A model generated the notes under the pieces. It was not told where the DNA came from, searched no databases, and saw only the letters and a program-made list of their open reading frames with translations. Source: Zhaonella formicivorans (lineage in GTDB: Bacteria > Bacillota > DUOV01 > Zhaonellaceae). Taken from it: DNA of 64,000 nucleotides. The first letter of the stretch is position 1. Each line of letters starts with the position of its first letter. Positions 1 through 64,000 of this stretch are shown here, one piece after another. The translations under genes were made by a program, and so were the position numbers. The stretch is from NCBI RefSeq assembly GCF_004353525.1, contig NZ_CP085524.1, positions 2,142,142-2,206,141 of the forward strand. The letters run 5' to 3'.

Positions 1-311
1 TGCTTGTCATCGGCCAGCCTGATATTGTATTTGGGACGGTGCTTCTTGATGAGGTTGCACTCCAGAATCAGAGCCTCTACTTCCGAATCGGTGATAATCC
101 ACTCCAAGTCGGCAATATGCCTGACCATAGCCTGAACTTTGGGGGCATTACTTAAGCTCGAGCGGAAATAGGAACGCACCCTGTTTTTTAAAGACGAGGC
201 CTTGCCCACATAGATAATCTCTCCCGCCTCATCCCGCATCAGGTAGACACCGGGTTTATCCGGCAGTAATTTCAATTTCTCTTTGATTATACTCTTCCGG
301 GTAGCTGTCAT
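1..311 (-). CDS. uvrC: UvrC, excinuclease ABC subunit C (5' end only)
   Basis: The minus strand encodes the N-terminal ~103 residues of UvrC; the rest lies outside the window. The GIY-YIG nuclease start is readable ([20 protein letters not shown] then [15 protein letters not shown]), which in UvrC makes the 3' incision at lesions marked by UvrAB. I chose ATG at 311 because AAGGTGAG lies just upstream at good spacing. The gene overlaps the uvrA 3' end by 56 bp in another frame, so uvrA-uvrC are probably co-transcribed and translationally coupled. Confidence 0.9.
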
Positions 312-3135
312 CCCGCTCACCTTCCAACACTTTGCGCAAGAAACGGCCTGTGTGGGATTCTTCCACCTCTGCCACTTCTTCCGGAGTGCCGGTGGCTACA
401 ACCCTTCCGCCTCCGGCACCCCCTTCCGGTCCTAAATCAATGATATAGTCAGCTGTTTTAATTACATCTAAATTATGCTCGATGACCAGCACTGTATCGC
501 CGCCATCGGTTAGCCGCTGCAAGACCTGCAGCAGTTTGTGGATGTCGGCCACATGGAGACCGGTAGTCGGTTCATCCAAAATATACAATGTTTTTCCGTT
601 AGTCCTGCGGGACAGCTCCGTGGCCAGCTTAACCCGCTGGGCTTCACCCCCTGACAAGGTGGTGGCCGGCTGCCCCAGCTTGATGTAGCCCAAGCCCACA
701 TCCTGCAGGGTCTTCAGCTTGCGGTGGATCCTGGGGATGTTAGCAAAGAAATCCACTGCCTCATCCACCGTCATTTCTAAAACATCAGCAATGCTCTTGC
801 CTTTGTATTTTACCTCCAGCGTTTCCCGGTTGTACCGCTTGCCTTTGCATACTTCGCAAGGAACATAGACATCGGGCAAAAAGTGCATTTCAATTTTGAT
901 GATGCCGTCACCCCGACAGGCTTCACAGCGCCCGCCTTTGACGTTAAAACTGAAGCGCCCGGCCTTATATCCCCTGACCTTGGCCTCGTTAGTCATGGCA
1001 AAGGTACTGCGGATATCATCGAACACTCCTGTATAAGTTGCCGGATTAGAACGGGGCGTCCTGCCGATAGGTGACTGGTCGATATCGATTACCTTGTCCA
1101 GGTACTCTATGCCCCGGATTTCATCGTGTTCACCGGGTTTTGTTTTGGCGCCGTGCAATTCAGCCGCCAGTTTCTTATACAGAATTTCGTTGATTAGAGT
1201 ACTTTTACCGGAACCGGAGACTCCCGTGACGCAGTTAAACAATCCCAAAGGAATACTTACGTTCAGGTTTTGCAAATTATTCTCCCGGGCCCCTACAATC
1301 TCCAACCATTTGCCGTTTCCGGGACGGCGGTACTTGGGCACCGGAATCCGCTTCCTGCCGCTCAAATACTGGCCGGTAATGGAATTGGGGTTGGCCTTGA
1401 TTTCCTCCAGAGTACCCGCTGCCACTACCTGTCCACCGCCCGCTCCCGCCCCCGGGCCGATGTCGATGATGTAATCGGCAGCACGCATTGTATCCTCATC
1501 GTGTTCCACCACAATAAGGGTGTTGCCGATATCCCGCAAGTGCTTCAGGGTGGCAATCAAACGTTCATTATCCCGCTGGTGCAGTCCAATACTGGGCTCA
1601 TCCAGGATATACAGCACTCCCACCAGGCTTGAGCCAATCTGAGTTGCCAGGCGGATCCGCTGAGCCTCACCGCCGGACAATGTGCCCGCTGCCCTGTTCA
1701 GGGTAAGGTAGTTTAAACCCACATCCACCAGAAAGCCCAAACGGGCATTGATTTCTTTCAGGATCTGCCTGGCTATAAGCCGTTCCCGTTCTGTCAGCTG
1801 CAGACCGTTAAAAAACTTTAGCGCTGCATCGATGGACATCCTGGTGACTTCATCGATATTTTTACCCCCTATTTTTACGGCCAGGGCTTCCGGGCGGAGT
1901 CTGGCGCCTTTGCAGGCAGGGCAGGGTGTGGTGCTCATATATTCCTCAATCTCACCCCTGGACCAATCGGACTGGGTCTCCTTATAGCGGCGTTCCAGGT
2001 TGGGAATCACTCCTTCAAAGGGGACCTCAAAAACCCTGCTGTTGCCGAACTGGTCTTTATAATTGAATTTAACTTTTTCCTCGCCGGAACCGTACAAAAT
2101 CACCCTCCTGGCTTCCTCCGGCAACTCTCGAAAAGGTGTGTCCAGGCTGAACCGGTATTTCTTGGCCACAGAAGCCAAGAGCTGGGGATAGTAGTTGCTG
2201 GTACTGCTGCTCCAGGGGGCGATAGCACCTTGGGCTATAGACAGAGAAGGGTTGGGAACCACCAGGCCCGGGTCAACTTCCATCTTAAAACCCAGTCCGC
2301 TGCACTGCGGACAGGCCCCATAGGGACTGTTGAAAGAAAATGTCCTGGGGTTAACTTCTTCAAGGCCGACGCCGCAATCCACACAGGCAAACTTCTCGCT
2401 GAAAATAAGATCTTCCTTGCCGTCCACATCGATCTGCACAATGCCGTCGCCCAAGCGTAAAGCAGCCTCCAGCGAATCAGCAAGCCTGTTCTCAATGCCT
2501 TCTTTAATAATGATCCTGTCCACCACAACTTCGATGGAATGCTTTTTGTTCTTCTCCAGGGAAATTGGCTCCGTCACATCCCTGACTTCTCCGTCAACCC
2601 TGACCCTGACATATCCTTGTTTCTTAATATCCTCCAGAATTTTTTGGTGCTCGCCTTTCCTTCCCCTCACCACAGGAGCCAAAACCTGGATTTTAGTCCT
2701 TGCGGGGTAACTCAAAATCTGGTCCACCATCTGGGATACGGTCTGCTGGCTGATGGGCTTGCCGCACTTGTGGCAATGGACATGGCCAACCCTGGCAAAC
2801 AGCAGGCGCAGGTAGTCATATACCTCAGTAACCGTACCCACGGTGGAGCGGGGATTTTTGCTGGTAGTCTTCTGGTCGATGGAAATGGCCGGAGAAAGGC
2901 CCTCAATATAGTCCACGTCAGGCTTGTCCATCTGGCCCAAGAACTGGCGGGCGTAGGCCGACAACGACTCCACATAGCGCCGCTGCCCTTCGGCATAGAT
3001 GGTGTCGAAAGCCAAAGAGGATTTTCCGGAACCGCTTAGTCCCGTCAATACTACAAATTTGTCCCGGGGAATTTCCACATCTATATTTTTTAAATTATGA
3101 GCTCTGGCGCCTTTGATGATGATTTTGTCTTTCAT
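256..3135 (-). CDS. uvrA: UvrA, excinuclease ABC subunit A
   Basis: 959-aa damage-recognition ATPase of nucleotide excision repair, close to the family length of about 940. Both ABC modules are complete: Walker [10 protein letters not shown] near residue 32 and GVSGSGKST near 640, with signatures [12 protein letters not shown] and [12 protein letters not shown]. Zinc-binding cysteine pairs are present (CHKCGKP, CVDCG...[14 protein letters not shown]...CEVCKG). The start has GGAGGAATATATC upstream. uvrC follows with overlap; uvrB lies 3.4 kb away on the same strand, separated by unrelated genes. Confidence 0.97.
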
Positions 3136-3517
3136 GATATATTCCTCCGCAGATTACAGCGCATGTAGCTGTTAGTTGCTGGTTGGTGGTTGCAGTTGCG
3201 ATTAATCACTCCGCGTCCCAGCAACTAAATTATCATTATAGTGGTAACCGCATAAGCAACACTTTTTCTACTAGTAATCGTTTTTAGTTTTATATTATAT
3301 CATATTCCCACACCAAAAGCATTTAAGCTAATCAATTAACCTATACTACACTAAAAATACTTCGTAATATCTGTTGCCAATCGAATATAGTGCTTCGTTC
3401 CGGAGATGCTTGCACGAGTTGACTTTGCTTGTTTTGCCAAGCCACATTTACTAATGTGACAAGGGAGCGGTTCTTGTCGCATAATAAAATAAGCCAGCGA
3501 ACCGCTCCCCTGACTTG
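3136..3517. other. uvrA upstream intergenic region
   Basis: 382 bp without a supported gene. It holds degenerate GTTAGTTGCTGGTTGGTGGTTG-type repeats near 3170-3230, AT-rich sequence that may contain the uvrA promoter, and a GGGAGCGGTTC palindrome at the 3' end of the neighbouring lysyltransferase-like gene. Confidence 0.5.
3458..3517. repeat. GAACCGTCCCC-type palindromic repeat (copy A1, diverged)
   Basis: Inverted arms TGACAAGGGAGCGGTTC and GAACCGCTCCCCTGACTTG surround a short AT-rich spacer and abut the stop codon of the next gene. This is a diverged member of the GAACCGTCCCC family also found at 5303, 23681, 25602 and 62107. Confidence 0.7.
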
Positions 3518-5203
3518 TTATTTATACTTTTTGAACAGTTTTTTCAACTTAGTAAGAAGAAAATCACTAATACCATTAGGATTTTGAGCTTTTAACAATC
3601 CGATAACAATTTTCGGGCTAAAAGTACCGGGGTAAAAAGTCAAGTAACGAACTATCCAAAATGTGGGATTATATTTCTTTTTATATTGATATAAAGTCTT
3701 GAAACCGTAAAAAGTATTCATGTTCTCATAAATAAAATCCAACAAAGCGCTTGCTAAAGACATTTCTGTTCCTGCCTTCACATTAGCCAACGGGGCAAGA
3801 CCCAGGCTGGCTTCTTCCACGCCTTTTTCTTGGAGCAATTTAAAACTTTCTATCACTAATTTTTCCATAACACCTTTTGGGGCGTTCGGTCTCTTCCTCG
3901 TCACATCGAGATAATAACCTTTGCCACCGGCATAAGGAACACATACCAAAAATGCTTCTAACCTGTTTTCAGGGCTTGTGGCTATAAAATACTTTCTCCT
4001 CCGAGGGTCATTTAGTGAAATACTGCCTAGTAAAAAACCCAGTTCACCGCTTTTTTTACTGTCCAGCCATTCCTTTGATACTTCTTCTATTTGTTCTTCC
4101 AGTTCGTTGTTTCTTTTAATTAACGGCTCATATTCAAAAATTTTTATACCGGCCCGATTTGCGGCGTTAATAGCCTGGCGGACTTTTTGGGTTTTTGAGC
4201 CGGTTAGCGAGTATTCATCAAGTTTAAATATAGCTTCTTCTCCATATCTTACAACCCCATAACCCAACTTTTTGAATTCAGCCAAAAATTTATCGGAAAC
4301 TGTAGAAAAACATATATCTAAAAAATTTGAGCGGCAATGCTCAGTAAACTCTTGCAACAATCCGTATGCCTCCTCATCGGGGCATAACGGGTCTCCCGCT
4401 GCCACGGCAACTCCTCCCTGGACCACATAAGCCACTACTCCCTTGCCATTACTCGAGAAAAAATATTTTTTATCTCTTTCCAACGTTAAAAATGAAACAG
4501 GGTTATCGCCGAAGTTCTGGACCAATTCATATACTTTCTCTCTATCCTCTGCGGTTGGATTTTGAATAAGCAAAAAAGGTTTAAGTATTAGAATTAATCC
4601 AGTCAATAAACTAAAAGCAATAACGAGGAGCACGGTGCGGACAAAGTTATAAATAATGGCAGATTTTACGCTTAACTCACGCGGTATCTCATTTAAAATA
4701 ACATCCATGATTTTCTCGTAGCCGGTTCCAACTGTCAAATTAGGCAAATGCTGCAGTTTTATAATCCAAAAACCTGCTAAACCATACAGGGCAGAAAAAA
4801 GCAATGCCAAAACAGTGATTTTAATTCCTAACTTTAATGTAAAAGGATCGCTCTCGCGACAAAAATATTTATAATTATAAATTAACCCCAATAATACATA
4901 TAGTCCTATCAATGTACTTAAGTGGAAAAAATTTGTTCTATGCACTTGAACACTAAAAGAAATTGCTAAGACAGGTACGGATATAATCCAGGCAACTTTT
5001 ATGCGCTTATTCAAACCGTTAGCCAAAATAAGCATAAAAAAGCCGGTCAATACTGACAATGTCTTATTTAAATATACCGATTCCAAAACCAGGTTGCTAA
5101 ATCTGCTAATAATTCTATAATGCCACGGCAATGCTAATAAAATATTGTATACACCTGTTAAGGCTACCAGTCCTATAATAATGTTAACGTGTGTTTTTTT
5201 CAT
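3518..5203 (-). CDS. DUF2156 / MprF C-terminal-like phosphatidylglycerol lysyltransferase-type membrane protein
   Basis: 561 aa. The N-terminal ~210 residues hold about six hydrophobic membrane segments; the C-terminal half (from about 230, VYELVQNFGDNPVSFLTLER) matches the GNAT-like domain of MprF/LysX proteins that move an aminoacyl group from charged tRNA to phosphatidylglycerol, altering surface charge. The membrane part is shorter than the 14 segments of full MprF, so the substrate is uncertain. I chose ATG at 5203 for its GAGGTG Shine-Dalgarno; an upstream in-frame ATG at 5230 has none. It is probably a single-gene unit. Confidence 0.75.
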   Translation of the reverse strand: MKKTHVNIIIGLVALTGVYNILLALPWHYRIISRFSNLVLESVYLNKTLSVLTGFFMLILANGLNKRIKVAWIISVPVLAISFSVQVHRTNFFHLSTLIGLYVLLGLIYNYKYFCRESDPFTLKLGIKITVLALLFSALYGLAGFWIIKLQHLPNLTVGTGYEKIMDVILNEIPRELSVKSAIIYNFVRTVLLVIAFSLLTGLILILKPFLLIQNPTAEDREKVYELVQNFGDNPVSFLTLERDKKYFFSSNGKGVVAYVVQGGVAVAAGDPLCPDEEAYGLLQEFTEHCRSNFLDICFSTVSDKFLAEFKKLGYGVVRYGEEAIFKLDEYSLTGSKTQKVRQAINAANRAGIKIFEYEPLIKRNNELEEQIEEVSKEWLDSKKSGELGFLLGSISLNDPRRRKYFIATSPENRLEAFLVCVPYAGGKGYYLDVTRKRPNAPKGVMEKLVIESFKLLQEKGVEEASLGLAPLANVKAGTEMSLASALLDFIYENMNTFYGFKTLYQYKKKYNPTFWIVRYLTFYPGTFSPKIVIGLLKAQNPNGISDFLLTKLKKLFKKYK

Positions 5204-5302
5204 AATGCACCTCAAACAAATGAAATACATCCGGCATTATCTTATTAAAACAAATTGTACCAAATTTTAAAGATGCATCAAATCGGAAAAGACTTATCCA
5301 GA

Positions 5303-5371
5303 GGAACCGTCCCCTTGGTTGGTTCCGTTGACCATCATAAAATGAGTCAGAGAACCGTCCCCTGACTCACT
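5303..5371. repeat. GAACCGTCCCC repeat (copy A2)
   Basis: Two GAACCGTCCCC units about 45 bp apart, the second extended as AGAACCGTCCCCTGACTCA. They lie in the 367-bp gap between the lysyltransferase-like gene and ktrA. Nothing else recognisable was seen there except the ktrA promoter region. Confidence 0.75.
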
Positions 5372-5569
5372 GTGGGAGAAAAGGAAAAATAAACCCTGAC
5401 AGCGCCATACTTTGTAAGCATAGCCGTGGGGCAAAATTAATTGTAAGTTGGCTTTTTTCAGGCTAAAACCGCCCGGAAAGCAGCAACGCACTGTTTTACA
5501 CCTTTTCTAAATGGTAGTACAATATGCTCATTTGGATCAACAAATATTCTGCTAAAGCGAGGGTTTATT

Positions 5570-6223
5570 GTGCGTAAACAGTTTGCGGTGATCGGTCTGG
5601 GTCACTTTGGGGAAAGCGTAGCAAAAAATCTAAGCAAGAAAGGACATGAAGTGTTAGCCATAGATAGTTCGGAAGCCCATATTCAAGAAATCTCCGAGTA
5701 CGTCACTCACGCAGTCCAGGCTAACGCCCTGGAGGAAGAAACACTGCGTGCCCTAGGAATTCGCAATTTTGACGCGGTAATAATAGCTATCGGCGAGGAT
5801 ATCCAGGCCAGCATCCTTTTGGCAGTAATGTTAAAGGAATTAGGAGTTAAGTATATCGTGGCCAAAGCGCAAAATGACCTGCATGGTAAGACTTTGAGCA
5901 AAATAGGCGTGGACAAAGTCGTTTACCCGGAAAGAGAAATGGGCGAAAGACTGGCCACCCAACTCTCCTCCAACGACATCCTGCAGTACCTGGAACTGTC
6001 AGACGACTACAGTATTGCCGAGATAGTAGTTCATCCCAAAATCAATAACCAGTCTCTCGGCAAGCTGAACTTGCATGCCAAATACGGCATCATCGTCATG
6101 GCAGTTAAAAGCGGCGAGGAGATCATAGTTGCGCCAGGAGCTGATGTGGTAGTCAAAGAAGGGGATATCATGTGCGTCATGGGGGCGAAACGCTCCATTG
6201 AACAATTGGATAAAGCCATGTAA
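5570..6223 (+). CDS. ktrA: KtrA/TrkA-type potassium uptake regulatory subunit
   Basis: 217 aa, the normal length for a single-unit RCK protein. RCK_N starts at residue 4 with the dinucleotide motif GLGHFGES, and an acidic residue ends strand 2 (LAIDSS). RCK_C occupies about 135-217 (SIAEIVVHPKINNQSLGKLN). KtrA gates the KtrB/TrkH potassium channel from the cytoplasm in response to bound nucleotide. The start is GTG with GCGAGGG upstream. No ktrB lies in the window. It is one of the few plus-strand genes and is followed by a hairpin. Confidence 0.9.
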   Translation: MRKQFAVIGLGHFGESVAKNLSKKGHEVLAIDSSEAHIQEISEYVTHAVQANALEEETLRALGIRNFDAVIIAIGEDIQASILLAVMLKELGVKYIVAKAQNDLHGKTLSKIGVDKVVYPEREMGERLATQLSSNDILQYLELSDDYSIAEIVVHPKINNQSLGKLNLHAKYGIIVMAVKSGEEIIVAPGADVVVKEGDIMCVMGAKRSIEQLDKAM

Positions 6224-6246
6224 AGAACCGGCCTTTGGCCGGTTCT
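6224..6246 (+). terminator. Hairpin after ktrA
   Basis: AGAACCGGCC-TTT-GGCCGGTTCT is a perfect 10-bp stem starting one base after the ktrA stop. The following tract is only weakly T-rich, so termination efficiency is uncertain. Confidence 0.6.
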
Positions 6247-6450
6247 GGTCATTATTCTGCGAAACCTGAACCAAATTCAAGAGCAGCAAAGAAAATGCCG
6301 CTTACCAACAGCGGCTTTCGCAACACGCCATTTAATTAAGTGCTGATCAACCCCTTCCCTTTGATTTGTTGCGAGTGGGAGATGCTCCCATAGAGTGGAT
6401 AGGTACAACAGCTGCTGTCGTTTTATATCAAATTAGACGCAAGAAAAAAT

Positions 6451-6481
6451 AAAAAGTTCCTGGTTTAACAGGAACTTTTTT
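6451..6481. terminator. Bidirectional terminator between ktrA and uvrB
   Basis: AAAAAGTTCCTG-GTTTAA-CAGGAACTTTTT forms a strong stem with A/T tracts on both sides, able to end ktrA (plus) and uvrB (minus) transcripts. The segment 6247-6450 between the hairpins holds no recognisable gene. Confidence 0.85.
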
Positions 6482-6500
6482 GGCCTTTGTTGGTTTTTTA

Positions 6501-6535
6501 ACAGCTGAAGACTGAGAGCTGAGGGCTGACAGCCG
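6501..6535. repeat. AGCTGA-type degenerate repeat tract (B1)
   Basis: Short tract of imperfect units (AGCTGAAGACTGAGAGCTGA, GGGCTGACAG) just beyond the uvrB stop. It belongs to the degenerate family that fills many gaps in this window. Confidence 0.6.
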
Positions 6536-6537
6536 GA

Positions 6538-8514
6538 TTAAAGCTGCGCTTTTAATTCCAGAATAATATCCCTGAGCTCTGCAGCCTTCTCAAACTGCAG
6601 CTCCCGAGCAGCTTGGCGCATTTCTTTTTCCAGTTGCTCCACCAGCTTCTTGACTTCGCTCTTTGGCATCTTGCCAGGCTTCACATTAGCGATATAGGAA
6701 GCTTTGTCTTCCGCCGCGTAAGTTGCTTCAATTACGTCCCGCACCGCCTTTTGCACAGTTTGAGGTGTGATGCCGTGCAGTTTATTAAATTCCATCTGAA
6801 TGGCCCGCCGGCGGTTAGTCTCGCTTATCGCCCGCTGCATTGAATCGGTTATGGTGTCAGCATACATGATGACTTTGCCTTCCACATTGCGGGCGGCCCG
6901 ACCGATAGTCTGGATCAAGGAACGCTCGGAGCGCAAAAACCCTTCTTTGTCAGCATCCAGAATTGCTACCAGCGAAACCTCGGGCAAATCCAGCCCCTCC
7001 CGCAAAAGGTTAATGCCCACCAATACATCGAACACCCCCAGCCGCAAGTCCCTGATAATCTGCATCCGTTCTATTGTACCGATTTCAGAGTGCAGGTAGC
7101 GGACCTTTACCCCCATCTCTTTGAAATAATCAGTCAGGTCCTCCGCCATCCGCTTGGTCAAAGTTGTAACCAAAATCCGCTGGTTCTTGGCCACCCGTTG
7201 ATTTATCTCCCCAAGCAGGTCATCAATCTGACCGGCTACCGGTTTTACCACAATCTCCGGGTCAACCAACCCGGTGGGGCGGATAATCTGCTCCACGATT
7301 TTGGAACTGTGCTTAAGCTCGTAAGGTCCTGGGGTGGCTGAAACATAAACCACCTGGTTAAGTTTCTCCTCAAACTCGGCAAATTTCAAAGGACGGTTGT
7401 CCAAAGCCGAGGGCAGCCGGAATCCATGCTCTACCAGCACGCTTTTTCTGGAATAGTCACCGGCATACATGCCGCCAATTTGGGGCACGGTAACATGGGA
7501 CTCATCAATAATCAGCAGGAAATCTTTTGGAAAGAAATCAAACAAGGTATAAGGAGGCTCCCCCGGCTGCCTGCCCACCAGGTGCCTGGAATAGTTTTCA
7601 ATGCCCTGGCAGAATCCTACTTCTTTCATCATTTCGATATCGTAGCGAGTGCGCTGCTCCAGGCGCTGGGCTTCCAGCAGTTTGTCCTGGGAGCGCAGCT
7701 CTTTGAGCCGTTCTTCCAGCTCTTTTTCAATATTGGCAATAGCCCTGGCCAGCTTTTCTTCCTCTGTAACATAGTGGCTGGCCGGGAAAATACCTACATG
7801 CTTTCTTCGCCCTAAAATTTCCCCGGTCAGGGTATCGATTTCCAAAATTCTGTCCACTTCATCGCCGAACATTTCCACGCGGATAGCTTTTTCCGAGCTG
7901 TTGGCAGGAATAATTTCAATCACGTCGCCCCGCACCCTGAAAGTCCCCCGGTGGAAATCGTAATCGTTGCGGTTATACTGGATATCAACCAGTTTCCTCA
8001 GGATCTGATCCCTGTCGTATTCATACCCTTCGCGCAATGAGAGCATCAGATCACGATAGTCCTCCGGAGAACCTAAACCATAAATACAGGAAACGCTGGC
8101 CACAATAATTACATCTTCCCGCTCAAAAAGCGCTGCGGTAGCCGAGTGGCGCAATTTATCTATCTCGTCGTTTACGGAGCTGTCCTTCTCAATATAGGTA
8201 TCAGTCTGGGGAATATAGGCCTCAGGCTGGTAGTAATCGTAATAGCTTACAAAGTACTCCACAGCGTTATCCGGGAAAAACTCCTTAAACTCGCTGCACA
8301 GCTGGGCTGCCAATGTCTTATTGGGGGCCATAACCAGCGTAGGCTTTTGTATCTCCTGAATTACATGGGCCATGGTAAAAGTCTTGCCGCTGCCTGTTAC
8401 CCCTAACAGCGTCTGGTGTTTTAATCCCTGTTTAATCCCCTCTGTCAGTTCCCGGATTGCCTTGGGCTGATCTCCTTTAGGCCGGTAGTCGGATTTTATT
8501 TTAAACGGAGGCAT
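6538..8514 (-). CDS. uvrB: UvrB, excinuclease ABC subunit B
   Basis: 658 aa, normal length. Walker [10 protein letters not shown] is near residue 40. The damage-inserting beta-hairpin ([19 protein letters not shown]) follows at about 90, DESHVTVPQ is the helicase motif II, and the C-terminal UVR motif ([18 protein letters not shown]) contacts UvrC. UvrB verifies the lesion handed over by UvrA and recruits UvrC. ATG at 8514 is preceded by AAGGTGAGCGG, the same arrangement as uvrC; an earlier in-frame ATG at 8538 lacks such a site. Confidence 0.97.
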
Positions 8515-8637
8515 ACCGCTCACCTTCCTGTACTGCAATAAGTTTTAGGTTCTGAGTGTTTAGTTTTGAAAATAAATGCTTTTAATACTATAATTATAAC
8601 ACAACACACTTGAGTAAAATTTTACTCGAAGGGAGCA

Positions 8638-8667
8638 AAAAAAATAAGGCAGCGCTATGCTGCCTTT
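8638..8667 (-). terminator. Terminator after first tandem permease
   Basis: On the minus strand AAGGCAGC-ATAGC-GCTGCCTT is followed by ATTTTTTTT, a typical intrinsic terminator 25 bp beyond the permease stop. Confidence 0.85.
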
Positions 8668-8692
8668 AACATCTGTCTTATTAATCATCCGA

Positions 8693-10084
8693 CTATAACA
8701 ATATAATTGCTACTACTAACGTAGCGGCAAAACCAATCATGACCGGCAAGAAGTTACGGCGGGCCAGTTCCATGGGTTCTACACCGCAAATGGCGGCTAC
8801 CGGGATTAAGCCCCAGGGGATAATTGTTCCGCCGCCGACCCAGACTGCGGAGATTTGACCTAAAGCACCCAATACACCTATGTCTACATTAATAGAATTA
8901 CCAAAGGTCTGAGCCATGGAGCCCACAAGCGGCAAACCGGAAAATCCGGAACCGTCAAGACCGGTAATACCGCCGACTACAAGCTGGATAAATGCAACTG
9001 GAATTTTGCTCATTGGCACTGTAGTTGACAACCATTTAGCCCAATCCATCAAAAGTCCGGTAGCATTCTCGCCCAAAATCGCTTTGGCAGTCCCTTCCGA
9101 ACCAAGGAAGAAGAAAGCGCCGATTACAATAACAGGAGCAAAAACCTTGATGCCGAATAAAAAACCATCTCTAACATAATCGGTTATTTTTTCCAAAGCC
9201 TCAGTCTTGTATTCCAAAATTGCTCCGAAAGTTACAAGGGCTAACGCAGTTCCGCCAACCAGTGCGGTTGCATCTCCACCTTTTAAATCCAGCCTTAACA
9301 TCATTACTACGTCTAAAATAAAAGCTACAGGAGTAAGGAAAGCCATCAATTTTGCTACAGGGCTGTACACCCTAGCTTCGTTGGAAGTACCTGCCTGCTG
9401 GTAAGCAAGTACTTCAGCCTGCACTTTCTCTTTATTAGCAGCCATATCTCTTTTCAGCATAATGAAGGCAACTATTGTAGTTGTTACACCCATCACCAGG
9501 AACAAGGGCAGTCCCGGACCGGTAACCGCTGAAGCATCAGGCAGACCTGCAAATTTAGCAGTTAAGCCAGGCGCGCCCTGAATAACGAAGTCAGAAGAAA
9601 GCCCGATACCATGTCCGAATAAGTTCATAGCAATTGCTGCCCCGATAGCAGGAAGCCCTGCCCGTACTGCCACCGGCACCATAATTGCTCCAATTAGGGC
9701 CACAGCCGGTGACGGCCAAACAAACCATGATACAATTAACATGGAGATACCCAGTAACCAGAAAGCAATGCTGGGACTTTTCATAGCCCGGGCAGCCGGA
9801 GCCATGATCAGGTAATCCGCGCCTAAATCGGCCAAACCTTTAGAAAGTGCTACTACCAGTGCAATAACAGTAATAATGCTCAGAAACTCAGTTCCTGCTG
9901 CAATTAAGGAATTGAACAAGACACCCAAAGCGCCGGTAAAACTGCCTTTAGCTACCCAACCTATAGCAATAATGCCTAAAATACAAGGTATGAGGGTATC
10001 CCGGCGCGCTACCATTACAGCCAAAACCGCAAGTACGCCGATAACATAAATATAGTGCAGTGATGTTAATTGAACAGCCTCCAT
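8693..10084 (-). CDS. Polytopic membrane permease, ion-transporter type (paralog 1)
   Basis: 463 aa, almost entirely hydrophobic with about 12 predicted membrane segments. Conserved stretches shared with the next gene include WFVWPSPAVALIGAI, RAGLP.IGAA.AMNLFGHGIG and AVWVGGGTIIPWG. The two halves look internally related, as in GntP/IT-superfamily anion symporters, but I do not recognise the family and the substrate is unknown. ATG at 10084 has GAAGGAGGTTC. The stop is TAG, with a backup TAA four codons on. It has its own terminator and a long leader sharing blocks with its paralog. Confidence 0.8.
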   Translation of the reverse strand: MEAVQLTSLHYIYVIGVLAVLAVMVARRDTLIPCILGIIAIGWVAKGSFTGALGVLFNSLIAAGTEFLSIITVIALVVALSKGLADLGADYLIMAPAARAMKSPSIAFWLLGISMLIVSWFVWPSPAVALIGAIMVPVAVRAGLPAIGAAIAMNLFGHGIGLSSDFVIQGAPGLTAKFAGLPDASAVTGPGLPLFLVMGVTTTIVAFIMLKRDMAANKEKVQAEVLAYQQAGTSNEARVYSPVAKLMAFLTPVAFILDVVMMLRLDLKGGDATALVGGTALALVTFGAILEYKTEALEKITDYVRDGFLFGIKVFAPVIVIGAFFFLGSEGTAKAILGENATGLLMDWAKWLSTTVPMSKIPVAFIQLVVGGITGLDGSGFSGLPLVGSMAQTFGNSINVDIGVLGALGQISAVWVGGGTIIPWGLIPVAAICGVEPMELARRNFLPVMIGFAATLVVAIILL

Positions 10085-10239
10085 AAAGAACCTCCTTCAA
10101 ACATTTTATTTGCTAGTTGATTAACCCGCGTTACCCTTGAATTCACCTCCTTTACAAAATTGATAGTGGGCAAACCGTTTAAGCTTTAATAAGTGGTCAA
10201 CGCGTGTTAACCAAATGCTTCCATTTCCATCCCTCTGTT

Positions 10240-10272
10240 GCCAAACCTTACCACTAGTCATTGATGAGCGGC
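10240..10272 (-). promoter_or_regulatory. Conserved leader block 2 of permease paralog 1
   Basis: 33 nt matching 30 of 33 positions of 12200-12232, at a comparable place upstream of the paralogous permease. It contains TGATGAGCGGC (plus strand), which is exactly complementary to an 11-nt arm at 10375-10385. Candidate cis-regulatory RNA or operator; function inferred only. Confidence 0.55.
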
Positions 10273-10315
10273 CAAAGGCAAAGGCTTTGCCTTTTATGCG
10301 AATTTTTCGACTTGT

Positions 10316-10385
10316 TGAAAACGAAAATCATCTTTCCGGCTGCTAGTTATGAAATATTTGTAGATAGCCGCTTAGCCGCTCATCA
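10316..10385 (-). promoter_or_regulatory. Conserved leader block 1 of permease paralog 1
   Basis: About 46 nt (10316-10361) align with 12453-12499 upstream of the paralog (shared core AAAATCAT.TT.C..G..G on the plus strand). The upstream arm GCCGCTCATCA at 10375-10385 can pair with block 2. The intergenic region 10085-10639 holds no other recognisable gene. Confidence 0.5.
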
Positions 10386-10569
10386 TTTTTTTCGCTTTTT
10401 TTGCCCTTAATAGGCGAAAATTGCTTCATTTAAACTGCTTAAGTAATTATTTCCTTGTGATTCTTGATTATTCTACATTTTTGACCCATCTCCTGCTAAA
10501 CAACTCTTCTTCAACCCGATTTATCGAATTTTTCGATTAACATTCGTTAATAAACAGCCTAAACAGGCA

Positions 10570-10615
10570 TAAAAAAGGAAAGGTGGTCGAAAATTAAGAC
10601 CACCTTTCCTTTTTA
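10570..10615 (-). terminator. Terminator after second tandem permease
   Basis: AAAGGAAAGGTGGTC and GACCACCTTTCCTTTTT flank an AT loop, giving a stem of about 15 bp with T-runs on both strands. It lies about 25 bp beyond the stop of the upstream permease and separates the two paralogs transcriptionally. Confidence 0.9.
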
Positions 10616-10639
10616 TAGTTGAGCTTGTCTACAATAGAC

Positions 10640-12025
10640 TTACATGATAATGATAGCAGTAATAACCGTCAGCAAGAAACCGATCATTACCGGTAAGAAA
10701 TTCCGACGAGCCAGGTCCATAGGTTCTACGCCACAGATCGCAGCAACTGGAATTATACCCCAAGGAATAATGGTACCGCCACCTACCCAGACACCGCCAA
10801 TCTGTCCCAATGCGGCAAGGACACCAATATTAGCATCAATGGCAGTTCCGAATGTCTTAGCCATGGTTCCAACCAGCGGCAGCGGAGCAAAACCGGAACC
10901 GTCCAATCCTTGTACACCACCAACAAGCAGTTGGATAAATGCTACGGGAACTCTGCTGAGCGGTACGTTTTGAGCCATCCAGGTAGCAAAGTCGCTCATC
11001 AGGCCTGTAGCGTTCTCACCTAAAATAGCTTTAGCGGTTCCTTCAGCGCCTAGGAAGAAGAAAGCACCGATGATAATTACAGGAGCAAAGATCTTGATAC
11101 CAAACATGAAACCGTCACGGACATAGTCCGTAATTTTCTCAAAAGCTTCGCCTTTGAACTCAAGAGTAGCACCAATGGTCATTAAAGCTAAGGCAGTACC
11201 ACCGATTAATGCGGTAGCGTCTCCACCCTTGAGGTCAAGCTTTAGCATAGCTACGATATCTAGGATGAAGGCCAGTGGAGTTACAACAGCCATCAGTTTG
11301 GCTACAGGGCTGAATGTTCTGGCCTCTCCAGTGGCAGCAGCCTCCTGGTAACCCAAAGTTTGTTCACTAACTTCGAGTTTGTTTTTAGCCATATCTCTCT
11401 TCAACAAAACAAAGGCGATTACTGTAGTCGATACCGACATAACTACAAACAGTGGCAGACCAGCCATTGTCACCGCGCTGGCATCAGGCAAACCGGCAAA
11501 TTTAGCAGTAATGCTGGGCGCCCCTTGGATAATCCAGTCCGTTGAGAGACCAATACCATGACCAAAGAGGTTCATGGCCATAGCGGCACCGATTACCGGC
11601 AGACCGGCGCGCACAGCCACTGGCATTAAAATAGCGCCGATTAAAGCTACTGCTGGAGATGGCCATACAAACCAGGAAGTAATCATCATACCGATACCAA
11701 GCAACCAGAATGCGACGTTTGCGTTAACCATCAACTTGGCAGCTGGTCTCATGATGAGGTAGTCACTGCCTGCCTCACTCAGGTACTTGGAAAGAGCAAC
11801 AACCAAAGAAATAATAGTGATAATACCTAAAAATTCACTGCCTGCGGAAACCAGGGCGTTGTACATTACTTGTAAAGCGCCAGGCAGGGTTCCTTTAGCC
11901 ATATAACCTATGATAAAGAGACCTACAATACATGGCAGCAATGTGTCACGACGAGCTGCCATTACACCTAAAACAATCACAACCAACGCGATATAAACCC
12001 AGTGTATTGTGGTTAATTGTACCAT
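10640..12025 (-). CDS. Polytopic membrane permease, ion-transporter type (paralog 2)
   Basis: 461 aa, clearly paralogous to the gene at 8693 along its whole length (same WPSPAVALIGAI and GHGIGLS motifs and the same C-terminal FLPVMIGF). About 12 membrane segments; substrate unknown. Start ATG at 12025 has GTAGGAGGTTG. A terminator and a 554-bp gap separate the copies, so they are separate units with similar leaders, perhaps differentially controlled carriers for related organic anions (inference). Confidence 0.8.
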   Translation of the reverse strand: MVQLTTIHWVYIALVVIVLGVMAARRDTLLPCIVGLFIIGYMAKGTLPGALQVMYNALVSAGSEFLGIITIISLVVALSKYLSEAGSDYLIMRPAAKLMVNANVAFWLLGIGMMITSWFVWPSPAVALIGAILMPVAVRAGLPVIGAAMAMNLFGHGIGLSTDWIIQGAPSITAKFAGLPDASAVTMAGLPLFVVMSVSTTVIAFVLLKRDMAKNKLEVSEQTLGYQEAAATGEARTFSPVAKLMAVVTPLAFILDIVAMLKLDLKGGDATALIGGTALALMTIGATLEFKGEAFEKITDYVRDGFMFGIKIFAPVIIIGAFFFLGAEGTAKAILGENATGLMSDFATWMAQNVPLSRVPVAFIQLLVGGVQGLDGSGFAPLPLVGTMAKTFGTAIDANIGVLAALGQIGGVWVGGGTIIPWGIIPVAAICGVEPMDLARRNFLPVMIGFLLTVITAIIIM

Positions 12026-12199
12026 AAAACAACCTCCTACTAAATAACTTTAGTTAGCCTTTAGAATATCAAGGTTTAATACATTGGATTTTCGTAGTCG
12101 TTAACATTCACCCCTTTCTCTTGTCACTACCGGGTTAGGCAGTATTAAGCAACTGCATTTACCTTAGAACACCTGTGTTGGCAAATATTTTAGCCTACT

Positions 12200-12232
12200 G
12201 CCAACCATTACCACTAATCATTGATGAGCGGC
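12200..12232 (-). promoter_or_regulatory. Conserved leader block 2 of permease paralog 2
   Basis: Counterpart of 10240-10272 (30 of 33 identical), 175 bp upstream of the start codon; in paralog 1 the block begins 156 bp upstream. Contains TGATGAG, complementary to CTCATCA at 12523-12529. Confidence 0.55.
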
Positions 12233-12452
12233 GGTGGGCAACACAAATAAAGCATAGAAAGCACTTGACCCCTGTTACCCTGGTACGTCCTGGACGCTTG
12301 TTCACCCCAGTACAAATGCAATTATAGCTTGGCCACCGGCAATAGTAAATGCAGTAATACTTACCAGAAACAAACATAAACTTTAATCATACTAATTGTT
12401 AATCATTATTAAAGAATGATAACCCTTGACTTTATGAAATTTTTTAACATAC

Positions 12453-12540
12453 TGACAATGAAAATCATTTTCCTGGTGGCAGCTATGGAAAACATTTCTG
12501 AGTCATAAACATGTGCTGAGGACTCATCACCGATGAGTGG
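12453..12540 (-). promoter_or_regulatory. Conserved leader block 1 of permease paralog 2
   Basis: Counterpart of 10316-10385. Includes the shared ~46-nt core at 12453-12499 and a local ACTCATC...GATGAGT hairpin at 12522-12538. The gap 12026-12673 has no other recognisable gene. Confidence 0.5.
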
Positions 12541-12673
12541 TACTTCACACAAAGCATGATAATTCTACATAGATCGACAAATTCCTGCAAACAAAATTGC
12601 ATATTGCTTATAAGTTTTCATATACTAAAAAACAGCATAGATTCAATAAATGTTGCTAAATTTCCCGGTCGCC

Positions 12674-13897
12674 TCAGCCTTTAAATTTGCGAATTAGTCT
12701 GTTTAAAATTCCCTGTGAACTCATTTCAATGTAATGCTCTTCAGCAACTTCCGGCACGGGAATAATCCCAAAGGGCTTGCCCAAAGGTTTATAACCTTTT
12801 ACCTGCTCTAGCCTCGAACCTCTTTTAACCTCGAAATTTAAGTGTCCGGAACTATTCTCCAGGATAGCTGCCAGTTCAAAGCGGTTAAATACCTTTTGCC
12901 CGTTAACGCTGATAATGATATCACCTGATTTTAGCCCAAGCTCTGCCGCAGGAGAAACTCTTTCCACGCTCAATATTTTTACTCCGTTTGGCGCAGCAAC
13001 ATAAATTGGCCTTCCGGAAAGTTCAGCTTTTTGTCCCCGGCGAATGAGGTATTCGTGGGCCAGGGGGCCAAAAAGCGCAGGCAGCCAGGCTAGCCATCTG
13101 TAGTGGGAAGCTGCAATTGCCAGGCCCAGCAGGATAATGCTGTAAATGCCAAGTTCAAATCCTGATTTTTTGCTCTTTTGGGCAGGCGTGCTGGCCATAG
13201 CCAGATCACTGTAGCCTAAAGCAGCCAGAATAGGTATGAATACGTAGCTGGCATCAGGGGCGAGCCGGGAAAGGTTGGGTTTAATCAGCGGCCACCACTG
13301 GGGAACTGAGATAACCTGGCTGGCTTCCGGGGCTTGGCTGACAATTACTAACCCCACCAGGGGCAACGGCCAGAATTTTTGCAGGTTAAAAGCTCCGGCT
13401 ACCTGCCCGTTTCCGCTTTGCATATAGACAGGAACGGCCCCCAGGTGGCCGCTGAAGCGAATCAAAACACTTTCCACCATGTGCAGGATGGCCACTAATC
13501 CCATTAACTGGGGTACATCCACTATAGGCCAACCTAAAATCAAATAACTGAGAGAAATTAACCCTCCTGCATAGGAAAAACATAAAAAGCGGGGGTTAAT
13601 CAGCATCAGCAACACGGCAACCGGCCATAAGTAACTAATTCCAATGTTAGTTAAAGAGACTCCCGCCAGCACCAGCAAAAAACTTCCCAATACGCCCCCC
13701 ATCACGCCAAAGATAGTGGCCGCAACCACTTCCCGCCAAACCGAATCACCTGTTAAGCCAAAAAAATTTTCCTTCAGTTGAAAAGTTCTTCTATACATTA
13801 ACCCCACCAGCAGAACGACCAGCCAAAAGAGGGGGTCAAAAAATATTTCCCCTATCTTGACCAGGATTAGGGGAATAATGCTGGTAAAAGGAAGCAC
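12674..13897 (-). CDS. MinJ-like membrane protein with C-terminal PDZ domain
   Basis: 407 aa with about eight hydrophobic segments (residues 5-290) followed by a PDZ domain at about 300-385 (VSPAAELGLKSGDIIISVNG). Topology and position match Bacillus MinJ, which bridges DivIVA and MinD at the division site and sits next to ctpB and ftsEX; here the order is ftsE-ftsX-M23-ctp-this gene. The start is GTG at 13897 with GAGGTGA at good spacing; a GTG three codons upstream overlaps that site. A division role is inferred from context. Confidence 0.75.
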   Translation of the reverse strand: MLPFTSIIPLILVKIGEIFFDPLFWLVVLLVGLMYRRTFQLKENFFGLTGDSVWREVVAATIFGVMGGVLGSFLLVLAGVSLTNIGISYLWPVAVLLMLINPRFLCFSYAGGLISLSYLILGWPIVDVPQLMGLVAILHMVESVLIRFSGHLGAVPVYMQSGNGQVAGAFNLQKFWPLPLVGLVIVSQAPEASQVISVPQWWPLIKPNLSRLAPDASYVFIPILAALGYSDLAMASTPAQKSKKSGFELGIYSIILLGLAIAASHYRWLAWLPALFGPLAHEYLIRRGQKAELSGRPIYVAAPNGVKILSVERVSPAAELGLKSGDIIISVNGQKVFNRFELAAILENSSGHLNFEVKRGSRLEQVKGYKPLGKPFGIIPVPEVAEEHYIEMSSQGILNRLIRKFKG

Positions 13898-13915
13898 ATC
13901 AGTCACCTCGATTTT

Positions 13916-13950
13916 TAGCCTTCAGCTTTCAGCCTCCGGCTCTCAGCTTT
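13916..13950. repeat. AGCTTTCAGC-type degenerate repeat tract (B2)
   Basis: CAGCTTTCAGCCTCCGGCTC followed by TCAGCTTTTTT, just upstream of the MinJ-like gene. Part of the dispersed degenerate family. Confidence 0.5.
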
Positions 13951-14062
13951 TTTGCTTGCTGATCTTGCCAAACTTCACTTTATGCCATTATCTAAGCAGC
14001 ATAGCGTCAGTAACAAAAAAAGCAATTAAAAACTCGTAATCTTAATGAATGAATGCTAATCA

Positions 14063-14104
14063 CTGCTAGCTAAGGGCTGATGGCCGGGGACCGAAGGCTG
14101 ATAG
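14063..14104. repeat. AGCTGAT-type degenerate repeat tract (B3)
   Basis: TAGCTAAGGGCTGATGGCC then GGGGACCGAAGGCTGATAGC, running up to the stop codon of the carboxy-terminal protease. No separate terminator is visible. Confidence 0.55.
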
Positions 14105-15283
14105 CTACTTAATTTTTGTGCGCAAAATCTCTATTGCTTTCCGCAGTTGAGGATCTTTATCCTCATTGGGGGAAGTCAGGGCAATCTCTCTTTCCAATTC
14201 TTGCGGCAGTTCTACTTTCACATTAGGTTCAATTCCTTTCTTGTTAATATCAGTCTTATTTGGTGTCAGGTATTTGGCAGTAGTCAGTTTTAAAGCCGCC
14301 CCGCCGCTTAAAGGAAATACGGTTTGCACCAGACCTTTGCCAAAGGTTTTTTCGCCAACCAGTATGCCGGCTTTGGTGTCCTTGATGGCCCCTGACACTA
14401 TTTCCGAAGCGCTGGCACTCCCCTTATTCACCAAGACCACCAGCGGCACCTTTAAATTTCCTCCCCGCGCCATGAGGGTTTCGGTGCGCTGCTTTTCCAC
14501 AATATGCACGATAGGGCCTTCGGGCACAAACTTGGAAGCTACTTGCAAAGCTGCCTCCAATTCACCGCCTGGGTTATTTCTCAGGTCCAAAACAATGCCT
14601 TTAAAGCCTTGCTCCCCCAGTTCCTTTAGCACTCTTTCCAACTCAGTGCCGGTATTTTCGCTGAACTGCGTAATATTAATATAGGCGATATCCCTATTTT
14701 TCTTTAATAGCTGCCCTTCCACCGAAGGAATATTGATTATCTGGCGGGTAAGCACGTAATCTTTTAGGCCTTCTAACCCTTCCCGCCACACGGTAAGGGT
14801 TACTTTTGTACCAGGCTTGCCTTGCATCAACTGGGCCGCCTTTTCCAAAGTCATATTGGTAGTTTCCTGCCCGTCAATTTTTACAATCCAATCGCCGCTC
14901 AGAATACCGGCCTTTTGAGCCGGTGTACCTTTAAAAGGAGAAACCACAGTCAACCGGTTCTCTTTCTCCATGGAGACCAGCAAGCCAACGCCGCCGTAGG
15001 ACCCTTTTAAATGTTCCATCAGGCTTTCGAATGGTTCCGGTGCCAAGTAAGTGGAATAGGGGTCATTCAGTGAACCCACCATCCCTGCGGCAGCCCCTTC
15101 AATCAATTGACTGGCGCTTACCGGCTGGATGGCTTTCATCTTAATGAGCGCAATAACTTTTACTGCCCGCCCGATGTTCCCCAGGTTAGTCAAAGCCGCA
15201 ACCCCCAGGGAAGCTGTAAAAATCATGCTGAAAATAGCAAATGCAGTTAGAAGAGTTTTTAATGTTGTGCGACGCTGTTCCAA
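14105..15283 (-). CDS. ctpB: Carboxy-terminal processing protease, S41 family (CtpA/CtpB-like)
   Basis: 392 aa. Signal anchor at residues 9-30, PDZ domain at about 90-170 (KGTPAQKAGILSGDWIVKID), then the S41 fold with catalytic Ser in NKGSASASEIVSGA and Lys in GEKTFGKGLVQ. It acts outside the membrane, cutting proteins near their C-termini; in Bacillus CtpB also activates sporulation SpoIVFA. The start is TTG with AGGTGTAAAAT. The stop is TAG. It lies between the M23 peptidase and the MinJ-like gene. Confidence 0.92.
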   Translation of the reverse strand: MEQRRTTLKTLLTAFAIFSMIFTASLGVAALTNLGNIGRAVKVIALIKMKAIQPVSASQLIEGAAAGMVGSLNDPYSTYLAPEPFESLMEHLKGSYGGVGLLVSMEKENRLTVVSPFKGTPAQKAGILSGDWIVKIDGQETTNMTLEKAAQLMQGKPGTKVTLTVWREGLEGLKDYVLTRQIINIPSVEGQLLKKNRDIAYINITQFSENTGTELERVLKELGEQGFKGIVLDLRNNPGGELEAALQVASKFVPEGPIVHIVEKQRTETLMARGGNLKVPLVVLVNKGSASASEIVSGAIKDTKAGILVGEKTFGKGLVQTVFPLSGGAALKLTTAKYLTPNKTDINKKGIEPNVKVELPQELEREIALTSPNEDKDPQLRKAIEILRTKIK

Positions 15284-15402
15284 ATTTTACACCTACCTGT
15301 CTTATCTTAAGTCCATATACACTGCTTTATGTATATGTAATTTTTGCGAAAATTATTATCAGCAGCCAGTTTAAACCTGCCGGTTGATACTAATGGCCGA
15401 TA

Positions 15403-15436
15403 CAAAATAAGGGAACTGTATTAAGTTCCCTTTATC
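15403..15436 (-). terminator. Terminator after M23 peptidase gene
   Basis: AAGGGAACT-TAATAC-AGTTCCCTT followed by ATTTTG on the minus strand, just after the murein hydrolase activator stop. It ends the ftsE-ftsX-M23 unit before the protease. Confidence 0.8.
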
Positions 15437-15441
15437 CTTAA

Positions 15442-16602
15442 CTAACGTAGGTAATTCCAGGGGTTGACCGGCTCTCCGTTTACCCTTACTTCAAAGTGCA
15501 AGTGGGGACCTGTGCTTAAACCGGTACTGCCTACCTTTCCAATCTGGTCTCCTCTTGCTACAGTATCCCCTTCCTTTACGGAGTAAGCAGAAAGATGGGG
15601 ATACATGGTCGTTATATTACTGCCATGTTCCACCAGCACAGTTTTGCCATAGGCTCCAAACCAGCCCACAAAAACTACTGTACCTTTTTCAGCAGCTACG
15701 ACTTCAGCACCGGAAGGGGCCGCAATGTCTACTCCCGTATGCATCCTTTTTGTTTTTAGTATCGGGTGAATGCGATACCCGTAATCAGAGGTTATCCGGT
15801 CATAACCGGGCGTGGGCCAGGCAAATTTCCCGCCCATGTACTTTGTGCTCTTTTTGTTGCTATTCAGCCTAGCCTGGATCTCCCGGATCTTTTTGGCTAT
15901 TTCCCTGGAAGCCTGCTCCTCTTCTGCCAAAGCCCTTTCAGCCGCTTCCTTTTCGTTACTGATCTGGGCCTGAAGCTTTTCCTTTTCCTGTTTCCTTTCT
16001 TCCAGGCTTGCCTGTTTTTCCTCGGTCCGGGACTTTAGAGCCTTAATTTCATCCCGGCGCTCTTCCAGTTCCTTTTTATAGGCGGCTATCCGCTCTTTTT
16101 CGGCTTCTATGGACTTTAACATCTCCATGTCCTGTTCCGCAATCTTGGAAAGCAACTCAAAGCGCACCAAGAAGTCGGTCAGGTCGGTGGAAGAGAGCAG
16201 CACTTCCATAAAATTCACGTCGCCGTTTTTATAGATTTCCACCAGGCGGTTGGCAAAAATCCTGTTTCTTTCCTCCAAAGCCGCTTCCGCTTCCTGCAGG
16301 TTTTGCTCCGCTGCAGCCACTTTGCCCTGAGCCGCTACGAGCTGATTTTGCAACTCATCCAGGTCCTTTTCGGTGGCTGCGATATTCTCCTCCAGGTCCT
16401 GCAGTTGGGCAGCCAAGCTCCTCAGTTCCCTCTTTTTAGCACTGATCAGGTTCTTATAAGCCCGGATTTCCCTGTCTGTTTCCCGCTGCTGCTTGCGCAG
16501 GTTGTCCAACTCATCGCCATACACGGGCAATATGCTGGTCCCCAGAAAAGCCAGGGCCAAAACTACCATTATAAGCTTTTTCAATTGTCCCGGTCTCTTC
16601 AC
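15442..16602 (-). CDS. Murein hydrolase activator, coiled coil plus M23 (LytM) domain (EnvC-like)
   Basis: 386 aa. Signal peptide at about 8-28, long coiled coil at about 30-250 rich in Glu, Lys, Gln and Arg, then M23 domain at 265-386 with the zinc-ligand motifs HTGVDIA and HLHFEV. EnvC-type proteins are held by FtsEX and activate cell-wall hydrolases at division; here the metal ligands look intact, so it may itself be an endopeptidase. GTG at 16602 has AAGGAGG seven bases away. It starts 12 bp after ftsX, consistent with an FtsEX partner. Stop TAG. Confidence 0.9.
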   Translation of the reverse strand: MKRPGQLKKLIMVVLALAFLGTSILPVYGDELDNLRKQQRETDREIRAYKNLISAKKRELRSLAAQLQDLEENIAATEKDLDELQNQLVAAQGKVAAAEQNLQEAEAALEERNRIFANRLVEIYKNGDVNFMEVLLSSTDLTDFLVRFELLSKIAEQDMEMLKSIEAEKERIAAYKKELEERRDEIKALKSRTEEKQASLEERKQEKEKLQAQISNEKEAAERALAEEEQASREIAKKIREIQARLNSNKKSTKYMGGKFAWPTPGYDRITSDYGYRIHPILKTKRMHTGVDIAAPSGAEVVAAEKGTVVFVGWFGAYGKTVLVEHGSNITTMYPHLSAYSVKEGDTVARGDQIGKVGSTGLSTGPHLHFEVRVNGEPVNPWNYLR

Positions 16603-16614
16603 CGTCACCCCTCC

Positions 16615-17502
16615 TTAAACTTGCAAAAACCGCCGGACCGAAATCATGCTTCCCAGAGCGCCCACCAGTGTGCCGGCAGCCAGTAAACCCGACAAAATCT
16701 TGATAATGAGCATGGTATCGGCAATGATGGGAATAAAGGAAATGCTGTAGCGCAAGTTGCTGACCAAAAAGTCGTAAGTCAGGTACAAGGCTCCCACAGC
16801 CAAAAGAGCTCCCGTAAAGCCCAAAATCATACCCTCGATAAAGAATGGCCACCGGATAAACCAATCGGTTGCTCCCACGTATTTCATGATGTTGATTTCT
16901 TTTCTGCGGGCGAAAACCGTCAGCCTGATGGTAGTTGAAACCAGGAAGACCGCTCCCAGGGAAAGAAGCAGCACTATGCCGGAACCTATCAGTCTGACCC
17001 AGCGCACAACAGCAAACAACTTTTCAACCACGCCCTGGCCGTAATCCACTTTGTCCACATAAGCTATTTGCTCCAAGGTTTCGGCAATGGGCTGAACATA
17101 CTCGGGGCTTTGGGCCTTGATTTTGTATAGATCGGGCAAAGGGTTGACCCCTCCCAGGGCGGCCAAAAGGTCATGGTCCCGACCAAACTGCTTATTCAAG
17201 TTGGCCAACCCCTCTTCCTTGGTCACCAACTTAACCTCTGCCACCCCTTTAATTGCTTTAATCTGCTCTTCTGCCTGCAAAACTTCATCCCTGGCTGCAT
17301 CTACTTCCATAAAAGCCACAATTTCCACATTTGATTCTAAATCGGTGGCTATGTAATCGGCGTTTAAAACCAGCAGTGTAAATATTCCCACGATAAACAA
17401 AGTAATAGCTACTGTAGCCATGGCTGCCAGCCCAATCCAGACATTGCGGCGCACAGAAGTAAAAGCCTGCCGGAAGAAGTACCCTACCGTCCTAATCTTC
17501 AT
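16615..17502 (-). CDS. ftsX: FtsX, cell-division ABC transporter permease
   Basis: 295 aa with four membrane segments (one near 25-48, three at about 165-290) and a large extracellular loop after the first, the normal FtsX layout. The C-terminal FtsX domain has VSTTIRLTVFARRKEINIMK and FVGATDW-like KYVGATDW. With FtsE it transmits ATP hydrolysis to a periplasmic or wall hydrolase activator. The start overlaps the ftsE 3' end by 11 bp. Confidence 0.95.
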   Translation of the reverse strand: MKIRTVGYFFRQAFTSVRRNVWIGLAAMATVAITLFIVGIFTLLVLNADYIATDLESNVEIVAFMEVDAARDEVLQAEEQIKAIKGVAEVKLVTKEEGLANLNKQFGRDHDLLAALGGVNPLPDLYKIKAQSPEYVQPIAETLEQIAYVDKVDYGQGVVEKLFAVVRWVRLIGSGIVLLLSLGAVFLVSTTIRLTVFARRKEINIMKYVGATDWFIRWPFFIEGMILGFTGALLAVGALYLTYDFLVSNLRYSISFIPIIADTMLIIKILSGLLAAGTLVGALGSMISVRRFLQV

Positions 17503-18178
17503 AGCCGTAGAGCCCCCTTTCCTCGTCCCGTACTACTTGTCCACGCTCTAAAGCTATAACCCGCTTGCGCAGCTTATCCACAATGTTTCGGGCATGGGTG
17601 GCCATGACAATGGTTGTGCCTCGTCGGTTGATATCGTTGAGTAATTCCATTATTTCCCAAGAAGTATCCGGGTCCAGATTTCCGGTAGGCTCATCGGCAA
17701 TAAGAATTCTTGGCCCGTTAATAATGGCCCTGGCAATTGCCACCCGCTGCTGCTCACCGCCGGAAAGCTGGTGGGGAAAATAGTCGCTTTTGCTTTCCAA
17801 ACCCACCATTTCCAAAACAGCAGGCACCTTAAGCCTGATTTCCTTCCTGGAATGTTCCAAAACCTCCATGGCAAAAGCCACGTTTTCAAAGACCGTGCGG
17901 TCGGCAAGCAGCCGGAAATCCTGAAAAACAATACCCAAATTGCGCCGCAAAGCGGCAATTTCCGACCGGCGCAAGCGGATGATGCTTTTACCGCCGATAA
18001 AAATTTGCCCTTTGGTGGGCACTTCCTCGCGAAAGAGCAGCCGGATGAAAGTTGACTTTCCCGCACCGCTGGGCCCTACCAAAAAAACAAATTCACCTTT
18101 ATCAATCTTAACGCTGACTTCATTCAGCGCCTTAACTCCGTTGGGATAAACCTTAGATACGTTAAGTAGCTGGATCAC
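17492..18178 (-). CDS. ftsE: FtsE, cell-division ATP-binding protein
   Basis: 228 aa ABC ATPase. Walker A GPSGAGKST at about 33-41, signature [15 protein letters not shown] near 135, Walker B ILIADEPTG. Partner of FtsX. GTG at 18178 is preceded by AGGAGTGGTAAGA at proper spacing; a GTG three codons earlier sits too close to the site. Stop TAG. First gene of a conserved Firmicutes division cluster. Confidence 0.95.
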   Translation of the reverse strand: MIQLLNVSKVYPNGVKALNEVSVKIDKGEFVFLVGPSGAGKSTFIRLLFREEVPTKGQIFIGGKSIIRLRRSEIAALRRNLGIVFQDFRLLADRTVFENVAFAMEVLEHSRKEIRLKVPAVLEMVGLESKSDYFPHQLSGGEQQRVAIARAIINGPRILIADEPTGNLDPDTSWEIMELLNDINRRGTTIVMATHARNIVDKLRKRVIALERGQVVRDEERGLYGYED

Positions 18179-18402
18179 TCTTACCACTCCTACTTGTGCT
18201 GTCGTGACAGGGTAATTGGCGCGAATCCTGCAAAATATTTATACTTTTTTTTCTTTCGACACACCTCTTGAAAATCCTGTTGGTAAATCTTTTTTTGTAA
18301 AAAATTGTCTGAAGAAAGGCCGAGAAAGTCTGGAATTGCGACAGGCAGGGAATGGGAAAGATTTCAAGAATATATACCTAAAATTGTAAGGCAGGTGAAA
18401 AT

Positions 18403-19020
18403 GTGTCCGGTAAACAGCATCTCTGTTTTTGCTTGTTGCTGATAGGAGCGCTAATTTTAAGCATCACCCTTTTCAGCCGTGAGCAGCTGTTAGGCTTTAG
18501 CTGGCTTTGTGGCATCTTTATGGGGTATGTACTGCAGCGCAGCAATTTCTGTTTTGCCAGCGCGTTCCGGGACCTATTCCTCTTTCAAGATACTCAGATG
18601 TTCAAGGCGCTTTTATTACTGCTGGCCTTAGCACTCCCCGGGTTTTGGCTTGTCCAGTACCGCACTGTTCTACTATTTGAGGAAATTCCGGGAAAAATCT
18701 ATCCTTTGACACTGGGAACCGCTGCAGGCGGGCTGTTTTTCGGGTTGGGCATGGTTTTAGCCGGGGCTTGCGCTTGTGGGACTCTCATCCGGTTAGGAGA
18801 AGGTTTCAACCATTTTTGTCTGGTTTTGGCAGGGCTCATAGCCGGTTCCGTTGCAGGCTCATGGCACTATGGCTGGTGGCAGCGGTTTCTTCACCAGGGG
18901 GCCGTTTTTCTGCCCCACAACCTGGGTTGGGGTGGAGCATTGCTGCTGCAGCTATCGGTCCTGCTGTTACTTTATTCCGGGCTGAAAATAATTGAACAAA
19001 AATACACGAAAAAAGCTTAA
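18403..19020 (+). CDS. YeeE/YedE-type sulfur (or selenium) transport protein, N-terminal half
   Basis: 205 aa with about five membrane segments. Family signatures are RSNFCFASAFRD and GACACGTLIRLGEG, both with the conserved cysteines. YeeE/YedE proteins pass thiosulfate or other sulfur/selenium species across the membrane with a TusA-like partner. Here the two repeats of a full-length YedE are encoded as two genes with a TusA gene between. Start GTG with AGGTGAAAAT. No promoter was firmly identified in 18179-18402. Confidence 0.82.
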   Translation: MSGKQHLCFCLLLIGALILSITLFSREQLLGFSWLCGIFMGYVLQRSNFCFASAFRDLFLFQDTQMFKALLLLLALALPGFWLVQYRTVLLFEEIPGKIYPLTLGTAAGGLFFGLGMVLAGACACGTLIRLGEGFNHFCLVLAGLIAGSVAGSWHYGWWQRFLHQGAVFLPHNLGWGGALLLQLSVLLLLYSGLKIIEQKYTKKA

Positions 19021-19033
19021 GGTGGGAAAAGTC

Positions 19034-19267
19034 ATGACAGTACATGAATTGGATGTGTTGGGTGAAGCATGTCCTGTGCCTCTTTGGCGTGCCAAAGAGC
19101 AGTTGAAAAAACTCAAGCCAGGTGACAGCTTAGTGATTTTAACCGATTTTCCCAGGGCGGTTATGAACATCATGGACTTAGCCGATAACCAGGGTTATCC
19201 ATTTGAAGTGACTGAAACTGAGGCCGGCGTCTGGAGGTTGGTGCTAAAATGCCCGTACCCAAAATAG
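19034..19267 (+). CDS. TusA/SirA/YedF-like sulfur-carrier protein
   Basis: 77 aa, standard size. The catalytic cysteine lies in LGEACPVPLWRAKEQLKKL (CPxP motif), followed by the typical LVILTDFPRAVMNI strand-helix. It carries persulfide (or selenium) sulfur in the cytoplasm. ATG at 19034 has GGTGGG upstream. It begins 13 bp after the first YeeE-like gene and overlaps the second by 19 bp, so the three probably form one operon and work together. Confidence 0.88.
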   Translation: MTVHELDVLGEACPVPLWRAKEQLKKLKPGDSLVILTDFPRAVMNIMDLADNQGYPFEVTETEAGVWRLVLKCPYPK

Positions 19268-19776
19268 CGCGAAGGCTAACCGGCAGAGTGCAGCTTTCCT
19301 ATGTTCAGGGGGCGGTGCTGCTGGCCGGGTTAAATATCCTTTATTTCGGCTTAACAAAAAAAGCCTGGTCCGTCACCACTTCCCTGGCATTGTCCGGAGC
19401 ATGGCTGGTGCAAACGCTGGGGCTTGCCAGCCCCAAGGATTGGTATTTTTTTCAGCACTTCCAACCGGAGCTAATCGACAACCCTTTGCTGTATTACGGC
19501 ACCTGGCTTAACCTGGGCTTGCTGTTGGGCGTGGTCTTATCCATGACTTCCGGCAAGATGTGGCGCTGGCGGAAAAACCGTTCAGCAAAACGCTGGCTCG
19601 TGGGCTTGGGGGGCGGCTTTTTAATGGGCTATGGAGCACGCTTGGCGCTGGGCTGCAATATCGGGACACTGCTTGGCGGAATCGCATCTTCTTCGCTCCA
19701 CGGCTGGGTCTTTGGCTTTTTTACCCTGTTAGGTTCCTGGTTGGGATGTAGACTTTTCTCCAAATACCTGCTTTAA
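19249..19776 (+). CDS. YeeE/YedE-type transport protein, C-terminal half
   Basis: 175 aa, about five membrane segments, ending with the family signature GARLALGCNIGTLLGG that holds the conserved cysteine. Complements the protein at 18403 to make the two-repeat transporter. Its start overlaps the TusA-like gene. The 3' end overlaps the convergent LysR gene by 4 bp, leaving no room for a separate terminator. Confidence 0.82.
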   Translation: MPVPKIARRLTGRVQLSYVQGAVLLAGLNILYFGLTKKAWSVTTSLALSGAWLVQTLGLASPKDWYFFQHFQPELIDNPLLYYGTWLNLGLLLGVVLSMTSGKMWRWRKNRSAKRWLVGLGGGFLMGYGARLALGCNIGTLLGGIASSSLHGWVFGFFTLLGSWLGCRLFSKYLL

Positions 19777-20687
19777 CAAAAAACCGTTTGGCCGGAAGCA
19801 TCCAGAAACCGCAGGAAACGCTGGGCTAAAGCAGAATGGTAGCTGTTCTTCCGCCAGATAATATTATAAGGAACGGAATTTGACAGGTTGGCCACAGGCA
19901 ATTGCATAATAAGGCCGTTATGCAGCTCTTTTTTAACCGCAATCTGCGAACAGATAGATATGCCCATTCCTTTTTCCACTGCAGATTTTACCGCATCCAA
20001 ACTGCCTAATTCTATTACCTGGGGTAAATCTTTTAGCTGCAGGTCTAAGCCGCGTAAAACAGCTTCTAAATAGTGGCGCATCGCTGAACCCTTTTCCCTG
20101 ACAATCAGGGAATTGTATAAAAAATCCTCCCGCTCCAGACAAGTACGGTTTTCCCAGAGGCTGTTAGCCGCAACTATCCCAACCAGTTTATCATTTAAGA
20201 GCGCTTTTTTTTCAATAGCAGGATCAGAAGGCGGCGGACCTTCGATAATACCCAGATCGATCTGATTATCCCTTACAAGCTCAATAATTTCCCCATCGTT
20301 GGCGATTTTCAGCTCAATCTTTGCCTGAGGATATTTTTCCTTGAAGGTCCAGATGCTGCAAAGCAGAACATAATTGCCTACCGAAGCGCTGGCTCCCAAG
20401 GCCAGCTTTTGATTTTCCGGCTCAGCCAACTCATCCAGGGCCCGTTCCATCCTTTCGTAAACGCTTAAGATTTCCCGGGCATGATCATAGATCACCTTTC
20501 CCGCAGGGGTCAGCTCTACCCCCTGTTTGGTCCGGCTGAAAAGGGCGGTCCCGTAATATTCTTCCATGGCCCGAATCTGGTTGCTTACTGCCGGCTGAGT
20601 CAAATGCAGCAGGTTGGCAGCTCGGGTAATGTTTTTCACGCGGGCCACAGTAATAAATAACTCTAATTGACCGAGATTAAGGTTCAT
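19773..20687 (-). CDS. LysR-family transcriptional regulator
   Basis: 304 aa, normal length. Winged helix-turn-helix at residues 1-60 (ITRAANLLHLTQPAVSNQIRAM), then a two-lobed effector domain. Resembles CysB/CbbR-type regulators. It is convergent with the YeeE-TusA-YeeE operon and divergent from the cytochrome gene. A 16-bp perfect palindrome lies about 100 bp upstream of its start and could be its operator. Target genes and inducer are unknown; sulfur control is a contextual guess. Confidence 0.9.
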   Translation of the reverse strand: MNLNLGQLELFITVARVKNITRAANLLHLTQPAVSNQIRAMEEYYGTALFSRTKQGVELTPAGKVIYDHAREILSVYERMERALDELAEPENQKLALGASASVGNYVLLCSIWTFKEKYPQAKIELKIANDGEIIELVRDNQIDLGIIEGPPPSDPAIEKKALLNDKLVGIVAANSLWENRTCLEREDFLYNSLIVREKGSAMRHYLEAVLRGLDLQLKDLPQVIELGSLDAVKSAVEKGMGISICSQIAVKKELHNGLIMQLPVANLSNSVPYNIIWRKNSYHSALAQRFLRFLDASGQTVFC

Positions 20688-20784
20688 CTCCCGGGAACCT
20701 CCTTGTGAAATATTTCCCTTGAATTGATTTTACAACATTTGGCTCCTTCTAACAAGCCGGCGCCGAACCATAAGTATTCAAAAT

Positions 20785-20800
20785 AGCTTATAAATAAGCT
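20785..20800. promoter_or_regulatory. Candidate LysR operator palindrome
   Basis: AGCTTATAAATAAGCT is a perfect 16-bp palindrome within an imperfect larger one (ATTCA...TGAAT), between the divergent lysR and cytochrome genes. LysR regulators usually bind such dyads near their own promoter. Binding is inferred. Confidence 0.5.
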
Positions 20801-20882
20801 GAATGTCACAGGGCTATAGATAAACTTTATAATTAAAGTACGGGAAGTTCATGTGAAAACAAGAGCATATTAAGTCCTGAGG

Positions 20883-20930
20883 CAAAAGCCCGGAGACACT
20901 CATTCGAGTACTCCGGCTTTTGTTTTATTC
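20883..20930 (+). terminator. Terminator hairpin in cytochrome gene upstream region
   Basis: AAAAGCCCGGAG and CTCCGGCTTTTGTTTTATT form a strong stem with a T-rich tail on the plus strand. No plus-strand gene precedes it after lysR, and a TATAAT lies at about 20829. It may end a short leader or small RNA rather than a gene. Confidence 0.6.
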
Positions 20931-20934
20931 TCCC

Positions 20935-21210
20935 CTATCCGAAAATAACTGTAATGTCTATGTCCTGTTGCTCCTACTGTCTGAATCAAGAGCACCAATT
21001 GCTCGGTACCGGACTTCCAGCGGCACGCGGTGACGCGACGTCCTGTCGCTCCACCACTCATCTCAGTCCATGCTGCTCGTCCGCTTTCAGTCCTTGCCCT
21101 CGCAGGGTGCTCTAAGGATTCAAACAAAGGCAGCTTCCACGGACATAAATCATTACACAATTTCCATCTACACAATTTTCATCGTACTTGGTGCTACTAA
21201 GTAGCATGAG
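20935..21210 (+). repeat. Large structured intergenic element E (copy 1)
   Basis: 276 bp starting CTATCCGAAAATAACTG and ending in a small hairpin GCTACTAAGTAGCATGAG. The outer ~55 nt arms are complementary (TGTAATG.TATGTCC against GGACATAAATCATTACA; GAATC..AGAGCACC against GGTGCTC..GGATTC). The interior carries a GC-rich module GACTTCCAGCGGCACGCG also in copy 3. It sits between a terminator and the cytochrome ribosome-binding site. Confidence 0.7.
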
Positions 21211-21247
21211 TATCTAAATAAAAAATATTCTATGGAGGTGGAGTATC

Positions 21248-22234
21248 ATGACAGAAGCAAGGGAAGAAATGGAACGAAAAGAACTAACTCGGAGAAAATT
21301 CATCGCCGGAGCTGCTGCCGCGGGCATAGCTACTGTAGGCGGAATTTTGGGTGTAGGGGGAATCAATTTGGCGGCAGCCGAAGAGCCTGTTACCGTCACA
21401 GTTAACGGCGTACCCCTCGGCGGTCCCGTCCCCCCAAGGATAGAAAAGAATGTAGCCATTGCCCCTGTCCGCCCGCTGGCCGAATCATTGGGTGCAGAAG
21501 TTGCCTGGGATAACGTAAGCCAAACTGTTAAGATTACTTCCGGGAAAGGAGATGTGAATGCGGCGGCACCGGCTTGGCCCTGGAAATATCAAAAACTTGA
21601 CCCCCAAGCTGTCTGGCAGGCAGGATATGATGGTTACTATGCCGGCGCTTGCTGTTACGGCGTATTCAGCGCCATTATCGGTGAACTGCGCAAAAAAGTT
21701 GGTTATCCCTATACCCTAATCCCAGTGGAAATGTTTAAATACGGGGAAGGCGGAGTTGTAGGCTGGTCAACCCTCTGCGGCGCGCTAAACGGAGCCTGCG
21801 CCGCCATCAACCTGGTCTCCAGCGAAGAGGTTTATAACAAGATCATTAACGAGCTGATGGGCTGGTACACCCAGGCACCTTTCCCTATCGGCAAACCGGC
21901 AAAGCCTAAGGTTGACAAAGAGCTGGCCACTAGTGCCTCCGGCTCTCCTCTCTGCCATGTATCAGTTACTAACTGGTGCAAAGTATCGGGCTACGGGGCA
22001 AAATCGCCGGAGCGCAGCGAACGGTGTGGCAGGCTAACCGGGGACGTGGCGGCCAAAGCGGTGGAACTCTTGAACCAGTACGTGGACGGCAAATTTGTGG
22101 CAGCTTATAAAGCGCCGAATTCTATCTCTGACTGCATGAGTTGCCACGGCGACAAAGCCATGAACAACACCCGCGGTAAAATGGACTGTGTCCAGTGCCA
22201 CGACCTGTCCAATCCCGTCGGGCCCCATAAGTAG
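21248..22234 (+). CDS. Tat-exported split-Soret-type cytochrome c with N-terminal copper-amine-oxidase-N-like domain
   Basis: 328 aa. Twin-arginine signal (LTRRKFIAGAAAAG) at about 13-40, then a copper-amine-oxidase N-terminal-like domain at about 48-100 (VTVNGVPLGG, APVRPLAESLGAEVAWDN). The C_GCAxxG_C_C-type domain follows (AGACCYGVFSAI, WSTLCGALNGACAAINL), with two haem-binding CxxCH motifs (CMSCH, CVQCH) near the C-terminus. An exported electron-transfer protein; partners are not visible. Start ATG with GGAGGTGGAG. The domain fusion is unusual. A hairpin follows the stop. Confidence 0.82.
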   Translation: MTEAREEMERKELTRRKFIAGAAAAGIATVGGILGVGGINLAAAEEPVTVTVNGVPLGGPVPPRIEKNVAIAPVRPLAESLGAEVAWDNVSQTVKITSGKGDVNAAAPAWPWKYQKLDPQAVWQAGYDGYYAGACCYGVFSAIIGELRKKVGYPYTLIPVEMFKYGEGGVVGWSTLCGALNGACAAINLVSSEEVYNKIINELMGWYTQAPFPIGKPAKPKVDKELATSASGSPLCHVSVTNWCKVSGYGAKSPERSERCGRLTGDVAAKAVELLNQYVDGKFVAAYKAPNSISDCMSCHGDKAMNNTRGKMDCVQCHDLSNPVGPHK

Positions 22235-22262
22235 TAATTTATGTAAATAAGTTTGCACATAA

Positions 22263-22290
22263 ATAACCCGTTAGCAAAAGCTAGCGGGTT
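22263..22290 (+). terminator. Hairpin after cytochrome gene
   Basis: AACCCGTTAGCAAAAGCTAGCGGGTT-type stem (8-9 bp with an AAAA loop) 29 bp after the stop. It is followed directly by CAGAC and a repeat element rather than by T-residues, so it looks like a terminator interrupted by insertion. Confidence 0.65.
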
Positions 22291-22294
22291 CAGA

Positions 22295-22525
22295 CTATCC
22301 CGAAAATGTAACCCTTTGTGTCCGCTGCTCCAAAGACTATCGCCAAGAGCGCTTCTCCTGTACATCGTTTGACTTCCAGCGGCACGCGCTGACGCAGCGT
22401 CCATGCCGCTCGGCCGCTTACAGTCAAACTCTTCACAGAGCGTTCTATAGCTTGTCATATGTCGCAGCTACACAATGGGTTACAATTTTTCATACTTATG
22501 ATGGTGTTGCAACAGCAGCATGGGG
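22295..22525 (+). repeat. Large structured intergenic element E (copy 3), nested
   Basis: 231 bp beginning CTATCCCGAAAATGTAACC and ending AACAGCAGCATGGGG. Outer arms pair (AAAATGTAACCC with GGGTTACAATTTT). Shares the inner GACTTCCAGCGGCACGCG module with copy 1. It appears inserted just after the CAGAC left end of the adjacent palindromic element. Confidence 0.65.
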
Positions 22526-22546
22526 TTCTGTCGACAAACTCTAATT

Positions 22547-22653
22547 AGCCCGCATGTATTATGGAGCGGGACTGGTTTCCCTCAGCCGTCGGCAGCGGAG
22601 CTGAAGGTCAACGGCGAGGGAGCTTGTCCAGAGCGAAATAATACATGCGGGCT
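22547..22653 (+). repeat. Palindromic element F (copy 1)
   Basis: 107 bp with terminal inverted repeats AGCCCGCATGTATTAT / ATAATACATGCGGGCT and the shared core GGAGCGGGACTGGTTTCC ... AGCTTGTCCAGAGCGAA. The core interior has diverged from copies 2-4. The left flank is split by element E copy 3. No duplicated hairpin is found on the right. Confidence 0.8.
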
Positions 22654-22706
22654 GGCTTTATCTTAAAACTGACGCCAGTTTCAAACCGGAGTGTATTTTG
22701 GTTTAC

Positions 22707-23642
22707 TTATTTACGCTGCAGCACATTGCGCACTGCCTGCACGATGTCCTCGGAAGTCAAGCCATATTTGACCAAGAGCTCGTTAGGAGTCCCCGATTCC
22801 CCGAACACATCCTTTATTCCTACCCTGACCAGGGGTACCGGACAGTTTTCGCAGCTAAGTTCCGCCACTGCTGCCCCCAGTCCCCCGATGATGCTGTGTT
22901 CCTCCGCTGTCACGCCCGCTTTGGTTTTTTGCAGCGATCTTACCACTGTTTCGGCATCCAGAGGTTTAATGGTTGAAACATTAATCACCTCAACTTCAAC
23001 TCCTTCGCCGGCCAGGCTATCGGCAGCGTCCAGTGCGGCGCTGACCATGATGCCCGTGGCAAAAACCGTGACGTCCTTGCCCTCCCGGAGGACACTGGCC
23101 TTGCCAATCTCGAATTTATAGTCGTCATCATAAATTACAGGTACTGCAGACCTCCCCAAGCGAATGTAGACAGGTCCTTTATACCCTGCAGCCGCTCTCA
23201 CTGCCTGCTCGGTTTCGATGCCGTCGGCCGGCACAATGACGGTCATATTAGGCAGAGCCCGCATAATGGCGATGTCCTCCACTGTCTGGTGGGAGGCTCC
23301 GTCTTCACCTACTGTTATCCCAGCATGGGTTGCGGCAATTTTTACATTTAACTTCGGATAAGCCACTGAATTCCGTACCTGTTCAAAAGCCCTGCCTGTG
23401 GCGAACATGGCAAAAGAGCTGGCAAAAGGAATTTTCCCCGAGAGAGACAGACCTGCTGCTGTGCCGATTAAGTTTTGTTCGGCGATTCCAAGATCAAAAA
23501 AGCGTTCCGGAAACGCTTTGGCAAAGTCAATGGTTTTAGTTGATTTTGCCAGGTCAGCATCCAACACCACAATATCTTTATTTTCTTCCCCTAAACGCAC
23601 TAAAGCTTTACCATAGGCATCCCGGGTAGCAATCTTGCTCAT
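22707..23642 (-). CDS. Transketolase, C-terminal subunit
   Basis: 311 aa, the usual size of the split transketolase small subunit: pyrimidine-binding domain at 1-180 (GLSLSGKIPFASSFAMFATGRAFEQ, TVGEDGASHQ given in part) and C-terminal domain. Together with the N-terminal subunit it transfers two-carbon units between sugar phosphates using thiamine diphosphate. ATG at 23642 has GGAGGGAATGAAG; ATG two codons earlier is too close. It follows the N-terminal subunit with 108 bp between, occupied by a palindromic repeat. Confidence 0.94.
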   Translation of the reverse strand: MSKIATRDAYGKALVRLGEENKDIVVLDADLAKSTKTIDFAKAFPERFFDLGIAEQNLIGTAAGLSLSGKIPFASSFAMFATGRAFEQVRNSVAYPKLNVKIAATHAGITVGEDGASHQTVEDIAIMRALPNMTVIVPADGIETEQAVRAAAGYKGPVYIRLGRSAVPVIYDDDYKFEIGKASVLREGKDVTVFATGIMVSAALDAADSLAGEGVEVEVINVSTIKPLDAETVVRSLQKTKAGVTAEEHSIIGGLGAAVAELSCENCPVPLVRVGIKDVFGESGTPNELLVKYGLTSEDIVQAVRNVLQRK

Positions 23643-23680
23643 CTTCATTCCCTCCATTTGTTTTATGTATTTCATGAGCC

Positions 23681-23756
23681 AATGAGTCAGGGGACGGTTC
23701 TCTGACTCATTTGACTCGCAACAGAGTGAGTCAAGGAACCGTCCCCTGACTCATTT
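23681..23756. repeat. GAACCGTCCCC palindromic repeat (copy A3)
   Basis: AATGAGTCAGGGGACGGTTC and GGAACCGTCCCCTGACTCAT form inverted arms. The right arm runs into the transketolase N-subunit gene and supplies its TGA stop codon. Confidence 0.85.
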
Positions 23757-24569
23757 GAGTTCTGCCAGCGCCCGTTCCATTTCATCGGGTTTGGGAGCCA
23801 CACCGTGCCAGCCCACCTGGTTCTCCATGAAGGATACTCCTTTTCCTTTGATGGTTTTGGCCACAATCATTACCGGCTTACCCTTAAGCCTCTTAGCCTC
23901 TTCGATAGCCTGCAGAATTTGGGCCAGATCATGACCGTCTATACTCAGCACATGCCAACCGAAAGCGCGCCATTTATCAGCTACAGGCTCGGGGTTCATA
24001 ATGTCTGAAGTGGGACCGTCAATCTGGAAGCCGTTATGGTCCAGAAAGGCAATCACGTTATCCAGCTTAAAATGAGCCGCTGCCATGGCTGCTTCCCAGA
24101 TCATCCCTTCCTGTATTTCTCCATCGCCGAGCAGTACATATACCTTATAGTCTCTATTATCCAGTTTCCCTGCCAAGGCCATGCCGTTAGCGACCGACAG
24201 ACCCTGCCCCAGTGAACCTGTGGACATTTCTACCCCCGGTACCTTGTTTAAATCCGGATGCCCTTGCAGACGGCTGCCCAGCTTCCGCAGGGTCATTAAC
24301 TCTTCTTTGGGAAAATATCCCCGCTCCGCTAAAGCTGCATAGAGTAAGGGGGCAGCATGACCTTTTGACAGCACAAAGCGGTCCCGGTCAGGCCAGTGGG
24401 GCTCCTCAGGTTTAATTCTCATGGCATGAAAATACAGGACGGTGACAATATCGGCGCCGGACAGGGAACCTCCGGGATGTCCCGAACCAGCTTCCCCAAT
24501 CATCCTGATAATATCACGCCTGATCTCTTTGGCCTTGTCTTCCAGTTTTGCAATTAAATCTCTGTCCAT
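23751..24569 (-). CDS. Transketolase, N-terminal subunit
   Basis: 272 aa thiamine-diphosphate-binding half. The motif GDGEIQEGMIWEAAMAAAHFK holds the magnesium/ThDP GDG site (here GDGE, with N about 28 residues on), and SGHPGGSLSG and HAAPLLYAALAE are typical of the family. Functions with the C-terminal subunit in the pentose phosphate pathway. Start ATG with AGGAGGCGACAGA. The stop lies within a palindromic repeat. YitT is upstream on the same strand, 58 bp away. Confidence 0.94.
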   Translation of the reverse strand: MDRDLIAKLEDKAKEIRRDIIRMIGEAGSGHPGGSLSGADIVTVLYFHAMRIKPEEPHWPDRDRFVLSKGHAAPLLYAALAERGYFPKEELMTLRKLGSRLQGHPDLNKVPGVEMSTGSLGQGLSVANGMALAGKLDNRDYKVYVLLGDGEIQEGMIWEAAMAAAHFKLDNVIAFLDHNGFQIDGPTSDIMNPEPVADKWRAFGWHVLSIDGHDLAQILQAIEEAKRLKGKPVMIVAKTIKGKGVSFMENQVGWHGVAPKPDEMERALAELK

Positions 24570-24627
24570 TCTGTCGCCTCCTGATTATTATTTGCGGTTA
24601 TAGTTTGTAATTGTCAACAACTGCTCT

Positions 24628-25470
24628 TTATTCTGTCCCAAAGTTTTTAAATCCTTCGCCCAACGCTTCGTTTACGCTGGCCACAATCACAAAAGCCTTG
24701 GGGTCTGTCTTGGCAACCAGCTGTTTTAACCTGCTTACCTCAGAGCGGCTAACCACAACTAACAAAACCTCTTTATTTTGCCCGGTAAATCCGCCCCTGC
24801 CCTGCAAGTAAGTTACTCCCCGGTCCAAGACCCGCATAACTTGCTCACCAATTTCCTTGTTTTTGTCGGAAACCACCAAAGCTGCTTTGGCAAAGCCTTC
24901 CCCTTCCTGGACCAAGTCGATTACCTTGGCTGTCAAAAACACAACTAGAAAAGCATACAACGCCAACTCAACGTTAAAAACCATGGCCGCCAGGGCAATC
25001 ACCGATGCGTCGATCAAGAGGAGGCTCTGGCCAACGCTAAGTTTCAAGTATCTGTGGATGATACGGGCGGCTAAATCAGTACCTCCCGTCGTACCGCCGA
25101 ATTTAAACACTATGCCTAAACCCAATCCGGTTACTATCCCGCCGTAAATGGAAGCCAGCAGCAAATCGTGAGTAGGAGGTTTTAAATAAGGGGAAATGAG
25201 ATCAATAAAAAAAGATAGGGTAACTGTGCCGTAGAGGGTTTTTAAGCCGAACCTTATACCCATCTCTTTTAGGCCGAACAAAAATAAAGGTATGTTTAAA
25301 GCCAACATGGTTAAACCGACTTTGAATTTAAACACATAGTAAATCACGGTGGCTAAACCGCTGACTCCCCCGGCCGCTATTTTATTTGGCACCAAAAAAA
25401 GCACCAAGCCCAGGGCTGTGATAAAAGTCCCCAGGGTTATCCCCAGGTAGTTCCAAATGATTTTCCACAT
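24628..25470 (-). CDS. YitT-family membrane protein (DUF161/DUF2179)
   Basis: 280 aa. Five to six membrane segments at 8-185 (LGTFITALGLVLFLVPNKIAAGG; GGIVTGLGLGIVFKFGGTTGGTD given in part), then a cytoplasmic DUF2179 domain at about 220-275 (RGVTYLQGRGGFTGQNKEVLLV). Function of the family is not established. ATG at 25470 follows AGGTGAGG; a GTG three codons earlier overlaps it. Probably precedes the transketolase genes in one transcript. Confidence 0.85.
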   Translation of the reverse strand: MWKIIWNYLGITLGTFITALGLVLFLVPNKIAAGGVSGLATVIYYVFKFKVGLTMLALNIPLFLFGLKEMGIRFGLKTLYGTVTLSFFIDLISPYLKPPTHDLLLASIYGGIVTGLGLGIVFKFGGTTGGTDLAARIIHRYLKLSVGQSLLLIDASVIALAAMVFNVELALYAFLVVFLTAKVIDLVQEGEGFAKAALVVSDKNKEIGEQVMRVLDRGVTYLQGRGGFTGQNKEVLLVVVSRSEVSRLKQLVAKTDPKAFVIVASVNEALGEGFKNFGTE

Positions 25471-25601
25471 CTTCCTCACCTACTCAGCTTACAATTCCCA
25501 CCTGTTAGCCCTCAGCCGAATCCGGGTCATTGCTTTTACCAAATTAGCCATATATCCCAACCATCAGCGGCTCAAGGCTCCCCTGATTAATTTCCTCGCG
25601 A

Positions 25602-25638
25602 CAAAATGAGTCAAGGAACCGTCCCCTGACTCATTTTG
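25602..25638. repeat. GAACCGTCCCC repeat (copy A4)
   Basis: CAAAATGAGTCAAGGAACCG followed by TCCCCTGACTCATTTTG. The arms AAAATGAGTCA and TGACTCATTTT are complementary, so this is a short self-contained palindrome. The 354-bp gap around it otherwise shows only AT-rich sequence. Confidence 0.8.
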
Positions 25639-25804
25639 CTTTTACCTAATTCGCCATATTCGCCATATTAGTTTCTCTTTACTTAGGATATTTTAACCAG
25701 CTGAATTTGGCAAGTTTTGCGAGGAAAAAATTCCAAACTATTATTTATTTATTGCTTTCAGATACAGTAACGATTCAAGAAACTTCCCGGTATGTTCGAC
25801 AAAG

Positions 25805-25828
25805 AAAAACCTCCCAGCGGAGGTTTAA
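25805..25828 (-). terminator. Terminator after ferredoxin gene
   Basis: TTAAACCTCC-GCTG-GGAGGTTTTTC on the minus strand; eight-base stem with T-tail directly after the ferredoxin stop. Confidence 0.85.
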
Positions 25829-26076
25829 TGCTTGACAATGGCGCGGGCTGGGCAAACGCTGACGCAAGCGCCGCAGTCATCGCAGTCATCGGTTATCCTG
25901 AAAACGCTGTAGATCGGGTTAGGAACTTCTTCCATAGCGCCGTCCCTGACAACATCGGTAGTGGAGTTTATATCCCCGGTAGTATTGTAAGTATAGCCGT
26001 CATCAATGGCATCCTTATGGCAAACAACAGCGCAATCGCCACAGGAAATGCAATCCTCGGTAATTCTGTAAGGCAT
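25825..26076 (-). CDS. 2[4Fe-4S] ferredoxin with enlarged inter-cluster segment
   Basis: 83 aa. Cluster motifs are CISCGDCAVVC at 9-19 and CDDCGACVSVCP at 65-76, with 45 residues between, longer than the ~26 of small clostridial ferredoxins. The residue after the first motif is His rather than the usual Pro. A low-potential electron carrier in the cytoplasm; partner unknown. Start ATG with GGGGGT somewhat distant (11 bases). It stands between YitT and the amine module, on the same strand as the BCCT gene upstream. Confidence 0.88.
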   Translation of the reverse strand: MPYRITEDCISCGDCAVVCHKDAIDDGYTYNTTGDINSTTDVVRDGAMEEVPNPIYSVFRITDDCDDCGACVSVCPARAIVKH

Positions 26077-26153
26077 AACTCTTTTTACCCCCTTTTTAGG
26101 TTATGTTCTTCAACGGAGGTAAGTTTTATGCGTTATACGGATGTTTAATGAAA

Positions 26154-27770
26154 CTACATTTCTTTTGAATTTTGCAGCCTTGCGCTTCTTGTCGTTTCCT
26201 GGACATCATATACGTATTTATCAGTTACTAAAGGTTTAATGCTGTCTCCAAAATCTTCTTTGAGCCATTTTACAGTTGAAACGGCCAGGATAACAGTAAG
26301 GAATAATACCGGTACACTGGTTAAAACTGAGGAGAGCTGTACTACTTTCATCCCGCCAACCAACAGCAAGGCAATTGTGGCAAAAAGGAGCATCCCAGCC
26401 CAAAAAACTCTGGACCACTTGGGAGGTTCCATCCCTGCGCGTATTTCAAAACAGCTCATGTTGGCAATAGTGTACGCGTTGGCATCCACGCCGGTGGCTT
26501 GGGAAATCGCCATTACTATAATAAAGAATGGAACAACCACTGCTTTTAATGGCAGCGTATCGAGCATGGCCGAGATCACTCCGGGACCGCCGGACTCACG
26601 CAAAATTTTTGCCAAATCGACTCCTTTATGCAAAAGCTGATCTACATTGTAACCGCCAAAAACAAGATAAAAAAGAGCACTGCCCGCAGTGGCCGAGAGG
26701 ACCATGTTTAAGATTAATTCCCTGATAGTACGCCCCCTCGATATTCTGGCGGCAAAAAGCCCTACGTATATGGCCCAAGCAAGCCACCAGGCCCAGTAAA
26801 AAACGGTCCAGTCCTGTGGAAAGCCTGATTTTGTAATGGGATCAGTATATAGGCTCATGCGCAGAAAATTTTGGAACAGCATGCCCAAATTATCAATAAA
26901 GTAGGATAGCATCCAAAAAGTCGGTCCGACCAGCAACACAAACCCCAGCAAAATAAATGTTAAATACATATTATAGTCGGCCAGTTTGGCAATACCTGAA
27001 TACAGTCCTTTATAAGTACTATAGCCGTAAATTAAAGCAAATAACACCGCAACAATGAGTTTAACAAAAATAGTATCCTCAACGCCCAGGTAATCGGCAG
27101 TCAACTTGGAGAGCATAGGTATTACAAAGCCCAGTGATGTGGCAATACCCCCAACCATGCCAACTACTACAACCAAATCAATAATTCTGCCCACCCAACC
27201 ATCAACCAAATTGCCTAAAACACCCCGGCAGGCGTAACTGGGATACAAGTAAGGTCTTTTTCTGACATAAAACATATAGGAGAAGGCAACAGCTGGTACG
27301 GCAAAAGTCGCCCAGGCGCTAAAGCCCCAGTGAAATATCCCGTAAGAGAGTGCCCACTGCGCAGCCTGAGGCGAAAAAGGTTCAGCCCAAAAGGGCGGTG
27401 CTTGGAGATAATAAACAGGCTCGATACATGCCCAATAAACAAGGCCGGCACCCGAACCACCGCAAAACATCATAGCAATCCACGTAAAAGTTGAAAATTC
27501 GGGTTCATCATCCCGGCCCCCCAATTTAACTCTGCCATATGGGCCAAAAGCTAACCAGAGCAAAAAAATCAACGAGCCGAAGACAAGTGCTTCCCATAAC
27601 CAGTCAGTGCTATGGGTGATTATATACATTGCCTTGTCGATGACACCTTGGGCGGACTGCTGGAAAATAACCATGGGGCCATAAAATAACAAGCATATAA
27701 TAACGCTGCCCCAAAATACAGGAGGATTTATTTTCGCTATTACACACTTTTCCTGCTTAAAATCATCCAC
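26154..27770 (-). CDS. BCCT-family betaine/carnitine/choline-type transporter
   Basis: 538 aa, 12 membrane segments. Typical BCCT regions: FSTFTWIAMMFCGGSGAGLVYW (in part), HWGFSAWATFAVPAVAFSYM, and the segment with the Trp box DWTVFYWAWWLAW that binds the quaternary ammonium group. Likely imports glycine betaine or a related methylated amine for the methyltransferase encoded just upstream. GTG start with GGGGGAGAG. TAG stop with TAA three codons later. A sigma54-type promoter lies about 50 bp upstream. Confidence 0.93.
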   Translation of the reverse strand: MDDFKQEKCVIAKINPPVFWGSVIICLLFYGPMVIFQQSAQGVIDKAMYIITHSTDWLWEALVFGSLIFLLWLAFGPYGRVKLGGRDDEPEFSTFTWIAMMFCGGSGAGLVYWACIEPVYYLQAPPFWAEPFSPQAAQWALSYGIFHWGFSAWATFAVPAVAFSYMFYVRKRPYLYPSYACRGVLGNLVDGWVGRIIDLVVVVGMVGGIATSLGFVIPMLSKLTADYLGVEDTIFVKLIVAVLFALIYGYSTYKGLYSGIAKLADYNMYLTFILLGFVLLVGPTFWMLSYFIDNLGMLFQNFLRMSLYTDPITKSGFPQDWTVFYWAWWLAWAIYVGLFAARISRGRTIRELILNMVLSATAGSALFYLVFGGYNVDQLLHKGVDLAKILRESGGPGVISAMLDTLPLKAVVVPFFIIVMAISQATGVDANAYTIANMSCFEIRAGMEPPKWSRVFWAGMLLFATIALLLVGGMKVVQLSSVLTSVPVLFLTVILAVSTVKWLKEDFGDSIKPLVTDKYVYDVQETTRSARLQNSKEM

Positions 27771-27820
27771 AGAACTCTCCCCCTTCTGGCAAATTTTCGC
27801 GCCGTTTTACTAAAGTTACA

Positions 27821-27836
27821 TGCAATATCTATGCCA
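27821..27836 (-). promoter_or_regulatory. Sigma54 promoter for BCCT gene 1
   Basis: Minus strand TGGCATAGATATTGCA matches the -24 GG / -12 GC consensus with correct spacing. It lies 50 bp upstream of the GTG start. One of four such sites in the module. Confidence 0.75.
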
Positions 27837-27939
27837 AACTATTTTGAACATTTCGGATAAGCCAAACGTTGCCGCATTTAATCACTTTATACTTTATCTC
27901 AATTATAAATTGTTATCAAAAAAGATATCAAAAAAAGCA

Positions 27940-27989
27940 ATAAACCACCCGCGGACAAACGGGAAAAAGAACCTTTTTAACCGCGGGTG
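27940..27989 (-). terminator. Terminator after MttB-family gene
   Basis: CACCCGCGG (27981-27989 on the minus strand) pairs with CCGCGGGTG (27946-27954); a T-rich stretch TTTATTGCTTTTTTT follows. It separates the methyltransferase from the BCCT gene, whose sigma54 promoter lies beyond. Confidence 0.75.
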
Positions 27990-28061
27990 TTAAAACGCTA
28001 ATAATAATCACATACCTTTAAAATATTTTAGCTAAAGCATACAGTTCGCAGAAAATCAAAA

Positions 28062-29486
28062 TCAATTTCCCAAAACTTTTTGCATGTATGCCCTTAACTC
28101 CTTGTCAAGCTCGGGGTCAAGCAGCGATTCAGGGGCGTTACTTATAATTTCCTTATACTTTCTATTTGCTTTTACTACCACATCTTCCGCACCGGCAGCT
28201 TTCCAATCATCGTAGGACTCCCAGTCAGATACAGTAGGTGTCCAGAGATCACGGAAATGTTCAAAGGTGCTGGGGTGAGTCAGATACGTACCCTTATGCC
28301 CCACTTCCTGGATAACATCTACTGCTAAAGCAGCATCTGATGTATCGATACCCTCGGAGATGCGTTTTACCCTCCTGACCAGTTCTTCATCAATGATGAA
28401 CTTTTCATAGGAAGTGACAAAAATGGCATCCAATACACCCATGCACTGCACAAAGATATTGGCGCCGCTCATCATGCCCATCATCAGGCTCTGCATTGTT
28501 TCGTATCCCGCTTGGCAGTCCAGGGATTTGGAGTGGTTAATACCGCACATGGTTCTAGTAGGCAGGTGGTAAAACTCTCGCCCCATCTGAATATTGGGAG
28601 TGTTGATTAGCATTGCCTCGGGTGAACCGGCAGCGAAACTAGCCGACTTCATGTAGCCCACTGTTGACGCGGTGGCATAGACTACAGGTGTTCCCGGGTT
28701 GACCAGCTGGGTCAGGACTATTCCTGCCAAGAGCTCTACGTTTTGCAGCACAGCAGTTCCCAAAAGGCTGATGGGCCCGGAAACGCCTGCCATGATGCAA
28801 GGCGCCAGCAGAATTACCTGATTGCGTTTAGCATATTCGATAATAGTCTCCAAGGTGTCTGGAGCATAGGCAAGAGGGCTTAGGGAATTCACCAGCACAC
28901 CCACATAGTGGTTCTCCTGCAGCCGGCCCTTTTGACCCAAAGCTATTTCTGCCATGTCCAGCATCTGCCGGACCTGTGTCCCGTCTGTACAGGCACCGAT
29001 AATCGGTTTATCTGTGTGTTTCAGCATCTCATACATCATATAGATATACTTTTTGTTTGCATCCACGTCACTGGGGTCCACGGGAATACTCCCATTGAGT
29101 TGAACCACATCACTGGCCTGGCAGAGCTTCATGATGTTGGCGTAATCCTCCAATGTAGCCGGCCTGCGGCCCCGGTCCAAATCCTCGATATAGACCGGAC
29201 CAACGTTGGGCTGGATCAGCAACCCTTCACCCACTGTGACGGAGTGGTCGTCGTTTCTGGCCTTCCACCTGAATGTGCCGGGACAGGTTTCAAGCGCTTT
29301 TTCCACCATATCGGCAGAAAAATATACTATTTCACCTTCAACCCTTGCTCCATGTTTTTTAAAGATTTCCAGCGCTTCTGCACAGTGAAAAACAACACCG
29401 GTTTCCCGAAGGATTTTTAGTGAAGCGTCATGGATCCTTTGATAATCCTCTTTGGAGATTACCTCCATCCTACTGATTAAAGCCAT
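28062..29486 (-). CDS. MttB-superfamily methyltransferase lacking pyrrolysine (MtgB-like)
   Basis: About 474 aa, TIM-barrel corrinoid methyltransferase family. At the place where Pyl-type MttB has amber, this protein reads PTRTMCG-I-NHSKSLDCQ, so Ile replaces Pyl. Known non-Pyl members demethylate quaternary amines such as glycine betaine (MtgB), proline betaine or carnitine. Substrate here is unproven but context (BCCT downstream) supports a quaternary amine. Start uncertain: ATG 29486 is preceded by GAGGATGA, ATG 29498 sits on the purine tract. The corrinoid protein is not in the window. Confidence 0.88.
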   Translation of the reverse strand: MALISRMEVISKEDYQRIHDASLKILRETGVVFHCAEALEIFKKHGARVEGEIVYFSADMVEKALETCPGTFRWKARNDDHSVTVGEGLLIQPNVGPVYIEDLDRGRRPATLEDYANIMKLCQASDVVQLNGSIPVDPSDVDANKKYIYMMYEMLKHTDKPIIGACTDGTQVRQMLDMAEIALGQKGRLQENHYVGVLVNSLSPLAYAPDTLETIIEYAKRNQVILLAPCIMAGVSGPISLLGTAVLQNVELLAGIVLTQLVNPGTPVVYATASTVGYMKSASFAAGSPEAMLINTPNIQMGREFYHLPTRTMCGINHSKSLDCQAGYETMQSLMMGMMSGANIFVQCMGVLDAIFVTSYEKFIIDEELVRRVKRISEGIDTSDAALAVDVIQEVGHKGTYLTHPSTFEHFRDLWTPTVSDWESYDDWKAAGAEDVVVKANRKYKEIISNAPESLLDPELDKELRAYMQKVLGN

Positions 29487-29551
29487 ATGATTTTTCATCC
29501 TCTCCAGCTTTAGTCTCAACTTTTAATGATTACTTTTTAGCTGGTTACTAA

Positions 29552-29567
29552 AGCAATTTTCATGCCA
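29552..29567 (-). promoter_or_regulatory. Sigma54 promoter for MttB-family gene
   Basis: Minus strand TGGCATGAAAATTGCT, correct -24/-12 spacing, 66-80 bp upstream of the methyltransferase start. A palindrome AAGTC-N5-GACTT lies about 75 bp further upstream. Confidence 0.8.
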
Positions 29568-29639
29568 AAGCAAAAATCCTGTCTAAAGAAGAAAAAGCAG
29601 GGTGTCCTTCCCCGCCTCGGAAGATAATCGCAAACCTTT

Positions 29640-29654
29640 AAGTCTTTTAGACTT
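29640..29654. promoter_or_regulatory. Candidate activator site AAGTC-N5-GACTT (UAS 1)
   Basis: AAGTCTTTTAGACTT, a perfect 5-5-5 dyad about 75 bp upstream of the sigma54 promoter at 29552, where enhancer-binding proteins usually sit. The same dyad occurs at 33369. Confidence 0.6.
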
Positions 29655-29690
29655 AACTCAGGCCGACAAAACCAGCCCGCATGATTCACG

Positions 29691-31139
29691 TTATTTACTT
29701 GCCCTATTTAAATGTTTTCGGATTACCCGCGTCGCCTTGCTTTGGCTGATGTTCAAAGCAGCCGCCACTTTATACGAACTTCCCAGCTGCCGGTAGAGCT
29801 GAATTATCAATTCTTTTTCTTTTTCCTTAATGGAAACCCCATCAGTAAAGATTATAGGGGGCAGACTTTGCCCACCAGGTTGACTGTCTTGCATCGCCCG
29901 GATATTTTCCGGCAAGTGTTCAGGCAAAATCTTTGTTTCCGGGACTGTTACCACTAAACGCTCAACCAAATGTTCCACCTCGCGTACGTTTCCTGGCCAC
30001 GAGTATCGGACTAACATATCCAAGCACTTTTGGGAAAATTGATGGGAGACTTTATATTTGGCATTATATCTATCCAGAAAGTAGCAAAGTAACGGGATGA
30101 TATCCTCGGTCCTTTCCCTTAAAGGCGGAAGAGCAATTTCAATTACATTCAGCCTGTAATAAAGGTCTTCGCGAAAACTTTTTTCTTCCACCAGTTTTAG
30201 AAGATTGCGGTTGGTGGCTGCCAATATTCTGATATTAACTTTTTTATGTTCTTTGCCGCCTACGGGAAGAAAACTGTTGTCCTGCACAAGTTCCAGCAGC
30301 TTAGCCTGCAGCTTAAGGGGCACTTCCCCGATTTCATCCAAGAACAAAGTTCCTCCGTCAGCTAATTCAACCAATCCTACTTTACCGCTTTTTTCCGCTC
30401 CGGTAAAAGCCCCCCGGCAATAGCCGAATAATTCTGACTCCAGCAGTTGTTCGGGGATGGCTGCGCAGTTAATACTCATAAAGGGTCCGTCTTTTCTTGT
30501 ACTATGGTTATGAATAAATTTAGCCAAAACATTTTTCCCGGTTCCCGACTCGCCAAGGATTAGCACAGTTGAGTCAACGGCCGCTACCCTTTGGGCTATT
30601 TGCAAACAAGCTCTCATCTTTTTGCTGTGGGCGATATATCCATCAAAGCTTATTTCCTTTTGTCTCAGTTCATGGACTTCTTGTTTATACTTTTCTACTA
30701 ATTTTCGGGTTTCATCTAAATCATGCTTTAATTGCTCAAGATGGGTAATATCGCGACTGTTCATCACCACAAATTCTATCTCGCCCTGGTTGTTAAGAAT
30801 CGGGACAGCAGTAACCACCAGCTTTTTGCCGAAATTAGTCACTTGTTCCAGGGTAACCGTTTTCTTTTCGCGAAAAACAACCGGAGCCAGTGCCGGCGAA
30901 TAATAGCCTTCGTTGACCAGATAATGAACTGTTTTACCAATTACATCCGAGGGCTTCAAACCATAATGCCTCTCGCATGCTTCATTTACATAAACAACCA
31001 TGCCTTTACCGTCAACTACAAAAATTTCATCAAAAGAGTTGTCCAAAATCTTTTTTAAATCATCCCAGCTTAAATTATTGCCCTGTAGGTTTTGTTGCTC
31101 AAGCTTACCGCCAGCCAACCTGCATCTCCCTTTCCCCAT
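29691..31139 (-). CDS. PAS-domain sigma54-dependent transcriptional activator
   Basis: 482 aa. PAS sensor at about 25-130 ([20 protein letters not shown]), linker coiled coil, AAA+ domain at about 165-400 with Walker [10 protein letters not shown], the sigma54-contacting GAFTGA loop and [13 protein letters not shown], then a C-terminal helix-turn-helix ([20 protein letters not shown]). It probably senses a small ligand and activates the four sigma54 promoters around it. It lies between the two methyltransferase genes. The ATG at 31139 lacks a clear Shine-Dalgarno; TTG at 31118, with GGGAG, is an alternative. Confidence 0.93.
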
Positions 31140-31342
31140 AGACTTGCTGTACAGTTCAAGCTAAAGGCTGGTACAATCCAACCTGGTAAAAAGGTCAAAA
31201 AGCTGTTCAAGGCATATTGCGACTTCCATAGCTTTAAAGAATACAAGAAATAATAAAAAAATGCCAGTGCTGACAATGAATCTTTTCTACATATTTTTTT
31301 ATTTCCCTGCAGATTTAAAATTTTGAAAAAATTTTAGCGACA

Positions 31343-31392
31343 TAAAAAAACCGTGGATAAAGAGTTTTATACCCCACTCTTTTATCCACGGC
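31343..31392 (-). terminator. Terminator after pyrrolysine mttB
   Basis: On the minus strand CCGTGGATAAAAGAGT pairs with ACTCTTTATCCACGG, followed by TTTTTTT; a long and strong terminator immediately after the gene. Confidence 0.9.
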
Positions 31393-31399
31393 ACCTTAC

Positions 31400-32890
31400 T
31401 TAAGCGGGTTTATTTTTATTACAGCTAAGAAGCTTTGCCTCAGCTTCTTCGATAATTGAACGCAGTTCCAAAGCCACATTTTCTGATAAAGGTTCAGGTT
31501 TATGGTTCTGTAAAATTGCAACAGCTTCTTCGTGGGCTACCGCTGTTAGGTCCTTACATCCCCTTTCCTCCCAAGCGTATCTCATCCTGCGGTCCAGAAT
31601 ATTGGGGCGGGACTGTTCCGTCCTCATATACTTGATAGTATGTTCCTGCATGAGGAAGTCACCGCCGGCTCCTACCTTGTCGATGACATCCACCGCAAGG
31701 GTTTCGTCGCTAATCTCAATCCCTTGAACCACTTTCCGGACCATTTTGATAATGTCGTTGGACATTACCAATTGCTCAAAACTCAAGGTAATTCCTAATT
31801 CCAGCATCCCCACTCCATAAATCAGGTTGGCACCTGCCAACGCAGTTAGCAGAGTGGACATGGTGGTCTCGTGGGCTGCCTGAGCATCAGGGACTTTGCT
31901 GTCAACCTAACCACCGGCAACCCAGCTAGGCAGCAGGTAGTATTGGGCCAAGGCCGCCACAGCTGAGTTAATCATGCCCAATTCCGGTGCGCCTACAGGA
32001 GCAGTGGTGGTTTTCAGGTCCATCATGGTAGTGGAACTCCCGTAAATTACCGGCGCCCCCTTACGGGTCAACTGGTTCAGCACAACTCCGGATAACACTT
32101 CTGCATTGTGGGTCACCAATGTTCCTGCCAAAGTTACCGGGGCTGAACCGCCGGCCATGGCCATGGAAAGGATATTCACCGGGACGCCATAACGGGCACA
32201 GGCAATGATTGCCTCACAGCAGTGGTCGGTGAGCTGCAGCGGACTGGTAGGGCAGACGTTAACAGATAAAATCGGACGCTCCCTTAACTTGTCCTTCCCC
32301 CCGGCAACAACAGCCGCCATCTTAAAAAGATAATCGGCATGCTTGCCATGGACGCCTCCCACGAATACGTGCTTCGAAGTGTTGAGGAAACATGCTTCCG
32401 CTGCGTGCAGGGGGTGGACATCGGCAGGAATGTCGTGGGGAGCCACAGCCCTTAGAACTACGTCAATTTCATCCAGGGCATCGCACAGTAGCGCCGCATT
32501 GGCAATGTCCTGCTTAGTAGTCTTTCTGTACTCCCCTGTAAAGGGGTCGATGACCATGATGCCTTCCCCGAAGTTGGTGAAATTTACCCTTCTGCCTTCT
32601 AATACAACATCATGCACAGGGCTTCTGCCATGGAGTACAATTTTGCTTGGGGCGGAACGAATGCAGTCTTCTACCACATATGGAGGAAGTTTTACAATCC
32701 GGCTCTTTTGATCTACACTGGCACCCCCGCTGTGAAAGATTTCCAAAGCTTCATCGCTTTGGACCTTGATTCCTGTTTTCTGGAGCACTTGCAGGGTCGC
32801 TAAGTGAATAGCATAGAGCTCTGCCTCGGAAAACATTTGCATACCGAAACCCCGGGTCACATTGACCGCCGCTTGAGTATGTGAGCGCAC
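31400..32890 (-). CDS. mttB: Trimethylamine methyltransferase MttB with in-frame amber (pyrrolysine) codon
   Basis: Read through one TAG at 31907-31909 this is a 496-aa MttB. Frame is unbroken on both sides: [23 protein letters not shown], which is the place where MttB proteins carry pyrrolysine. The homolog at 28062 aligns across the codon with Ile in place (PTRTMCG-I-NHSK), so the C-terminal part is homologous and not random. MttB transfers a methyl group from trimethylamine to a corrinoid protein. Start GTG with AAGGAGGGG. Needs pyl genes, not seen in the window. A sigma54 promoter lies about 315 bp upstream, with element E in the leader. Confidence 0.92.
31907..31909 (-). other. Amber codon read as pyrrolysine (residue 328)
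   Basis: The only in-frame stop in the 496-codon mttB frame, located at the family's known Pyl site; translation continues with conserved sequence for 168 residues to a TAA. Confidence 0.88.
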
Positions 32891-32908
32891 TTCTTCCCCT
32901 CCTTGAAA

Positions 32909-33065
32909 CTATCCTGAAATAACTGTAACGTCTATGTCCTGTCGCTCCCACTGTCTGAATCAAGAGCACCAACTGCTCGCCAAGGGTTCAGACAAAGGTC
33001 GCCTCCACAGACATAAACGGTTACAAAATTTCCCTCATACTGAGGGTACTGCTAAGTAGCATGGG
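32909..33065 (+). repeat. Large structured intergenic element E (copy 2)
   Basis: 157 bp starting CTATCCTGAAATAACTG and ending CTGCTAAGTAGCATGGG. Outer arms pair (TGTAACG.CTATGTCCTGT with ACAGACATAAACGGTTACA). It lacks the inner GC-rich module of copies 1 and 3. It lies in the 5' leader of mttB, antisense to it. Confidence 0.7.
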
Positions 33066-33202
33066 TGGCTATTTTGAAAATTGACTCAATATCAATATGT
33101 GATGCACTTACCACCTCCCGGGAAACGGCAAGCTGCTGCCTTCATCACTCGTAAAATCGGTGCGCACCATAAAACACTAACTTTTTATCCAACCATCCAG
33201 CC

Positions 33203-33218
33203 AGCAATTTCCGTGCCA
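33203..33218 (-). promoter_or_regulatory. Sigma54 promoter for mttB
   Basis: Minus strand TGGCACGGAAATTGCT is essentially the sigma54 consensus. Transcription would begin near 33190, giving a leader of about 300 nt that includes element E copy 2. Confidence 0.85.
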
Positions 33219-33349
33219 CAATAACCGTTTCCCGCTCCATACTGATTGACGGACGCTTATGCTGCTGTCGGAGCAACATCAGAAAAAAATGAAGAGTTCT
33301 AACGCATTACGGTATGGCTGCTCCTTTTATCGCCCAAGATCATTATTTT

Positions 33350-33364
33350 AAGTCTGAGGGACTC
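33350..33364. promoter_or_regulatory. Candidate activator site (UAS 2)
   Basis: AAGTCTGAGGGACTC matches AAGTC-N5-GACTT at 9 of 10 dyad positions, 19 bp (about two helical turns) from the perfect site at 33369. Confidence 0.5.
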
Positions 33365-33368
33365 AAGT

Positions 33369-33383
33369 AAGTCATGATGACTT
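33369..33383. promoter_or_regulatory. Candidate activator site (UAS 3)
   Basis: AAGTCATGATGACTT, a perfect 5-5-5 dyad between the divergent sigma54 promoters of mttB and the second BCCT gene, suited to serve both. Confidence 0.65.
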
Positions 33384-33467
33384 AGCTAAGCAAGTGACAT
33401 TTTCCTGTAGCGGGATAATTTCTATTATTTTTTCAGCAAACAATCAGGTCAGTGTAAACATTTCCTT

Positions 33468-33483
33468 TGGTATAAAAATTGCA
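33468..33483 (+). promoter_or_regulatory. Sigma54 promoter for BCCT gene 2
   Basis: TGGTATAAAAATTGCA on the plus strand has the GG/GC pair at correct spacing, about 108 bp upstream of the proposed start. The rest of 33066-33590 shows no gene. Confidence 0.7.
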
Positions 33484-33590
33484 TTATAAAAATTCGCTTG
33501 AACCTAAAAAATTAGGATGGAGGTGTCAATACAAAGCAAGCTGAGTTATTCCAGAAAAAACTTAGATAATAAGATAAGGAGGAGATCACT

Positions 33591-35168
33591 ATTAGCACTC
33601 TGGAAAACAAAAAACACAAAATTGAGCCATGGGTGTTTTTTACGCCTTTAGTTTTTGTCGTTGCCTTTTGCTTGTGGGTTTTTCGGGACCCTGAGCAAGC
33701 AGCAAAAGGTCTGCAAAAATTTTATTCATTTATTACTGATACTTTAGCTTGGACTTACGAATGGTATGTGCTTATTTTGTTTGCACTTTGTTTCTACTTT
33801 ATTTTCGGCCCTTACGCCAATAAAAGATTAGGAGATGAGAAACCGGAATTCAGCACTTTATCATGGCTGGGCATGATCTTTACTTCCTTTGCAGGCCTGG
33901 GAGTGTTAACCTGGACTTCTATAGAATTTTTTTACTATTTACAAACTCCGCCTTTTGGAGCAAAGCCATTCTCACCGGAAGCCCAACCTTGGGCCCTTGC
34001 TTATCCCTTATTTCACTGGGGATTCTCCGCCTGGGCGCTGAATACTGTGTTTGGACTGGTCTTTGCCTATCTGTTCTTTGTTAAGAAAAAAGATGTAATA
34101 AGGCCGAGCAGCGCCTGTGAGCCAATTTTTGGAGAACGTTTAACTAACGGCTGGCTTGGCAAATTAATTGATGCCTTTTTCGTCATTGGCTTTGTCGGCG
34201 GGGTGACCACTTGTATCGGTGTTAACGTACCTACTATTTATGCTTTAGCAGGTAAAGTGTTGGGTATTCAGCGCACCCCGACAATAGACGCTGTGATAAT
34301 TTTTTCGTGGTCAATTTTCATGGCCATCTTGCTGTACACCGGTTTGAATAAGGGAATCCGCCTTTTAAGTGACTTCAGAGTTTATTTTGGTTTTGGTATC
34401 CTAGCCGTTATCCTTGCTTTTGGCCCTACCTCATACATCCTCAATACTTTTACAGATTCGGTGGGTCACCTGCTGCAAAACTTTGTAAGGATGAGTTTGT
34501 ATACCGATCCCTATTATAAATCAGGGGTACCTCAGGGCTGGACCGTCTTCTACTGGGCCTGGTATATTGCTCTTGTCCTCCAAGCAGGTATATTTATGGG
34601 GCGAATCTCAAAAGGCAGGACCGTGCGCGAGTATACTATCGGGGCACTGTTAGCCTCCACAGCAGGAAGCTGGATCTTCTTTGCAGTGTTTTCAAATTTC
34701 TCAATGTATGTCTATCAGCAAGGCACCGTACCTATTGCAGATATTATGGCCAGTGGCGGACAAGGCGAAGCGATTGTGTCCATCTGGACCCAATTACCCT
34801 TTAGCGGCATTTTGATACCCATTCTGCTTGTTTATGGGTATATTGCAATGCAGACCTTACTCAACGGTTCCACCTATACTCTGGCCATGGTTACCACTAA
34901 AGAGCTGACCGGGGAAGAAGAGCCTCCTAAATGGAACCGGATCTTCTGGTCCTTGACTTTGGGGCTGATAGCTGTTGCCGTAGTCTCTATCGGCGGGATC
35001 AGACCATCCCAAACTATGACCATTATTGGCTCCCTGCCCATATTCATCATCTCGCTTTTGATTTTGGTCTCTTTCTTTAAAGATGTGCGGGCAAATTGGG
35101 GGGCTAGCAGAGAAGAAAATAATACTATTCAGGCAGTTTCGAACAACAAAAGCTCAATTTCCGGATAG
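33591..35168 (+). CDS. BCCT-family transporter 2
   Basis: About 525 aa, 12 membrane segments, homologous to the BCCT gene at 26154 (HWGFSAWALNTVFGL, GWTVFYWAWYIAL, NFVRMSLYTDP). Likely imports a methylated amine for MttB transcribed divergently. Start: the best Shine-Dalgarno in the region, AAGGAGGAG at 33576, points to an ATT codon at 33591; the first ordinary start (GTG, 33633) has no site and would cut off KKHKIEP just before the first membrane segment. ATT is therefore my choice. Ends before a strong hairpin. Confidence 0.88.
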   Translation: MSTLENKKHKIEPWVFFTPLVFVVAFCLWVFRDPEQAAKGLQKFYSFITDTLAWTYEWYVLILFALCFYFIFGPYANKRLGDEKPEFSTLSWLGMIFTSFAGLGVLTWTSIEFFYYLQTPPFGAKPFSPEAQPWALAYPLFHWGFSAWALNTVFGLVFAYLFFVKKKDVIRPSSACEPIFGERLTNGWLGKLIDAFFVIGFVGGVTTCIGVNVPTIYALAGKVLGIQRTPTIDAVIIFSWSIFMAILLYTGLNKGIRLLSDFRVYFGFGILAVILAFGPTSYILNTFTDSVGHLLQNFVRMSLYTDPYYKSGVPQGWTVFYWAWYIALVLQAGIFMGRISKGRTVREYTIGALLASTAGSWIFFAVFSNFSMYVYQQGTVPIADIMASGGQGEAIVSIWTQLPFSGILIPILLVYGYIAMQTLLNGSTYTLAMVTTKELTGEEEPPKWNRIFWSLTLGLIAVAVVSIGGIRPSQTMTIIGSLPIFIISLLILVSFFKDVRANWGASREENNTIQAVSNNKSSISG

Positions 35169-35185
35169 AAATAATGCTAAGATTA

Positions 35186-35220
35186 AGGGGTTCGGCGCAC
35201 ACTGCCGAACCCCTCCTTTC
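35186..35220 (+). terminator. Terminator between BCCT 2 and ubiB
   Basis: AGGGGTTCGGC-GCACACT-GCCGAACCCCT then CCTTTCT. An 11-bp GC-rich stem between convergent genes; T-tail is short. Confidence 0.8.
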
Positions 35221-36908
35221 TAAAATCTCCCGCTGCGGAGGATAGCCAGAATCAACCACAAGAACATCATGCTGGCGGCGCCAAAGCCAACCTCCAGGAT
35301 GGGAAGGCGCCAGAGGAAAAAGCCTCCCGTGTCTCCTTCGATGGCATAACCGATGATCAGGCCGGACATGACGATGCTAAAGGACAGCAAAACAATGGCA
35401 AAAGTCAATTTATTGGAGATCCGGTCCGCACGGTTCAAGGCCTTTTCAATGTTTTGGTGCTCAAGTTTCAGGGATAATTTACCCTCCTCCAGCTTGCTCA
35501 GGATATGATCGATTCTCTTTGGCAGCGCCAGGGCTATTTCCCCGTAGTCCTCGACTACCTCGGACAGGTGTTTGCCAATATTCCCGGGAGAATATTTTTT
35601 CCTGAACAATTCCCTGCCAAAGGGCTCCGCCAGGACCATGATGCTCAATTCAGGATCCAGCTCCTGGACCACACCCTCTAAAGTAAGGAGCGCTTTTGCC
35701 AGCAGTGTAAACTCCGAGGGGATCCTGATGCGGTACTTATAGGCCAGGTCCAGGATCTCCTGCACCGCCGCGCCCAAGCTGATTTTGCTGAAGGGTAGGT
35801 TATAGTACCGCTCCCGCATGCGCTCCACTTCCAGGCGCAGGCTGTTTAAATCGGTCTCCTCAGACAAAACCCCCATTTTCAGGATAGCATTGATGATTTT
35901 AGAACTGTTTCGGCCGATTAGACCCAAAGCCAGGTTGATAAATTCTTCTTTGCGCTCCTCAGATATTCTCCCCACCATGCCAAAATCCATAAAAGCAATG
36001 ACTTCGTCCGGGAGCACAGCAATATTGCCGGGATGGGGGTCGGCATGAAAAAAGCCGTGCATTAAAACCATGCGTAGAAATGCATTGGCCACATTAACCG
36101 CGATGGTATGGCGGGAATAATGTTTTTTCTCCAAGCATTCAGCATTGTTTAGTTTACACCCTGAGATATACTCCAGGGTTAAAATCCTGGCAGTGGTATA
36201 GTTCCAATAAACGCTGGGGATATGCACCGTATGGTCATTGGCAAAGTTTTCCCTGAAGATTTCGGCATTTCGGCCCTCGGCGTAGTAATCCATTTCCTCT
36301 TTGATGGTCCTGGCAAATTCCTCGGCAATTTCAACAAAATTATACAGTTCACCCCAGGAGGTATGTTTCTGGGCCAGTCGCGCCACATCCCGCAGAATGT
36401 CGAGGTCAGTGCGAATTACCTCTTCCACTCCCGGTCGCTGCACTTTTACAACTACTTCCATTCCCGAACTGAGGCGGGCATAATGTACCTGCCCGATAGA
36501 GGCCGCTGCCAAGGGTTTTGGTTCAAACCGGGCAAATAAATACTCGAGCGGCTGTCCCAATTCTTTTTCAACTTGTTCCTTGACCTGTTCAAAGGGAAAA
36601 GGGGGAACGTCATCCTGCAGCTTGGCCAGTTCTGCAATTATATCTTTAGGCAGCAAATCCGCCCTGGTGCTTAACACCTGCCCCAGCTTAACAGCAGTAG
36701 GGCCAAGTTCTTCCAGCACAAGGCGCAAGCGCTTGGCCAGGCTTATTTTTTCCGTTTTGTCAGTAACTTTTTTTCTACCCCGCAAACTGGGTAAAACCAG
36801 CTCCGACAGCCCCAGCTGGTCAATAATGAACCCAAACCCGTGCCGGGCTAAAGTATTGACCACTTCTTTAAAACGGCCGAAATGTTTATAGCGTTTTTTT
36901 AATAACAT
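35220..36908 (-). CDS. ubiB: UbiB/ABC1-family atypical kinase
   Basis: 562 aa. Kinase-like core at about 85-430: KxGQ motif in VKLGQVLSTR, the Ala-rich AAASIGQVH loop replacing the glycine-rich loop, HADPHPGN catalytic region and DFGMVG. Two C-terminal membrane segments at about 500-560. Family members support quinone or lipid metabolism at membranes; exact substrate unknown. ATG at 36908 has GGAGCAGAGAA; the longer frame to 36977 lacks such a site. Downstream of a phasin-like gene, with a hairpin between. Confidence 0.9.
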   Translation of the reverse strand: MLLKKRYKHFGRFKEVVNTLARHGFGFIIDQLGLSELVLPSLRGRKKVTDKTEKISLAKRLRLVLEELGPTAVKLGQVLSTRADLLPKDIIAELAKLQDDVPPFPFEQVKEQVEKELGQPLEYLFARFEPKPLAAASIGQVHYARLSSGMEVVVKVQRPGVEEVIRTDLDILRDVARLAQKHTSWGELYNFVEIAEEFARTIKEEMDYYAEGRNAEIFRENFANDHTVHIPSVYWNYTTARILTLEYISGCKLNNAECLEKKHYSRHTIAVNVANAFLRMVLMHGFFHADPHPGNIAVLPDEVIAFMDFGMVGRISEERKEEFINLALGLIGRNSSKIINAILKMGVLSEETDLNSLRLEVERMRERYYNLPFSKISLGAAVQEILDLAYKYRIRIPSEFTLLAKALLTLEGVVQELDPELSIMVLAEPFGRELFRKKYSPGNIGKHLSEVVEDYGEIALALPKRIDHILSKLEEGKLSLKLEHQNIEKALNRADRISNKLTFAIVLLSFSIVMSGLIIGYAIEGDTGGFFLWRLPILEVGFGAASMMFLWLILAILRSGRF

Positions 36909-36961
36909 TTCTCTGCTCCATTCTCGGAAACTCCGTGCTATTCCATAATTTACCCGTAAAA

Positions 36962-36998
36962 AGAAAAAAACCTGCAAGAAATTTATCCTGCAGGTAAA
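36962..36998 (-). terminator. Terminator/attenuator between phasin-like gene and ubiB
   Basis: ACCTGCA-GGATAAATTTCT-TGCAGGT followed by TTTTTTCTTTTT on the minus strand. It should reduce read-through from the phasin-like gene into ubiB. Confidence 0.75.
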
Positions 36999-37003
36999 TT
37001 TTT

Positions 37004-37324
37004 CTACTCCGGCTGTTCCTCGTTTTGCTTATTAAGCATCGCTTCCAGCTTGGCGATTCTCTCCTCCAGCTCTTTTACTTCCTTCCTGCTCACCAGGGGA
37101 AATTCCTCCTGGAACTTCTGCACTTCCTGGCGTATCATATTTCTGATTTCCGCCTGTTCCTGTTTGCCGCGCTCGATCAGGTTTTCAATAAACTCCTTAG
37201 CTTCGCTTTGACTCATTTCACCTTTCTTGACCAGTTCATCCATCAGCTGCTCCGCTTTTTCCCTGGTCAAACTGAGCGCACCAATACCAACATGCATAGC
37301 CCGCCGCATCAAGTCGAGCATCAT
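37004..37324 (-). CDS. Phasin-like coiled-coil protein (PHA synthesis regulator type)
   Basis: 106 aa. Mostly helical with heptads at 20-100 (EKAEQLMDELVKKGEMSQSE, EVKELEERIAKLEAMLNKQ). Resembles the small COG3937 polyhydroxyalkanoate-regulator/phasin group found in many Firmicutes next to ubiB. Function there is not established. ATG at 37324 (or the adjacent ATG) has AAAAGGAGGCG. Confidence 0.8.
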   Translation of the reverse strand: MMLDLMRRAMHVGIGALSLTREKAEQLMDELVKKGEMSQSEAKEFIENLIERGKQEQAEIRNMIRQEVQKFQEEFPLVSRKEVKELEERIAKLEAMLNKQNEEQPE

Positions 37325-37343
37325 ACTTTTCGCCTCCTTTTAG

Positions 37344-37371
37344 TAGCCTTCAGCTTTCAGCCTTCAGCTAC
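37344..37371. repeat. AGCTTTCAGC-type degenerate repeat tract (B4)
   Basis: AGCCTTCAGCTTTCAGCC then TTCAGCTAC, just upstream of the phasin-like gene. Confidence 0.5.
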
Positions 37372-37511
37372 ATTTAATTTTATGCAAAAAGCTCATGCAT
37401 TAGTCACCGATACCCAGTCGCAGTCCCCGGTAATCCAGCAAACGCGAGGGTAAAGGCTTGAACCTAGGGAGAAGCCTTAAAGTTTTACTGAGCTAATAAC
37501 TATCAGTATAT

Positions 37512-37567
37512 GGCTGCAAGCTGATAGCTGATGGCTGCAAGCAAGCCGTCAACTACGGCTTGCTTGC
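37512..37567. repeat. AGCTGAT tract (B5) and hairpin overlapping prfB 3' end
   Basis: GCAAGCTGATAGCTGATGGC leads into a perfect stem GCAAGCAAGCCGT-CAACT-ACGGCTTGCTTGC. The prfB stop codon at 37549 lies in the loop/stem, so the last few prfB codons come from this repeat. Confidence 0.6.
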
Positions 37568-38653
37568 AGATGCAAGTATGCCTCGATAAAAGGCGTGATA
37601 TTCCCGTCCATTACCGCCTGAACATTGCCGATTTCCACGTTGGTCCTATGGTCTTTTACCAAGCTGTAAGGATGGAAGGTATAGGAGCGAATCTGGCTGC
37701 CCCAGGCAATATCCATTTGTTCCCCGCGGATTTCAGCAAGCTGCTCCTCCTGCTCCCGCCGCTTCAACTCAAATAGTTTAGCCTGTAGGAGTTTCATAGC
37801 GCCCAGCCGGTTGGCGTGTTGTGACCGTTCATTTTGGCACTGGACCACGATCCCTGTCGGGAGGTGGGTAATCCGTACTGCCGAGTCAGTCTTATTCACA
37901 TGCTGGCCCCCGGCCCCGCCGGAACGGTAGGTATCAATTTTCAAGTCATCCGGGTCGATGGTTATTTCAGCATCGTTTTCCACCTCAGGCATTACATCCA
38001 CCGAAGCAAAGGAGGTATGCCTTCTGCCCGAGGCATCAAAGGGAGAAATCCTGACCAGGCGGTGTACTCCCTTTTCCGCTTTTAAGTACCCATAGGCGTT
38101 TTCCCCTTTGACCAGGATAGTGGCGCTTTTTACTCCAGCCTCATCTCCTGCCAGGTAATCCATAATCTCCACCTGGTAATTCTTTTCCTCGCACCAGCGG
38201 GTATACATCCTTATGAGCATTTCCACCCAATCCTGGGCCTCTGTCCCGCCCGCCCCGGCATGCAGGGAAAGGATGGCGTTGTTTTTATCGTATGGGCCGC
38301 TGAGCAGCGTCTCCAGTTCCAATTCCTCAAGCTTTTTAAGCAAAGCTTTTAATCCTTTAGACAAGTCAGGTAGCAGTGTTTCGTCTTCTTCCTCTTTAAT
38401 AAGCTCCCACAACACTTCCAGATCTTCCAGCTCTCTCTCCAGATCCTCCACACTTTTCACCTTATCTTTCAGGTTAGTGAGTGTTTGCATCACGGCCTGG
38501 GCTGCATCCCGGTCATCCCAAAAGTCAGGAGCAAGCATTTTGTCTTCAAGCTCTTTTATCTTAGACTCCTTGGCCGGGATGTCAAAGAGAGACCCTCAAT
38601 TCTTGCAATCTTTGCCTAGCTTCGGCAAGCTGTGGGGAGTAATCAGTAAGCAT
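37549..38653 (-). CDS. prfB: Peptide chain release factor 2 with programmed +1 frameshift
   Basis: 367 aa after the frameshift. The first 23 codons (ATG 38653, GAGGTGAT upstream) end at CTT TGA; a +1 shift at CTTTGAC continues as DIPAKESK into the main frame. The main frame has the SPF recognition motif ([11 protein letters not shown]) and the GGQ catalytic motif ([10 protein letters not shown]). RF2 reads UGA/UAA and controls its own level through this shift. Located directly downstream of secA as in most Firmicutes. Confidence 0.96.
38582..38587 (-). promoter_or_regulatory. prfB programmed frameshift site
   Basis: Minus strand AGGGTCTCTCTTTGAC: slippery CTT, in-frame TGA (38582-38584), with an AGGG Shine-Dalgarno-like stretch just upstream. 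Matches the known prfB arrangement. Confidence 0.93.
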
Positions 38654-38670
38654 TTGCCATCACCTCGTAA

Positions 38671-38785
38671 TAGCTTTCAGTTGTCAGCTTTCAGCCATCA
38701 GCCATAAAACCTTATGCATTTCTTTCAGCGTTAATTTATTTAGCTGAAGGCTGGCGGCTGATAGCTGATGGCTGCGTAACGCCTG
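38671..38785. repeat. AGCTGAT-type repeats between secA and prfB (B6)
   Basis: Facing tracts TAGCTTTCAGTTGTCAGC / AGCCATCAGCC and TAGCTGAAGGCTGGCGGC / TGATAGCTGATGGCTG can form a large imperfect hairpin. They fill the whole secA-prfB gap. Confidence 0.6.
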
Positions 38786-38790
38786 TGGCA

Positions 38791-41289
38791 TTAAGCATTT
38801 GCTCCGCAGCACTTCTTGTATTTTTTGCCGCTGCCGCAAGGGCAGAGGTCATTGCGACCAACTTGGCGCTCCTTGCGGATGGGTTTTTTTGTTTCCTCTT
38901 CCGCGTACTTATTTTCCACAATATTTTTAGGCCGCTCCTGCTCCTGCACCACATTGACCCGGAAGATATAACGGGTCACATCCTCCTTAATGGAGCGGAT
39001 CATCTCGTTAAACATCTCATAGCCTTCAAACTTGTATTCAATAAGCGGGTCCTTCTGGCCATATGCCCTGAGGCCAATTCCCTGGCGGAGCTGGTCCATG
39101 GCATCCAGGTGGTCCATCCACTTTTCATCCACCACTTTAAGAATAACCATGCGCTCCAATTCCCGCATCAGTTCTGAACCCAGGCTCTGTTCACGGGCCT
39201 CATAAAGCTCTTCGGCCCTCATATGGAACATTTCCCGGATTTCTTCTTTTTCCATTTTCGTAAGCTCTTCAGGCGTGAGTCCATGCCCTGGCAAAAAGGT
39301 CTGTTCAGCGTAATCAAGCAGGCCTACCAGGTCCCATTCCTCCGGGTATTGGCTGGCACCGGAGTAGCGGTCCACCGCTTCGTCGATAATATCGTGAATC
39401 ATATCCAGCACGTTTGCTTTCAGGTTTTCGCCTTCCAGGACCTGGCGGCGCTGCTTGTAAATGATCTCCCGCTGCTGGTTCATTACATCGTCATATTCCA
39501 GCACGTGCTTGCGGATATCAAAATTCCTGGCCTCCACCTTTTTCTGGGCCGATTCGATGGACCTGGAAATCAGCGGATGGTCAATGGGAGTGGTATCATC
39601 CATCCCCAGTCTGTCCATAATTCCGGTAATATTGTCGGAGCCAAAGAGGCGCATCAAGTCATCTTCCAGGGATACATAAAAACGGCTGGAGCCGGGGTCT
39701 CCCTGACGGCCCGCCCGTCCCCTCAGCTGGTTATCGATCCGTCGGGATTCGTGCCTCTCGGTGCCAATAATATGCAGGCCTCCCAGTTCCGCTACCCCTT
39801 CGCCCAGGATAATGTCGGTACCGCGGCCCGCCATATTGGTAGCAATGGTAACTGCTCCTTTTTGCCCGGCTTGGGCCACGATTTCCGCTTCCTGCTCATG
39901 ATACTTGGCGTTTAAAACCTGGTGGGGGATGCCCCGTTTTTTCAGCGCATCACTTAGCATCTCCGATTTCTCGATGCTGATGGTGCCGACCAGCACAGGT
40001 TGGCCTTTTTTGTGCCGCTCGATGATCTCCTCGACCACTGCATTAAATTTGCCTTTTTCGGTCCTGTAGACTATATCCGGCAAATCCTCCCGGATCATAG
40101 GCTTATTGGTAGGGATGACAACTACATCCAGCCCGTAGATTTTGCGGAACTCCTCTTCCTCAGTGGCTGCCGTACCGGTCATGCCCGCCAGCTTCTTATA
40201 CATGCGGAAATAGTTTTGGAAAGTAATAGTGGCCAGAGTCTGGGATTCCCGTTCGATCTTCACCCCTTCTTTGGCTTCAATGGCCTGATGCAGGCCGTCA
40301 CTGTACCGGCGGCCAAACATCAAGCGACCGGTAAATTCATCTACGATAATTACCTGCCCGTCCTTAACTACGTAGTCCACGTCGCGCTTCATCAGCACAT
40401 GGGCTTTCAAAGCCTGGTTGACATGGTGGCTCAGTTCGGTGTTGGCATCATCATACAAATTGTCCACGCCCAACATCTGCTCTACCCGGCGCACGCCGTT
40501 TTCCGTCAGGGTAACCACCCGGGCTTTTTCATCAACTGTATAGTCCTCCTCTTTTCTCAGCCGGGGGATGATCTTGGCCACAGCATAGTATAACTGCGTG
40601 GGCTTGTCGGCTTGACCGGAAATGATCAGCGGTGTCCTGGCTTCATCAATCAGGATGCTGTCCACTTCATCCACAATGGCGTAATTCAATTTACGCTGCA
40701 CCATCTGTTCAGGATGCAACGCCATGTTGTCCCGCAAGTAATCGAAACCAAACTCGTTGTTGGTACCATAAGTTATATCTGCGGCGTAAGCTTTTTTCCG
40801 CTCACTAAATTCCAGTCCGTGGACGATCAAACCCACCTCCAAACCCAGGTAACGGTGGATCTGCCCCATCCATTCGCTGTCCCGGCGGGCCAGGTAATCG
40901 TTGACAGTGACAATATGCACTCCCTCCCCGGACAATGCATTGAGGTAAGAGGGGAGCGTTGCCACCAGGGTTTTTCCTTCACCGGTTTTCATCTCCGCAA
41001 TCCGGCCCTGGTGCAAAACTATGCCGCCCATGAGCTGCACGTCAAAATGGCGCAGGCCAAGGACGCGGCGGGAAGCCTCCCTGACCACGGCAAAAGCCTC
41101 GACTAAAAGCTCGTCCAGGGATTCGCCGTTCATGTGGCGCTGTTTAAATTCAGCGGTTTTTGCGGCCAAATCGTGGTCGCTTAACTTTTGCATGGCAGGC
41201 TCCAGTTCGTTAATAGCAGCAACCTGCCGGCTTAATTTTTTTATTTCTTTGGCATTATCGTCCAAAAGGTTTTTCAAAAAACCCAGCAT
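38791..41289 (-). CDS. secA: SecA preprotein translocase ATPase
   Basis: 832 aa, normal length. Walker [12 protein letters not shown] near 100, [16 protein letters not shown] motif II, helicase region [11 protein letters not shown], and C-terminal SEC-C zinc motif [14 protein letters not shown] that contacts SecB or ribosomes. It drives protein export through SecYEG. ATG at 41289 has AAAGGAGCAAATAAT; the longer frame to 41346 has none. Gene order hpf...secA-prfB is conserved. Confidence 0.97.
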
Positions 41290-41391
41290 ATTATTTGCTC
41301 CTTTCAGGATGCAGGGTATTAGCCTGACATTAGTTAAGGACAGCATGGATCTGTCCTTTAACTACTTTAATTATTTAATTTTAGCACTCTT

Positions 41392-42015
41392 TCAGTATCT
41401 CTTCAAGGAACGGATAGTCCTTTTGCCGAAGTCAGGGTTGCCGCTTATTACCGGAGCAAAATTCTTTGTCATATCCACCCGGTACATGAAGCGGGTTGTC
41501 ATGGCTTTAACCAAAAACACAAAAAGCCCGAAGGAAAGCGCTATGTCCCCGGGGCTGATCCTGCGCGGTCTGGGGTAGGGCAGGTAGATTATATCCCCCA
41601 GCCAACGCAGCCTGGTATCCGGGCCCATGATGCTATGGGTGGCGTCTGATTTATTCTGCAGAATGCTGACCAAATCATTGCCAAGCCGTGCAACCTCAAC
41701 CGGCATGGTGCCATGGTTAACGCTAATCACAGCAAGATTTAAAAGGGAACCAAGGGCAAACAACTTCATCCCCGGCAGCCGCCAGTTAAATGCTATGAAG
41801 ATAAATAAGAGAAGATAGCTAAAATAATGTACCGGCACCGCCCAGGTCGAAACTGCCTCAATCCGATTAGCGGCGGCATAATTCAAACCGAATTTAAGTA
41901 AAACCGAAGCAAATACCAGCCAAACATAACGGATTTTAATGTACAGCAAGCTTTCCAAAGTCCCCTTACGATACCATCCCACCAAAAGTCCTAGGAGCAG
42001 AGCTTCCCACAGCAT
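41392..42015 (-). CDS. DUF5317-like membrane protein
   Basis: 207 aa with five to six membrane segments and conserved NHGTMPVEVARLGND and GDIIYLPYPRP motifs; matches the DUF5317 group seen beside HD-GYP or sigma factor genes in Clostridia. Function unknown. ATG at 42015 has AGGAGGTGATGCAG. The 5' end overlaps the HD-GYP gene 3' end by 50 bp, so the two are probably co-transcribed and coupled. Confidence 0.78.
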   Translation of the reverse strand: MLWEALLLGLLVGWYRKGTLESLLYIKIRYVWLVFASVLLKFGLNYAAANRIEAVSTWAVPVHYFSYLLLFIFIAFNWRLPGMKLFALGSLLNLAVISVNHGTMPVEVARLGNDLVSILQNKSDATHSIMGPDTRLRWLGDIIYLPYPRPRRISPGDIALSFGLFVFLVKAMTTRFMYRVDMTKNFAPVISGNPDFGKRTIRSLKRY

Positions 42016-43321
42016 CTGCATCACCTCCTGCTTTTGCCACTTCTGCTTGCCTCGCGGTCGTTTTTTTCAAAGCAATATCTTGTGCGATACTTGGAAAAAT
42101 TTCGCAGAACAGTTTAACAACGTCGGGGTCCAGCTGGGTCCCCGCGCATTTTTCAATTTCCTTCAGGGCTTCTTCCGGGGTAAGGGCCTTTCTGTAAGGC
42201 CTGTCAGAAGTCATGGCGTCAAAAGTGTCGGCCACGGCAACGATCCTGGCGCCTAATGGGATTGCCGTCCCTTTTAAACCGTCGGGATAACCTTTCCCGT
42301 CCCAGCGCTCATGATGGTGACGAATGATCTCGGTCTCCTCCTGAAAGCGCCTGACTTTCCCTACAATCTCTGCCCCGGTTACACTATGCTTCTTCATCTC
42401 GTCAAATTCCGTTACTGTGAGCATGCTGGGCTTATTCAGGATCTGCTCCCGGATTCCCATTTTACCTATATCATGCAACAGGGCCACATATTTCAGCTTC
42501 TCCACTCTGGCTTCCGGCAGTTTTAAGGCCCTGGCAATTTTAACGCTGTAGTCGGCCACCCGCTCCGAGTGACCTTTAGTATAGGGATCCTTGGCATCAA
42601 TAGCTGCTGCCAGGGACTGAATGGTATCCAGGTACATGTCCCGGATATCAACATAAGCCTGAAAGGAATGGCGGGCAATCAAAAGCGGGATGACAAAAAG
42701 AACCACTCCCCGAAAACCAAATTCAGCGTAGATCAGCGCGATCAAAAAGCCTAAAGGGGCCAAAGCAACAAAATTGGGGAAAGCCCACTTCATGTTAACA
42801 AGTACACCCTGCCAAACTGAAATGCCCTGAGCCAACGCTACAACCACAGCTACCAGTGACACATTAATCAGCAAAAAAACCAGCACGCTGCTGGCCAAGG
42901 CCAGAAATAAATTAAGGTCGAATGCTTTTAGAGAGGGACTGAAAAAATCATAGGCAACTCCGGCCAAACCCACGGACAAGATCAGTTCTGCTTTATTAAA
43001 TAAATCCTTAAACCAAGGCAATTTACCCATTTGTTTTTTGCTGCACAATAAATCTCCCAACACAGCAACCAAAGTGGCCACAGCAGCGCCGTAGAGAATA
43101 ATAGCAGCAAAGTAAATGGCAAAACTGACTGTTACAACCCCGCCTCTGGGCATGTGCACCGGCAAAGAATCAGATATAATTGCTAAAACCAAAAATAACA
43201 AAAAGCCGGTTATGGAAAAACTTTTCCAGGTAAAATTAGCCAGAGCATGAAAAAGGAAAATAAAACCTGCAACTATTACAGCAAGTACGTAGATACGAAG
43301 TTTGAGCGGTAAATCCTGCAC
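41966..43321 (-). CDS. HD-GYP domain protein with N-terminal membrane sensor
   Basis: 451 aa. Seven to eight membrane segments in residues 8-225, then the HD-GYP domain at about 240-420: HSERVADY, LLHDIGKMGI, HHERWDGKGYPDGLKG, RIVAVADTFDAMTSDRPYRK. All catalytic residues look intact; such proteins hydrolyse cyclic di-GMP or related messengers. GTG start with GGGGGAATTAAG. Overlaps the DUF5317-like gene. Confidence 0.92.
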   Translation of the reverse strand: MQDLPLKLRIYVLAVIVAGFIFLFHALANFTWKSFSITGFLLFLVLAIISDSLPVHMPRGGVVTVSFAIYFAAIILYGAAVATLVAVLGDLLCSKKQMGKLPWFKDLFNKAELILSVGLAGVAYDFFSPSLKAFDLNLFLALASSVLVFLLINVSLVAVVVALAQGISVWQGVLVNMKWAFPNFVALAPLGFLIALIYAEFGFRGVVLFVIPLLIARHSFQAYVDIRDMYLDTIQSLAAAIDAKDPYTKGHSERVADYSVKIARALKLPEARVEKLKYVALLHDIGKMGIREQILNKPSMLTVTEFDEMKKHSVTGAEIVGKVRRFQEETEIIRHHHERWDGKGYPDGLKGTAIPLGARIVAVADTFDAMTSDRPYRKALTPEEALKEIEKCAGTQLDPDVVKLFCEIFPSIAQDIALKKTTARQAEVAKAGGDADAVGSSAPRTFGGMVS

Positions 43322-43579
43322 CTTAATTCCCCCAGTTAAGATGAAACGACAGGCATTGCGGCCCGTCGCTGCAAACCAAATTAATAGGCCAATAGCAGCT
43401 AGATTAGCTCCACTTAAAAGCTCCGCCGCCAGCCAATACCAATGACAGTAAAGCCAGGATAATCTGGAAAAGGCGCATACGCATTCGGTTTAACCTCCCC
43501 GCACTGTACTCCGCTGCGCCGCTACCACAGCAGGCGTACCGCTCCGCTCAATCAACCATGAGTCCCCAGTAGGCTGCGC

Positions 43580-43715
43580 CCGTCGTTAGTCGTTAGTACT
43601 AATAGTCCCCAGTCACCAGTCATCAGTCGCCAGTAATTAAAAATATGCTAGGGACTGGGGACTGATGACTCGGCCAGAGGCCGACGCTAAGGACTTACGA
43701 CTAAGGACTAAGGAT
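43580..43715. repeat. Inverted AGTCCCCAGT / CGTTAGTC repeat cluster (D1)
   Basis: GTCGTTAGTCGTTAGTACTA and AGTCCCCAGTCACCAGTCAT face GGGACTGGGGACTGATGACT and CTTACGACTAAGGAC, giving a long nested hairpin. It lies in the 454-bp gap 43322-43775, which has no recognisable gene; GC-rich sequence at 43490-43560 is unexplained. Confidence 0.65.
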
Positions 43716-43775
43716 GCAGCCGTAAGCTGGATCTGTCAACTAATGACTAGCTTAGCTATTGGCCTATTAAAATTT

Positions 43776-44420
43776 TTAACTCTTGCCGATTTTGCCCAAG
43801 CGCCTGTTAACAGCCGCCAAAACCGCTTTGCCTGCTGCCTCCCAGATATCGCCGTTAATAGCAGCAATTCCGAACATAGCTTCTTCGCCCCGGTCGGAAA
43901 CTATTGCAACACCCGCTGCAACAACTTGCCTGCCCCCTAAAGTTAACCGGCTGATATCTTCAATTACCAACAAGTTTTCAATGCCTAAGTACTTCTCCAG
44001 CGCTGCCGCTGTGGCTTTTCCGGCAAGCCGCAGCTGGTTGGCGGCTGTACTGGGGCCCACAGCTTGTCCCGTAAACAGTTCTTCCCCTAAAGCCAGCTCA
44101 ACAGTCAACTCCGCTTGCTGTCCGGACCGTTTAAATGTAATGCTGTTCAATTTAATCCTGCCTTCACATTCCAGATCTTCCTGTAATTGTACAATGCTTA
44201 CCTTGCGGTGGTCCAAAGTTACGCCAAGCCTAACCAAGGCTACAGTCTCTATATCTCTGACAATCTGTTTCGGATTGCGAATGTTGCTCGCCAGCACATG
44301 GATTTCTTTAATTTCCTCATTTTCCGCAATTATTCTGGCCGAAATTATACCTTGTACCTGCCGGATCAGCTCTTCCAACTGTTCCAGCTGATCTGCCCCC
44401 TTCAAAACCTCGGACATCAT
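43776..44420 (-). CDS. Conserved hypothetical protein
   Basis: 214 aa, soluble, mixed alpha/beta. Recognisable blocks are EEIKEIHVLASNIRNPKQIV, VTLDHRKVSIVQLQ and VVAAGVAIVSDRGEEAMFG; I know similar uncharacterised proteins but no function. The C-terminal part may repeat the N-terminal strand pattern. ATG at 44420 (or the adjacent ATG) has AGGAAGGACGG upstream. Confidence 0.7.
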   Translation of the reverse strand: MMSEVLKGADQLEQLEELIRQVQGIISARIIAENEEIKEIHVLASNIRNPKQIVRDIETVALVRLGVTLDHRKVSIVQLQEDLECEGRIKLNSITFKRSGQQAELTVELALGEELFTGQAVGPSTAANQLRLAGKATAAALEKYLGIENLLVIEDISRLTLGGRQVVAAGVAIVSDRGEEAMFGIAAINGDIWEAAGKAVLAAVNRRLGKIGKS

Positions 44421-44600
44421 GCCACCGTCCTTCCTGATCTTACATTGATATAAATTCGACAAGGGGCAATTTTTTCCTTTTACAGCAAGCAACAAAAATA
44501 AAGAAAACTGGGCTTACGTCAAGCTTATAGGACCGGCAAAAGCACTGGTTACACTTATGCAAATCAAAAAGTCGATTCTGAATTGCCGGGTAAAAAAATT

Positions 44601-44625
44601 AAAATCCAGGAACAACTCCTGGATT
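44601..44625 (-). repeat. Left direct repeat: hpf terminator hairpin
   Basis: AAAATCCAGG...CCTGGATT, 25 bp, identical to 44765-44789. On the minus strand it is followed by TTTTAATTTTTTT, so this copy keeps the T-tract of the intrinsic terminator. Confidence 0.85.
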
Positions 44626-44764
44626 CAGACCGTCAACAACTATTATCAGCCAGCATGTATTATGGAGCGGGACTGGTTTCCCCAGCCGTCGGCAGCTATG
44701 CTGCCGTTAACGGCGTAGGAGCTTGTCCAGAGCGAAATAATACATGCTGGCTTAGTCTACACGC
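44626..44764 (+). mobile_element. Terminator-associated palindromic element F (copy 2)
   Basis: 139 bp between exact 25-bp direct repeats of the hpf terminator hairpin. Ends are CAGACCGTCAACAACTATTA and GGCTTAGTCTACACGC; the palindromic core 44648-44752 has terminal repeats AGCCAGCATGTATTAT / ATAATACATGCTGGCT. Too short to encode a transposase; probably a non-autonomous element. Confidence 0.75.
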
Positions 44765-44789
44765 AAAATCCAGGAACAACTCCTGGATT
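44765..44789 (-). terminator. hpf terminator, right copy of duplicated hairpin
   Basis: AAAATCCAGG...CCTGGATT; first hairpin met by hpf transcripts, followed on the minus strand by TTTT then the element. Confidence 0.8.
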
Positions 44790-44820
44790 TTTGCATTTCT
44801 TAGCCTAGTCGCAATAAATT

Positions 44821-45345
44821 TTAATATTCAGGCTCGATCAAACCATAGTTTCCGTCTTTCCGGCGGTAAACCACGTTGACCTGCTCAGTTTCCGCATTGG
44901 AAAAGACAAAAAAGCTATGCCCCAGTAGGTTCATTTGCATGATGGCTTCTTCCACGGGCATTGGCTTGATGGAGAAATGCTTTGTTTTTAAAATCTTGGG
45001 CTCCTCATAACCGTTAGCCGAATCATTCCCGGCCAGTTCTTTCAGGCTTTGGCTCCTGAGCTTTTTCGCGAGCTTTGTCTTATACTTCTCAATCTGCTTC
45101 TCCAGCTTATCTAAGACCAAATCGATAGAGGCGTACATGTCGCCCGTTTCTTCTTCACCCCTGAGGATGTAACCATTTAGCGGGATGGTTACTTCCACAA
45201 CATGCCTGTCTCTCTCCACTGTCAAAGTGACCTGGGCTTCGGTATCGGCTTCAAAATACTTATCAAGCCTCCCCAGTCGCTTTTCAACATGTTGTCGCAG
45301 AGCGTTGGTCATTTGGATGTTTTTACCTCGTACTGTGATTTTCAT
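44821..45345 (-). CDS. hpf: Ribosome hibernation promoting factor, long form
   Basis: 174 aa, long-HPF length. N-terminal beta-alpha ribosome-binding domain at 1-100 (MKITVRGKNIQMTNALRQHV), linker, and C-terminal dimerisation domain at about 118-174 (KHFSIKPMPVEEAIMQMNLLGHSFFVF given in part). Causes 100S ribosome dimers in resting cells. Start ATG with GGAGCGG. Two copies of a terminator hairpin follow because of an inserted element. Confidence 0.95.
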   Translation of the reverse strand: MKITVRGKNIQMTNALRQHVEKRLGRLDKYFEADTEAQVTLTVERDRHVVEVTIPLNGYILRGEEETGDMYASIDLVLDKLEKQIEKYKTKLAKKLRSQSLKELAGNDSANGYEEPKILKTKHFSIKPMPVEEAIMQMNLLGHSFFVFSNAETEQVNVVYRRKDGNYGLIEPEY

Positions 45346-45584
45346 TCAATAACCGCTCCTTTCCAGGGTTTTCAAAGCCATGAGCTTAAGCTTTCAGCTT
45401 TTACCAGTAGTATTCCCTTATTAATTGAAAAATCCTGCATGGACAAGCAGGTATACCACAAAGTAATTGTTTTTTAGCTTTTTGTTATGAATTTGTCAAC
45501 TTATGTATTTGCCCAAAACCATTATACTTAATTTTAGTTGCAACTGCGCGGGATATGACATGTAAAAACTTCCTATAACATAAT

Positions 45585-45605
45585 AAAACCCCGGTATTAC
45601 CAGGG
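45585..45605 (-). repeat. Left direct repeat: cold-shock gene terminator hairpin
   Basis: AAAACCCCGGTATTACCAGG G-type 21-bp sequence, 20 of 21 identical to 45750-45770; adjoining element F copy 3. Confidence 0.8.
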
Positions 45606-45749
45606 TTGCAGACTGTCAACAAATTATTAACAGCCAGCATGTATTATGGAGCGGGACTGGTTTCCACAGCCGTCGGCAGCTATGCTGCCGTTAACGGCGT
45701 AGGAGCTTGTCCAGAGCGAAATAATACATGCTGGCTTTGTCTACAAGCT
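45606..45749 (+). mobile_element. Terminator-associated palindromic element F (copy 3)
   Basis: 144 bp; ends GCAGACTGTCAACAAATTAT and GGCTTTGTCTACAAGCT; palindromic core 45632-45736 almost identical to copy 2. Flanked by 21-bp direct repeats of the local terminator hairpin. The rest of the gap 45346-45584 shows only AT-rich sequence. Confidence 0.75.
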
Positions 45750-45770
45750 AAAACCCCGGTATTACCGGGG
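45750..45770 (-). terminator. Cold-shock gene terminator, right copy of hairpin
   Basis: CCCCGGTATTACCGGGG followed by TTTTAGC on the minus strand, 30 bp after the cold-shock gene. Confidence 0.8.
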
Positions 45771-45799
45771 CTGGCTGCTAAATCAAGTTAAATCAAGAT

Positions 45800-45997
45800 T
45801 TATAATTTAACAACATTAGCTGCCTGAGGACCTCTTGGACCCTCCACAATTTCGAATTCAACTTCCTGGCCTTCAGCTAATGTCTTAAAGCCTTCCTCTT
45901 GAATAGCTGAGAAATGTACGAATACATCGTCCCCGCCGTCCCTTTCAATGAAGCCGAATCCTTTTTCTTGGTTGAACCACTTAACTTTACCCAGCAT
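45800..45997 (-). CDS. Cold-shock domain protein
   Basis: 65 aa, standard CspA size. RNP motifs KGFGFIERD and DVFVHFSAI are both present. Binds single-stranded nucleic acid and melts RNA structure. ATG at 45997 with GGGAGGAATGTCAATA; the longer frame upstream is not used. Confidence 0.95.
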
Positions 45998-46134
45998 TAT
46001 TGACATTCCTCCCACTTGCTTACTCTTGCGGGCCAGGTAGACCACAAGTGAATTAATTATAGCACGTAGGCAGGAATTCGTCAAACAAGAACTTGAAACG
46101 AAAATCAGCTCTGGAAGCTTACAACGCTATCCAA

Positions 46135-46857
46135 TTACAAAATCTTGCTTAAAAAGCTCTTAGTCCTGGGATGCTTTGGCCGGGTAAAAATTTCTTCCGG
46201 CGTGCCTTCTTCCACTATCATCCCTTCATCCATAAAGATCACCCGGTCGCCCACTTCCCTGGCAAAACCCATTTCATGGGTAACCACAACCATGGTCATT
46301 CCTTCTTTGGCCAGATCTTTCATTACGCCCAAAACTTCACCCACCATTTCCGGGTCCAGCGCTGAGGTAGGCTCATCAAATAGCATAACTTTGGGCCGCA
46401 TGGCCAGCGCCCTGGCAATGGCCACCCTCTGCTGCTGGCCTCCGGAAAGCTGGTCAGGGTAAGCATTCTCCTTATCGCTCAGGCCTACTTTAGCCAGCAG
46501 TTCCCTGGCAATTTTCTCAGCTTCCTCCTGCGGCATTTTCCGGACTTTTACAGGGGCAATGGTAATATTCTGCAGGGCAGTCATATGGGGAAAGAGGTTA
46601 AAGCGCTGAAAGACCATGCCCACTTCCTGACGGATAGCATTGATGTTGGTGTTCTTGTCAAGCAAATTAACCCCATCGATGATGATTTCCCCGGAAGTTG
46701 CTTCCTCCAGCTGGTTCAAGCAGCGCAAAAAAGTGCTTTTCCCGGAACCGCTAGGGCCGATAACCACCACAACCTCCTGCTCCCGGACCTGGGTGCTGAT
46801 GCCCCGCAGCACTTCCAGCTTGCCAAAACTCTTGTACAAATTTTTAACTGTGATCAC
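46135..46857 (-). CDS. Polar amino-acid ABC transporter ATPase (GlnQ type)
   Basis: 240 aa. Walker [10 protein letters not shown], signature [15 protein letters not shown], Walker [15 protein letters not shown], all typical of GlnQ/HisP. Energises amino-acid import with the permease whose gene overlaps its start by 14 bp. GTG start with AAAGGAGGTT. Confidence 0.95.
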
Positions 46858-47539
46858 CGGCGCTTAACCTCCTTTCCGTGTAAGCTACCCAGCGCGATAC
46901 GGTCATGGTCATGATTAAATAGATGATTGCTACACCGGTATATACGGGAAAAGAAGCAAAAGTTGTGGCCGTGTAAAGCTGTCCTTTGCGCACCAGTTCC
47001 TCCAAGCCAATAGCGGAAAGCAAAGAAGTATCTTTCATTAAGGCAATAAATTCATTGCCCAGGGGAGGCACAACCCGCCGGAAAGCCTGGGGCAAAATCA
47101 CATACCGCATGGCCTGGGCATTGGTCATGCCGAGAGAGCGGGCTGCTTCCATCTGGCCCCTTTCAATTGACTGGATGCCGGCCCTGAAGATTTCCGCCAC
47201 ATAGGCCCCGCTGTTGATACTGCAGGCCAACACGGCAGCAATAAAAGGGTCTATGGGGAAGCGGTTGCCGGTGACCTGCAAAACCAGGTTGGGAACCCCG
47301 AAGTAAATGATGAATACTTGGACGAGGAGCGGAGTCCCGCGGATCACATCCACGTAGACAGCACAAATTGTCTTGGCTAATTTATTTTTGGCCAGTCTTC
47401 CCATGCCTACAAAAAGCCCGATAATGGTACCGAAAAAGACGGACAGGGCGGTCACTTCAACTGTAAGCACAGCACCCTGCAACAAAGACGGAAAGACGGC
47501 GCTTAAATGCTGAAGATAATATTGCAGCAACTTTTTCAC
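46844..47539 (-). CDS. Polar amino-acid ABC transporter permease
   Basis: 231 aa, five membrane segments, with the HisM/GlnP signature [20 protein letters not shown]. Forms the channel for the adjacent binding protein and ATPase. GTG at 47539 lies very near AGGGG; a TTG three codons later is a possible true start. Confidence 0.94.
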
Positions 47540-47642
47540 CCCTAATTAATTGGGGACATACTTCTGTCCGGAAGTGTGTCCCCTTAATCGTACAGCATAG
47601 CTTTAAACCGCTTTTTGCTTTCTAACAAGTCGCTCGCTTGAC

Positions 47643-48467
47643 TTAGCTGCCGAAGTACTTAACCTTTAATTCATCGAACTTACCGTTCTCTTTGACTTTT
47701 TTCAGACCGGCGTTTAATTTCTCCAATAACTCTTTATTGCCTTTGGCCACAGCAAAGCCATATTGCTCGCCGTTTAAGACCTCCCCTACCATTTTAACTT
47801 TCCCCGGGTTTTTGGCCATATAAGCTTCATTAACCGGCAAGTCATTGATTACCGCGTCCACCTTGCCGCTGATCAGTTCCATGAAAACTACATCCACGGT
47901 GTTATAGGTTTTAATCTCCTTGATAATCCCCTGCTCTTTCAGCTCTTTGGCCTTTTCGGCCCCGGTAGTGCCGATCTGAACCGCCACCGTTTTGCCCTTC
48001 AAATCTTCAACCGACTTAATCGAATCATTGTCGGCAGCTACTGCAATCTTTAAGCCGGCGTCAAAGTAGGGGGTGCCGAAATCCACTTCTTTGGCCCGCT
48101 CGGGGTTAATCGTCATTCCCGACATAATAATGTCAATATTGCCCGCTTGCAGCGCAGGAACCAACCCGTCAAAGCCCAAAGACTGGATTTGCACTTCAAT
48201 TCCGGCTTCCTTGGCGATTTCTTTGATTAAATCAATGTCAAAGCCCGTGATTTCCTGGGTCTTTTCATCCGTAAACTCAAAAGGCGGGAAGCTCGGCTCG
48301 GTCCCCACGAGATAGACTTTTTTCTCTGCCGCAGCCTGTCCCCCTTCGCCCTGTTCTGCAGCCGTATTCTGTTCTGTATTTGCCGTATTATTACCGCAAC
48401 CAGCCAGTGCCAGCACAAAACTTAACGCCAATACCAGAGCAACAGCTTTAAATGCTTTCTTCCCCAT
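47643..48467 (-). CDS. Amino-acid ABC transporter substrate-binding lipoprotein
   Basis: 274 aa. Lipoprotein signal with lipobox LALAGC (Cys at 22), then the SBP family 3 fold (GFDIDLIKEIAKEAGIEVQI, VAVQIGTTGAEKAKEL). Captures a polar amino acid outside the membrane; specificity not readable. ATG at 48467 with AGGAGGAG; the upstream frame extension to 48581 is unlikely. First gene of a three-gene transporter operon. Confidence 0.94.
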   Translation of the reverse strand: MGKKAFKAVALVLALSFVLALAGCGNNTANTEQNTAAEQGEGGQAAAEKKVYLVGTEPSFPPFEFTDEKTQEITGFDIDLIKEIAKEAGIEVQIQSLGFDGLVPALQAGNIDIIMSGMTINPERAKEVDFGTPYFDAGLKIAVAADNDSIKSVEDLKGKTVAVQIGTTGAEKAKELKEQGIIKEIKTYNTVDVVFMELISGKVDAVINDLPVNEAYMAKNPGKVKMVGEVLNGEQYGFAVAKGNKELLEKLNAGLKKVKENGKFDELKVKYFGS

Positions 48468-48644
48468 TGTTAATTTTCTCCTCCTAAAATTAGTAAAACC
48501 ACCTAAGCCATAATAATTATACAAGCATGTGCATAATTGTGCAACCGGAAACATTTTTTTAGTCAGGTTAAATTTTGTCAAATCGCCGCTGTTGCAATTT
48601 TGTCGAAACCACCCTTCTGCACCGTTTGCTGTGCAGCAAAAACC

Positions 48645-48662
48645 TGTGGATAATGTGTATAA
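48645..48662. promoter_or_regulatory. Two adjacent DnaA-box-like sequences
   Basis: TGTGGATAATGTGTATAA equals two head-to-tail 9-mers matching TTATNCACA (as TTATCCACA and TTATACACA on the minus strand). Weaker TGTGGA words follow at about 48700-48716. The gap 48468-48773 has no gene. Confidence 0.45.
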
Positions 48663-48773
48663 GTCTGTTAATAACTTGGAAAACCAGGCTTTTTTCCTGT
48701 GGACTTGTTTGTGGAAAGAAAATTTTTTGTCACAATATCCGGTATTTTTACTGCAGCATGTCGAATAAAGAAT

Positions 48774-49511
48774 TTAAATAATACTCAAATTCCCAGGAAC
48801 ACCTATTGCCCATACCAGCACAACGACTTCCCTGGCGCCGGCTAGGAGCAGCGTTCGCGCTGCCTCATCGGCAGTCACGCCGGTTGTAAAAATATCATCG
48901 AGCAAAATCAAATTACGGTTTAAAACAGCGGCCGGTTGCTCTACCTTGAAAACGTTGCGCAAATTTTGTTCCCGTTCAATTCTCTTTAAACTGGCCTGGG
49001 GTACAGTTTCTTTCACTTTCTTTAAAACATTGTCCAGGACCGGTACCCCTGCCGTTTTACCTGCAGTCTCGGCTAAAAGCCTCGCTTGGTTATAACCCCG
49101 CTGCGACATTTTTTGCCTGCTCAAAGCTACCGGAATAATCGCAGCTTTTTCGTAAGGGTTGATCTCCCTAAGGTACTCTCCCATTAAACAGCCCAAAGGG
49201 AGTGCCAAATGAGTTTGTCCCCCGTATTTCAGGCGGTGAATCGCCTTTTTGTAAGGCCCTGTATAAGGCGCCACCCCGTAGACACGCTTGAAAAAAGGCA
49301 GCCGGCGGGCACATTGGCATGCTTTTCCCGCGATGCTGACCCTGCCGCAGCGCGGGCAAAATTGCCTCTTTTTCCACAGCTCCAGTTCGGTCGCGCACTC
49401 AGCGCAAATCAACTTACTACCTCCAAGATCTTTTGCGCATAACGGGCAGGAATTACGGTCAGGAAACATCAATTGCCAAAAACTGTGCCAAATTTGCTCT
49501 AAAAGTTTCAC
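48774..49511 (-). CDS. comFC: ComFC-like phosphoribosyltransferase-family protein
   Basis: 245 aa. N-terminal zinc fingers (CPLCAKDLGG...CAEC, CPRCGRVS..GKACQC), then the phosphoribosyltransferase-like domain with LILLDDIFTTGVTADEAAR, the PRPP loop. ComFC helps DNA uptake in competence; in non-competent bacteria it may serve replication fork or recombination roles. GTG at 49511 with GAGGGGAAAGCA; a longer frame to 49643 runs through a repeat remnant. No comFA in the window. Confidence 0.9.
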   Translation of the reverse strand: MKLLEQIWHSFWQLMFPDRNSCPLCAKDLGGSKLICAECATELELWKKRQFCPRCGRVSIAGKACQCARRLPFFKRVYGVAPYTGPYKKAIHRLKYGGQTHLALPLGCLMGEYLREINPYEKAAIIPVALSRQKMSQRGYNQARLLAETAGKTAGVPVLDNVLKKVKETVPQASLKRIEREQNLRNVFKVEQPAAVLNRNLILLDDIFTTGVTADEAARTLLLAGAREVVVLVWAIGVPGNLSII

Positions 49512-49527
49512 TGCTTTCCCCTCACTG

Positions 49528-49578
49528 TACGAGGCTTGTCCAGAGCAAAATAATATATTCGAGCTTTGCGTACGAGCT
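49528..49578 (+). repeat. Remnant of element F (3' half)
   Basis: GAGGCTTGTCCAGAGCAAAA then TAATATATTCGAGCTTTGCG TACGAGC parallels the right half of element F. Degenerate, just upstream of comFC. Confidence 0.55.
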
Positions 49579-49660
49579 GATTTAAGTTTAATACAAAAAT
49601 TTCCATAAAAAAAGAGCATTTCAACTCGGAAAATATCAAACATTAGTATTGCACACTATT

Positions 49661-50131
49661 TTAAGCACTTACCCTGCTGCGCCGTGCCACGCTAATTTGA
49701 TTTAACACTATTTTTTTAATTTTTGCCAGGTCGCCTGCAAAGTCAACAGGCTCCTGCAAGTAAAATGTTGCCACATTGCTTTGTTCTTTCAAATTTAGGC
49801 CATCAATCTCTGTCTTTTTAAATTCTTCTTCATCAAGCAGGTAAAATTTCTGATAAGGGTAGTTTAACTTTTCTAATATGCGGGCGGTACAATCGGAACT
49901 CCCCCGATCGACAACTACTAACTCAAAGCAATTGCCTGTCAATTGCCGCCAATCGATTAAATCCCTGATAATTCCCTCTATATGGCTTTCACAATTATGT
50001 ACATAAAGCAGCAAAATACCGGGACAATAAGCAGTTGAAATTTGGCGCAGCTTGGCCTGCAGCAACTTTTTGCGCCAAAGGGTTAAAGTCAAGAGCATTA
50101 CCAGGCAAAACAGGCTGAAGGCGACTTTCAT
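49661..50131 (-). CDS. Small membrane-anchored protein with glycosyltransferase-2-like N-terminal fold
   Basis: 156 aa. A membrane segment at 3-19, then ILLLYVHNCESHIEGIIRDL and FELVVVDRGSSDCTARILEK, which resemble the nucleotide-binding start of GT2 enzymes (VVDxGSxDxT). The domain is much shorter than a full GT2 catalytic domain and lacks visible acceptor motifs, so it is likely not an active transferase. Upstream on the same strand from comFC. Function unknown. Confidence 0.65.
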   Translation of the reverse strand: MKVAFSLFCLVMLLTLTLWRKKLLQAKLRQISTAYCPGILLLYVHNCESHIEGIIRDLIDWRQLTGNCFELVVVDRGSSDCTARILEKLNYPYQKFYLLDEEEFKKTEIDGLNLKEQSNVATFYLQEPVDFAGDLAKIKKIVLNQISVARRSRVSA

Positions 50132-50269
50132 CTTTTTGGCTCCTTTCCCTGGAGTACTTCATCATATGCTGTATGGGCCAAAAGATGTGACCGCAGGAAA
50201 AGCTGGAGATACTTCATACACATTTTAGACTTTATCAGGCACATAATATTATTAAAGAAACGTCAGTCC

Positions 50270-50430
50270 CCAGGGGATTTTAGTCACCAGTCGCCAGCCG
50301 TCAGCCATCAGCAAGTTAACGCCGTCGTTAGCCGTTAGGTTTAGCTATTCTAATGAGCTTTAAAGCTGTGCTTATCAGTCGCTAAGGACTAAGGACGCGG
50401 CTTTGGCCGATGCTGGGGACTAGACAAGGG
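50270..50430. repeat. Inverted AGTCCCCAG / TTAGTCGCTAAGGAC repeat cluster (D2)
   Basis: CAGTCCCCAGG, CACCAGTCGCCAG, GCCGTCAGCCATCAGC and CAGTCGCTAAGGACTAAGGA, GCTGGGGACTAG. Related to D1. Occupies most of the gap 50132-50539. Confidence 0.6.
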
Positions 50431-50539
50431 AGCGTGTCACTCGAAGTCTGCGGCGGGAAAGCTGTCTTGATTTAGATAAAAGCTTCTATATTTAGATTAA
50501 TAGCTGCTATTTGAAAGAAAAAAGTAAGGTGGTGACACT

Positions 50540-50710
50540 ATGGTCACGAACAGCCCCGGTAACTGCCTGCGTTGCAAGCAATCACTTGGCCTCTTGGAGC
50601 GTATTACGGAAGATTTAACCGGTGTAAGTGTCCCCGGGAAAGGAGAACTCTGCCCCAACTGTTACCGCAACCTCAGCGATGAAGAAAGAGCTGTATATTT
50701 TGGCAATTAA
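50540..50710 (+). CDS. Small protein with two CxxC zinc-ribbon motifs
   Basis: 56 aa: starts MVTNSPGNCLRCKQSLGLLE and ends ELCPNCYRNLSDEERAVYFG N. Cysteine pairs CLRC at 9-12 and CPNC at about 38-41 suggest a small zinc ribbon. ATG has AAGGTGGTGACACT upstream, a good site. Function unknown. It stands alone on the plus strand among minus genes; codon pattern and Shine-Dalgarno support a real gene. Confidence 0.75.
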   Translation: MVTNSPGNCLRCKQSLGLLERITEDLTGVSVPGKGELCPNCYRNLSDEERAVYFGN

Positions 50711-50711
50711 A

Positions 50712-50729
50712 AAAGCGCGGTAGCCCCGC
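50712..50729 (-). terminator. Left direct repeat: terminator hairpin (element F copy 4)
   Basis: AAAGCGCGGTAGCCCCGC, identical to 50875-50892. On the minus strand it is followed by TTTTTTAATTG, serving the purine permease gene. Confidence 0.75.
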
Positions 50730-50874
50730 TTCCAGCTTGTAGACAAAGCCCGCATGTATTATTTCGCTCTGGACAAGCTCCTACGCCGTTACCGGCAGCA
50801 TAGCTGCCGACGGCTGGGGAAACCAGTCCCGCTCCATAATACATGCGGGCTGATAATAGTTTGCCGACGGTCTG
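50730..50874 (-). mobile_element. Terminator-associated palindromic element F (copy 4, reversed)
   Basis: 145 bp in the opposite orientation to copies 2-3; core 50747-50851 with AGCCCGCATGTATTAT / ATAATACATGCGGGCT ends, outer ends AGCTTGTAGACAAAGC and the complement of CAGACCGTC. Bracketed by 18-bp direct repeats of a terminator hairpin. Confidence 0.75.
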
Positions 50875-50892
50875 AAAGCGCGGTAGCCCCGC
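50875..50892 (-). repeat. Right direct repeat of terminator hairpin
   Basis: AAAGCGCGGTAGCCCCGC, perfect copy of 50712-50729; here the stem is extended to GCGCGG/CCGCGC. Confidence 0.75.
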
Positions 50893-50973
50893 GCTTCACG
50901 GCGCAGCTTAATGGAGACTTAAGGACAACTGATAGCCGGTGGCTGATGGCCGGTAGCTAACGACGGCGTTAGC

Positions 50974-52350
50974 CTACACTCCTGCCTGGACTGCAAAATA
51001 AATGATAAACAGTACACCTAAAACATACATGAACCAGTGTACTTCTTTACCTCTGCCGGAAAGAAGGGCCAGCAGGACATAGGTTACGAAACCAACTGCT
51101 AAACCGGTAGCAATGGAGAAAGTGAGCGGCATCATGATTACTGTTAAAAAGGCTGGAATAGCAATAAACACATCTTCCCAATCGATTTCTTTCAGCACAG
51201 AGCACATTAACACACCAACCAAAATCAGAGCCGGAGCGGTAGCAACCGCCGGAACCGCCAGTACAACAGGCGACAGGAAGGTGGAGAGCAGGAACAGGAT
51301 GGCAACTACAACAGAAGTCATACCTGTTCTTCCGCCGGCGTTAACCCCGGCAGCGCTTTCCACATAAGTGGTGGTGTTGGAAGTGCCAAGCAGGGAGCCG
51401 ATAATGGTGCCAAGTGAATCGGCAAAAAGGGCTCTGCTGCCCCGCTTCAGGTTGCCATGTTCGTCGATCATACCGGTTTTGCTGGCAACACCCACGAAAG
51501 TACCGATGGTATCAAACAAGTCCACAAAGAACAAGGAGAAAATGGGCGCAAAAAGTGAAAACTTCAACGCGCCGGCAATGTCTAATTTAAATAAACCGGG
51601 AGTGATAGCGGGCGGCTTGTCAAAAATACCGAAGGCACCGGGAACAAAGTTGGTGATCATTTTCCCATCTCCGGCCGGTACGAATAAGCCAAGCACTGTA
51701 GTAATCAAAATACCCAAAATAATGCTGCCTGTAACCCGGCGTACCAGCAGTATGCCTGTTATAATCAGTCCGAAAACAGCTAAGAGCACGTGGGGATCGC
51801 TCATTTTACCAAGTGCTACAAAGGTAGCGGGATTATCTACAATAATTCCGGCATTTTTTAATCCAATAAAAGCGATAAACAAACCGATACCGGCGCCCGT
51901 AGCAGCTTTTAGCGGCATAGGGATAGCCCGAATGATTGTTTCCCGGATTCCGGTTAACGTTACGAGCACTGCTATACAACCGGAAATAAAGACTGCGCCA
52001 AGAGCTACTTGCCAGGGCAATCCCATAGCACCTACCAACCCATAAGTAAAGAAGGCATTCAGACCCATGCCCGGAGCCAGAGCAAAAGGATAGTTAGCCA
52101 AGAGTCCCATGACCAGGGTAGCAAAAGCAGAAGCCAAACAAGTTGCCATTAACACCGCGCCAAAGTCCATTCCCGTATTTGCATTCGGGCCGGCTAGGGT
52201 CAGCGGGTTAACGATAATGATATAAGCCATGGTCACGAAAGTAGTCAAACCGGCAATGATTTCTGTCTTTAAACTAGTACCGTTTTCGGCAAATTTAAAG
52301 AAACCTGCTAAACCTCCTGACTCACTTAAAGATGATTGCGTTTGTGCCAT
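50974..52350 (-). CDS. AzgA/PbuG-type guanine-hypoxanthine permease
   Basis: 458 aa, 12-14 membrane segments. NCS2/AzgA motifs: FVTMAYIIIVNPLTLAG, YPFALAPGMGLNAFFTYGLV and LFDTIGTFVGVASK. Imports purine bases by proton symport; exact base not readable. ATG with AAGGAGGTC. I looked for a purine riboswitch in 52351-52524 and saw none. A duplicated hairpin follows. Confidence 0.92.
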   Translation of the reverse strand: MAQTQSSLSESGGLAGFFKFAENGTSLKTEIIAGLTTFVTMAYIIIVNPLTLAGPNANTGMDFGAVLMATCLASAFATLVMGLLANYPFALAPGMGLNAFFTYGLVGAMGLPWQVALGAVFISGCIAVLVTLTGIRETIIRAIPMPLKAATGAGIGLFIAFIGLKNAGIIVDNPATFVALGKMSDPHVLLAVFGLIITGILLVRRVTGSIILGILITTVLGLFVPAGDGKMITNFVPGAFGIFDKPPAITPGLFKLDIAGALKFSLFAPIFSLFFVDLFDTIGTFVGVASKTGMIDEHGNLKRGSRALFADSLGTIIGSLLGTSNTTTYVESAAGVNAGGRTGMTSVVVAILFLLSTFLSPVVLAVPAVATAPALILVGVLMCSVLKEIDWEDVFIAIPAFLTVIMMPLTFSIATGLAVGFVTYVLLALLSGRGKEVHWFMYVLGVLFIIYFAVQAGV

Positions 52351-52524
52351 GCATTTGACCTCCTTTAAATTTTTTATTCAAAAACAAAATAACTTTTTTT
52401 GGCCTTCACCTCCCCGCGTTATATTTTCTCCCTGTTCTGCCAAATTCCTCCTTTCGACACATTTTGATCATGTTGCCGGGTTGTTCCAAACAGCCTTTGC
52501 AACTCCAACCGGCAAGACGGAAAG

Positions 52525-53958
52525 TCAAATTGCGTCAGCAATTTCCAATTCCCTAACTACTTCCGATTGGATCTTTTTAAGCAAGTCCAGGCTGTTAGTT
52601 TCCACATAAATTCTAAACAGAGGCTCAGTGCCGGAAGGCCTGATGAGCACCCAACTGCCTTCGGCCAAAAGGAGCTTGGTACCGTCCACAGTCAGGCGCC
52701 CAGTCACAGGTATCCCGGCAATTTTTGACGGAAAATAAGCGGGCAGTTTACCAAGCACCTGCTCTTTTTTCTCCTTGCTGGTATGGACATCCAACCGTTC
52801 ACTGTAAAGCCTTCCGAACTCAGCAGCTATTTTTTCCAGATTATCCTGCAATGTTTCTCCGGTCACCGCCCTGATTTCCGCCATTAAGGCGCATGCCAAA
52901 ATTCCATCCTTTTCAGGGATATGGCCTGCTATGCTGAGGCCCCCGCTTTCCTCGCCGCCCAATACACATCCCTTTTCCCGCATCATTTGGCCGATGTATT
53001 TAAAGCCAACCGGGGTTTCCTTGATTTTTTGACCAAAGCCTTCCGCCATCCTGTCTAACAGGTGGGTTGTAGCTACAGTCCGGGCCACGGGCCCTGAAAT
53101 CCCCTTTCTCCGTGCCAAATGGTAATAGAGGAGCGCCAGCACTTGATTTGGGCTAATATAACTGCCATCGCTGTCAATAATGCCAAACCGGTCCGCATCA
53201 CCGTCCAGGGCCAGGCCTAAATCACAGCCTGCTTTCAGGACACCGGCGCGCAAGTCCTCCAGATTGTTGCCCGTAGGCTCCGGCAAAGCCCCGCCAAAAA
53301 GTGGGTCCCTGTAATTATGAATTGCCGTAATTTCACAAGCTTCTCCCAATAGCTCCTCCAGGTAGCCGATGCCGGCGCCGTACATGGGATCAAGCACCAG
53401 CTTTAGCCCTGCCTTTTTAATAGCAGACAGATCGACTAAGCCCGCTATATGCCGCAGATACTCATCTTTAGGCTGGACCTTGTTCCATAACCCTTGCGCA
53501 AGAGCTTCATCACTGGCCAATTTTCTGATCCTGCCCGTCTCAAGCACCTTGTGCAAATAGCCCTCAATTTTATCCGTAATAGCCGGAACAGCCGGTCCGG
53601 CGTAATCGGGGATAAATTTAATCCCGTTATACTCGGGGGGATTATGGCTGGCCGTAAGCATTATAGCTCCTGCCGTTTGCCTGGTGGTAATGGCATAAGC
53701 AGTAACAGGAGTTGGGCAAGCCCCTGCCGTCAGGAAAACAGGAATATTGTTGCCTGCCAGCACCTCCCCCACCCTGGCCGCAAAATGCTCCGCCAGAAAG
53801 CGGTTATCGTAGCCCACAATCAAACCCCTGGATCCCATTCCTTCGCCGTTTACGTAATCGGCAATGCTCTGGGCCACGATTTCCACGTTGGCAAAAGTAA
53901 AGTGGTCGGCCATAACAGCCCGCCAACCGTCAGTACCAAACTTAATCATCGTCATCAT
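52525..53958 (-). CDS. Phosphoglucomutase/phosphomannomutase family enzyme
   Basis: 477 aa, four-domain phosphohexomutase. Phosphoserine loop TASHNPPEYNGIK, metal loop DGDADRFG, sugar loop GGEESGG, phosphate loop RPSGTEPLFRIYVE are all present. Interconverts hexose 1- and 6-phosphates for sugar nucleotide synthesis. ATG at 53958 has AGAGGGG; frames extend to 54000 but lack a site. Confidence 0.94.
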   Translation of the reverse strand: MMTMIKFGTDGWRAVMADHFTFANVEIVAQSIADYVNGEGMGSRGLIVGYDNRFLAEHFAARVGEVLAGNNIPVFLTAGACPTPVTAYAITTRQTAGAIMLTASHNPPEYNGIKFIPDYAGPAVPAITDKIEGYLHKVLETGRIRKLASDEALAQGLWNKVQPKDEYLRHIAGLVDLSAIKKAGLKLVLDPMYGAGIGYLEELLGEACEITAIHNYRDPLFGGALPEPTGNNLEDLRAGVLKAGCDLGLALDGDADRFGIIDSDGSYISPNQVLALLYYHLARRKGISGPVARTVATTHLLDRMAEGFGQKIKETPVGFKYIGQMMREKGCVLGGEESGGLSIAGHIPEKDGILACALMAEIRAVTGETLQDNLEKIAAEFGRLYSERLDVHTSKEKKEQVLGKLPAYFPSKIAGIPVTGRLTVDGTKLLLAEGSWVLIRPSGTEPLFRIYVETNSLDLLKKIQSEVVRELEIADAI

Positions 53959-54034
53959 CGTCGCAAACCCCTCTTGCATGATAATATTGTACACTACCAT
54001 ATTTTAGCACAGGTAATTTGTGCCAGGCAAATTC

Positions 54035-54105
54035 ACAAACCGGTGACAGCGGCGACTGGGCCCCAGTCCCCATTCGCCGGTCCCGGCCGGTCGGCTGAAC
54101 ATGGC
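54035..54105. repeat. GC-rich inverted repeat cluster (D3)
   Basis: CACAAACCGGTGACAGCGGC, GACTGGGCCCCAGTC and GCCGGTCCCGGCCGGTCGGC palindromes in the gap upstream of the mutase gene. Confidence 0.5.
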
Positions 54106-54123
54106 TATAAGCTCTCGCTGCTT

Positions 54124-54792
54124 TTACCCTATCAGCCGCTTATACAGCTTATAATCAATTTCTCGTGCTTTCGCCTGGACGCTGAAATAGTCGGCGGCAG
54201 GATAAACGGTAAAACGGGGCTGGGCCGGAACTTCCGGCTGCAATCCCCGCAGGTACCTTTTAATCCCCTTATCCCTTTCTCCCAGCCGCTCCAAAAAACG
54301 CTCCGGTTCCGGCACTTTCTGCAGACAAAAGGCCAGAGCTTCCTGCACCACTTCCCGGCGCACTATTCTCCCCTGGGGACTGGCCGCAAAGTGCAGGATG
54401 CTTTCCGCTGCTTCTTCGCCACCGATTCCACCTAAAGCCACTATAGTCCCGCGGACTACCAGCGGGTCCCGGTCATGGAGGAAAGGAATTAACTCAGAAA
54501 TTGCCTCCCGCTCCCCCAACTTCTGAACTACTTCCAGGGCCCGCAGCCGAAACTCCTCGTCCTTTTCTTCCCGCAAAACAGTGATTAAATCAGGCAGTAA
54601 AGCAAGGTGTGGTATACGGTTTAAAACCGCAAATGCTTTGCTCCGCACCAAATAATCGGGGTGACGGAGAAAAGCTCCCGCGGCCCGCGCAGCCTCTTCG
54701 CCCGGAAAAGCAGTCAAAGCATCAAGCAGTTGAATGTATTCCGCAGCTGACTGCTTAAGTTGTATTCTTGTCAACACTTCCTTTAAATCCAT
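54124..54792 (-). CDS. HEAT-repeat protein
   Basis: 222 aa, soluble, built of three to four helical HEAT/PBS-lyase-like repeats (EEAARAAGAFLRHPDYLVRS; LIPFLHDRDPLVVRGTIVAL; EEAAESILHFAASPQGRIVR). Such proteins are usually scaffolds for protein contacts. ATG at 54792 with AGGGGGATATCC. No partner is evident. Confidence 0.8.
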   Translation of the reverse strand: MDLKEVLTRIQLKQSAAEYIQLLDALTAFPGEEAARAAGAFLRHPDYLVRSKAFAVLNRIPHLALLPDLITVLREEKDEEFRLRALEVVQKLGEREAISELIPFLHDRDPLVVRGTIVALGGIGGEEAAESILHFAASPQGRIVRREVVQEALAFCLQKVPEPERFLERLGERDKGIKRYLRGLQPEVPAQPRFTVYPAADYFSVQAKAREIDYKLYKRLIG

Positions 54793-54814
54793 GGATATCC
54801 CCCTACAATTCTTC

Positions 54815-54848
54815 AATTAAATAGGGTGTCCAAAAAACACCCCGAAAA
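54815..54848 (-). terminator. Hairpin after large exported protein gene
   Basis: GGGTGT-TTTTTGG-ACACCC then TATTTAATT on the minus strand; moderate stem with a weak tail. Confidence 0.5.
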
Positions 54849-54859
54849 TTAAAAAATTA

Positions 54860-56866
54860 TTAACACCACAAATTGAAAGCCGCAGGCATGAACGGCGCTC
54901 TTCCGCTGCTAAAAACAAGCCACGAGGGGAGCCGGTTGTTGCTTAATTCCAGAGCAAGGAAAAGAGTTTGAGCATTTGCCTGCTGTAGGTCCAACTGCCC
55001 CACAGGAATAGTCAGCAGCTCCTGTCCCAACCTAAGCGTAGCTTCCACACCGGAAGCAGTGAGCGCAGCAATCACCTGGGCGGAAACTTGCAACACCAAT
55101 ACCTCCCTGTTATATCCGTTTAAATCTACCTCTATCATCTTGGCTTGTTTTTGGCTTAAAAGCTGCACTATACCCGGCTCCAATTTAAGCTGTTCGGTTT
55201 GTCCATCGGGTATAAGATATAACACTCCTTGGCTAAGCCTATACTCCGCCCCTTCAACCGGTTCCTGTATCCTCACTGCTTTCCGGGAGTCCTTGCTTTT
55301 TTCCTGCTTTTGTTCTTCCAGCGGTTCCGACTCCTCCGGCTTTTCCGGTTCTCCGGCAGGTTGAGGGGCTTCCCGCAAGATCTGCAAACTAACCTCAGGA
55401 CCCACGTTTCCCAAGTCATCAACGGCTTTCAGCCTTACTACATGAGTACCGTAGCTTACACCCTCCAGAGTGTATGAACCACTGTTACCGGCCTTCTGCC
55501 ACTCGCCTTCATCCAGCGTAATTAAAAAGTAACCTAAATCGGCAGTTAAAGGAGCGTCGAAATGCATCTCCACCGAGGGGCCCGGAAAAGTGAAACCTTG
55601 TGGAGTGAGGAAACGGGCTTCCGGCCCGGTGTTGTCCAGACTAAATTTCTTGATAATAACCGTTCTATTGCCTGCCCGATCCCAGGACTCAACCCAGAGT
55701 TCATAATCCCCATCCGCTACTATTTCCGTGCCGGTGACAAAGACGCTGCCGTTTAATTTTATTTCCATTTGTGCCCCATTTACATCCCAAGCAGTAATTT
55801 GCGGAACCACCGGACCGCGGGTGCGGCCTTCAACCACTCCAGCCACAGTAACCTCCGGAGGAGCAGTATCAAAAATTACCGCTTCCACAGCCACCGGTGG
55901 GCTGGCCAGCTGCCTTTGCCCACCAATTACTGCTGTTGCCGTAAGATAAACTGTGGACAGCACTAAAGATGAATTGTCGAATTCAATCCTGAAAGAGCCA
56001 TCCTCCGCGGCATAAGCTGTTGCCAAAAGCCCCTTTAATCTTTGGTCTGCATAGAGCGCGAGCTTTGCACCGGGCCATGCGGCTCCATTTTCACCACTGA
56101 TTCGGGACTCTGCCAAAATACTTTGATCAAAAGTTATTTTGTTTAAATCAGGCTGGGGCGTGAGCTGCGAAATATTGAGCGCTACGGGCTGGCTGGTTTT
56201 GTGGAAAGGCAGGGCTGCAAACAAATAGACTTGTTGACAGGCCTGAGAATTGTTGAAAATAAGATAAAAAGCCCCGTCGGCATCGGCTGTTACCCTCTCT
56301 CCTAAAAGAGGAGAAGTTAACTGGCTGTCGGCACGGGCTTCAACAACAGCACCAGGCTGCACAGCTCCGGCCAGCCCTGTAATCGAAGCCTCACCGGGAA
56401 CGCGGTTATCAAAGGCTATATAAGCTGGATTAGGTGCGGCGGTTGTTGCTAATTCAAATGAGATTTGTGGCGAGGTTTTATTTCCTGCACTGCTTCTATA
56501 AAAAACGTAAAAATAACTGCTTACAGTACCTTTATTAATTATTCTGAGTTTATCAGGAAGCAGTTCATCGGCACTGAAACCAAAAGTTTGCCTAAATAGA
56601 CCCGAGTCAGGGGCGGTTTCCTCCAGCCCAAGAGTTAGCGCCTGGTGGGTAAGGCATATAACGTCCGCATAGATCCATTCTACCACGGAGCTGTCCATAT
56701 TCTGCCCCGGATCATTTATAGTCACTGTTACTGTATCATCCAGGCCGGTATAAAAAGCCTTATCAAAAGAAAAAGTGCTGCCGGTCTGAGCCAGAACACC
56801 GGTTTGTAAAGAATATAAGCTTGTGACAGTTAATAGAAAAATAAGCCAAAAGCTGTTTTTCGTCAC
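54860..56866 (-). CDS. Large exported protein with Ig-like repeats
   Basis: 668 aa. Signal peptide at 1-27 (FWLIFLLTVTSLYSLQTGVL). Two related domains begin IAFDNRVPGEASITGLAGAV and ITFDQSILAESRISGENGAA and resemble bacterial Ig-like/Big folds; another lies at about 325-410, then a Pro/Glu/Lys-rich linker (PAGEPEKPEESEPLEEQKQE) and a C-terminal domain. Function unknown; likely surface or wall. GTG at 56866 with AAAGGAGGGG. The gene is separate from its neighbours. Confidence 0.8.
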   Translation of the reverse strand: MTKNSFWLIFLLTVTSLYSLQTGVLAQTGSTFSFDKAFYTGLDDTVTVTINDPGQNMDSSVVEWIYADVICLTHQALTLGLEETAPDSGLFRQTFGFSADELLPDKLRIINKGTVSSYFYVFYRSSAGNKTSPQISFELATTAAPNPAYIAFDNRVPGEASITGLAGAVQPGAVVEARADSQLTSPLLGERVTADADGAFYLIFNNSQACQQVYLFAALPFHKTSQPVALNISQLTPQPDLNKITFDQSILAESRISGENGAAWPGAKLALYADQRLKGLLATAYAAEDGSFRIEFDNSSLVLSTVYLTATAVIGGQRQLASPPVAVEAVIFDTAPPEVTVAGVVEGRTRGPVVPQITAWDVNGAQMEIKLNGSVFVTGTEIVADGDYELWVESWDRAGNRTVIIKKFSLDNTGPEARFLTPQGFTFPGPSVEMHFDAPLTADLGYFLITLDEGEWQKAGNSGSYTLEGVSYGTHVVRLKAVDDLGNVGPEVSLQILREAPQPAGEPEKPEESEPLEEQKQEKSKDSRKAVRIQEPVEGAEYRLSQGVLYLIPDGQTEQLKLEPGIVQLLSQKQAKMIEVDLNGYNREVLVLQVSAQVIAALTASGVEATLRLGQELLTIPVGQLDLQQANAQTLFLALELSNNRLPSWLVFSSGRAPFMPAAFNLWC

Positions 56867-56957
56867 AAAAAACCCCTCCTTTGACAGCAAAATACCTTTT
56901 CTACCAAAAACAGGCATATTCCTGCCAAAGGAGAGTTAATTCCACGAATAAAAATTA

Positions 56958-58208
56958 TTAATTATCCGGCTCAAGGGATTTCAATTTCTGCCATAAGAGC
57001 ATGAGGGCAGTGTGGACCGCACGGGCTTTCACTGTCTGACGGTCGCCCAAAAACTGTTCCCTGTGCACTGTTATTTCTCCGCGAAAATCAACCGCCAGAT
57101 ATACCAGTCCCACAGGTTTTTCTGCACTTCCCCCGCCTGGACCCGCGATTCCCGTTATGCCTACGCCCAGGTCGGTGTGGGCGTATTCCCGTATGCCTTT
57201 GGCCATCTCCCTGGCAGTATTGGGACTAACCGCCCCATAAGCCGAGAGGGTTTTCAGCCCGACCCCCAGCAGCCTGTTTTTAAAGCGGTTGGCATAAGTC
57301 ACTGCGCCCAGTTGAAAATAGTTGGAACTGCCGGGCACATTGGTCAGACGATGGGCCAAAAGTCCCCCGGTGCAGGATTCTGCCGTGGCAATAGTCAGCT
57401 TGTGGGCGCTTAGTAACCCCCCAACTGCCTGCTCCAAGGTCTCTTCATCCACACCAAAAATGTATTCTCCCAAGCGCTCCCTGACCTGCCGCTCCAATTG
57501 GGCTATCATCCGGCAGGCCAGCTCAGAATTTTCCGCCTTGGCAGTTATCCGCAGGTGAACTTCACCCATCTTTACCGTTGGAGCGAGGGTGGGATTAGCG
57601 CTGGCAATTAAATCCCTAACTTTTTCTTCTACCAGGGGCTCGCCCAGCCCAATTACTTTCAGCACCCTTGATTTTATCACCGCTTCCAAAGGTTTGTTAG
57701 CCTTGAGGTATGGTATAACCTGCTCGGTAAACATAATCTCCATCTCCCGGGGGGGCCCCGGTAAGAGCACGTAAACAGAACCTTCCTGTTCCACCATTAA
57801 ACCCGGCGCAGTGCCCACCCGGTTATCCAGCACCCGGGCTCCTGCAGGGGCTAAGGCCTGTTTCATATTGGCAGCGGCAAAAGGCAGCCCGCGCAGCTCA
57901 AAAAAGCGCTTGACAATCTCCAGCGCTTCAGGGTTTTCAACCAGTTCCAGCCCCAGAGCGTCTGCCAGTGCTTCCCTGGTCACGTCATCTTCTGTAGGAC
58001 CCAAGCCCCCGTTAATAATCACCAAATCTGCTTTGCCTCGAGCCGCCGCAATTGCTTCAGCAATTCTCTTGCGATTATCCCCAACGGTAACCTGGGTAAA
58101 TAGGTCAATGCCCCGGTCCGCCAGCTGCCTGGCCAAATACTGGGCATTGGTATTAACAATTTGGCCCAGCAACAATTCTGTGCCGGTAAAAATCAAATAT
58201 GCCTTCAT
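56958..58208 (-). CDS. cinA: CinA, competence-damage/NMN amidohydrolase family protein
   Basis: 416 aa two-domain protein. N-terminal MoCF/ADP-ribose-pyrophosphatase domain at 1-170 (GLGPTEDDVTREALADALG), C-terminal PncC deamidase at 255-410 (ESCTGGLLAHRLTNVPGSS, GITGIAGPGGG). Recycles nicotinamide mononucleotide in NAD metabolism. ATG with GGGGGTGTCACA. A terminator and a small coiled-coil gene lie upstream. Confidence 0.93.
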   Translation of the reverse strand: MKAYLIFTGTELLLGQIVNTNAQYLARQLADRGIDLFTQVTVGDNRKRIAEAIAAARGKADLVIINGGLGPTEDDVTREALADALGLELVENPEALEIVKRFFELRGLPFAAANMKQALAPAGARVLDNRVGTAPGLMVEQEGSVYVLLPGPPREMEIMFTEQVIPYLKANKPLEAVIKSRVLKVIGLGEPLVEEKVRDLIASANPTLAPTVKMGEVHLRITAKAENSELACRMIAQLERQVRERLGEYIFGVDEETLEQAVGGLLSAHKLTIATAESCTGGLLAHRLTNVPGSSNYFQLGAVTYANRFKNRLLGVGLKTLSAYGAVSPNTAREMAKGIREYAHTDLGVGITGIAGPGGGSAEKPVGLVYLAVDFRGEITVHREQFLGDRQTVKARAVHTALMLLWQKLKSLEPDN

Positions 58209-58236
58209 TGTGACACCCCCGTTATTGTTTCCTTAA

Positions 58237-58270
58237 AAGAATACTCCCGTCAAACGGGAGTATTCTAATA
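58237..58270 (-). terminator. Terminator after small coiled-coil gene
   Basis: AGAATACTCCCGT-TTG-ACGGGAGTATTCT then TTTAAGG on the minus strand; perfect 13-bp stem. Confidence 0.9.
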
Positions 58271-58271
58271 T

Positions 58272-58508
58272 CTACTCAATTTGCTTTTTTAACTTTTGTA
58301 CCCGATCCTTCAGTTCCGCCACCTGGCCTTGAAGCTCCGTCAACCTGACAGAGAGAGCCTCATGCACATAGCTTTCAGCTACCAGCGGGTCTTCCCCCGA
58401 GCCGGGAATTAAGCCTCCCGGTCCAGCCTGAGCCTGCCTCCCAGCAATAAATCCTATAACCGCTAAAAACATCAGTATTATTGCACTCAAGATAGTTCTT
58501 TTTTTCAT
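58272..58508 (-). CDS. Small membrane-anchored coiled-coil protein
   Basis: 78 aa. Membrane segment at 6-24 (ILSAIILMFLAVIGFIAG), then a C-terminal heptad region (VRLTELQGQVAELKDRVQKL). Not recognised; may dimerise outside the membrane. Shine-Dalgarno is weak (GGTGG). It has its own terminator. Confidence 0.65.
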   Translation of the reverse strand: MKKRTILSAIILMFLAVIGFIAGRQAQAGPGGLIPGSGEDPLVAESYVHEALSVRLTELQGQVAELKDRVQKLKKQIE

Positions 58509-58529
58509 TTAACCACCAAAATAAATTTA

Positions 58530-58677
58530 ATCGTCGTTAGTCCTTAGTCGCTTAGGAGTCCCAAGTATAAGTCCCCAGTCACTAGTCCCCAGTTATATCT
58601 TTAAAACTAGTGACTAGTGACTGCTCCAGAGAAATACATGCACCCAACGACTGATAGCTGACAGCTGATGGCTGATC
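58530..58677. repeat. Repeat cluster D4/B7 upstream of small coiled-coil gene
   Basis: ATCGTCGTTAGTCCTTAGTC, CCCCAGTCACTAGTCCCCAG and ACTAGTGACTAGTGAC, then CTGATAGCTGACAGCTGATG. Mixed D-type inverted repeats and AGCTGAT-type units next to the end of the transferase gene. Confidence 0.6.
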
Positions 58678-58680
58678 AGG

Positions 58681-59757
58681 CTATCCCCGCAGTTTGACCT
58701 TGTCCGGATTCATCCTGGTAGGTACACGGTGGGAAGCGTGGCCTGATAATACACCCAGCTTGTTGGCGCCAATCAATACAAGCGTGGCAATCCCGATTAA
58801 AACCATATAGCTTTGCGCAGTCGAAAGCCTGTTTAAGAGTACGGCGCTGGCCCCTAGAAAAACATTTATCCCGTAAATTGCCAGCACAGTCTGCTTATGG
58901 CTCAGACCCAGCTCCAGCAAACAGTGGTGCAAATGCTTCTTATCCGGCTGAAAGATAGGCTGACCGTTGGAAAAACGACGTATGATTGCGAACATGGTAT
59001 CCATAATGGGAATACCTAAAATTACAATAGGTATAAAGAGCGAAATAACCGTAGCTCCTTTGGTCAAACCCTCGATCGCCAACGCACCCAGATTAAAGCC
59101 GAGAAACAAAGAACCGCTGTCCCCCATGAAAATTTGAGCCGGATTGAAATTATATTTTAAGAAACCCAGAACAGCCGCTGCCAAAATCAGCGCCAGCACG
59201 GCTATTTCGGGCAGCCCTTCTGACCAGGCAACTACTGCCATCGTTACCGCAGCAATAGCAGAAGTACCGGCAGCCAGCCCGTCTAAACCGTCAATCAGGT
59301 TGATGGCGTTGGTTATACCGATAATCCAAAACAGAGTAACGGGTGTGGACAGTTTCAGGTCTACCAGGTCAATTATCCCGCCATTAAAAGGATTGGTAAT
59401 GAACTCCACCCGATAGCCGAACTGCACTGCCACCAATGCAGCTACAATCTGCCCCAAGAGCTTCACCTTAGGCGACAAACCGTAAGTATCATCCAGCAGG
59501 CCCACAAGCATTATGATGAGTCCCCCGAGCAAAAGCCCTAAAACCTGGGTTGTTAAAGGCTGGGTAAAGAGGACAGTCAAGGTAAAGGCCAGGTAAATTG
59601 CCAAGCCCCCTAAACGGGGCATAACCTGCTTATGAACCTTACGAGCATTCGGGGCATCGGTAGCCCCGATCTTAATTGCCAATTTCTTGACGAAAGGGGT
59701 CGCCCCCATAGCTATTGCACACGACATAATCAACACAGGCAACAAAGATAATTCCAC
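58681..59757 (-). CDS. Glycosyl-1-phosphate transferase of the WecA/TagO/MraY family
   Basis: 358 aa, ten to eleven membrane segments. Key cytoplasmic loops: DDTYGLSPKVKLLGQ, NAINLIDGLDGLAAG and MGDSGSLFLGF; these bind magnesium and UDP-sugar. It moves GlcNAc-1-phosphate to undecaprenyl phosphate, the first step of teichoic acid or other surface polymers. GTG at 59757 has GGGGGGAG; the earlier GTG at 59790 has none. Confidence 0.92.
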   Translation of the reverse strand: MELSLLPVLIMSCAIAMGATPFVKKLAIKIGATDAPNARKVHKQVMPRLGGLAIYLAFTLTVLFTQPLTTQVLGLLLGGLIIMLVGLLDDTYGLSPKVKLLGQIVAALVAVQFGYRVEFITNPFNGGIIDLVDLKLSTPVTLFWIIGITNAINLIDGLDGLAAGTSAIAAVTMAVVAWSEGLPEIAVLALILAAAVLGFLKYNFNPAQIFMGDSGSLFLGFNLGALAIEGLTKGATVISLFIPIVILGIPIMDTMFAIIRRFSNGQPIFQPDKKHLHHCLLELGLSHKQTVLAIYGINVFLGASAVLLNRLSTAQSYMVLIGIATLVLIGANKLGVLSGHASHRVPTRMNPDKVKLRG

Positions 59758-59795
59758 AAAACTCCCCCCAAGGGCTAACGCCGGTTCCACTAAGC

Positions 59796-59845
59796 CGTCA
59801 GCTTTCAGCTATCAGCCATCAGCCGTCAGCTAAAAGCTAAAATAC
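59796..59845. repeat. AGCTTTCAGC-type tract (B8)
   Basis: GCCGTCAGCTTTCAGCTATC, AGCCATCAGCCGTCAGC, TAAAAGCTAAAAT, immediately upstream of the transferase gene. Confidence 0.55.
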
Positions 59846-60045
59846 TTTACATCTTCCGGTTTTAACTAGCATAGGCGTCAGCCAATCTATCAAATATTTT
59901 AAGAGATAGCTACATATCACTGTTAGCTATTATAGTACCAGGGGTTCTAAATTTCAACATTTAAATGCCAATTAAATATCGACAAGCATTATTCATTGTC
60001 AAAAGCGGCTTGCAGGCTTAAAGCGAAAAGGCGCTTTACTTTTGG

Positions 60046-60471
60046 CTATTTCTCAATGGCAAACATCAGCTCAGCCTCACAAGCCAGCTCTTCGCCTACA
60101 AAAGCCCTCCCCTGGGCTTTACCGATTCTGCCCCGCAGCTTCAGCACTTCCATTTCCAAACGAAGGACATCCCCCGGAACTACCTGCCGCCGGAAACGGG
60201 CATTATCAACTCCTGCCAAGAAAGCAATTTTCCCCTGGTATTCCGGTTTGCTCAAAATCAGTACCGCCCCTACCTGAGCCAGGGCCTCGATGATCAGCAC
60301 ACCCGGCATTACCGGATAACCGGGAAAATGGCCGGCAAAAAACGGCTCATTAACGGTAACATTCTTCAAGCCAATAACGCGCTTATCTTCTTCAAACTCT
60401 ACTATTCTGTCTACCAATAAGAAAGGATAACGATGAGGTAAAACCTTCTGAATAGCGTTGATATCCAACAT
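60046..60471 (-). CDS. fabZ: 3-hydroxyacyl-ACP dehydratase FabZ
   Basis: 141 aa, standard size. Catalytic His and Glu sit in [20 protein letters not shown]. Dehydrates 3-hydroxyacyl-ACP in fatty acid synthesis. ATG with GGAGGTTTTTGC. It lies between the MurJ gene and the transferase, all on the minus strand, giving an envelope-synthesis neighbourhood. Confidence 0.97.
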
Positions 60472-60537
60472 GCAAAAACCTCCAGCTTTAAAAAAAATTC
60501 GACAATATCCTGCTTATCTCCTGCCATGCTTCCCAGG

Positions 60538-62091
60538 TTATTTTAAGGAAGCTGCAGCGGATTTTCTGCGCAGACGACCCAGGAACCATCCAGCCTCTTC
60601 TACTTTAAGGAGTATAACCAAAACCGCATACAAAACTGTCCCCAGGCCGCCGGCTAAACACACCTCCAGCAAGAGACCAATTTTCCCCGTTCCAAAAAAA
60701 CTGCCGAATCCTGCCAGGAGCACCATCATACTTGCAGCCATAATGAGCGCAGCAAGCAAACATTTCACAGTTGTCAGGAGGCTGGGAACTAACTGCAGTT
60801 CTTTAATCCGATGCTGCAAAGCCCAGTAAAGCTGGATCATATTCACCCCGGCAGCCAGGGAATTAGCCAGGGCCAGTCCTCCATGTCCCAGGAGGGGCAA
60901 AAGGACTATACTAAAGGCGATGTTTACCAGCACCGAAACTGCCCCGTAAAGAAGCGGAGTTTTAAGATCTTCCAGCGCATAAAAGGCCCTGGTTAAAACA
61001 GTATTCACAGCTAAAAACCATAGTCCCACGCTAAAGTATAAAAGCGCCACCGCGGTCTGGGCAGTAGCCTCCGCATCAAAAGCGCCCCGCTCAAACAAGA
61101 GGCGGACTACCGGTTCTTTTAAAACTATGAGACTCAGGGCAGCAGGAAGAATTGTAACGGTTACCGCACCCAACCCCCGAGAAATAGTCCGGGCCAATCC
61201 TTCATTGTCTTTTTTAGCAACACCTTCAGCCATGGCCGGAAATACGGCAGTTGACACAGCGGCTACAAAAACCCCCAAGGGAAGATTCATCAGCCGGTTG
61301 GCAAAGTCCAGAGCAGTGATGCTGCCGGGAGTCAGGCTGGAAGCAAAAAATCTGTTTAAAGCGAGAAGTATCTGATTTACGGCAATGCTTAAAGACATGG
61401 GCAATACTCTCATGGCTAACTTCCGCACTGCCGGATGCCTCAAGTCAAGAATAAAATGAAATCTGAACCTGATTTTTTTCAAATTAGGGAGTTGAATAAA
61501 CAAAAAACCGATAAAGCCGGCCAGTGTACCCACAGCCAACCCTTGGATCCGGTATTTCGCCCCAAAGAGCACAACTGCTAAAATCACGATTATATTAGCA
61601 AAAGCAGGGGCAAAAGCAGGCATGGTAAACTGTTTGCCGGCATTTAGCACGCCGGTTATGAGCATGCCCAAACCCATAAATATAATTGAAGGAAACATAA
61701 TTCGGCTTAAATAGGCTGTCAGCTGCACTGTTTCCCCATCAAATCCTGGCGCTAAAATTTTCACCAGCTGGGGGGCAAAAATTATGCCTAAAAGAGTTAT
61801 AACTCCGAGGGCCAGGGTGGTTCCGTTAATCATGGAGGAAACAACCCGCCAGCCCTCATCCTCTTCCTCCCGCAAGAGATAACCGGTAACTGCCGGTACC
61901 ATAACAGTAGCAAAGGCCATGCCCAGGATAGCCTGTAAGGAGTAGGGCAAAGTATAAGCTACCAAATATGCGTCGGTAGCGCCTGTGGCCCCGAATTCCC
62001 TGGCAATGACCGCATCCCGGACAAAGCCCAGCAAACGGCTGATTAAATTCATCATTAAAACAATGAAAGCTGCACGAGCTACCTTGCTCAC
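60538..62091 (-). CDS. murJ: MurJ lipid II flippase (MviN family)
   Basis: 517 aa, 14 membrane segments, MOP-superfamily fold. Family blocks: ISRLLGFVRDAVIAREFGAT, LNRFFASSLTPGSITALDFA, LPLGVFVAAVSTAVFPAMAE. Flips lipid II across the membrane for peptidoglycan assembly. GTG start with AGAGGGGATGG. A perfect palindromic repeat lies directly upstream. Confidence 0.93.
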   Translation of the reverse strand: MSKVARAAFIVLMMNLISRLLGFVRDAVIAREFGATGATDAYLVAYTLPYSLQAILGMAFATVMVPAVTGYLLREEEDEGWRVVSSMINGTTLALGVITLLGIIFAPQLVKILAPGFDGETVQLTAYLSRIMFPSIIFMGLGMLITGVLNAGKQFTMPAFAPAFANIIVILAVVLFGAKYRIQGLAVGTLAGFIGFLFIQLPNLKKIRFRFHFILDLRHPAVRKLAMRVLPMSLSIAVNQILLALNRFFASSLTPGSITALDFANRLMNLPLGVFVAAVSTAVFPAMAEGVAKKDNEGLARTISRGLGAVTVTILPAALSLIVLKEPVVRLLFERGAFDAEATAQTAVALLYFSVGLWFLAVNTVLTRAFYALEDLKTPLLYGAVSVLVNIAFSIVLLPLLGHGGLALANSLAAGVNMIQLYWALQHRIKELQLVPSLLTTVKCLLAALIMAASMMVLLAGFGSFFGTGKIGLLLEVCLAGGLGTVLYAVLVILLKVEEAGWFLGRLRRKSAAASLK

Positions 62092-62106
62092 CGGCCATCC
62101 CCTCTT

Positions 62107-62178
62107 TGAGTCAGGGGACGGTTCTCTGACTCACTTCAATAATGAGTCAGAGAACCGTCCCCTGACTCACTGACTCAT
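62107..62178. repeat. GAACCGTCCCC perfect palindrome (copy A5)
   Basis: Two 27-nt arms (62107-62133 and 62143-62169), each TGAGTCAG...CTGACTCA, are exact reverse complements around a 9-nt loop. The clearest of the five family copies. Confidence 0.92.
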
Positions 62179-62238
62179 TTTCTGGCATATTTTATACTTT
62201 AGACATTATACTTCTACTAATTAAGGATGGCAATGGCA

Positions 62239-63498
62239 TTATTTTGGAGTCGTTTGGCCGGTAATTAAATTAATCGTTTTAGTGCTGTCATCCCACTTCA
62301 ATTCCACTCCGAAAGTTTTGGCGGCAAAGCGCAGCGGTACCAATAAAGTACCCGACCTCATTACCGGAGGGGTTTCCATGCTCACCGGAACGCCGTTAAC
62401 CAATGCTTCCGCTTTATCCACCGTCAGCACAACCTGCAGATTATCTTTATTGGCGGTGAGCGTCTTAGTCGCATTATCCCAGCTCATCCATGCCCCAAAA
62501 GCTGTAAAGATATCCCTGGCGGGAATTAGCGTACTACCGCCCACGGTCATTGGCAGTATCTCCGTATAAAGCCACTTGCCGTTCAAATAGGTCTTGATGG
62601 ATTTGTCATCCAGCCTGAGCAGCGTTGGCTTGCCGTTGGTGTAGCTGGCACTGAGGTAAAAGGAGCCGTCGGCAGCGCCGGCCACCCCCCACTGGTTCAT
62701 AATGGGCAAATCACGGAGCACATCCTGCCAGCTAATAATCTTCACCACTTGGTTGGCAGCATCCAGTTCCAGCAGGCGGGCGCTGGCAAAATCCACAATA
62801 GTTGTGCTGCCATCTTCATGACGTACCACATCTATGGGCCCGGAAAGTTTGCCCAAAGCGGTGCCGCCTTTGCCGTCACCGTACTGCCAGACAATAGCCC
62901 CTTTGCTGTTTACTTCGATTACTTTCCCACCGCCGTAACCTTTGTCGACAATTAAGGTGTTCCCGTTGCCAAGCCTTCTGGCCCTAACCGGGTTGACCAA
63001 GCCTTGACTATAGGACCAGACTTCTTTTTTGGCCGTGGTAACCTCCAGCACCTTCTGCGGGGTCACAATCAGAGTATTCCCGTTAGGAAGCCGGTCGGCA
63101 AAACGAGGGGCATGGGCCCTGCTTTTAAAATCGTAACTCCAGACAATATTGTTTTTGCCATCAACCTCAATTACCCTTGGTATGAAGGGATATCCCGGAG
63201 CGCCGCTGTCAGCAATGAGGGTATTGCCGTTCGAGAGCCGCACAGCGCTGTTGGCCTGTATAGGCCCAAACTCCCAGACAACCTCCTTAGCGCTGTTTAC
63301 CTCCAACACCGCCGGGTTTAAATAACCATTGCGGGCAAAAAGCACGTTACCATTTTCTAAAACACTGACAAAGCCGGGATGGGCTGTGGTGACGCTGTCC
63401 CGCCACTCCCACTGCACCCTGGAGGACCCGGCCATGGCAGACGTAGCGTAAGTTAGCAAGGTTAAGACAGTTAGCAACAATACTAAGATTTTTTTCAT
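62239..63498 (-). CDS. Exported beta-propeller protein with C-terminal copper-amine-oxidase-N-like domain
   Basis: 419 aa. Signal peptide at 1-23. Residues 30-280 hold repeated blades with NGNTLI and V.EV....V.W cores (NGNVLFARNG, NGNTLIADSG, NGNTLIVTPQ, NGNTLIVDKG), an arylsulfotransferase/PQQ-like propeller. C-terminal domain at about 300-410 matches the CuAO_N1-type module (LIPARDIFTAFGAWMSWDN, LVPLRFAAKTFGVELKWDD). Function unknown; likely surface associated. ATG with GGGGGTTACT. Confidence 0.82.
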   Translation of the reverse strand: MKKILVLLLTVLTLLTYATSAMAGSSRVQWEWRDSVTTAHPGFVSVLENGNVLFARNGYLNPAVLEVNSAKEVVWEFGPIQANSAVRLSNGNTLIADSGAPGYPFIPRVIEVDGKNNIVWSYDFKSRAHAPRFADRLPNGNTLIVTPQKVLEVTTAKKEVWSYSQGLVNPVRARRLGNGNTLIVDKGYGGGKVIEVNSKGAIVWQYGDGKGGTALGKLSGPIDVVRHEDGSTTIVDFASARLLELDAANQVVKIISWQDVLRDLPIMNQWGVAGAADGSFYLSASYTNGKPTLLRLDDKSIKTYLNGKWLYTEILPMTVGGSTLIPARDIFTAFGAWMSWDNATKTLTANKDNLQVVLTVDKAEALVNGVPVSMETPPVMRSGTLLVPLRFAAKTFGVELKWDDSTKTINLITGQTTPK

Positions 63499-63609
63499 AG
63501 TAACCCCCGTCTTAGTTGTTAGTTGTTGGTTGTCGGTTGTTAGTCTTAGTTGTATGTATTCCTCTGGAGCAACCCCGGATTTAAAGCTTATTTAGGGTTA
63601 ATTCCAATA

Positions 63610-63660
63610 GCTGATCGCTGATAGCTGACAGCTGATGGCTGAAGGCTGCTAGCTGACGGC
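63610..63660. repeat. AGCTGAT-type tract (B9)
   Basis: TAGCTGATCGCTGATAGCTG, ACAGCTGATGGCTGAAGGC and TGCTAGCTGACGG, ending at the stop codon of the next gene. Confidence 0.6.
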
Positions 63661-64000
63661 TACTTAGTATGGATCTCTACCGTCGCGTCCTTGGTCCAAA
63701 CTACCTCTACCCCCAGGGCAGTGCCGGCAAAGCGGAGCGGCACCAAAGTCCTGCCGTTTATCTCCCTGGCGGGCACATCCAATGCAACAGTTTCACCGTT
63801 TACCAGGGCTTGCTTTGCCCCGCCGGTGAACTGCACTGTCCTGCCCTCTTTCACAGCCGTAACCATCCTGGTGGCCGCATCGTACTGCACCTGGGCCCCG
63901 AGGGCCTCAAAAATCCTCCGGAAAGGAACCAGGGTCCTGCCGTTTATGAGCTGCGGCGGAACATCAAAAAACAGCCTATCCCCGTCTAAGTAAACCGGAA
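63660..64000 (-). CDS. Copper-amine-oxidase-N-like domain protein (3' end only)
   Basis: The last 113 codons of a protein whose start lies beyond the window. Two stalk-like blocks are readable: PPQLINGRTLVPFRRIFEAL and REINGRTLVPLRFAGTALGV, each followed by a V.W/V.Y strand, as in copper amine oxidase N-terminal domains of Firmicutes surface proteins. It has the same domain type as the 62239 and 21248 proteins. Confidence 0.75.
   Translation of the reverse strand, partial: PVYLDGDRLFFDVPPQLINGRTLVPFRRIFEALGAQVQYDAATRMVTAVKEGRTVQFTGGAKQALVNGETVALDVPAREINGRTLVPLRFAGTALGVEVVWTKDATVEIHTK

Follow-up and report, generated by a model that had tools for sequence, protein, structure and literature searches.

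A putative hairpin conserved downstream of the UAG codon in bacterial mttB genes with predicted pyrrolysine

Analysis of an mttB gene in a 64-kb stretch of the Zhaonella formicivorans genome (the window) and of its bacterial relatives pointed, with high confidence, to a conserved nucleic-acid hairpin downstream of the in-frame UAG in bacterial pyrrolysine (Pyl)-type mttB genes. We are surer still that UAG-328 of the window gene is translated as pyrrolysine, which would give a full-length methylamine methyltransferase of 496 residues. The gene itself is, almost certainly, an ordinary Pyl-MttB gene and a further case of a known type; it adds one more well-supported entry to the known Pyl list, and a standard-code reading would throw away an intact enzyme. 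The relatives matter more than the gene itself, as they carry the probable losses of the UAG codon and the covarying hairpin that sense-codon genes lack.

An intact mttB frame interrupted by a single TAG

The mttB gene (31400 to 32890) lies on the minus strand, which the preliminary description of the locus had not specified. Read from 32890 to 31400, the frame has a GTG start, 496 codons, a TAA end and, as had been described, one internal stop; the plus-strand reading of the same stretch contains stops throughout. The sole internal stop is a TAG at codon 328 (31907 to 31909, minus strand). Since the pieces on either side of it cover neighboring parts of the same Pfam family, PF06253 (profile positions 23 to 337 and 356 to 497), the split is beyond chance, and the part downstream of the TAG is homologous, as previously proposed. 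A strong ribosome-binding site, AAGGAGGGG (32896 to 32904, minus strand), is located 5 nt upstream of the GTG, and an intrinsic terminator (31344 to 31392, minus strand; fold of -24.1 kcal/mol, z = -5.3) follows immediately 3' of the TAA, a layout that suits the full frame and not the first 327 codons.

The encoded protein reached 761.6 bits against TIGR02369, the trimethylamine (TMA) methyltransferase equivalog model (cut-off, 525), by which its class, that of TMA:corrinoid methyltransferases, is nameable more precisely than before. The best solved relative is MttB of Methanosarcina barkeri (PDB 7xcl/7xcm; E value 4e-135, about 1e-135), and the TAG at codon 328 aligns with its Pyl334 (7xcl) in an ungapped stretch, in agreement with the earlier claim that MttB carries Pyl at this site. 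In the M. barkeri enzyme, Pyl334 is surrounded by Gly110, Met249 and Tyr364 (PMC9842639). The window protein and most Pyl homologs retain the equivalent active-site residues, G108, M243 and Y358, and Thr111 is replaced by Glu here and likewise in most bacterial homologs. Across the genome, a single contig of 3,314,304 bases (3.31 Mb), 19 MttB-family genes were found, 4 with one in-frame TAG and 15 with no internal stop; the TIGR02369-class members among the 19 are exactly the 4 TAG genes.

Conservation of the TAG and its probable loss in sense-codon relatives

We searched GTDB genomes with peptide patterns that excluded the Pyl site and fetched 80 loci from several phyla. The best match in each of the 80 carried a TAG at the aligned codon. 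Between the window gene and its ortholog in locus L033, pN/pS was 0.134/0.806 for the part 5' of the TAG and 0.115/0.699 for the part 3' of the TAG; by this measure, purifying selection acts on both sides of it.

We built a tree from 126 MttB proteins, in which a single supported group took in every one of the 94 Pyl members; 16 sense-codon members branched inside this group, at three places. This topology indicates that, within one clade of bacterial Pyl-mttB genes, sense codons have probably taken the place of the UAG on three or more occasions. The genome's four Pyl paralogs belong to four different subclades, the window gene grouping with that of "Candidatus Formimonas warabiya" DCMF (here DCMF) and two others. 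The sense-codon members comprise L035:3249, L117:664 and a 14-member subclade (L032, L048, L050, L051, L052, L059, L060, L064, L067, L071, L081, L087, L115 and L119); the sense replacements of the Pyl codon are Trp, Leu, and Ile/Val/Ala/His/Gln. Sense-codon copies often adjoin a UAG copy, and some still score above the TIGR02369 cut-off. A search of viral contigs returned no relatives, and plasmids yielded only distant homologs, the best about 32 to 33% identical.

A probable covarying hairpin downstream of the UAG

Whether decoding of UAG as pyrrolysine needs or uses an mRNA signal has been debated since the PYLIS proposal. Early on, mention was made of an element in the first mttB genes from archaea, and for archaeal mtmB a partial effect of an mRNA element was described (PMC2933860). 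The mttB region was reported without sign of a common structure (PMC3639795), and the current view is that decoding requires no mRNA signal (PMC8211752). In contrast to the view of the mttB region in PMC3639795, covariation in the bacterial genes examined here supports a hairpin, of which we found no earlier description in the literature.

In the window gene, the predicted hairpin GUUGGC-AGGU-GCCAAC falls within codons 350 to 355 and starts 65 nt after the UAG (31826 to 31841, minus strand). These codons (ALAGAN) use the same synonymous codons, GCG TTG GCA GGN GCC AAC, across very different bacteria, and nowhere in the gene is synonymous constraint stronger when serine codons, which form two families not linked by single changes, are left out. 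The general fold in Pyl-mttB genes is GUUGGC-AGGN-GCCAAC.

Only two stem pairs are synonymous on both sides, the third-base pairs 350.3/355.3 and 351.3/354.3. Among 129 genes, the former was GC in 44, AT in 32 and GU in 11, and the latter GC in 76, AT in 15 and GU in 13. A simple pair count gave a +3 slide a covariation score above that of the hairpin; as we took this for a codon-usage effect, the test was repeated for every third-base pair within GC3 strata. The two stem pairs then ranked first and second of 2642 (z = 5.6 and 5.3), and fourth place went to a third pair that shares their axis, 347.3/358.3. Independent contrasts on the tree ran in the paired direction at 7.9:1.2 (median p = 0.04) and, for the second stem pair, at 5.8:1.3 (median p = 0.125, few contrasts); those for unpaired control pairs were near even.

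Scanning the 129 Pyl-mttB genes for all 6-bp stems with loops of 3 to 8 over codons 20 to 480 revealed the full stem in 77 genes versus 4.8 expected, far above any other place, with 52 of the 129 lacking it. A second set of 35 genes, retrieved with a protein profile, reproduced both the codon bias (TTG, 67% versus 21% expected; GCA, 85% versus 28%; GCC, 68% versus 29%) and the covariation. None of the 16 sense-codon clade members has the full stem, and the codon bias is absent there. When only genes coding for LAGAN were compared, the stem was present in 76 of 106 Pyl genes versus 0 of 8 sense-codon genes, a contrast in which only two independent losses are informative. The window gene has the complete stem, and a 35-nt piece folds at -10.4 kcal/mol; its nearest orthologs (L033 and L034) each miss one stem pair. 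The energy effect of the hairpin is modest, and RNAalifold gave no consensus structure for 40 sequences. A seemingly invariant purine after the UAG (codon 329; 95 of 95 genes in the first set) was discarded, as 8 of the 35 further genes have T.

What the hairpin might do is a more tentative matter. Its function could be tied to the UAG, favoring pyrrolysine over termination or over the consequences of termination, and it would decay once the UAG has become a sense codon; the pattern in the sequences leaves this link somewhat short of an even bet. With 65 nt between them, we think the hairpin is too far from the UAG to touch a ribosome waiting there. Alternatively, a protein might recognize the sequence as a palindrome in the DNA. 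The hairpin makes the question of an mRNA signal for UAG decoding directly testable in bacteria.

Gene neighborhood and putative substrate

A PAS and sigma-54 activator gene (PrdR-like; 29691 to 31139, minus strand), the presumed cluster regulator, lies between the Pyl mttB gene and a second, non-Pyl mttB homolog of the quaternary-amine methyltransferase type (28062 to 29519, minus strand). This paralog had been said to continue through the place of the TAG with Ile, which alignment confirmed; its product is nearer MtgB than MttB and reached only 344.6 bits against TIGR02369. The neighborhood also includes a BCCT-family betaine/carnitine/choline transporter gene (26154 to 27770, minus strand) and a divergent second one (33633 to 35168, plus strand), the latter scoring 595.7 bits against a CaiT-type model with a cut-off of 541.

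Perfect TGGCAY-N5-TTGCW sites, corresponding to predicted sigma-54 (-24/-12) promoters, occur exactly three times in the 64 kb, all on the minus strand: before the Pyl mttB gene (TGGCACGGAAATTGCT, 33203 to 33218), before the Ile-type mttB gene (TGGCATGAAAATTGCT, 29552 to 29567) and before the same-strand BCCT gene (TGGCATAGATATTGCA, 27821 to 27836). A sigma-54-like site with one mismatch precedes the divergent BCCT gene (33468 to 33483, plus strand). From this arrangement we infer a methylamine/quaternary-amine regulon, in which the neighboring activator, judging by context, would switch on mttB together with the two BCCT transporter genes and the Ile-type mttB gene. The pairing of a Pyl-MttB gene with nearby genes for a BCCT transporter and an Ile-type MttB is repeated in DCMF, in Desulfosporosinus and in metagenome-assembled genomes of Bacillota; the Ile-type neighbors there are 67 to 79% identical to that of the window, and most of these modules also have the PAS/sigma-54 activator. 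The module of Pyl-MttB, Ile-type MttB and BCCT was seen around the matches in L033, L037, L038 and L041.

Between the sigma-54 promoter and the ribosome-binding site of mttB, the leader carries a copy of a dispersed host-genome repeat (32909 to 33080, minus strand). The repeat is roughly 170 to 290 nt long, has about 20 genome copies, including another in the window at about 20935 to 21211 (minus strand), and matched no Rfam family. In the orthologs of L033 and L034, the promoter is at most 90 bp from the start codon. A riboswitch was considered for the mttB leader and rejected, as no Rfam match appeared even at a relaxed threshold and the leader has the dispersed repeat instead.

By analogy, the pyrroline ring in the TIM-barrel active site would bind a tertiary amine, with trimethylamine the likeliest candidate, and would offer a methyl group of this amine to the cobalt of a corrinoid protein whose gene is located at another site in the genome. 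A corrinoid protein gene is a usual companion of mttB, not a required one; none stands beside this copy within the 64-kb window. Two further Pyl genes (L015 and L016) do have an adjoining corrinoid protein gene, and the genome also encodes three RACo-type corrinoid activators. One of its further genes encodes a Pyl dimethylamine methyltransferase, MtbB, with one TAG, and no MtmB homolog was found in the genome. Four Pyl MttB proteins and one Pyl MtbB, with no MtmB found, suggest monomethylamine as the end product.

As the gene belongs to a sigma-54-type module that also includes an Ile-type MttB and two betaine-type transporters, the enzyme may use TMA or another tertiary amine left after demethylation of a quaternary amine. 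BCCT transporters are not needed for TMA, which makes the exact substrate less certain. We consider it unlikely, but worth serious attention, that Pyl is inserted and the substrate is nevertheless a tertiary amine other than TMA, for example one formed by the Ile-type MttB from a BCCT-imported quaternary amine. The recurrence of BCCT, Ile-type MttB and mostly the activator around Pyl-MttB in DCMF and several Bacillota is consistent with such a substrate, as are the perfect sigma-54 sites before the same-strand members, and the authors of the DCMF study left room for a new Pyl-MttB role (PMC9768040). However, the score of the protein is far above the cut-off of the TMA equivalog, its TMA active site is retained, and the glycine betaine-induced clusters of DCMF are other, non-Pyl ones, all of which argues against this alternative.

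Decoding of the UAG

The organism had been predicted to encode the pyl machinery, and a search of the genome recovered the full set. The pylT gene, with anticodon CUA (L014:12114-12185, minus strand), adjoins pylSc and pylSn, whose products scored 389 bits (cut-off, 178) and 143 bits (cut-off, 51), respectively; PylB, PylC and PylD reached 512.6, 468.1 and 288.9 bits, each over its NCBIfam cut-off. The pyl genes are split, with pylT-pylSc-pylSn at 2.593 Mb (L014) and a pylBCD operon at 0.70 Mb (L030), about 1.9 Mb away by sequence coordinates. Where pyl genes were found among 299 genomes of the phylum, the distance between pylSc and pylD is mostly no more than 4 kb; the pyl genes are apparently split in G059 (separate contigs) and DCMF, too.

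PylB, PylC and PylD would make pyrrolysine from lysine, PylSc together with PylSn would charge it onto tRNA-Pyl(CUA), and this tRNA would compete with release factor 1 (RF1) at the UAG. TAG is also an ordinary stop that ends 11 of the 45 window genes, and RF1 is present in the genome, so UAG decoding must compete with termination; some translation of mttB should therefore stop at codon 327. The window gene for release factor 2, prfB, contains a classic programmed +1 frameshift site, CTT-TGA-C (38582 to 38587, minus strand), and its full start is probably at 38653, not at 38538.

Such termination could in principle be purposeful, with the UAG serving partly as a stop and yielding a truncated product of 327 residues besides the full protein. 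The use of UAG as a normal stop in about a quarter of the window genes and the presence of RF1 would fit two products, but the N-terminal piece would have neither Pyl nor the active-site Tyr358, no second function is known for it, and selection and gene layout favor the full protein, which makes a designed stop improbable. Insertion of another residue by an ordinary amber suppressor is hardly credible: no point in its support was found, including no further CUA-anticodon tRNA besides tRNA-Pyl in the stretches scanned (a small part of the genome), whereas the genome has tRNA-Pyl(CUA), its synthetase and the Pyl synthesis genes, and the catalytic residue known from this position is Pyl. That the gene is a pseudogene, a dispensable copy of mttB that recently acquired a nonsense mutation, is a reading for which only the TAG itself and the repeat in the leader would speak; it is ruled out for practical purposes by the conserved TAG in orthologs and the purifying selection downstream of it, next to a complete pyl system and an intact ribosome-binding site, promoter and terminator.

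Comparison with known systems

The stretch after the UAG matches PYLIS_3 (Rfam RF02510) at 89 bits, but the Rfam consensus does not contain the hairpin at codons 350 to 355. We did not accept this match as independent proof of structure, as its consensus pairs are scattered and the score is mostly sequence similarity.

Non-Pyl members of the MttB superfamily, such as the glycine betaine methyltransferase MtgB (PDB 2qne/9yce), belong to the same protein family, and the paralog at 28062 sits on the MtgB side of it. Unlike the window protein, MtgB-type members have a sense residue at the Pyl site, and the known ones act on quaternary amines.

MttB of M. barkeri shares homology over the whole length with the window protein, including the aligned UAG/Pyl and the kept Gly110, Met249 and Tyr364. 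In contrast, the window gene is bacterial, encodes Glu for Thr111 and has no adjoining mttC; its neighbors are BCCT transporters and a sigma-54 activator, and its host has the split bacterial PylSc/PylSn.

The closest parallel is found in DCMF, whose Pyl-MttB ortholog is about 79 to 80% identical, has its TAG at codon 328 and is likewise accompanied by BCCT and Ile-type MttB neighbors. There, a promoter-like site is found 87 bp upstream of the start codon, without the repeat seen in the window leader. DCMF also has many more mttB genes than the window organism, 82 in total, with Pyl in 23 of its 96 methylamine methyltransferase genes (PMC6778437). The splitting that had been anticipated for a standard annotation of the window gene is documented in DCMF, where Pyl or selenocysteine codons had broken genes into 28 pairs that needed joining by hand (PMC6778437). 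Seven Pyl-MttB proteins were detected in the DCMF proteome (PMC9768040).

Follow-up and report, generated by a model that had tools for sequence, protein, structure and literature searches.

IS1272 is a member of the IS1182 family that has been described as moving by 'inverted-repeat-replacing' transposition (PMC5678879), and Wan et al. 2017 argued that it uses other feet and thereby replaces the hairpin (PMC5678879). In addition, TnSha1/IS1272 has been found to target terminators with partial deletion (Furi et al. 2016, PMC4923244). IS1630 of Mycoplasma fermentans is an IS30-type element that, according to a title cited in PMC3317919, targets inverted repeats of variable length and duplicates them, and PMC3317919 gives duplications of 16, 23, 25 and 26 bp in strain M64. 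Hairpin duplication by IS1630 (IS30 family) and palindrome targeting by the IS1182 family are already known.

Most DDE transposases produce a duplication of fixed length that is set by the enzyme, and long duplications are known for IS1202. The duplicated repeats of IS1630 were reportedly described by Calcutt et al. in 1999 as apparently derived from terminators, and we know of no short palindromic derivative of this element. Group IIC introns adjoin terminators, and REPs are short intergenic palindromes; to our knowledge, neither group IIC introns nor REP/BIME elements duplicate their target or carry the terminal repeats considered here.

The window (the whole 64,000-nt stretch of Zhaonella formicivorans DNA that was analysed) contains copies of a short palindromic element between hairpin repeats. 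It is very probable that this element is a miniature inverted-repeat transposable element (MITE), a non-autonomous derivative that moves by means of an IS1182-family DDE transposase acting in trans. This transposase would recognise its target, an inverted repeat that is perfect or nearly so and in most cases an intrinsic-terminator hairpin, by its shape. A search of the open literature yielded no report of IS1182 MITEs that duplicate hairpins (most subscription papers and ISfinder lie outside this search). As far as that literature shows, hairpin duplication by an IS1182 subgroup was previously only a drawn pathway, and what is new is a hairpin-duplicating IS1182 subgroup over many species, with empty sites, together with short palindromic MITEs that exploit it.

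Copies of the element in the window and in the host genome

Downstream of hpf (44821-45345, minus strand, encoding S30AE domains), a class A element of 139 bp with a palindromic interior (44626..44764, plus strand) lies between two identical 25-bp hairpin repeats, AAAATCCAGGAACAACTCCTGGATT, which are unstranded and occupy 44601..44625 and 44765..44789. The left end of this second copy starts with CAGACCGTCAACAA, and its right end, which finishes in GTCTACACGC, is decayed. A third copy (class A, 142 bp, 45609..45750, plus strand) is inserted near a cold-shock gene between unstranded hairpin copies at 45586..45608 and 45751..45773, which agree at 21 of 23 bases and read AAACCCCGGTATTACC(A/G)GGG(T/C)TG. 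The fourth copy (class A, 142 bp, 50733..50874, minus strand) is flanked by the unstranded hairpin-derived repeat AAAGCGCGGTAGCCCCGC, whose low-coordinate copy (50712..50729) is followed by 3 extra bases and whose high-coordinate copy (50875..50892) is identical to it over 18 bp. The first-pass annotation had described the arrangement at 44601-44789 and had placed the other two copies between unrelated hairpins; its coordinates and sequence at hpf are as it gave them, and the hairpins around the three copies are indeed mutually unrelated in sequence.

A 20-bp probe from the element has 5 matches in the window, compared with 0 in 100 shuffles. A decayed class A copy (22537..22653, plus strand) adjoins a class C remnant, and no hairpin duplication was seen at this locus; the composite (window 22400-22660) resembles others at positions 1073375 and 1288199 of the host genome (G000). 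A right-half fragment of a class A element lies at 49530-49579 without its partner half.

The host genome is a single contig of 3,314,304 bases (3.31 Mb), in which BLAST with the 139-bp element gives 47 matches and the end motif CAGNNNGTNGACAAA has 72, compared with 5 for the reversed control. Both common ends, CAGACCGTCGACAAA and CAGCTTGTAGACAAA, can be recognised in 42 elements, which come in four sizes of about 141, 202, 266 and 408 bp and have different interiors between the common ends. Direct repeats of 16-31 bp with a mean identity of 0.93 flank 36 of these 42 elements (25/27, 5/9, 4/4 and 2/2 in order of size), a score that mispaired flanks reach in 6 of 1000 cases, and the remaining 6 elements have no detectable flanking repeat; most collected copies have the duplicated hairpin that the first-pass annotation proposed. 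The repeats are hairpins, with a median symmetric pairing of 0.89, compared with 0.50 in shuffled repeats. Furthermore, an A-run precedes the left copy or a T-run follows the right copy in 31 of the 36 insertions, compared with 0.11 of random window positions, as expected for intrinsic terminators.

The host elements themselves fold into long hairpins. An alignment of 27 class A copies preserves 93.7% of paired cells and contains 22 cells with double changes, a count made on copies related by descent, with the structure taken from their own consensus and no formal covariation control; given this kinship and the consensus-derived structure, selection on the palindrome is not claimed. Two loci (L018, near G000:2135146, and L024, near G000:1726552) carry the class A inner hairpin in inverted orientation relative to both ends, as if the palindrome had been flipped between its outer arms. 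In addition, the interior palindrome recurs in about 14 copies, with different outer ends, in a genome from the same family as the host (G002; L192-L204); in these copies no IS1182-type end motif was found and no hairpin duplication was visible by eye. They suggest that the interior may be a separate repeat captured between IS ends. Rfam returned nothing relevant, and a 28-base probe had no match among viral contigs.

Full-length IS1182-family relatives and the origin of the repeats

About 25 of 398 genomes of the phylum, as read from the table of counts, show strong enrichment of the end motif compared with its control. At two loci (L098 and L099), end pairs about 1.6 kb apart enclose transposase genes that match the IS1182 equivalog model (NCBIfam NF033551, cut-off 270 bits) with 466 and 446 bits, and the Pfam domains DUF772 and DDE_Tnp_1_6, together with the NF033551 score of 466 bits, place the full-length relatives in the IS1182 family. 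More than 30 IS1182-family copies are present in one single-contig genome (G038). These copies end in CAGACTGTCGACAAA and CAGCTTGTAGACAAAGCC, and the second of these ends matches the right end of the host elements at 18 consecutive bases. Perfect hairpin repeats of 19-35 bp abut these ends without a gap in 28 of the 29 copies with both ends, and each insertion sits at a different hairpin.

The same arrangement recurs in named records (Desulforamulus, Cytobacillus, Bacillus, Romboutsia, Lysinibacillus, Clostridium and others), where 69 of the 80 loci examined have an end pair and 58 have a repeat, which is a hairpin in 55. The IS1182 elements of Bacillota with CAG-N2-TGT-N-GACAAA ends, such as that of an Enterococcus faecium plasmid (L297), resemble the host element in both their ends and their hairpin duplication, but they are as a rule about 1.5-1.9 kb long and carry a transposase gene, which the host element lacks. 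Hairpin repeats also flank 27 of 29 short elements (254-342 bp) that have such ends in other genomes, as well as a family of 175-bp MITEs in another genome (G138).

The paired hairpins could in principle be parts of the element, or could arise by recombination or as independent double terminators, instead of by duplication of the target. A few copies with unlike hairpins on their two sides have the look of recombination, but this explanation is hardly credible given that perfect repeats abut the ends in nearly every G038 copy, with a new hairpin each time, and that the hairpin-repeat pattern tracks one transposase subgroup across many genera. For the full-length IS it is refuted by a congener (G249), in which five G038 insertion sites were sought with the flanks joined around one hairpin. 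Four of the five align continuously across a single hairpin, and at the remaining site the alignment covers one hairpin and the right flank, the left flank being different. One hairpin at these empty sites, and not two, shows that insertion of the full-length IS makes the duplication, and this, together with the unrelated hairpin at each insertion, bears out the earlier proposal that the flanking repeats come from the target. By analogy with its full-length relatives, the 139-bp element would likewise duplicate the hairpin that it enters.

The copies with unlike hairpins at their two ends (L135 in G038 and L098 in G168) are IS1182 elements that have possibly undergone recombination between copies. 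At another locus (L134 in G340), two IS1182 copies follow the order hairpin-IS-hairpin-IS-hairpin, in which a duplicated hairpin seems to have been targeted again.

Mobilisation of the host elements

The host elements have the features of MITEs, since they are short (about 141-408 bp), lack a transposase gene and are numerous, share their terminal inverted repeats with IS1182 elements of other genomes and have a target duplication like that of the autonomous IS. REP/BIME elements, which are mobilised by RAYT, have no target duplication, whereas duplications are present here. An autonomous partner in the same genome is usual for MITEs and is not strictly required. In the host, no IS1182 transposase above the family cut-off was detected by protein search or with the family model, so the MITEs look like orphans, a status that is consistent with their repeats having decayed to 93% identity. 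As no autonomous partner was found in the host, mobilisation by this IS1182 subgroup is deduced from the ends and the mode of insertion. The transposase with matching ends that the first-pass annotation suggested looking for is found in the IS1182 elements of other genomes, but not above the cut-off in the host.

The host transposases that partly match the IS1182 model have GAGC...GCTC ends and short repeats and belong to another IS. A TnsB/IS481/IS1202-like mobiliser was also considered and rejected, as matching ends are absent from all rve transposases found in the host and two relatives; exact occurrences of the end motif in these genomes lie, by position, inside an ATPase gene.

Mobilisation by an IS30-family transposase, as for IS1630, would account for duplicated inverted repeats of variable length, and the host genome does have IS30-family copies. 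This is nevertheless highly unlikely, because these copies end in GGTTCATTGTAAAATTAAATGCAACA, unlike the MITE, and are flanked by AT-rich repeats, while the ends of the MITE are those of IS1182 elements. IS1630 likewise differs from the host element in its transposase family and in its unrelated ends. The AT-rich direct repeats around the IS30-family copies of the host (L031-L035) are about 11-19 bp long, which is longer than usual for IS30.

The first-pass annotation had cast the short palindrome as a hairpin-duplicating element without known parallel. Hairpin repeats do flank most copies, but IS1630 and IS1272 are precedents for hairpin targeting, and the palindrome itself is probably not the actor, as it carries the ends of an IS1182-type IS.

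Target geometry, transposition and termination

The geometry of the target was read from 95 distinct IS insertions with exact abutting repeats of 18-42 bp (median 25). Bases pair across the repeat in 95-98% of cases at positions 2-8 from the edge and in 80% at the outermost position, and pairing declines outside the edge (0.77, 0.68, 0.56 and so on). In 89 of the 95 insertions, the repeat centre is also the best hairpin dyad of the reconstructed site, and in 91 the two lie within 1 bp of each other, compared with about 4% expected. The cuts coincide with the A/T-rich stem foot or, more usually, lie a few bp further in, and the length of the repeat grows with the extent of the hairpin (rho 0.38, P 2e-4), a match that is only moderate. 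It is well supported that the target is recognised by its shape and not by its sequence, since the repeats are centred on the dyad and have nothing in common except A-rich starts and T-rich ends; recognition by structure, as first proposed from three loci, is thereby upheld.

These results could also be read as binding of the palindrome in B-form by a symmetric transposase dimer with two half-sites, for which no extruded hairpin would be needed. Such a dimer would also make dyad-centred cuts, and the repeats often start with A and finish with T. We regard this as unlikely, because a fixed dimer complex would yield a fixed stagger, whereas repeat length varies (16-31 bp in the host and 18-42 bp for the IS), no common target sequence exists and pairing runs to the edge of the repeat.

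The mechanism that we favour over a B-form dimer starts from what is established here, namely that full-length IS duplicate a single pre-existing hairpin, that the repeats are centred on the dyad and that the ends are common to IS1182 elements. The target inverted repeat would first extrude as a hairpin or cruciform, which would place two attack points close together at the cruciform base. The transposase would then join the two element ends to opposite strands, equidistant from the dyad, either at the stem foot or a few bp further in. Gap repair would copy everything between the cuts and hence the whole hairpin, so that the length of the repeat would follow that of the hairpin. Both hairpins would survive with the U-tract uncopied, leaving the element to be transcribed between them. 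Extrusion, the strand chemistry and the membership of the lost mobiliser in this subgroup are steps that we infer. Wan et al. 2017 (PMC5678879) drew the same path for IS1272 as their hypothetical 'pathway b'. Taken as a whole, it is rather likely that the large IS1182 subgroup with CAG-N2-TGT-N-GACAAA ends and its MITEs form a shape-directed system, in which a symmetric cut about the dyad of an extruded hairpin lets the target set the duplication length.

If so, this subgroup would be the duplicating counterpart of the hairpin replacement by IS1272. IS1272/TnSha1 and the subgroup share a transposase family and hairpin targets, many of them terminators, with no sequence consensus, but IS1272 is reported to remove or cut its target hairpin without duplicating it, whereas here a hairpin stands on both sides of the insertions and a single one at the empty sites. 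One ISCfr1 and one ISSau3 copy, which are IS1182-like with other ends, have no hairpin repeat; these two copies are too few for proof, and they suggest that replacement and duplication may be properties of different IS1182 subgroups. The ISCfr1 copy, on a Klebsiella plasmid (L298), is flanked by CGGCCGATT and AATCGGCCG. These flanks form the two arms of a single palindrome, and it looks as though the IS had split a hairpin instead of duplicating it. With both outcomes in one family, a comparison of subgroups could reveal what fixes the choice of strand at the stem foot. That the duplication is as long as its target hairpin dictates points to recognition of DNA structure, and the many insertions form a natural collection of target sites in which the targeting rule can be read. 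CAG-N2-TGT-N-GACAAA ends next to paired hairpins also offer a simple signature for annotation.

Settling in terminators suggests how such elements reach tens of copies without breaking genes. The first-pass annotation had concluded that termination is left intact on both sides; both hairpins are present, but the U-tract is not duplicated. In most cases it lies outside the duplicated stretch, and the 8 nt after the left copy of the host elements hold on average 1.08 T, compared with 4.31 after the right copy. The gene-proximal hairpin is thus severed from its U-tract, and termination presumably shifts to the far copy. Leftward transcription of hpf first meets the near copy (44765-44789), after which come four U and the element, while the far copy (44601-44625) retains the outer A-run that is the long U-tract of leftward transcripts. 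Judged from the sequence, transcripts probably still terminate, but on the far side of the element, which joins the 3' untranslated region.
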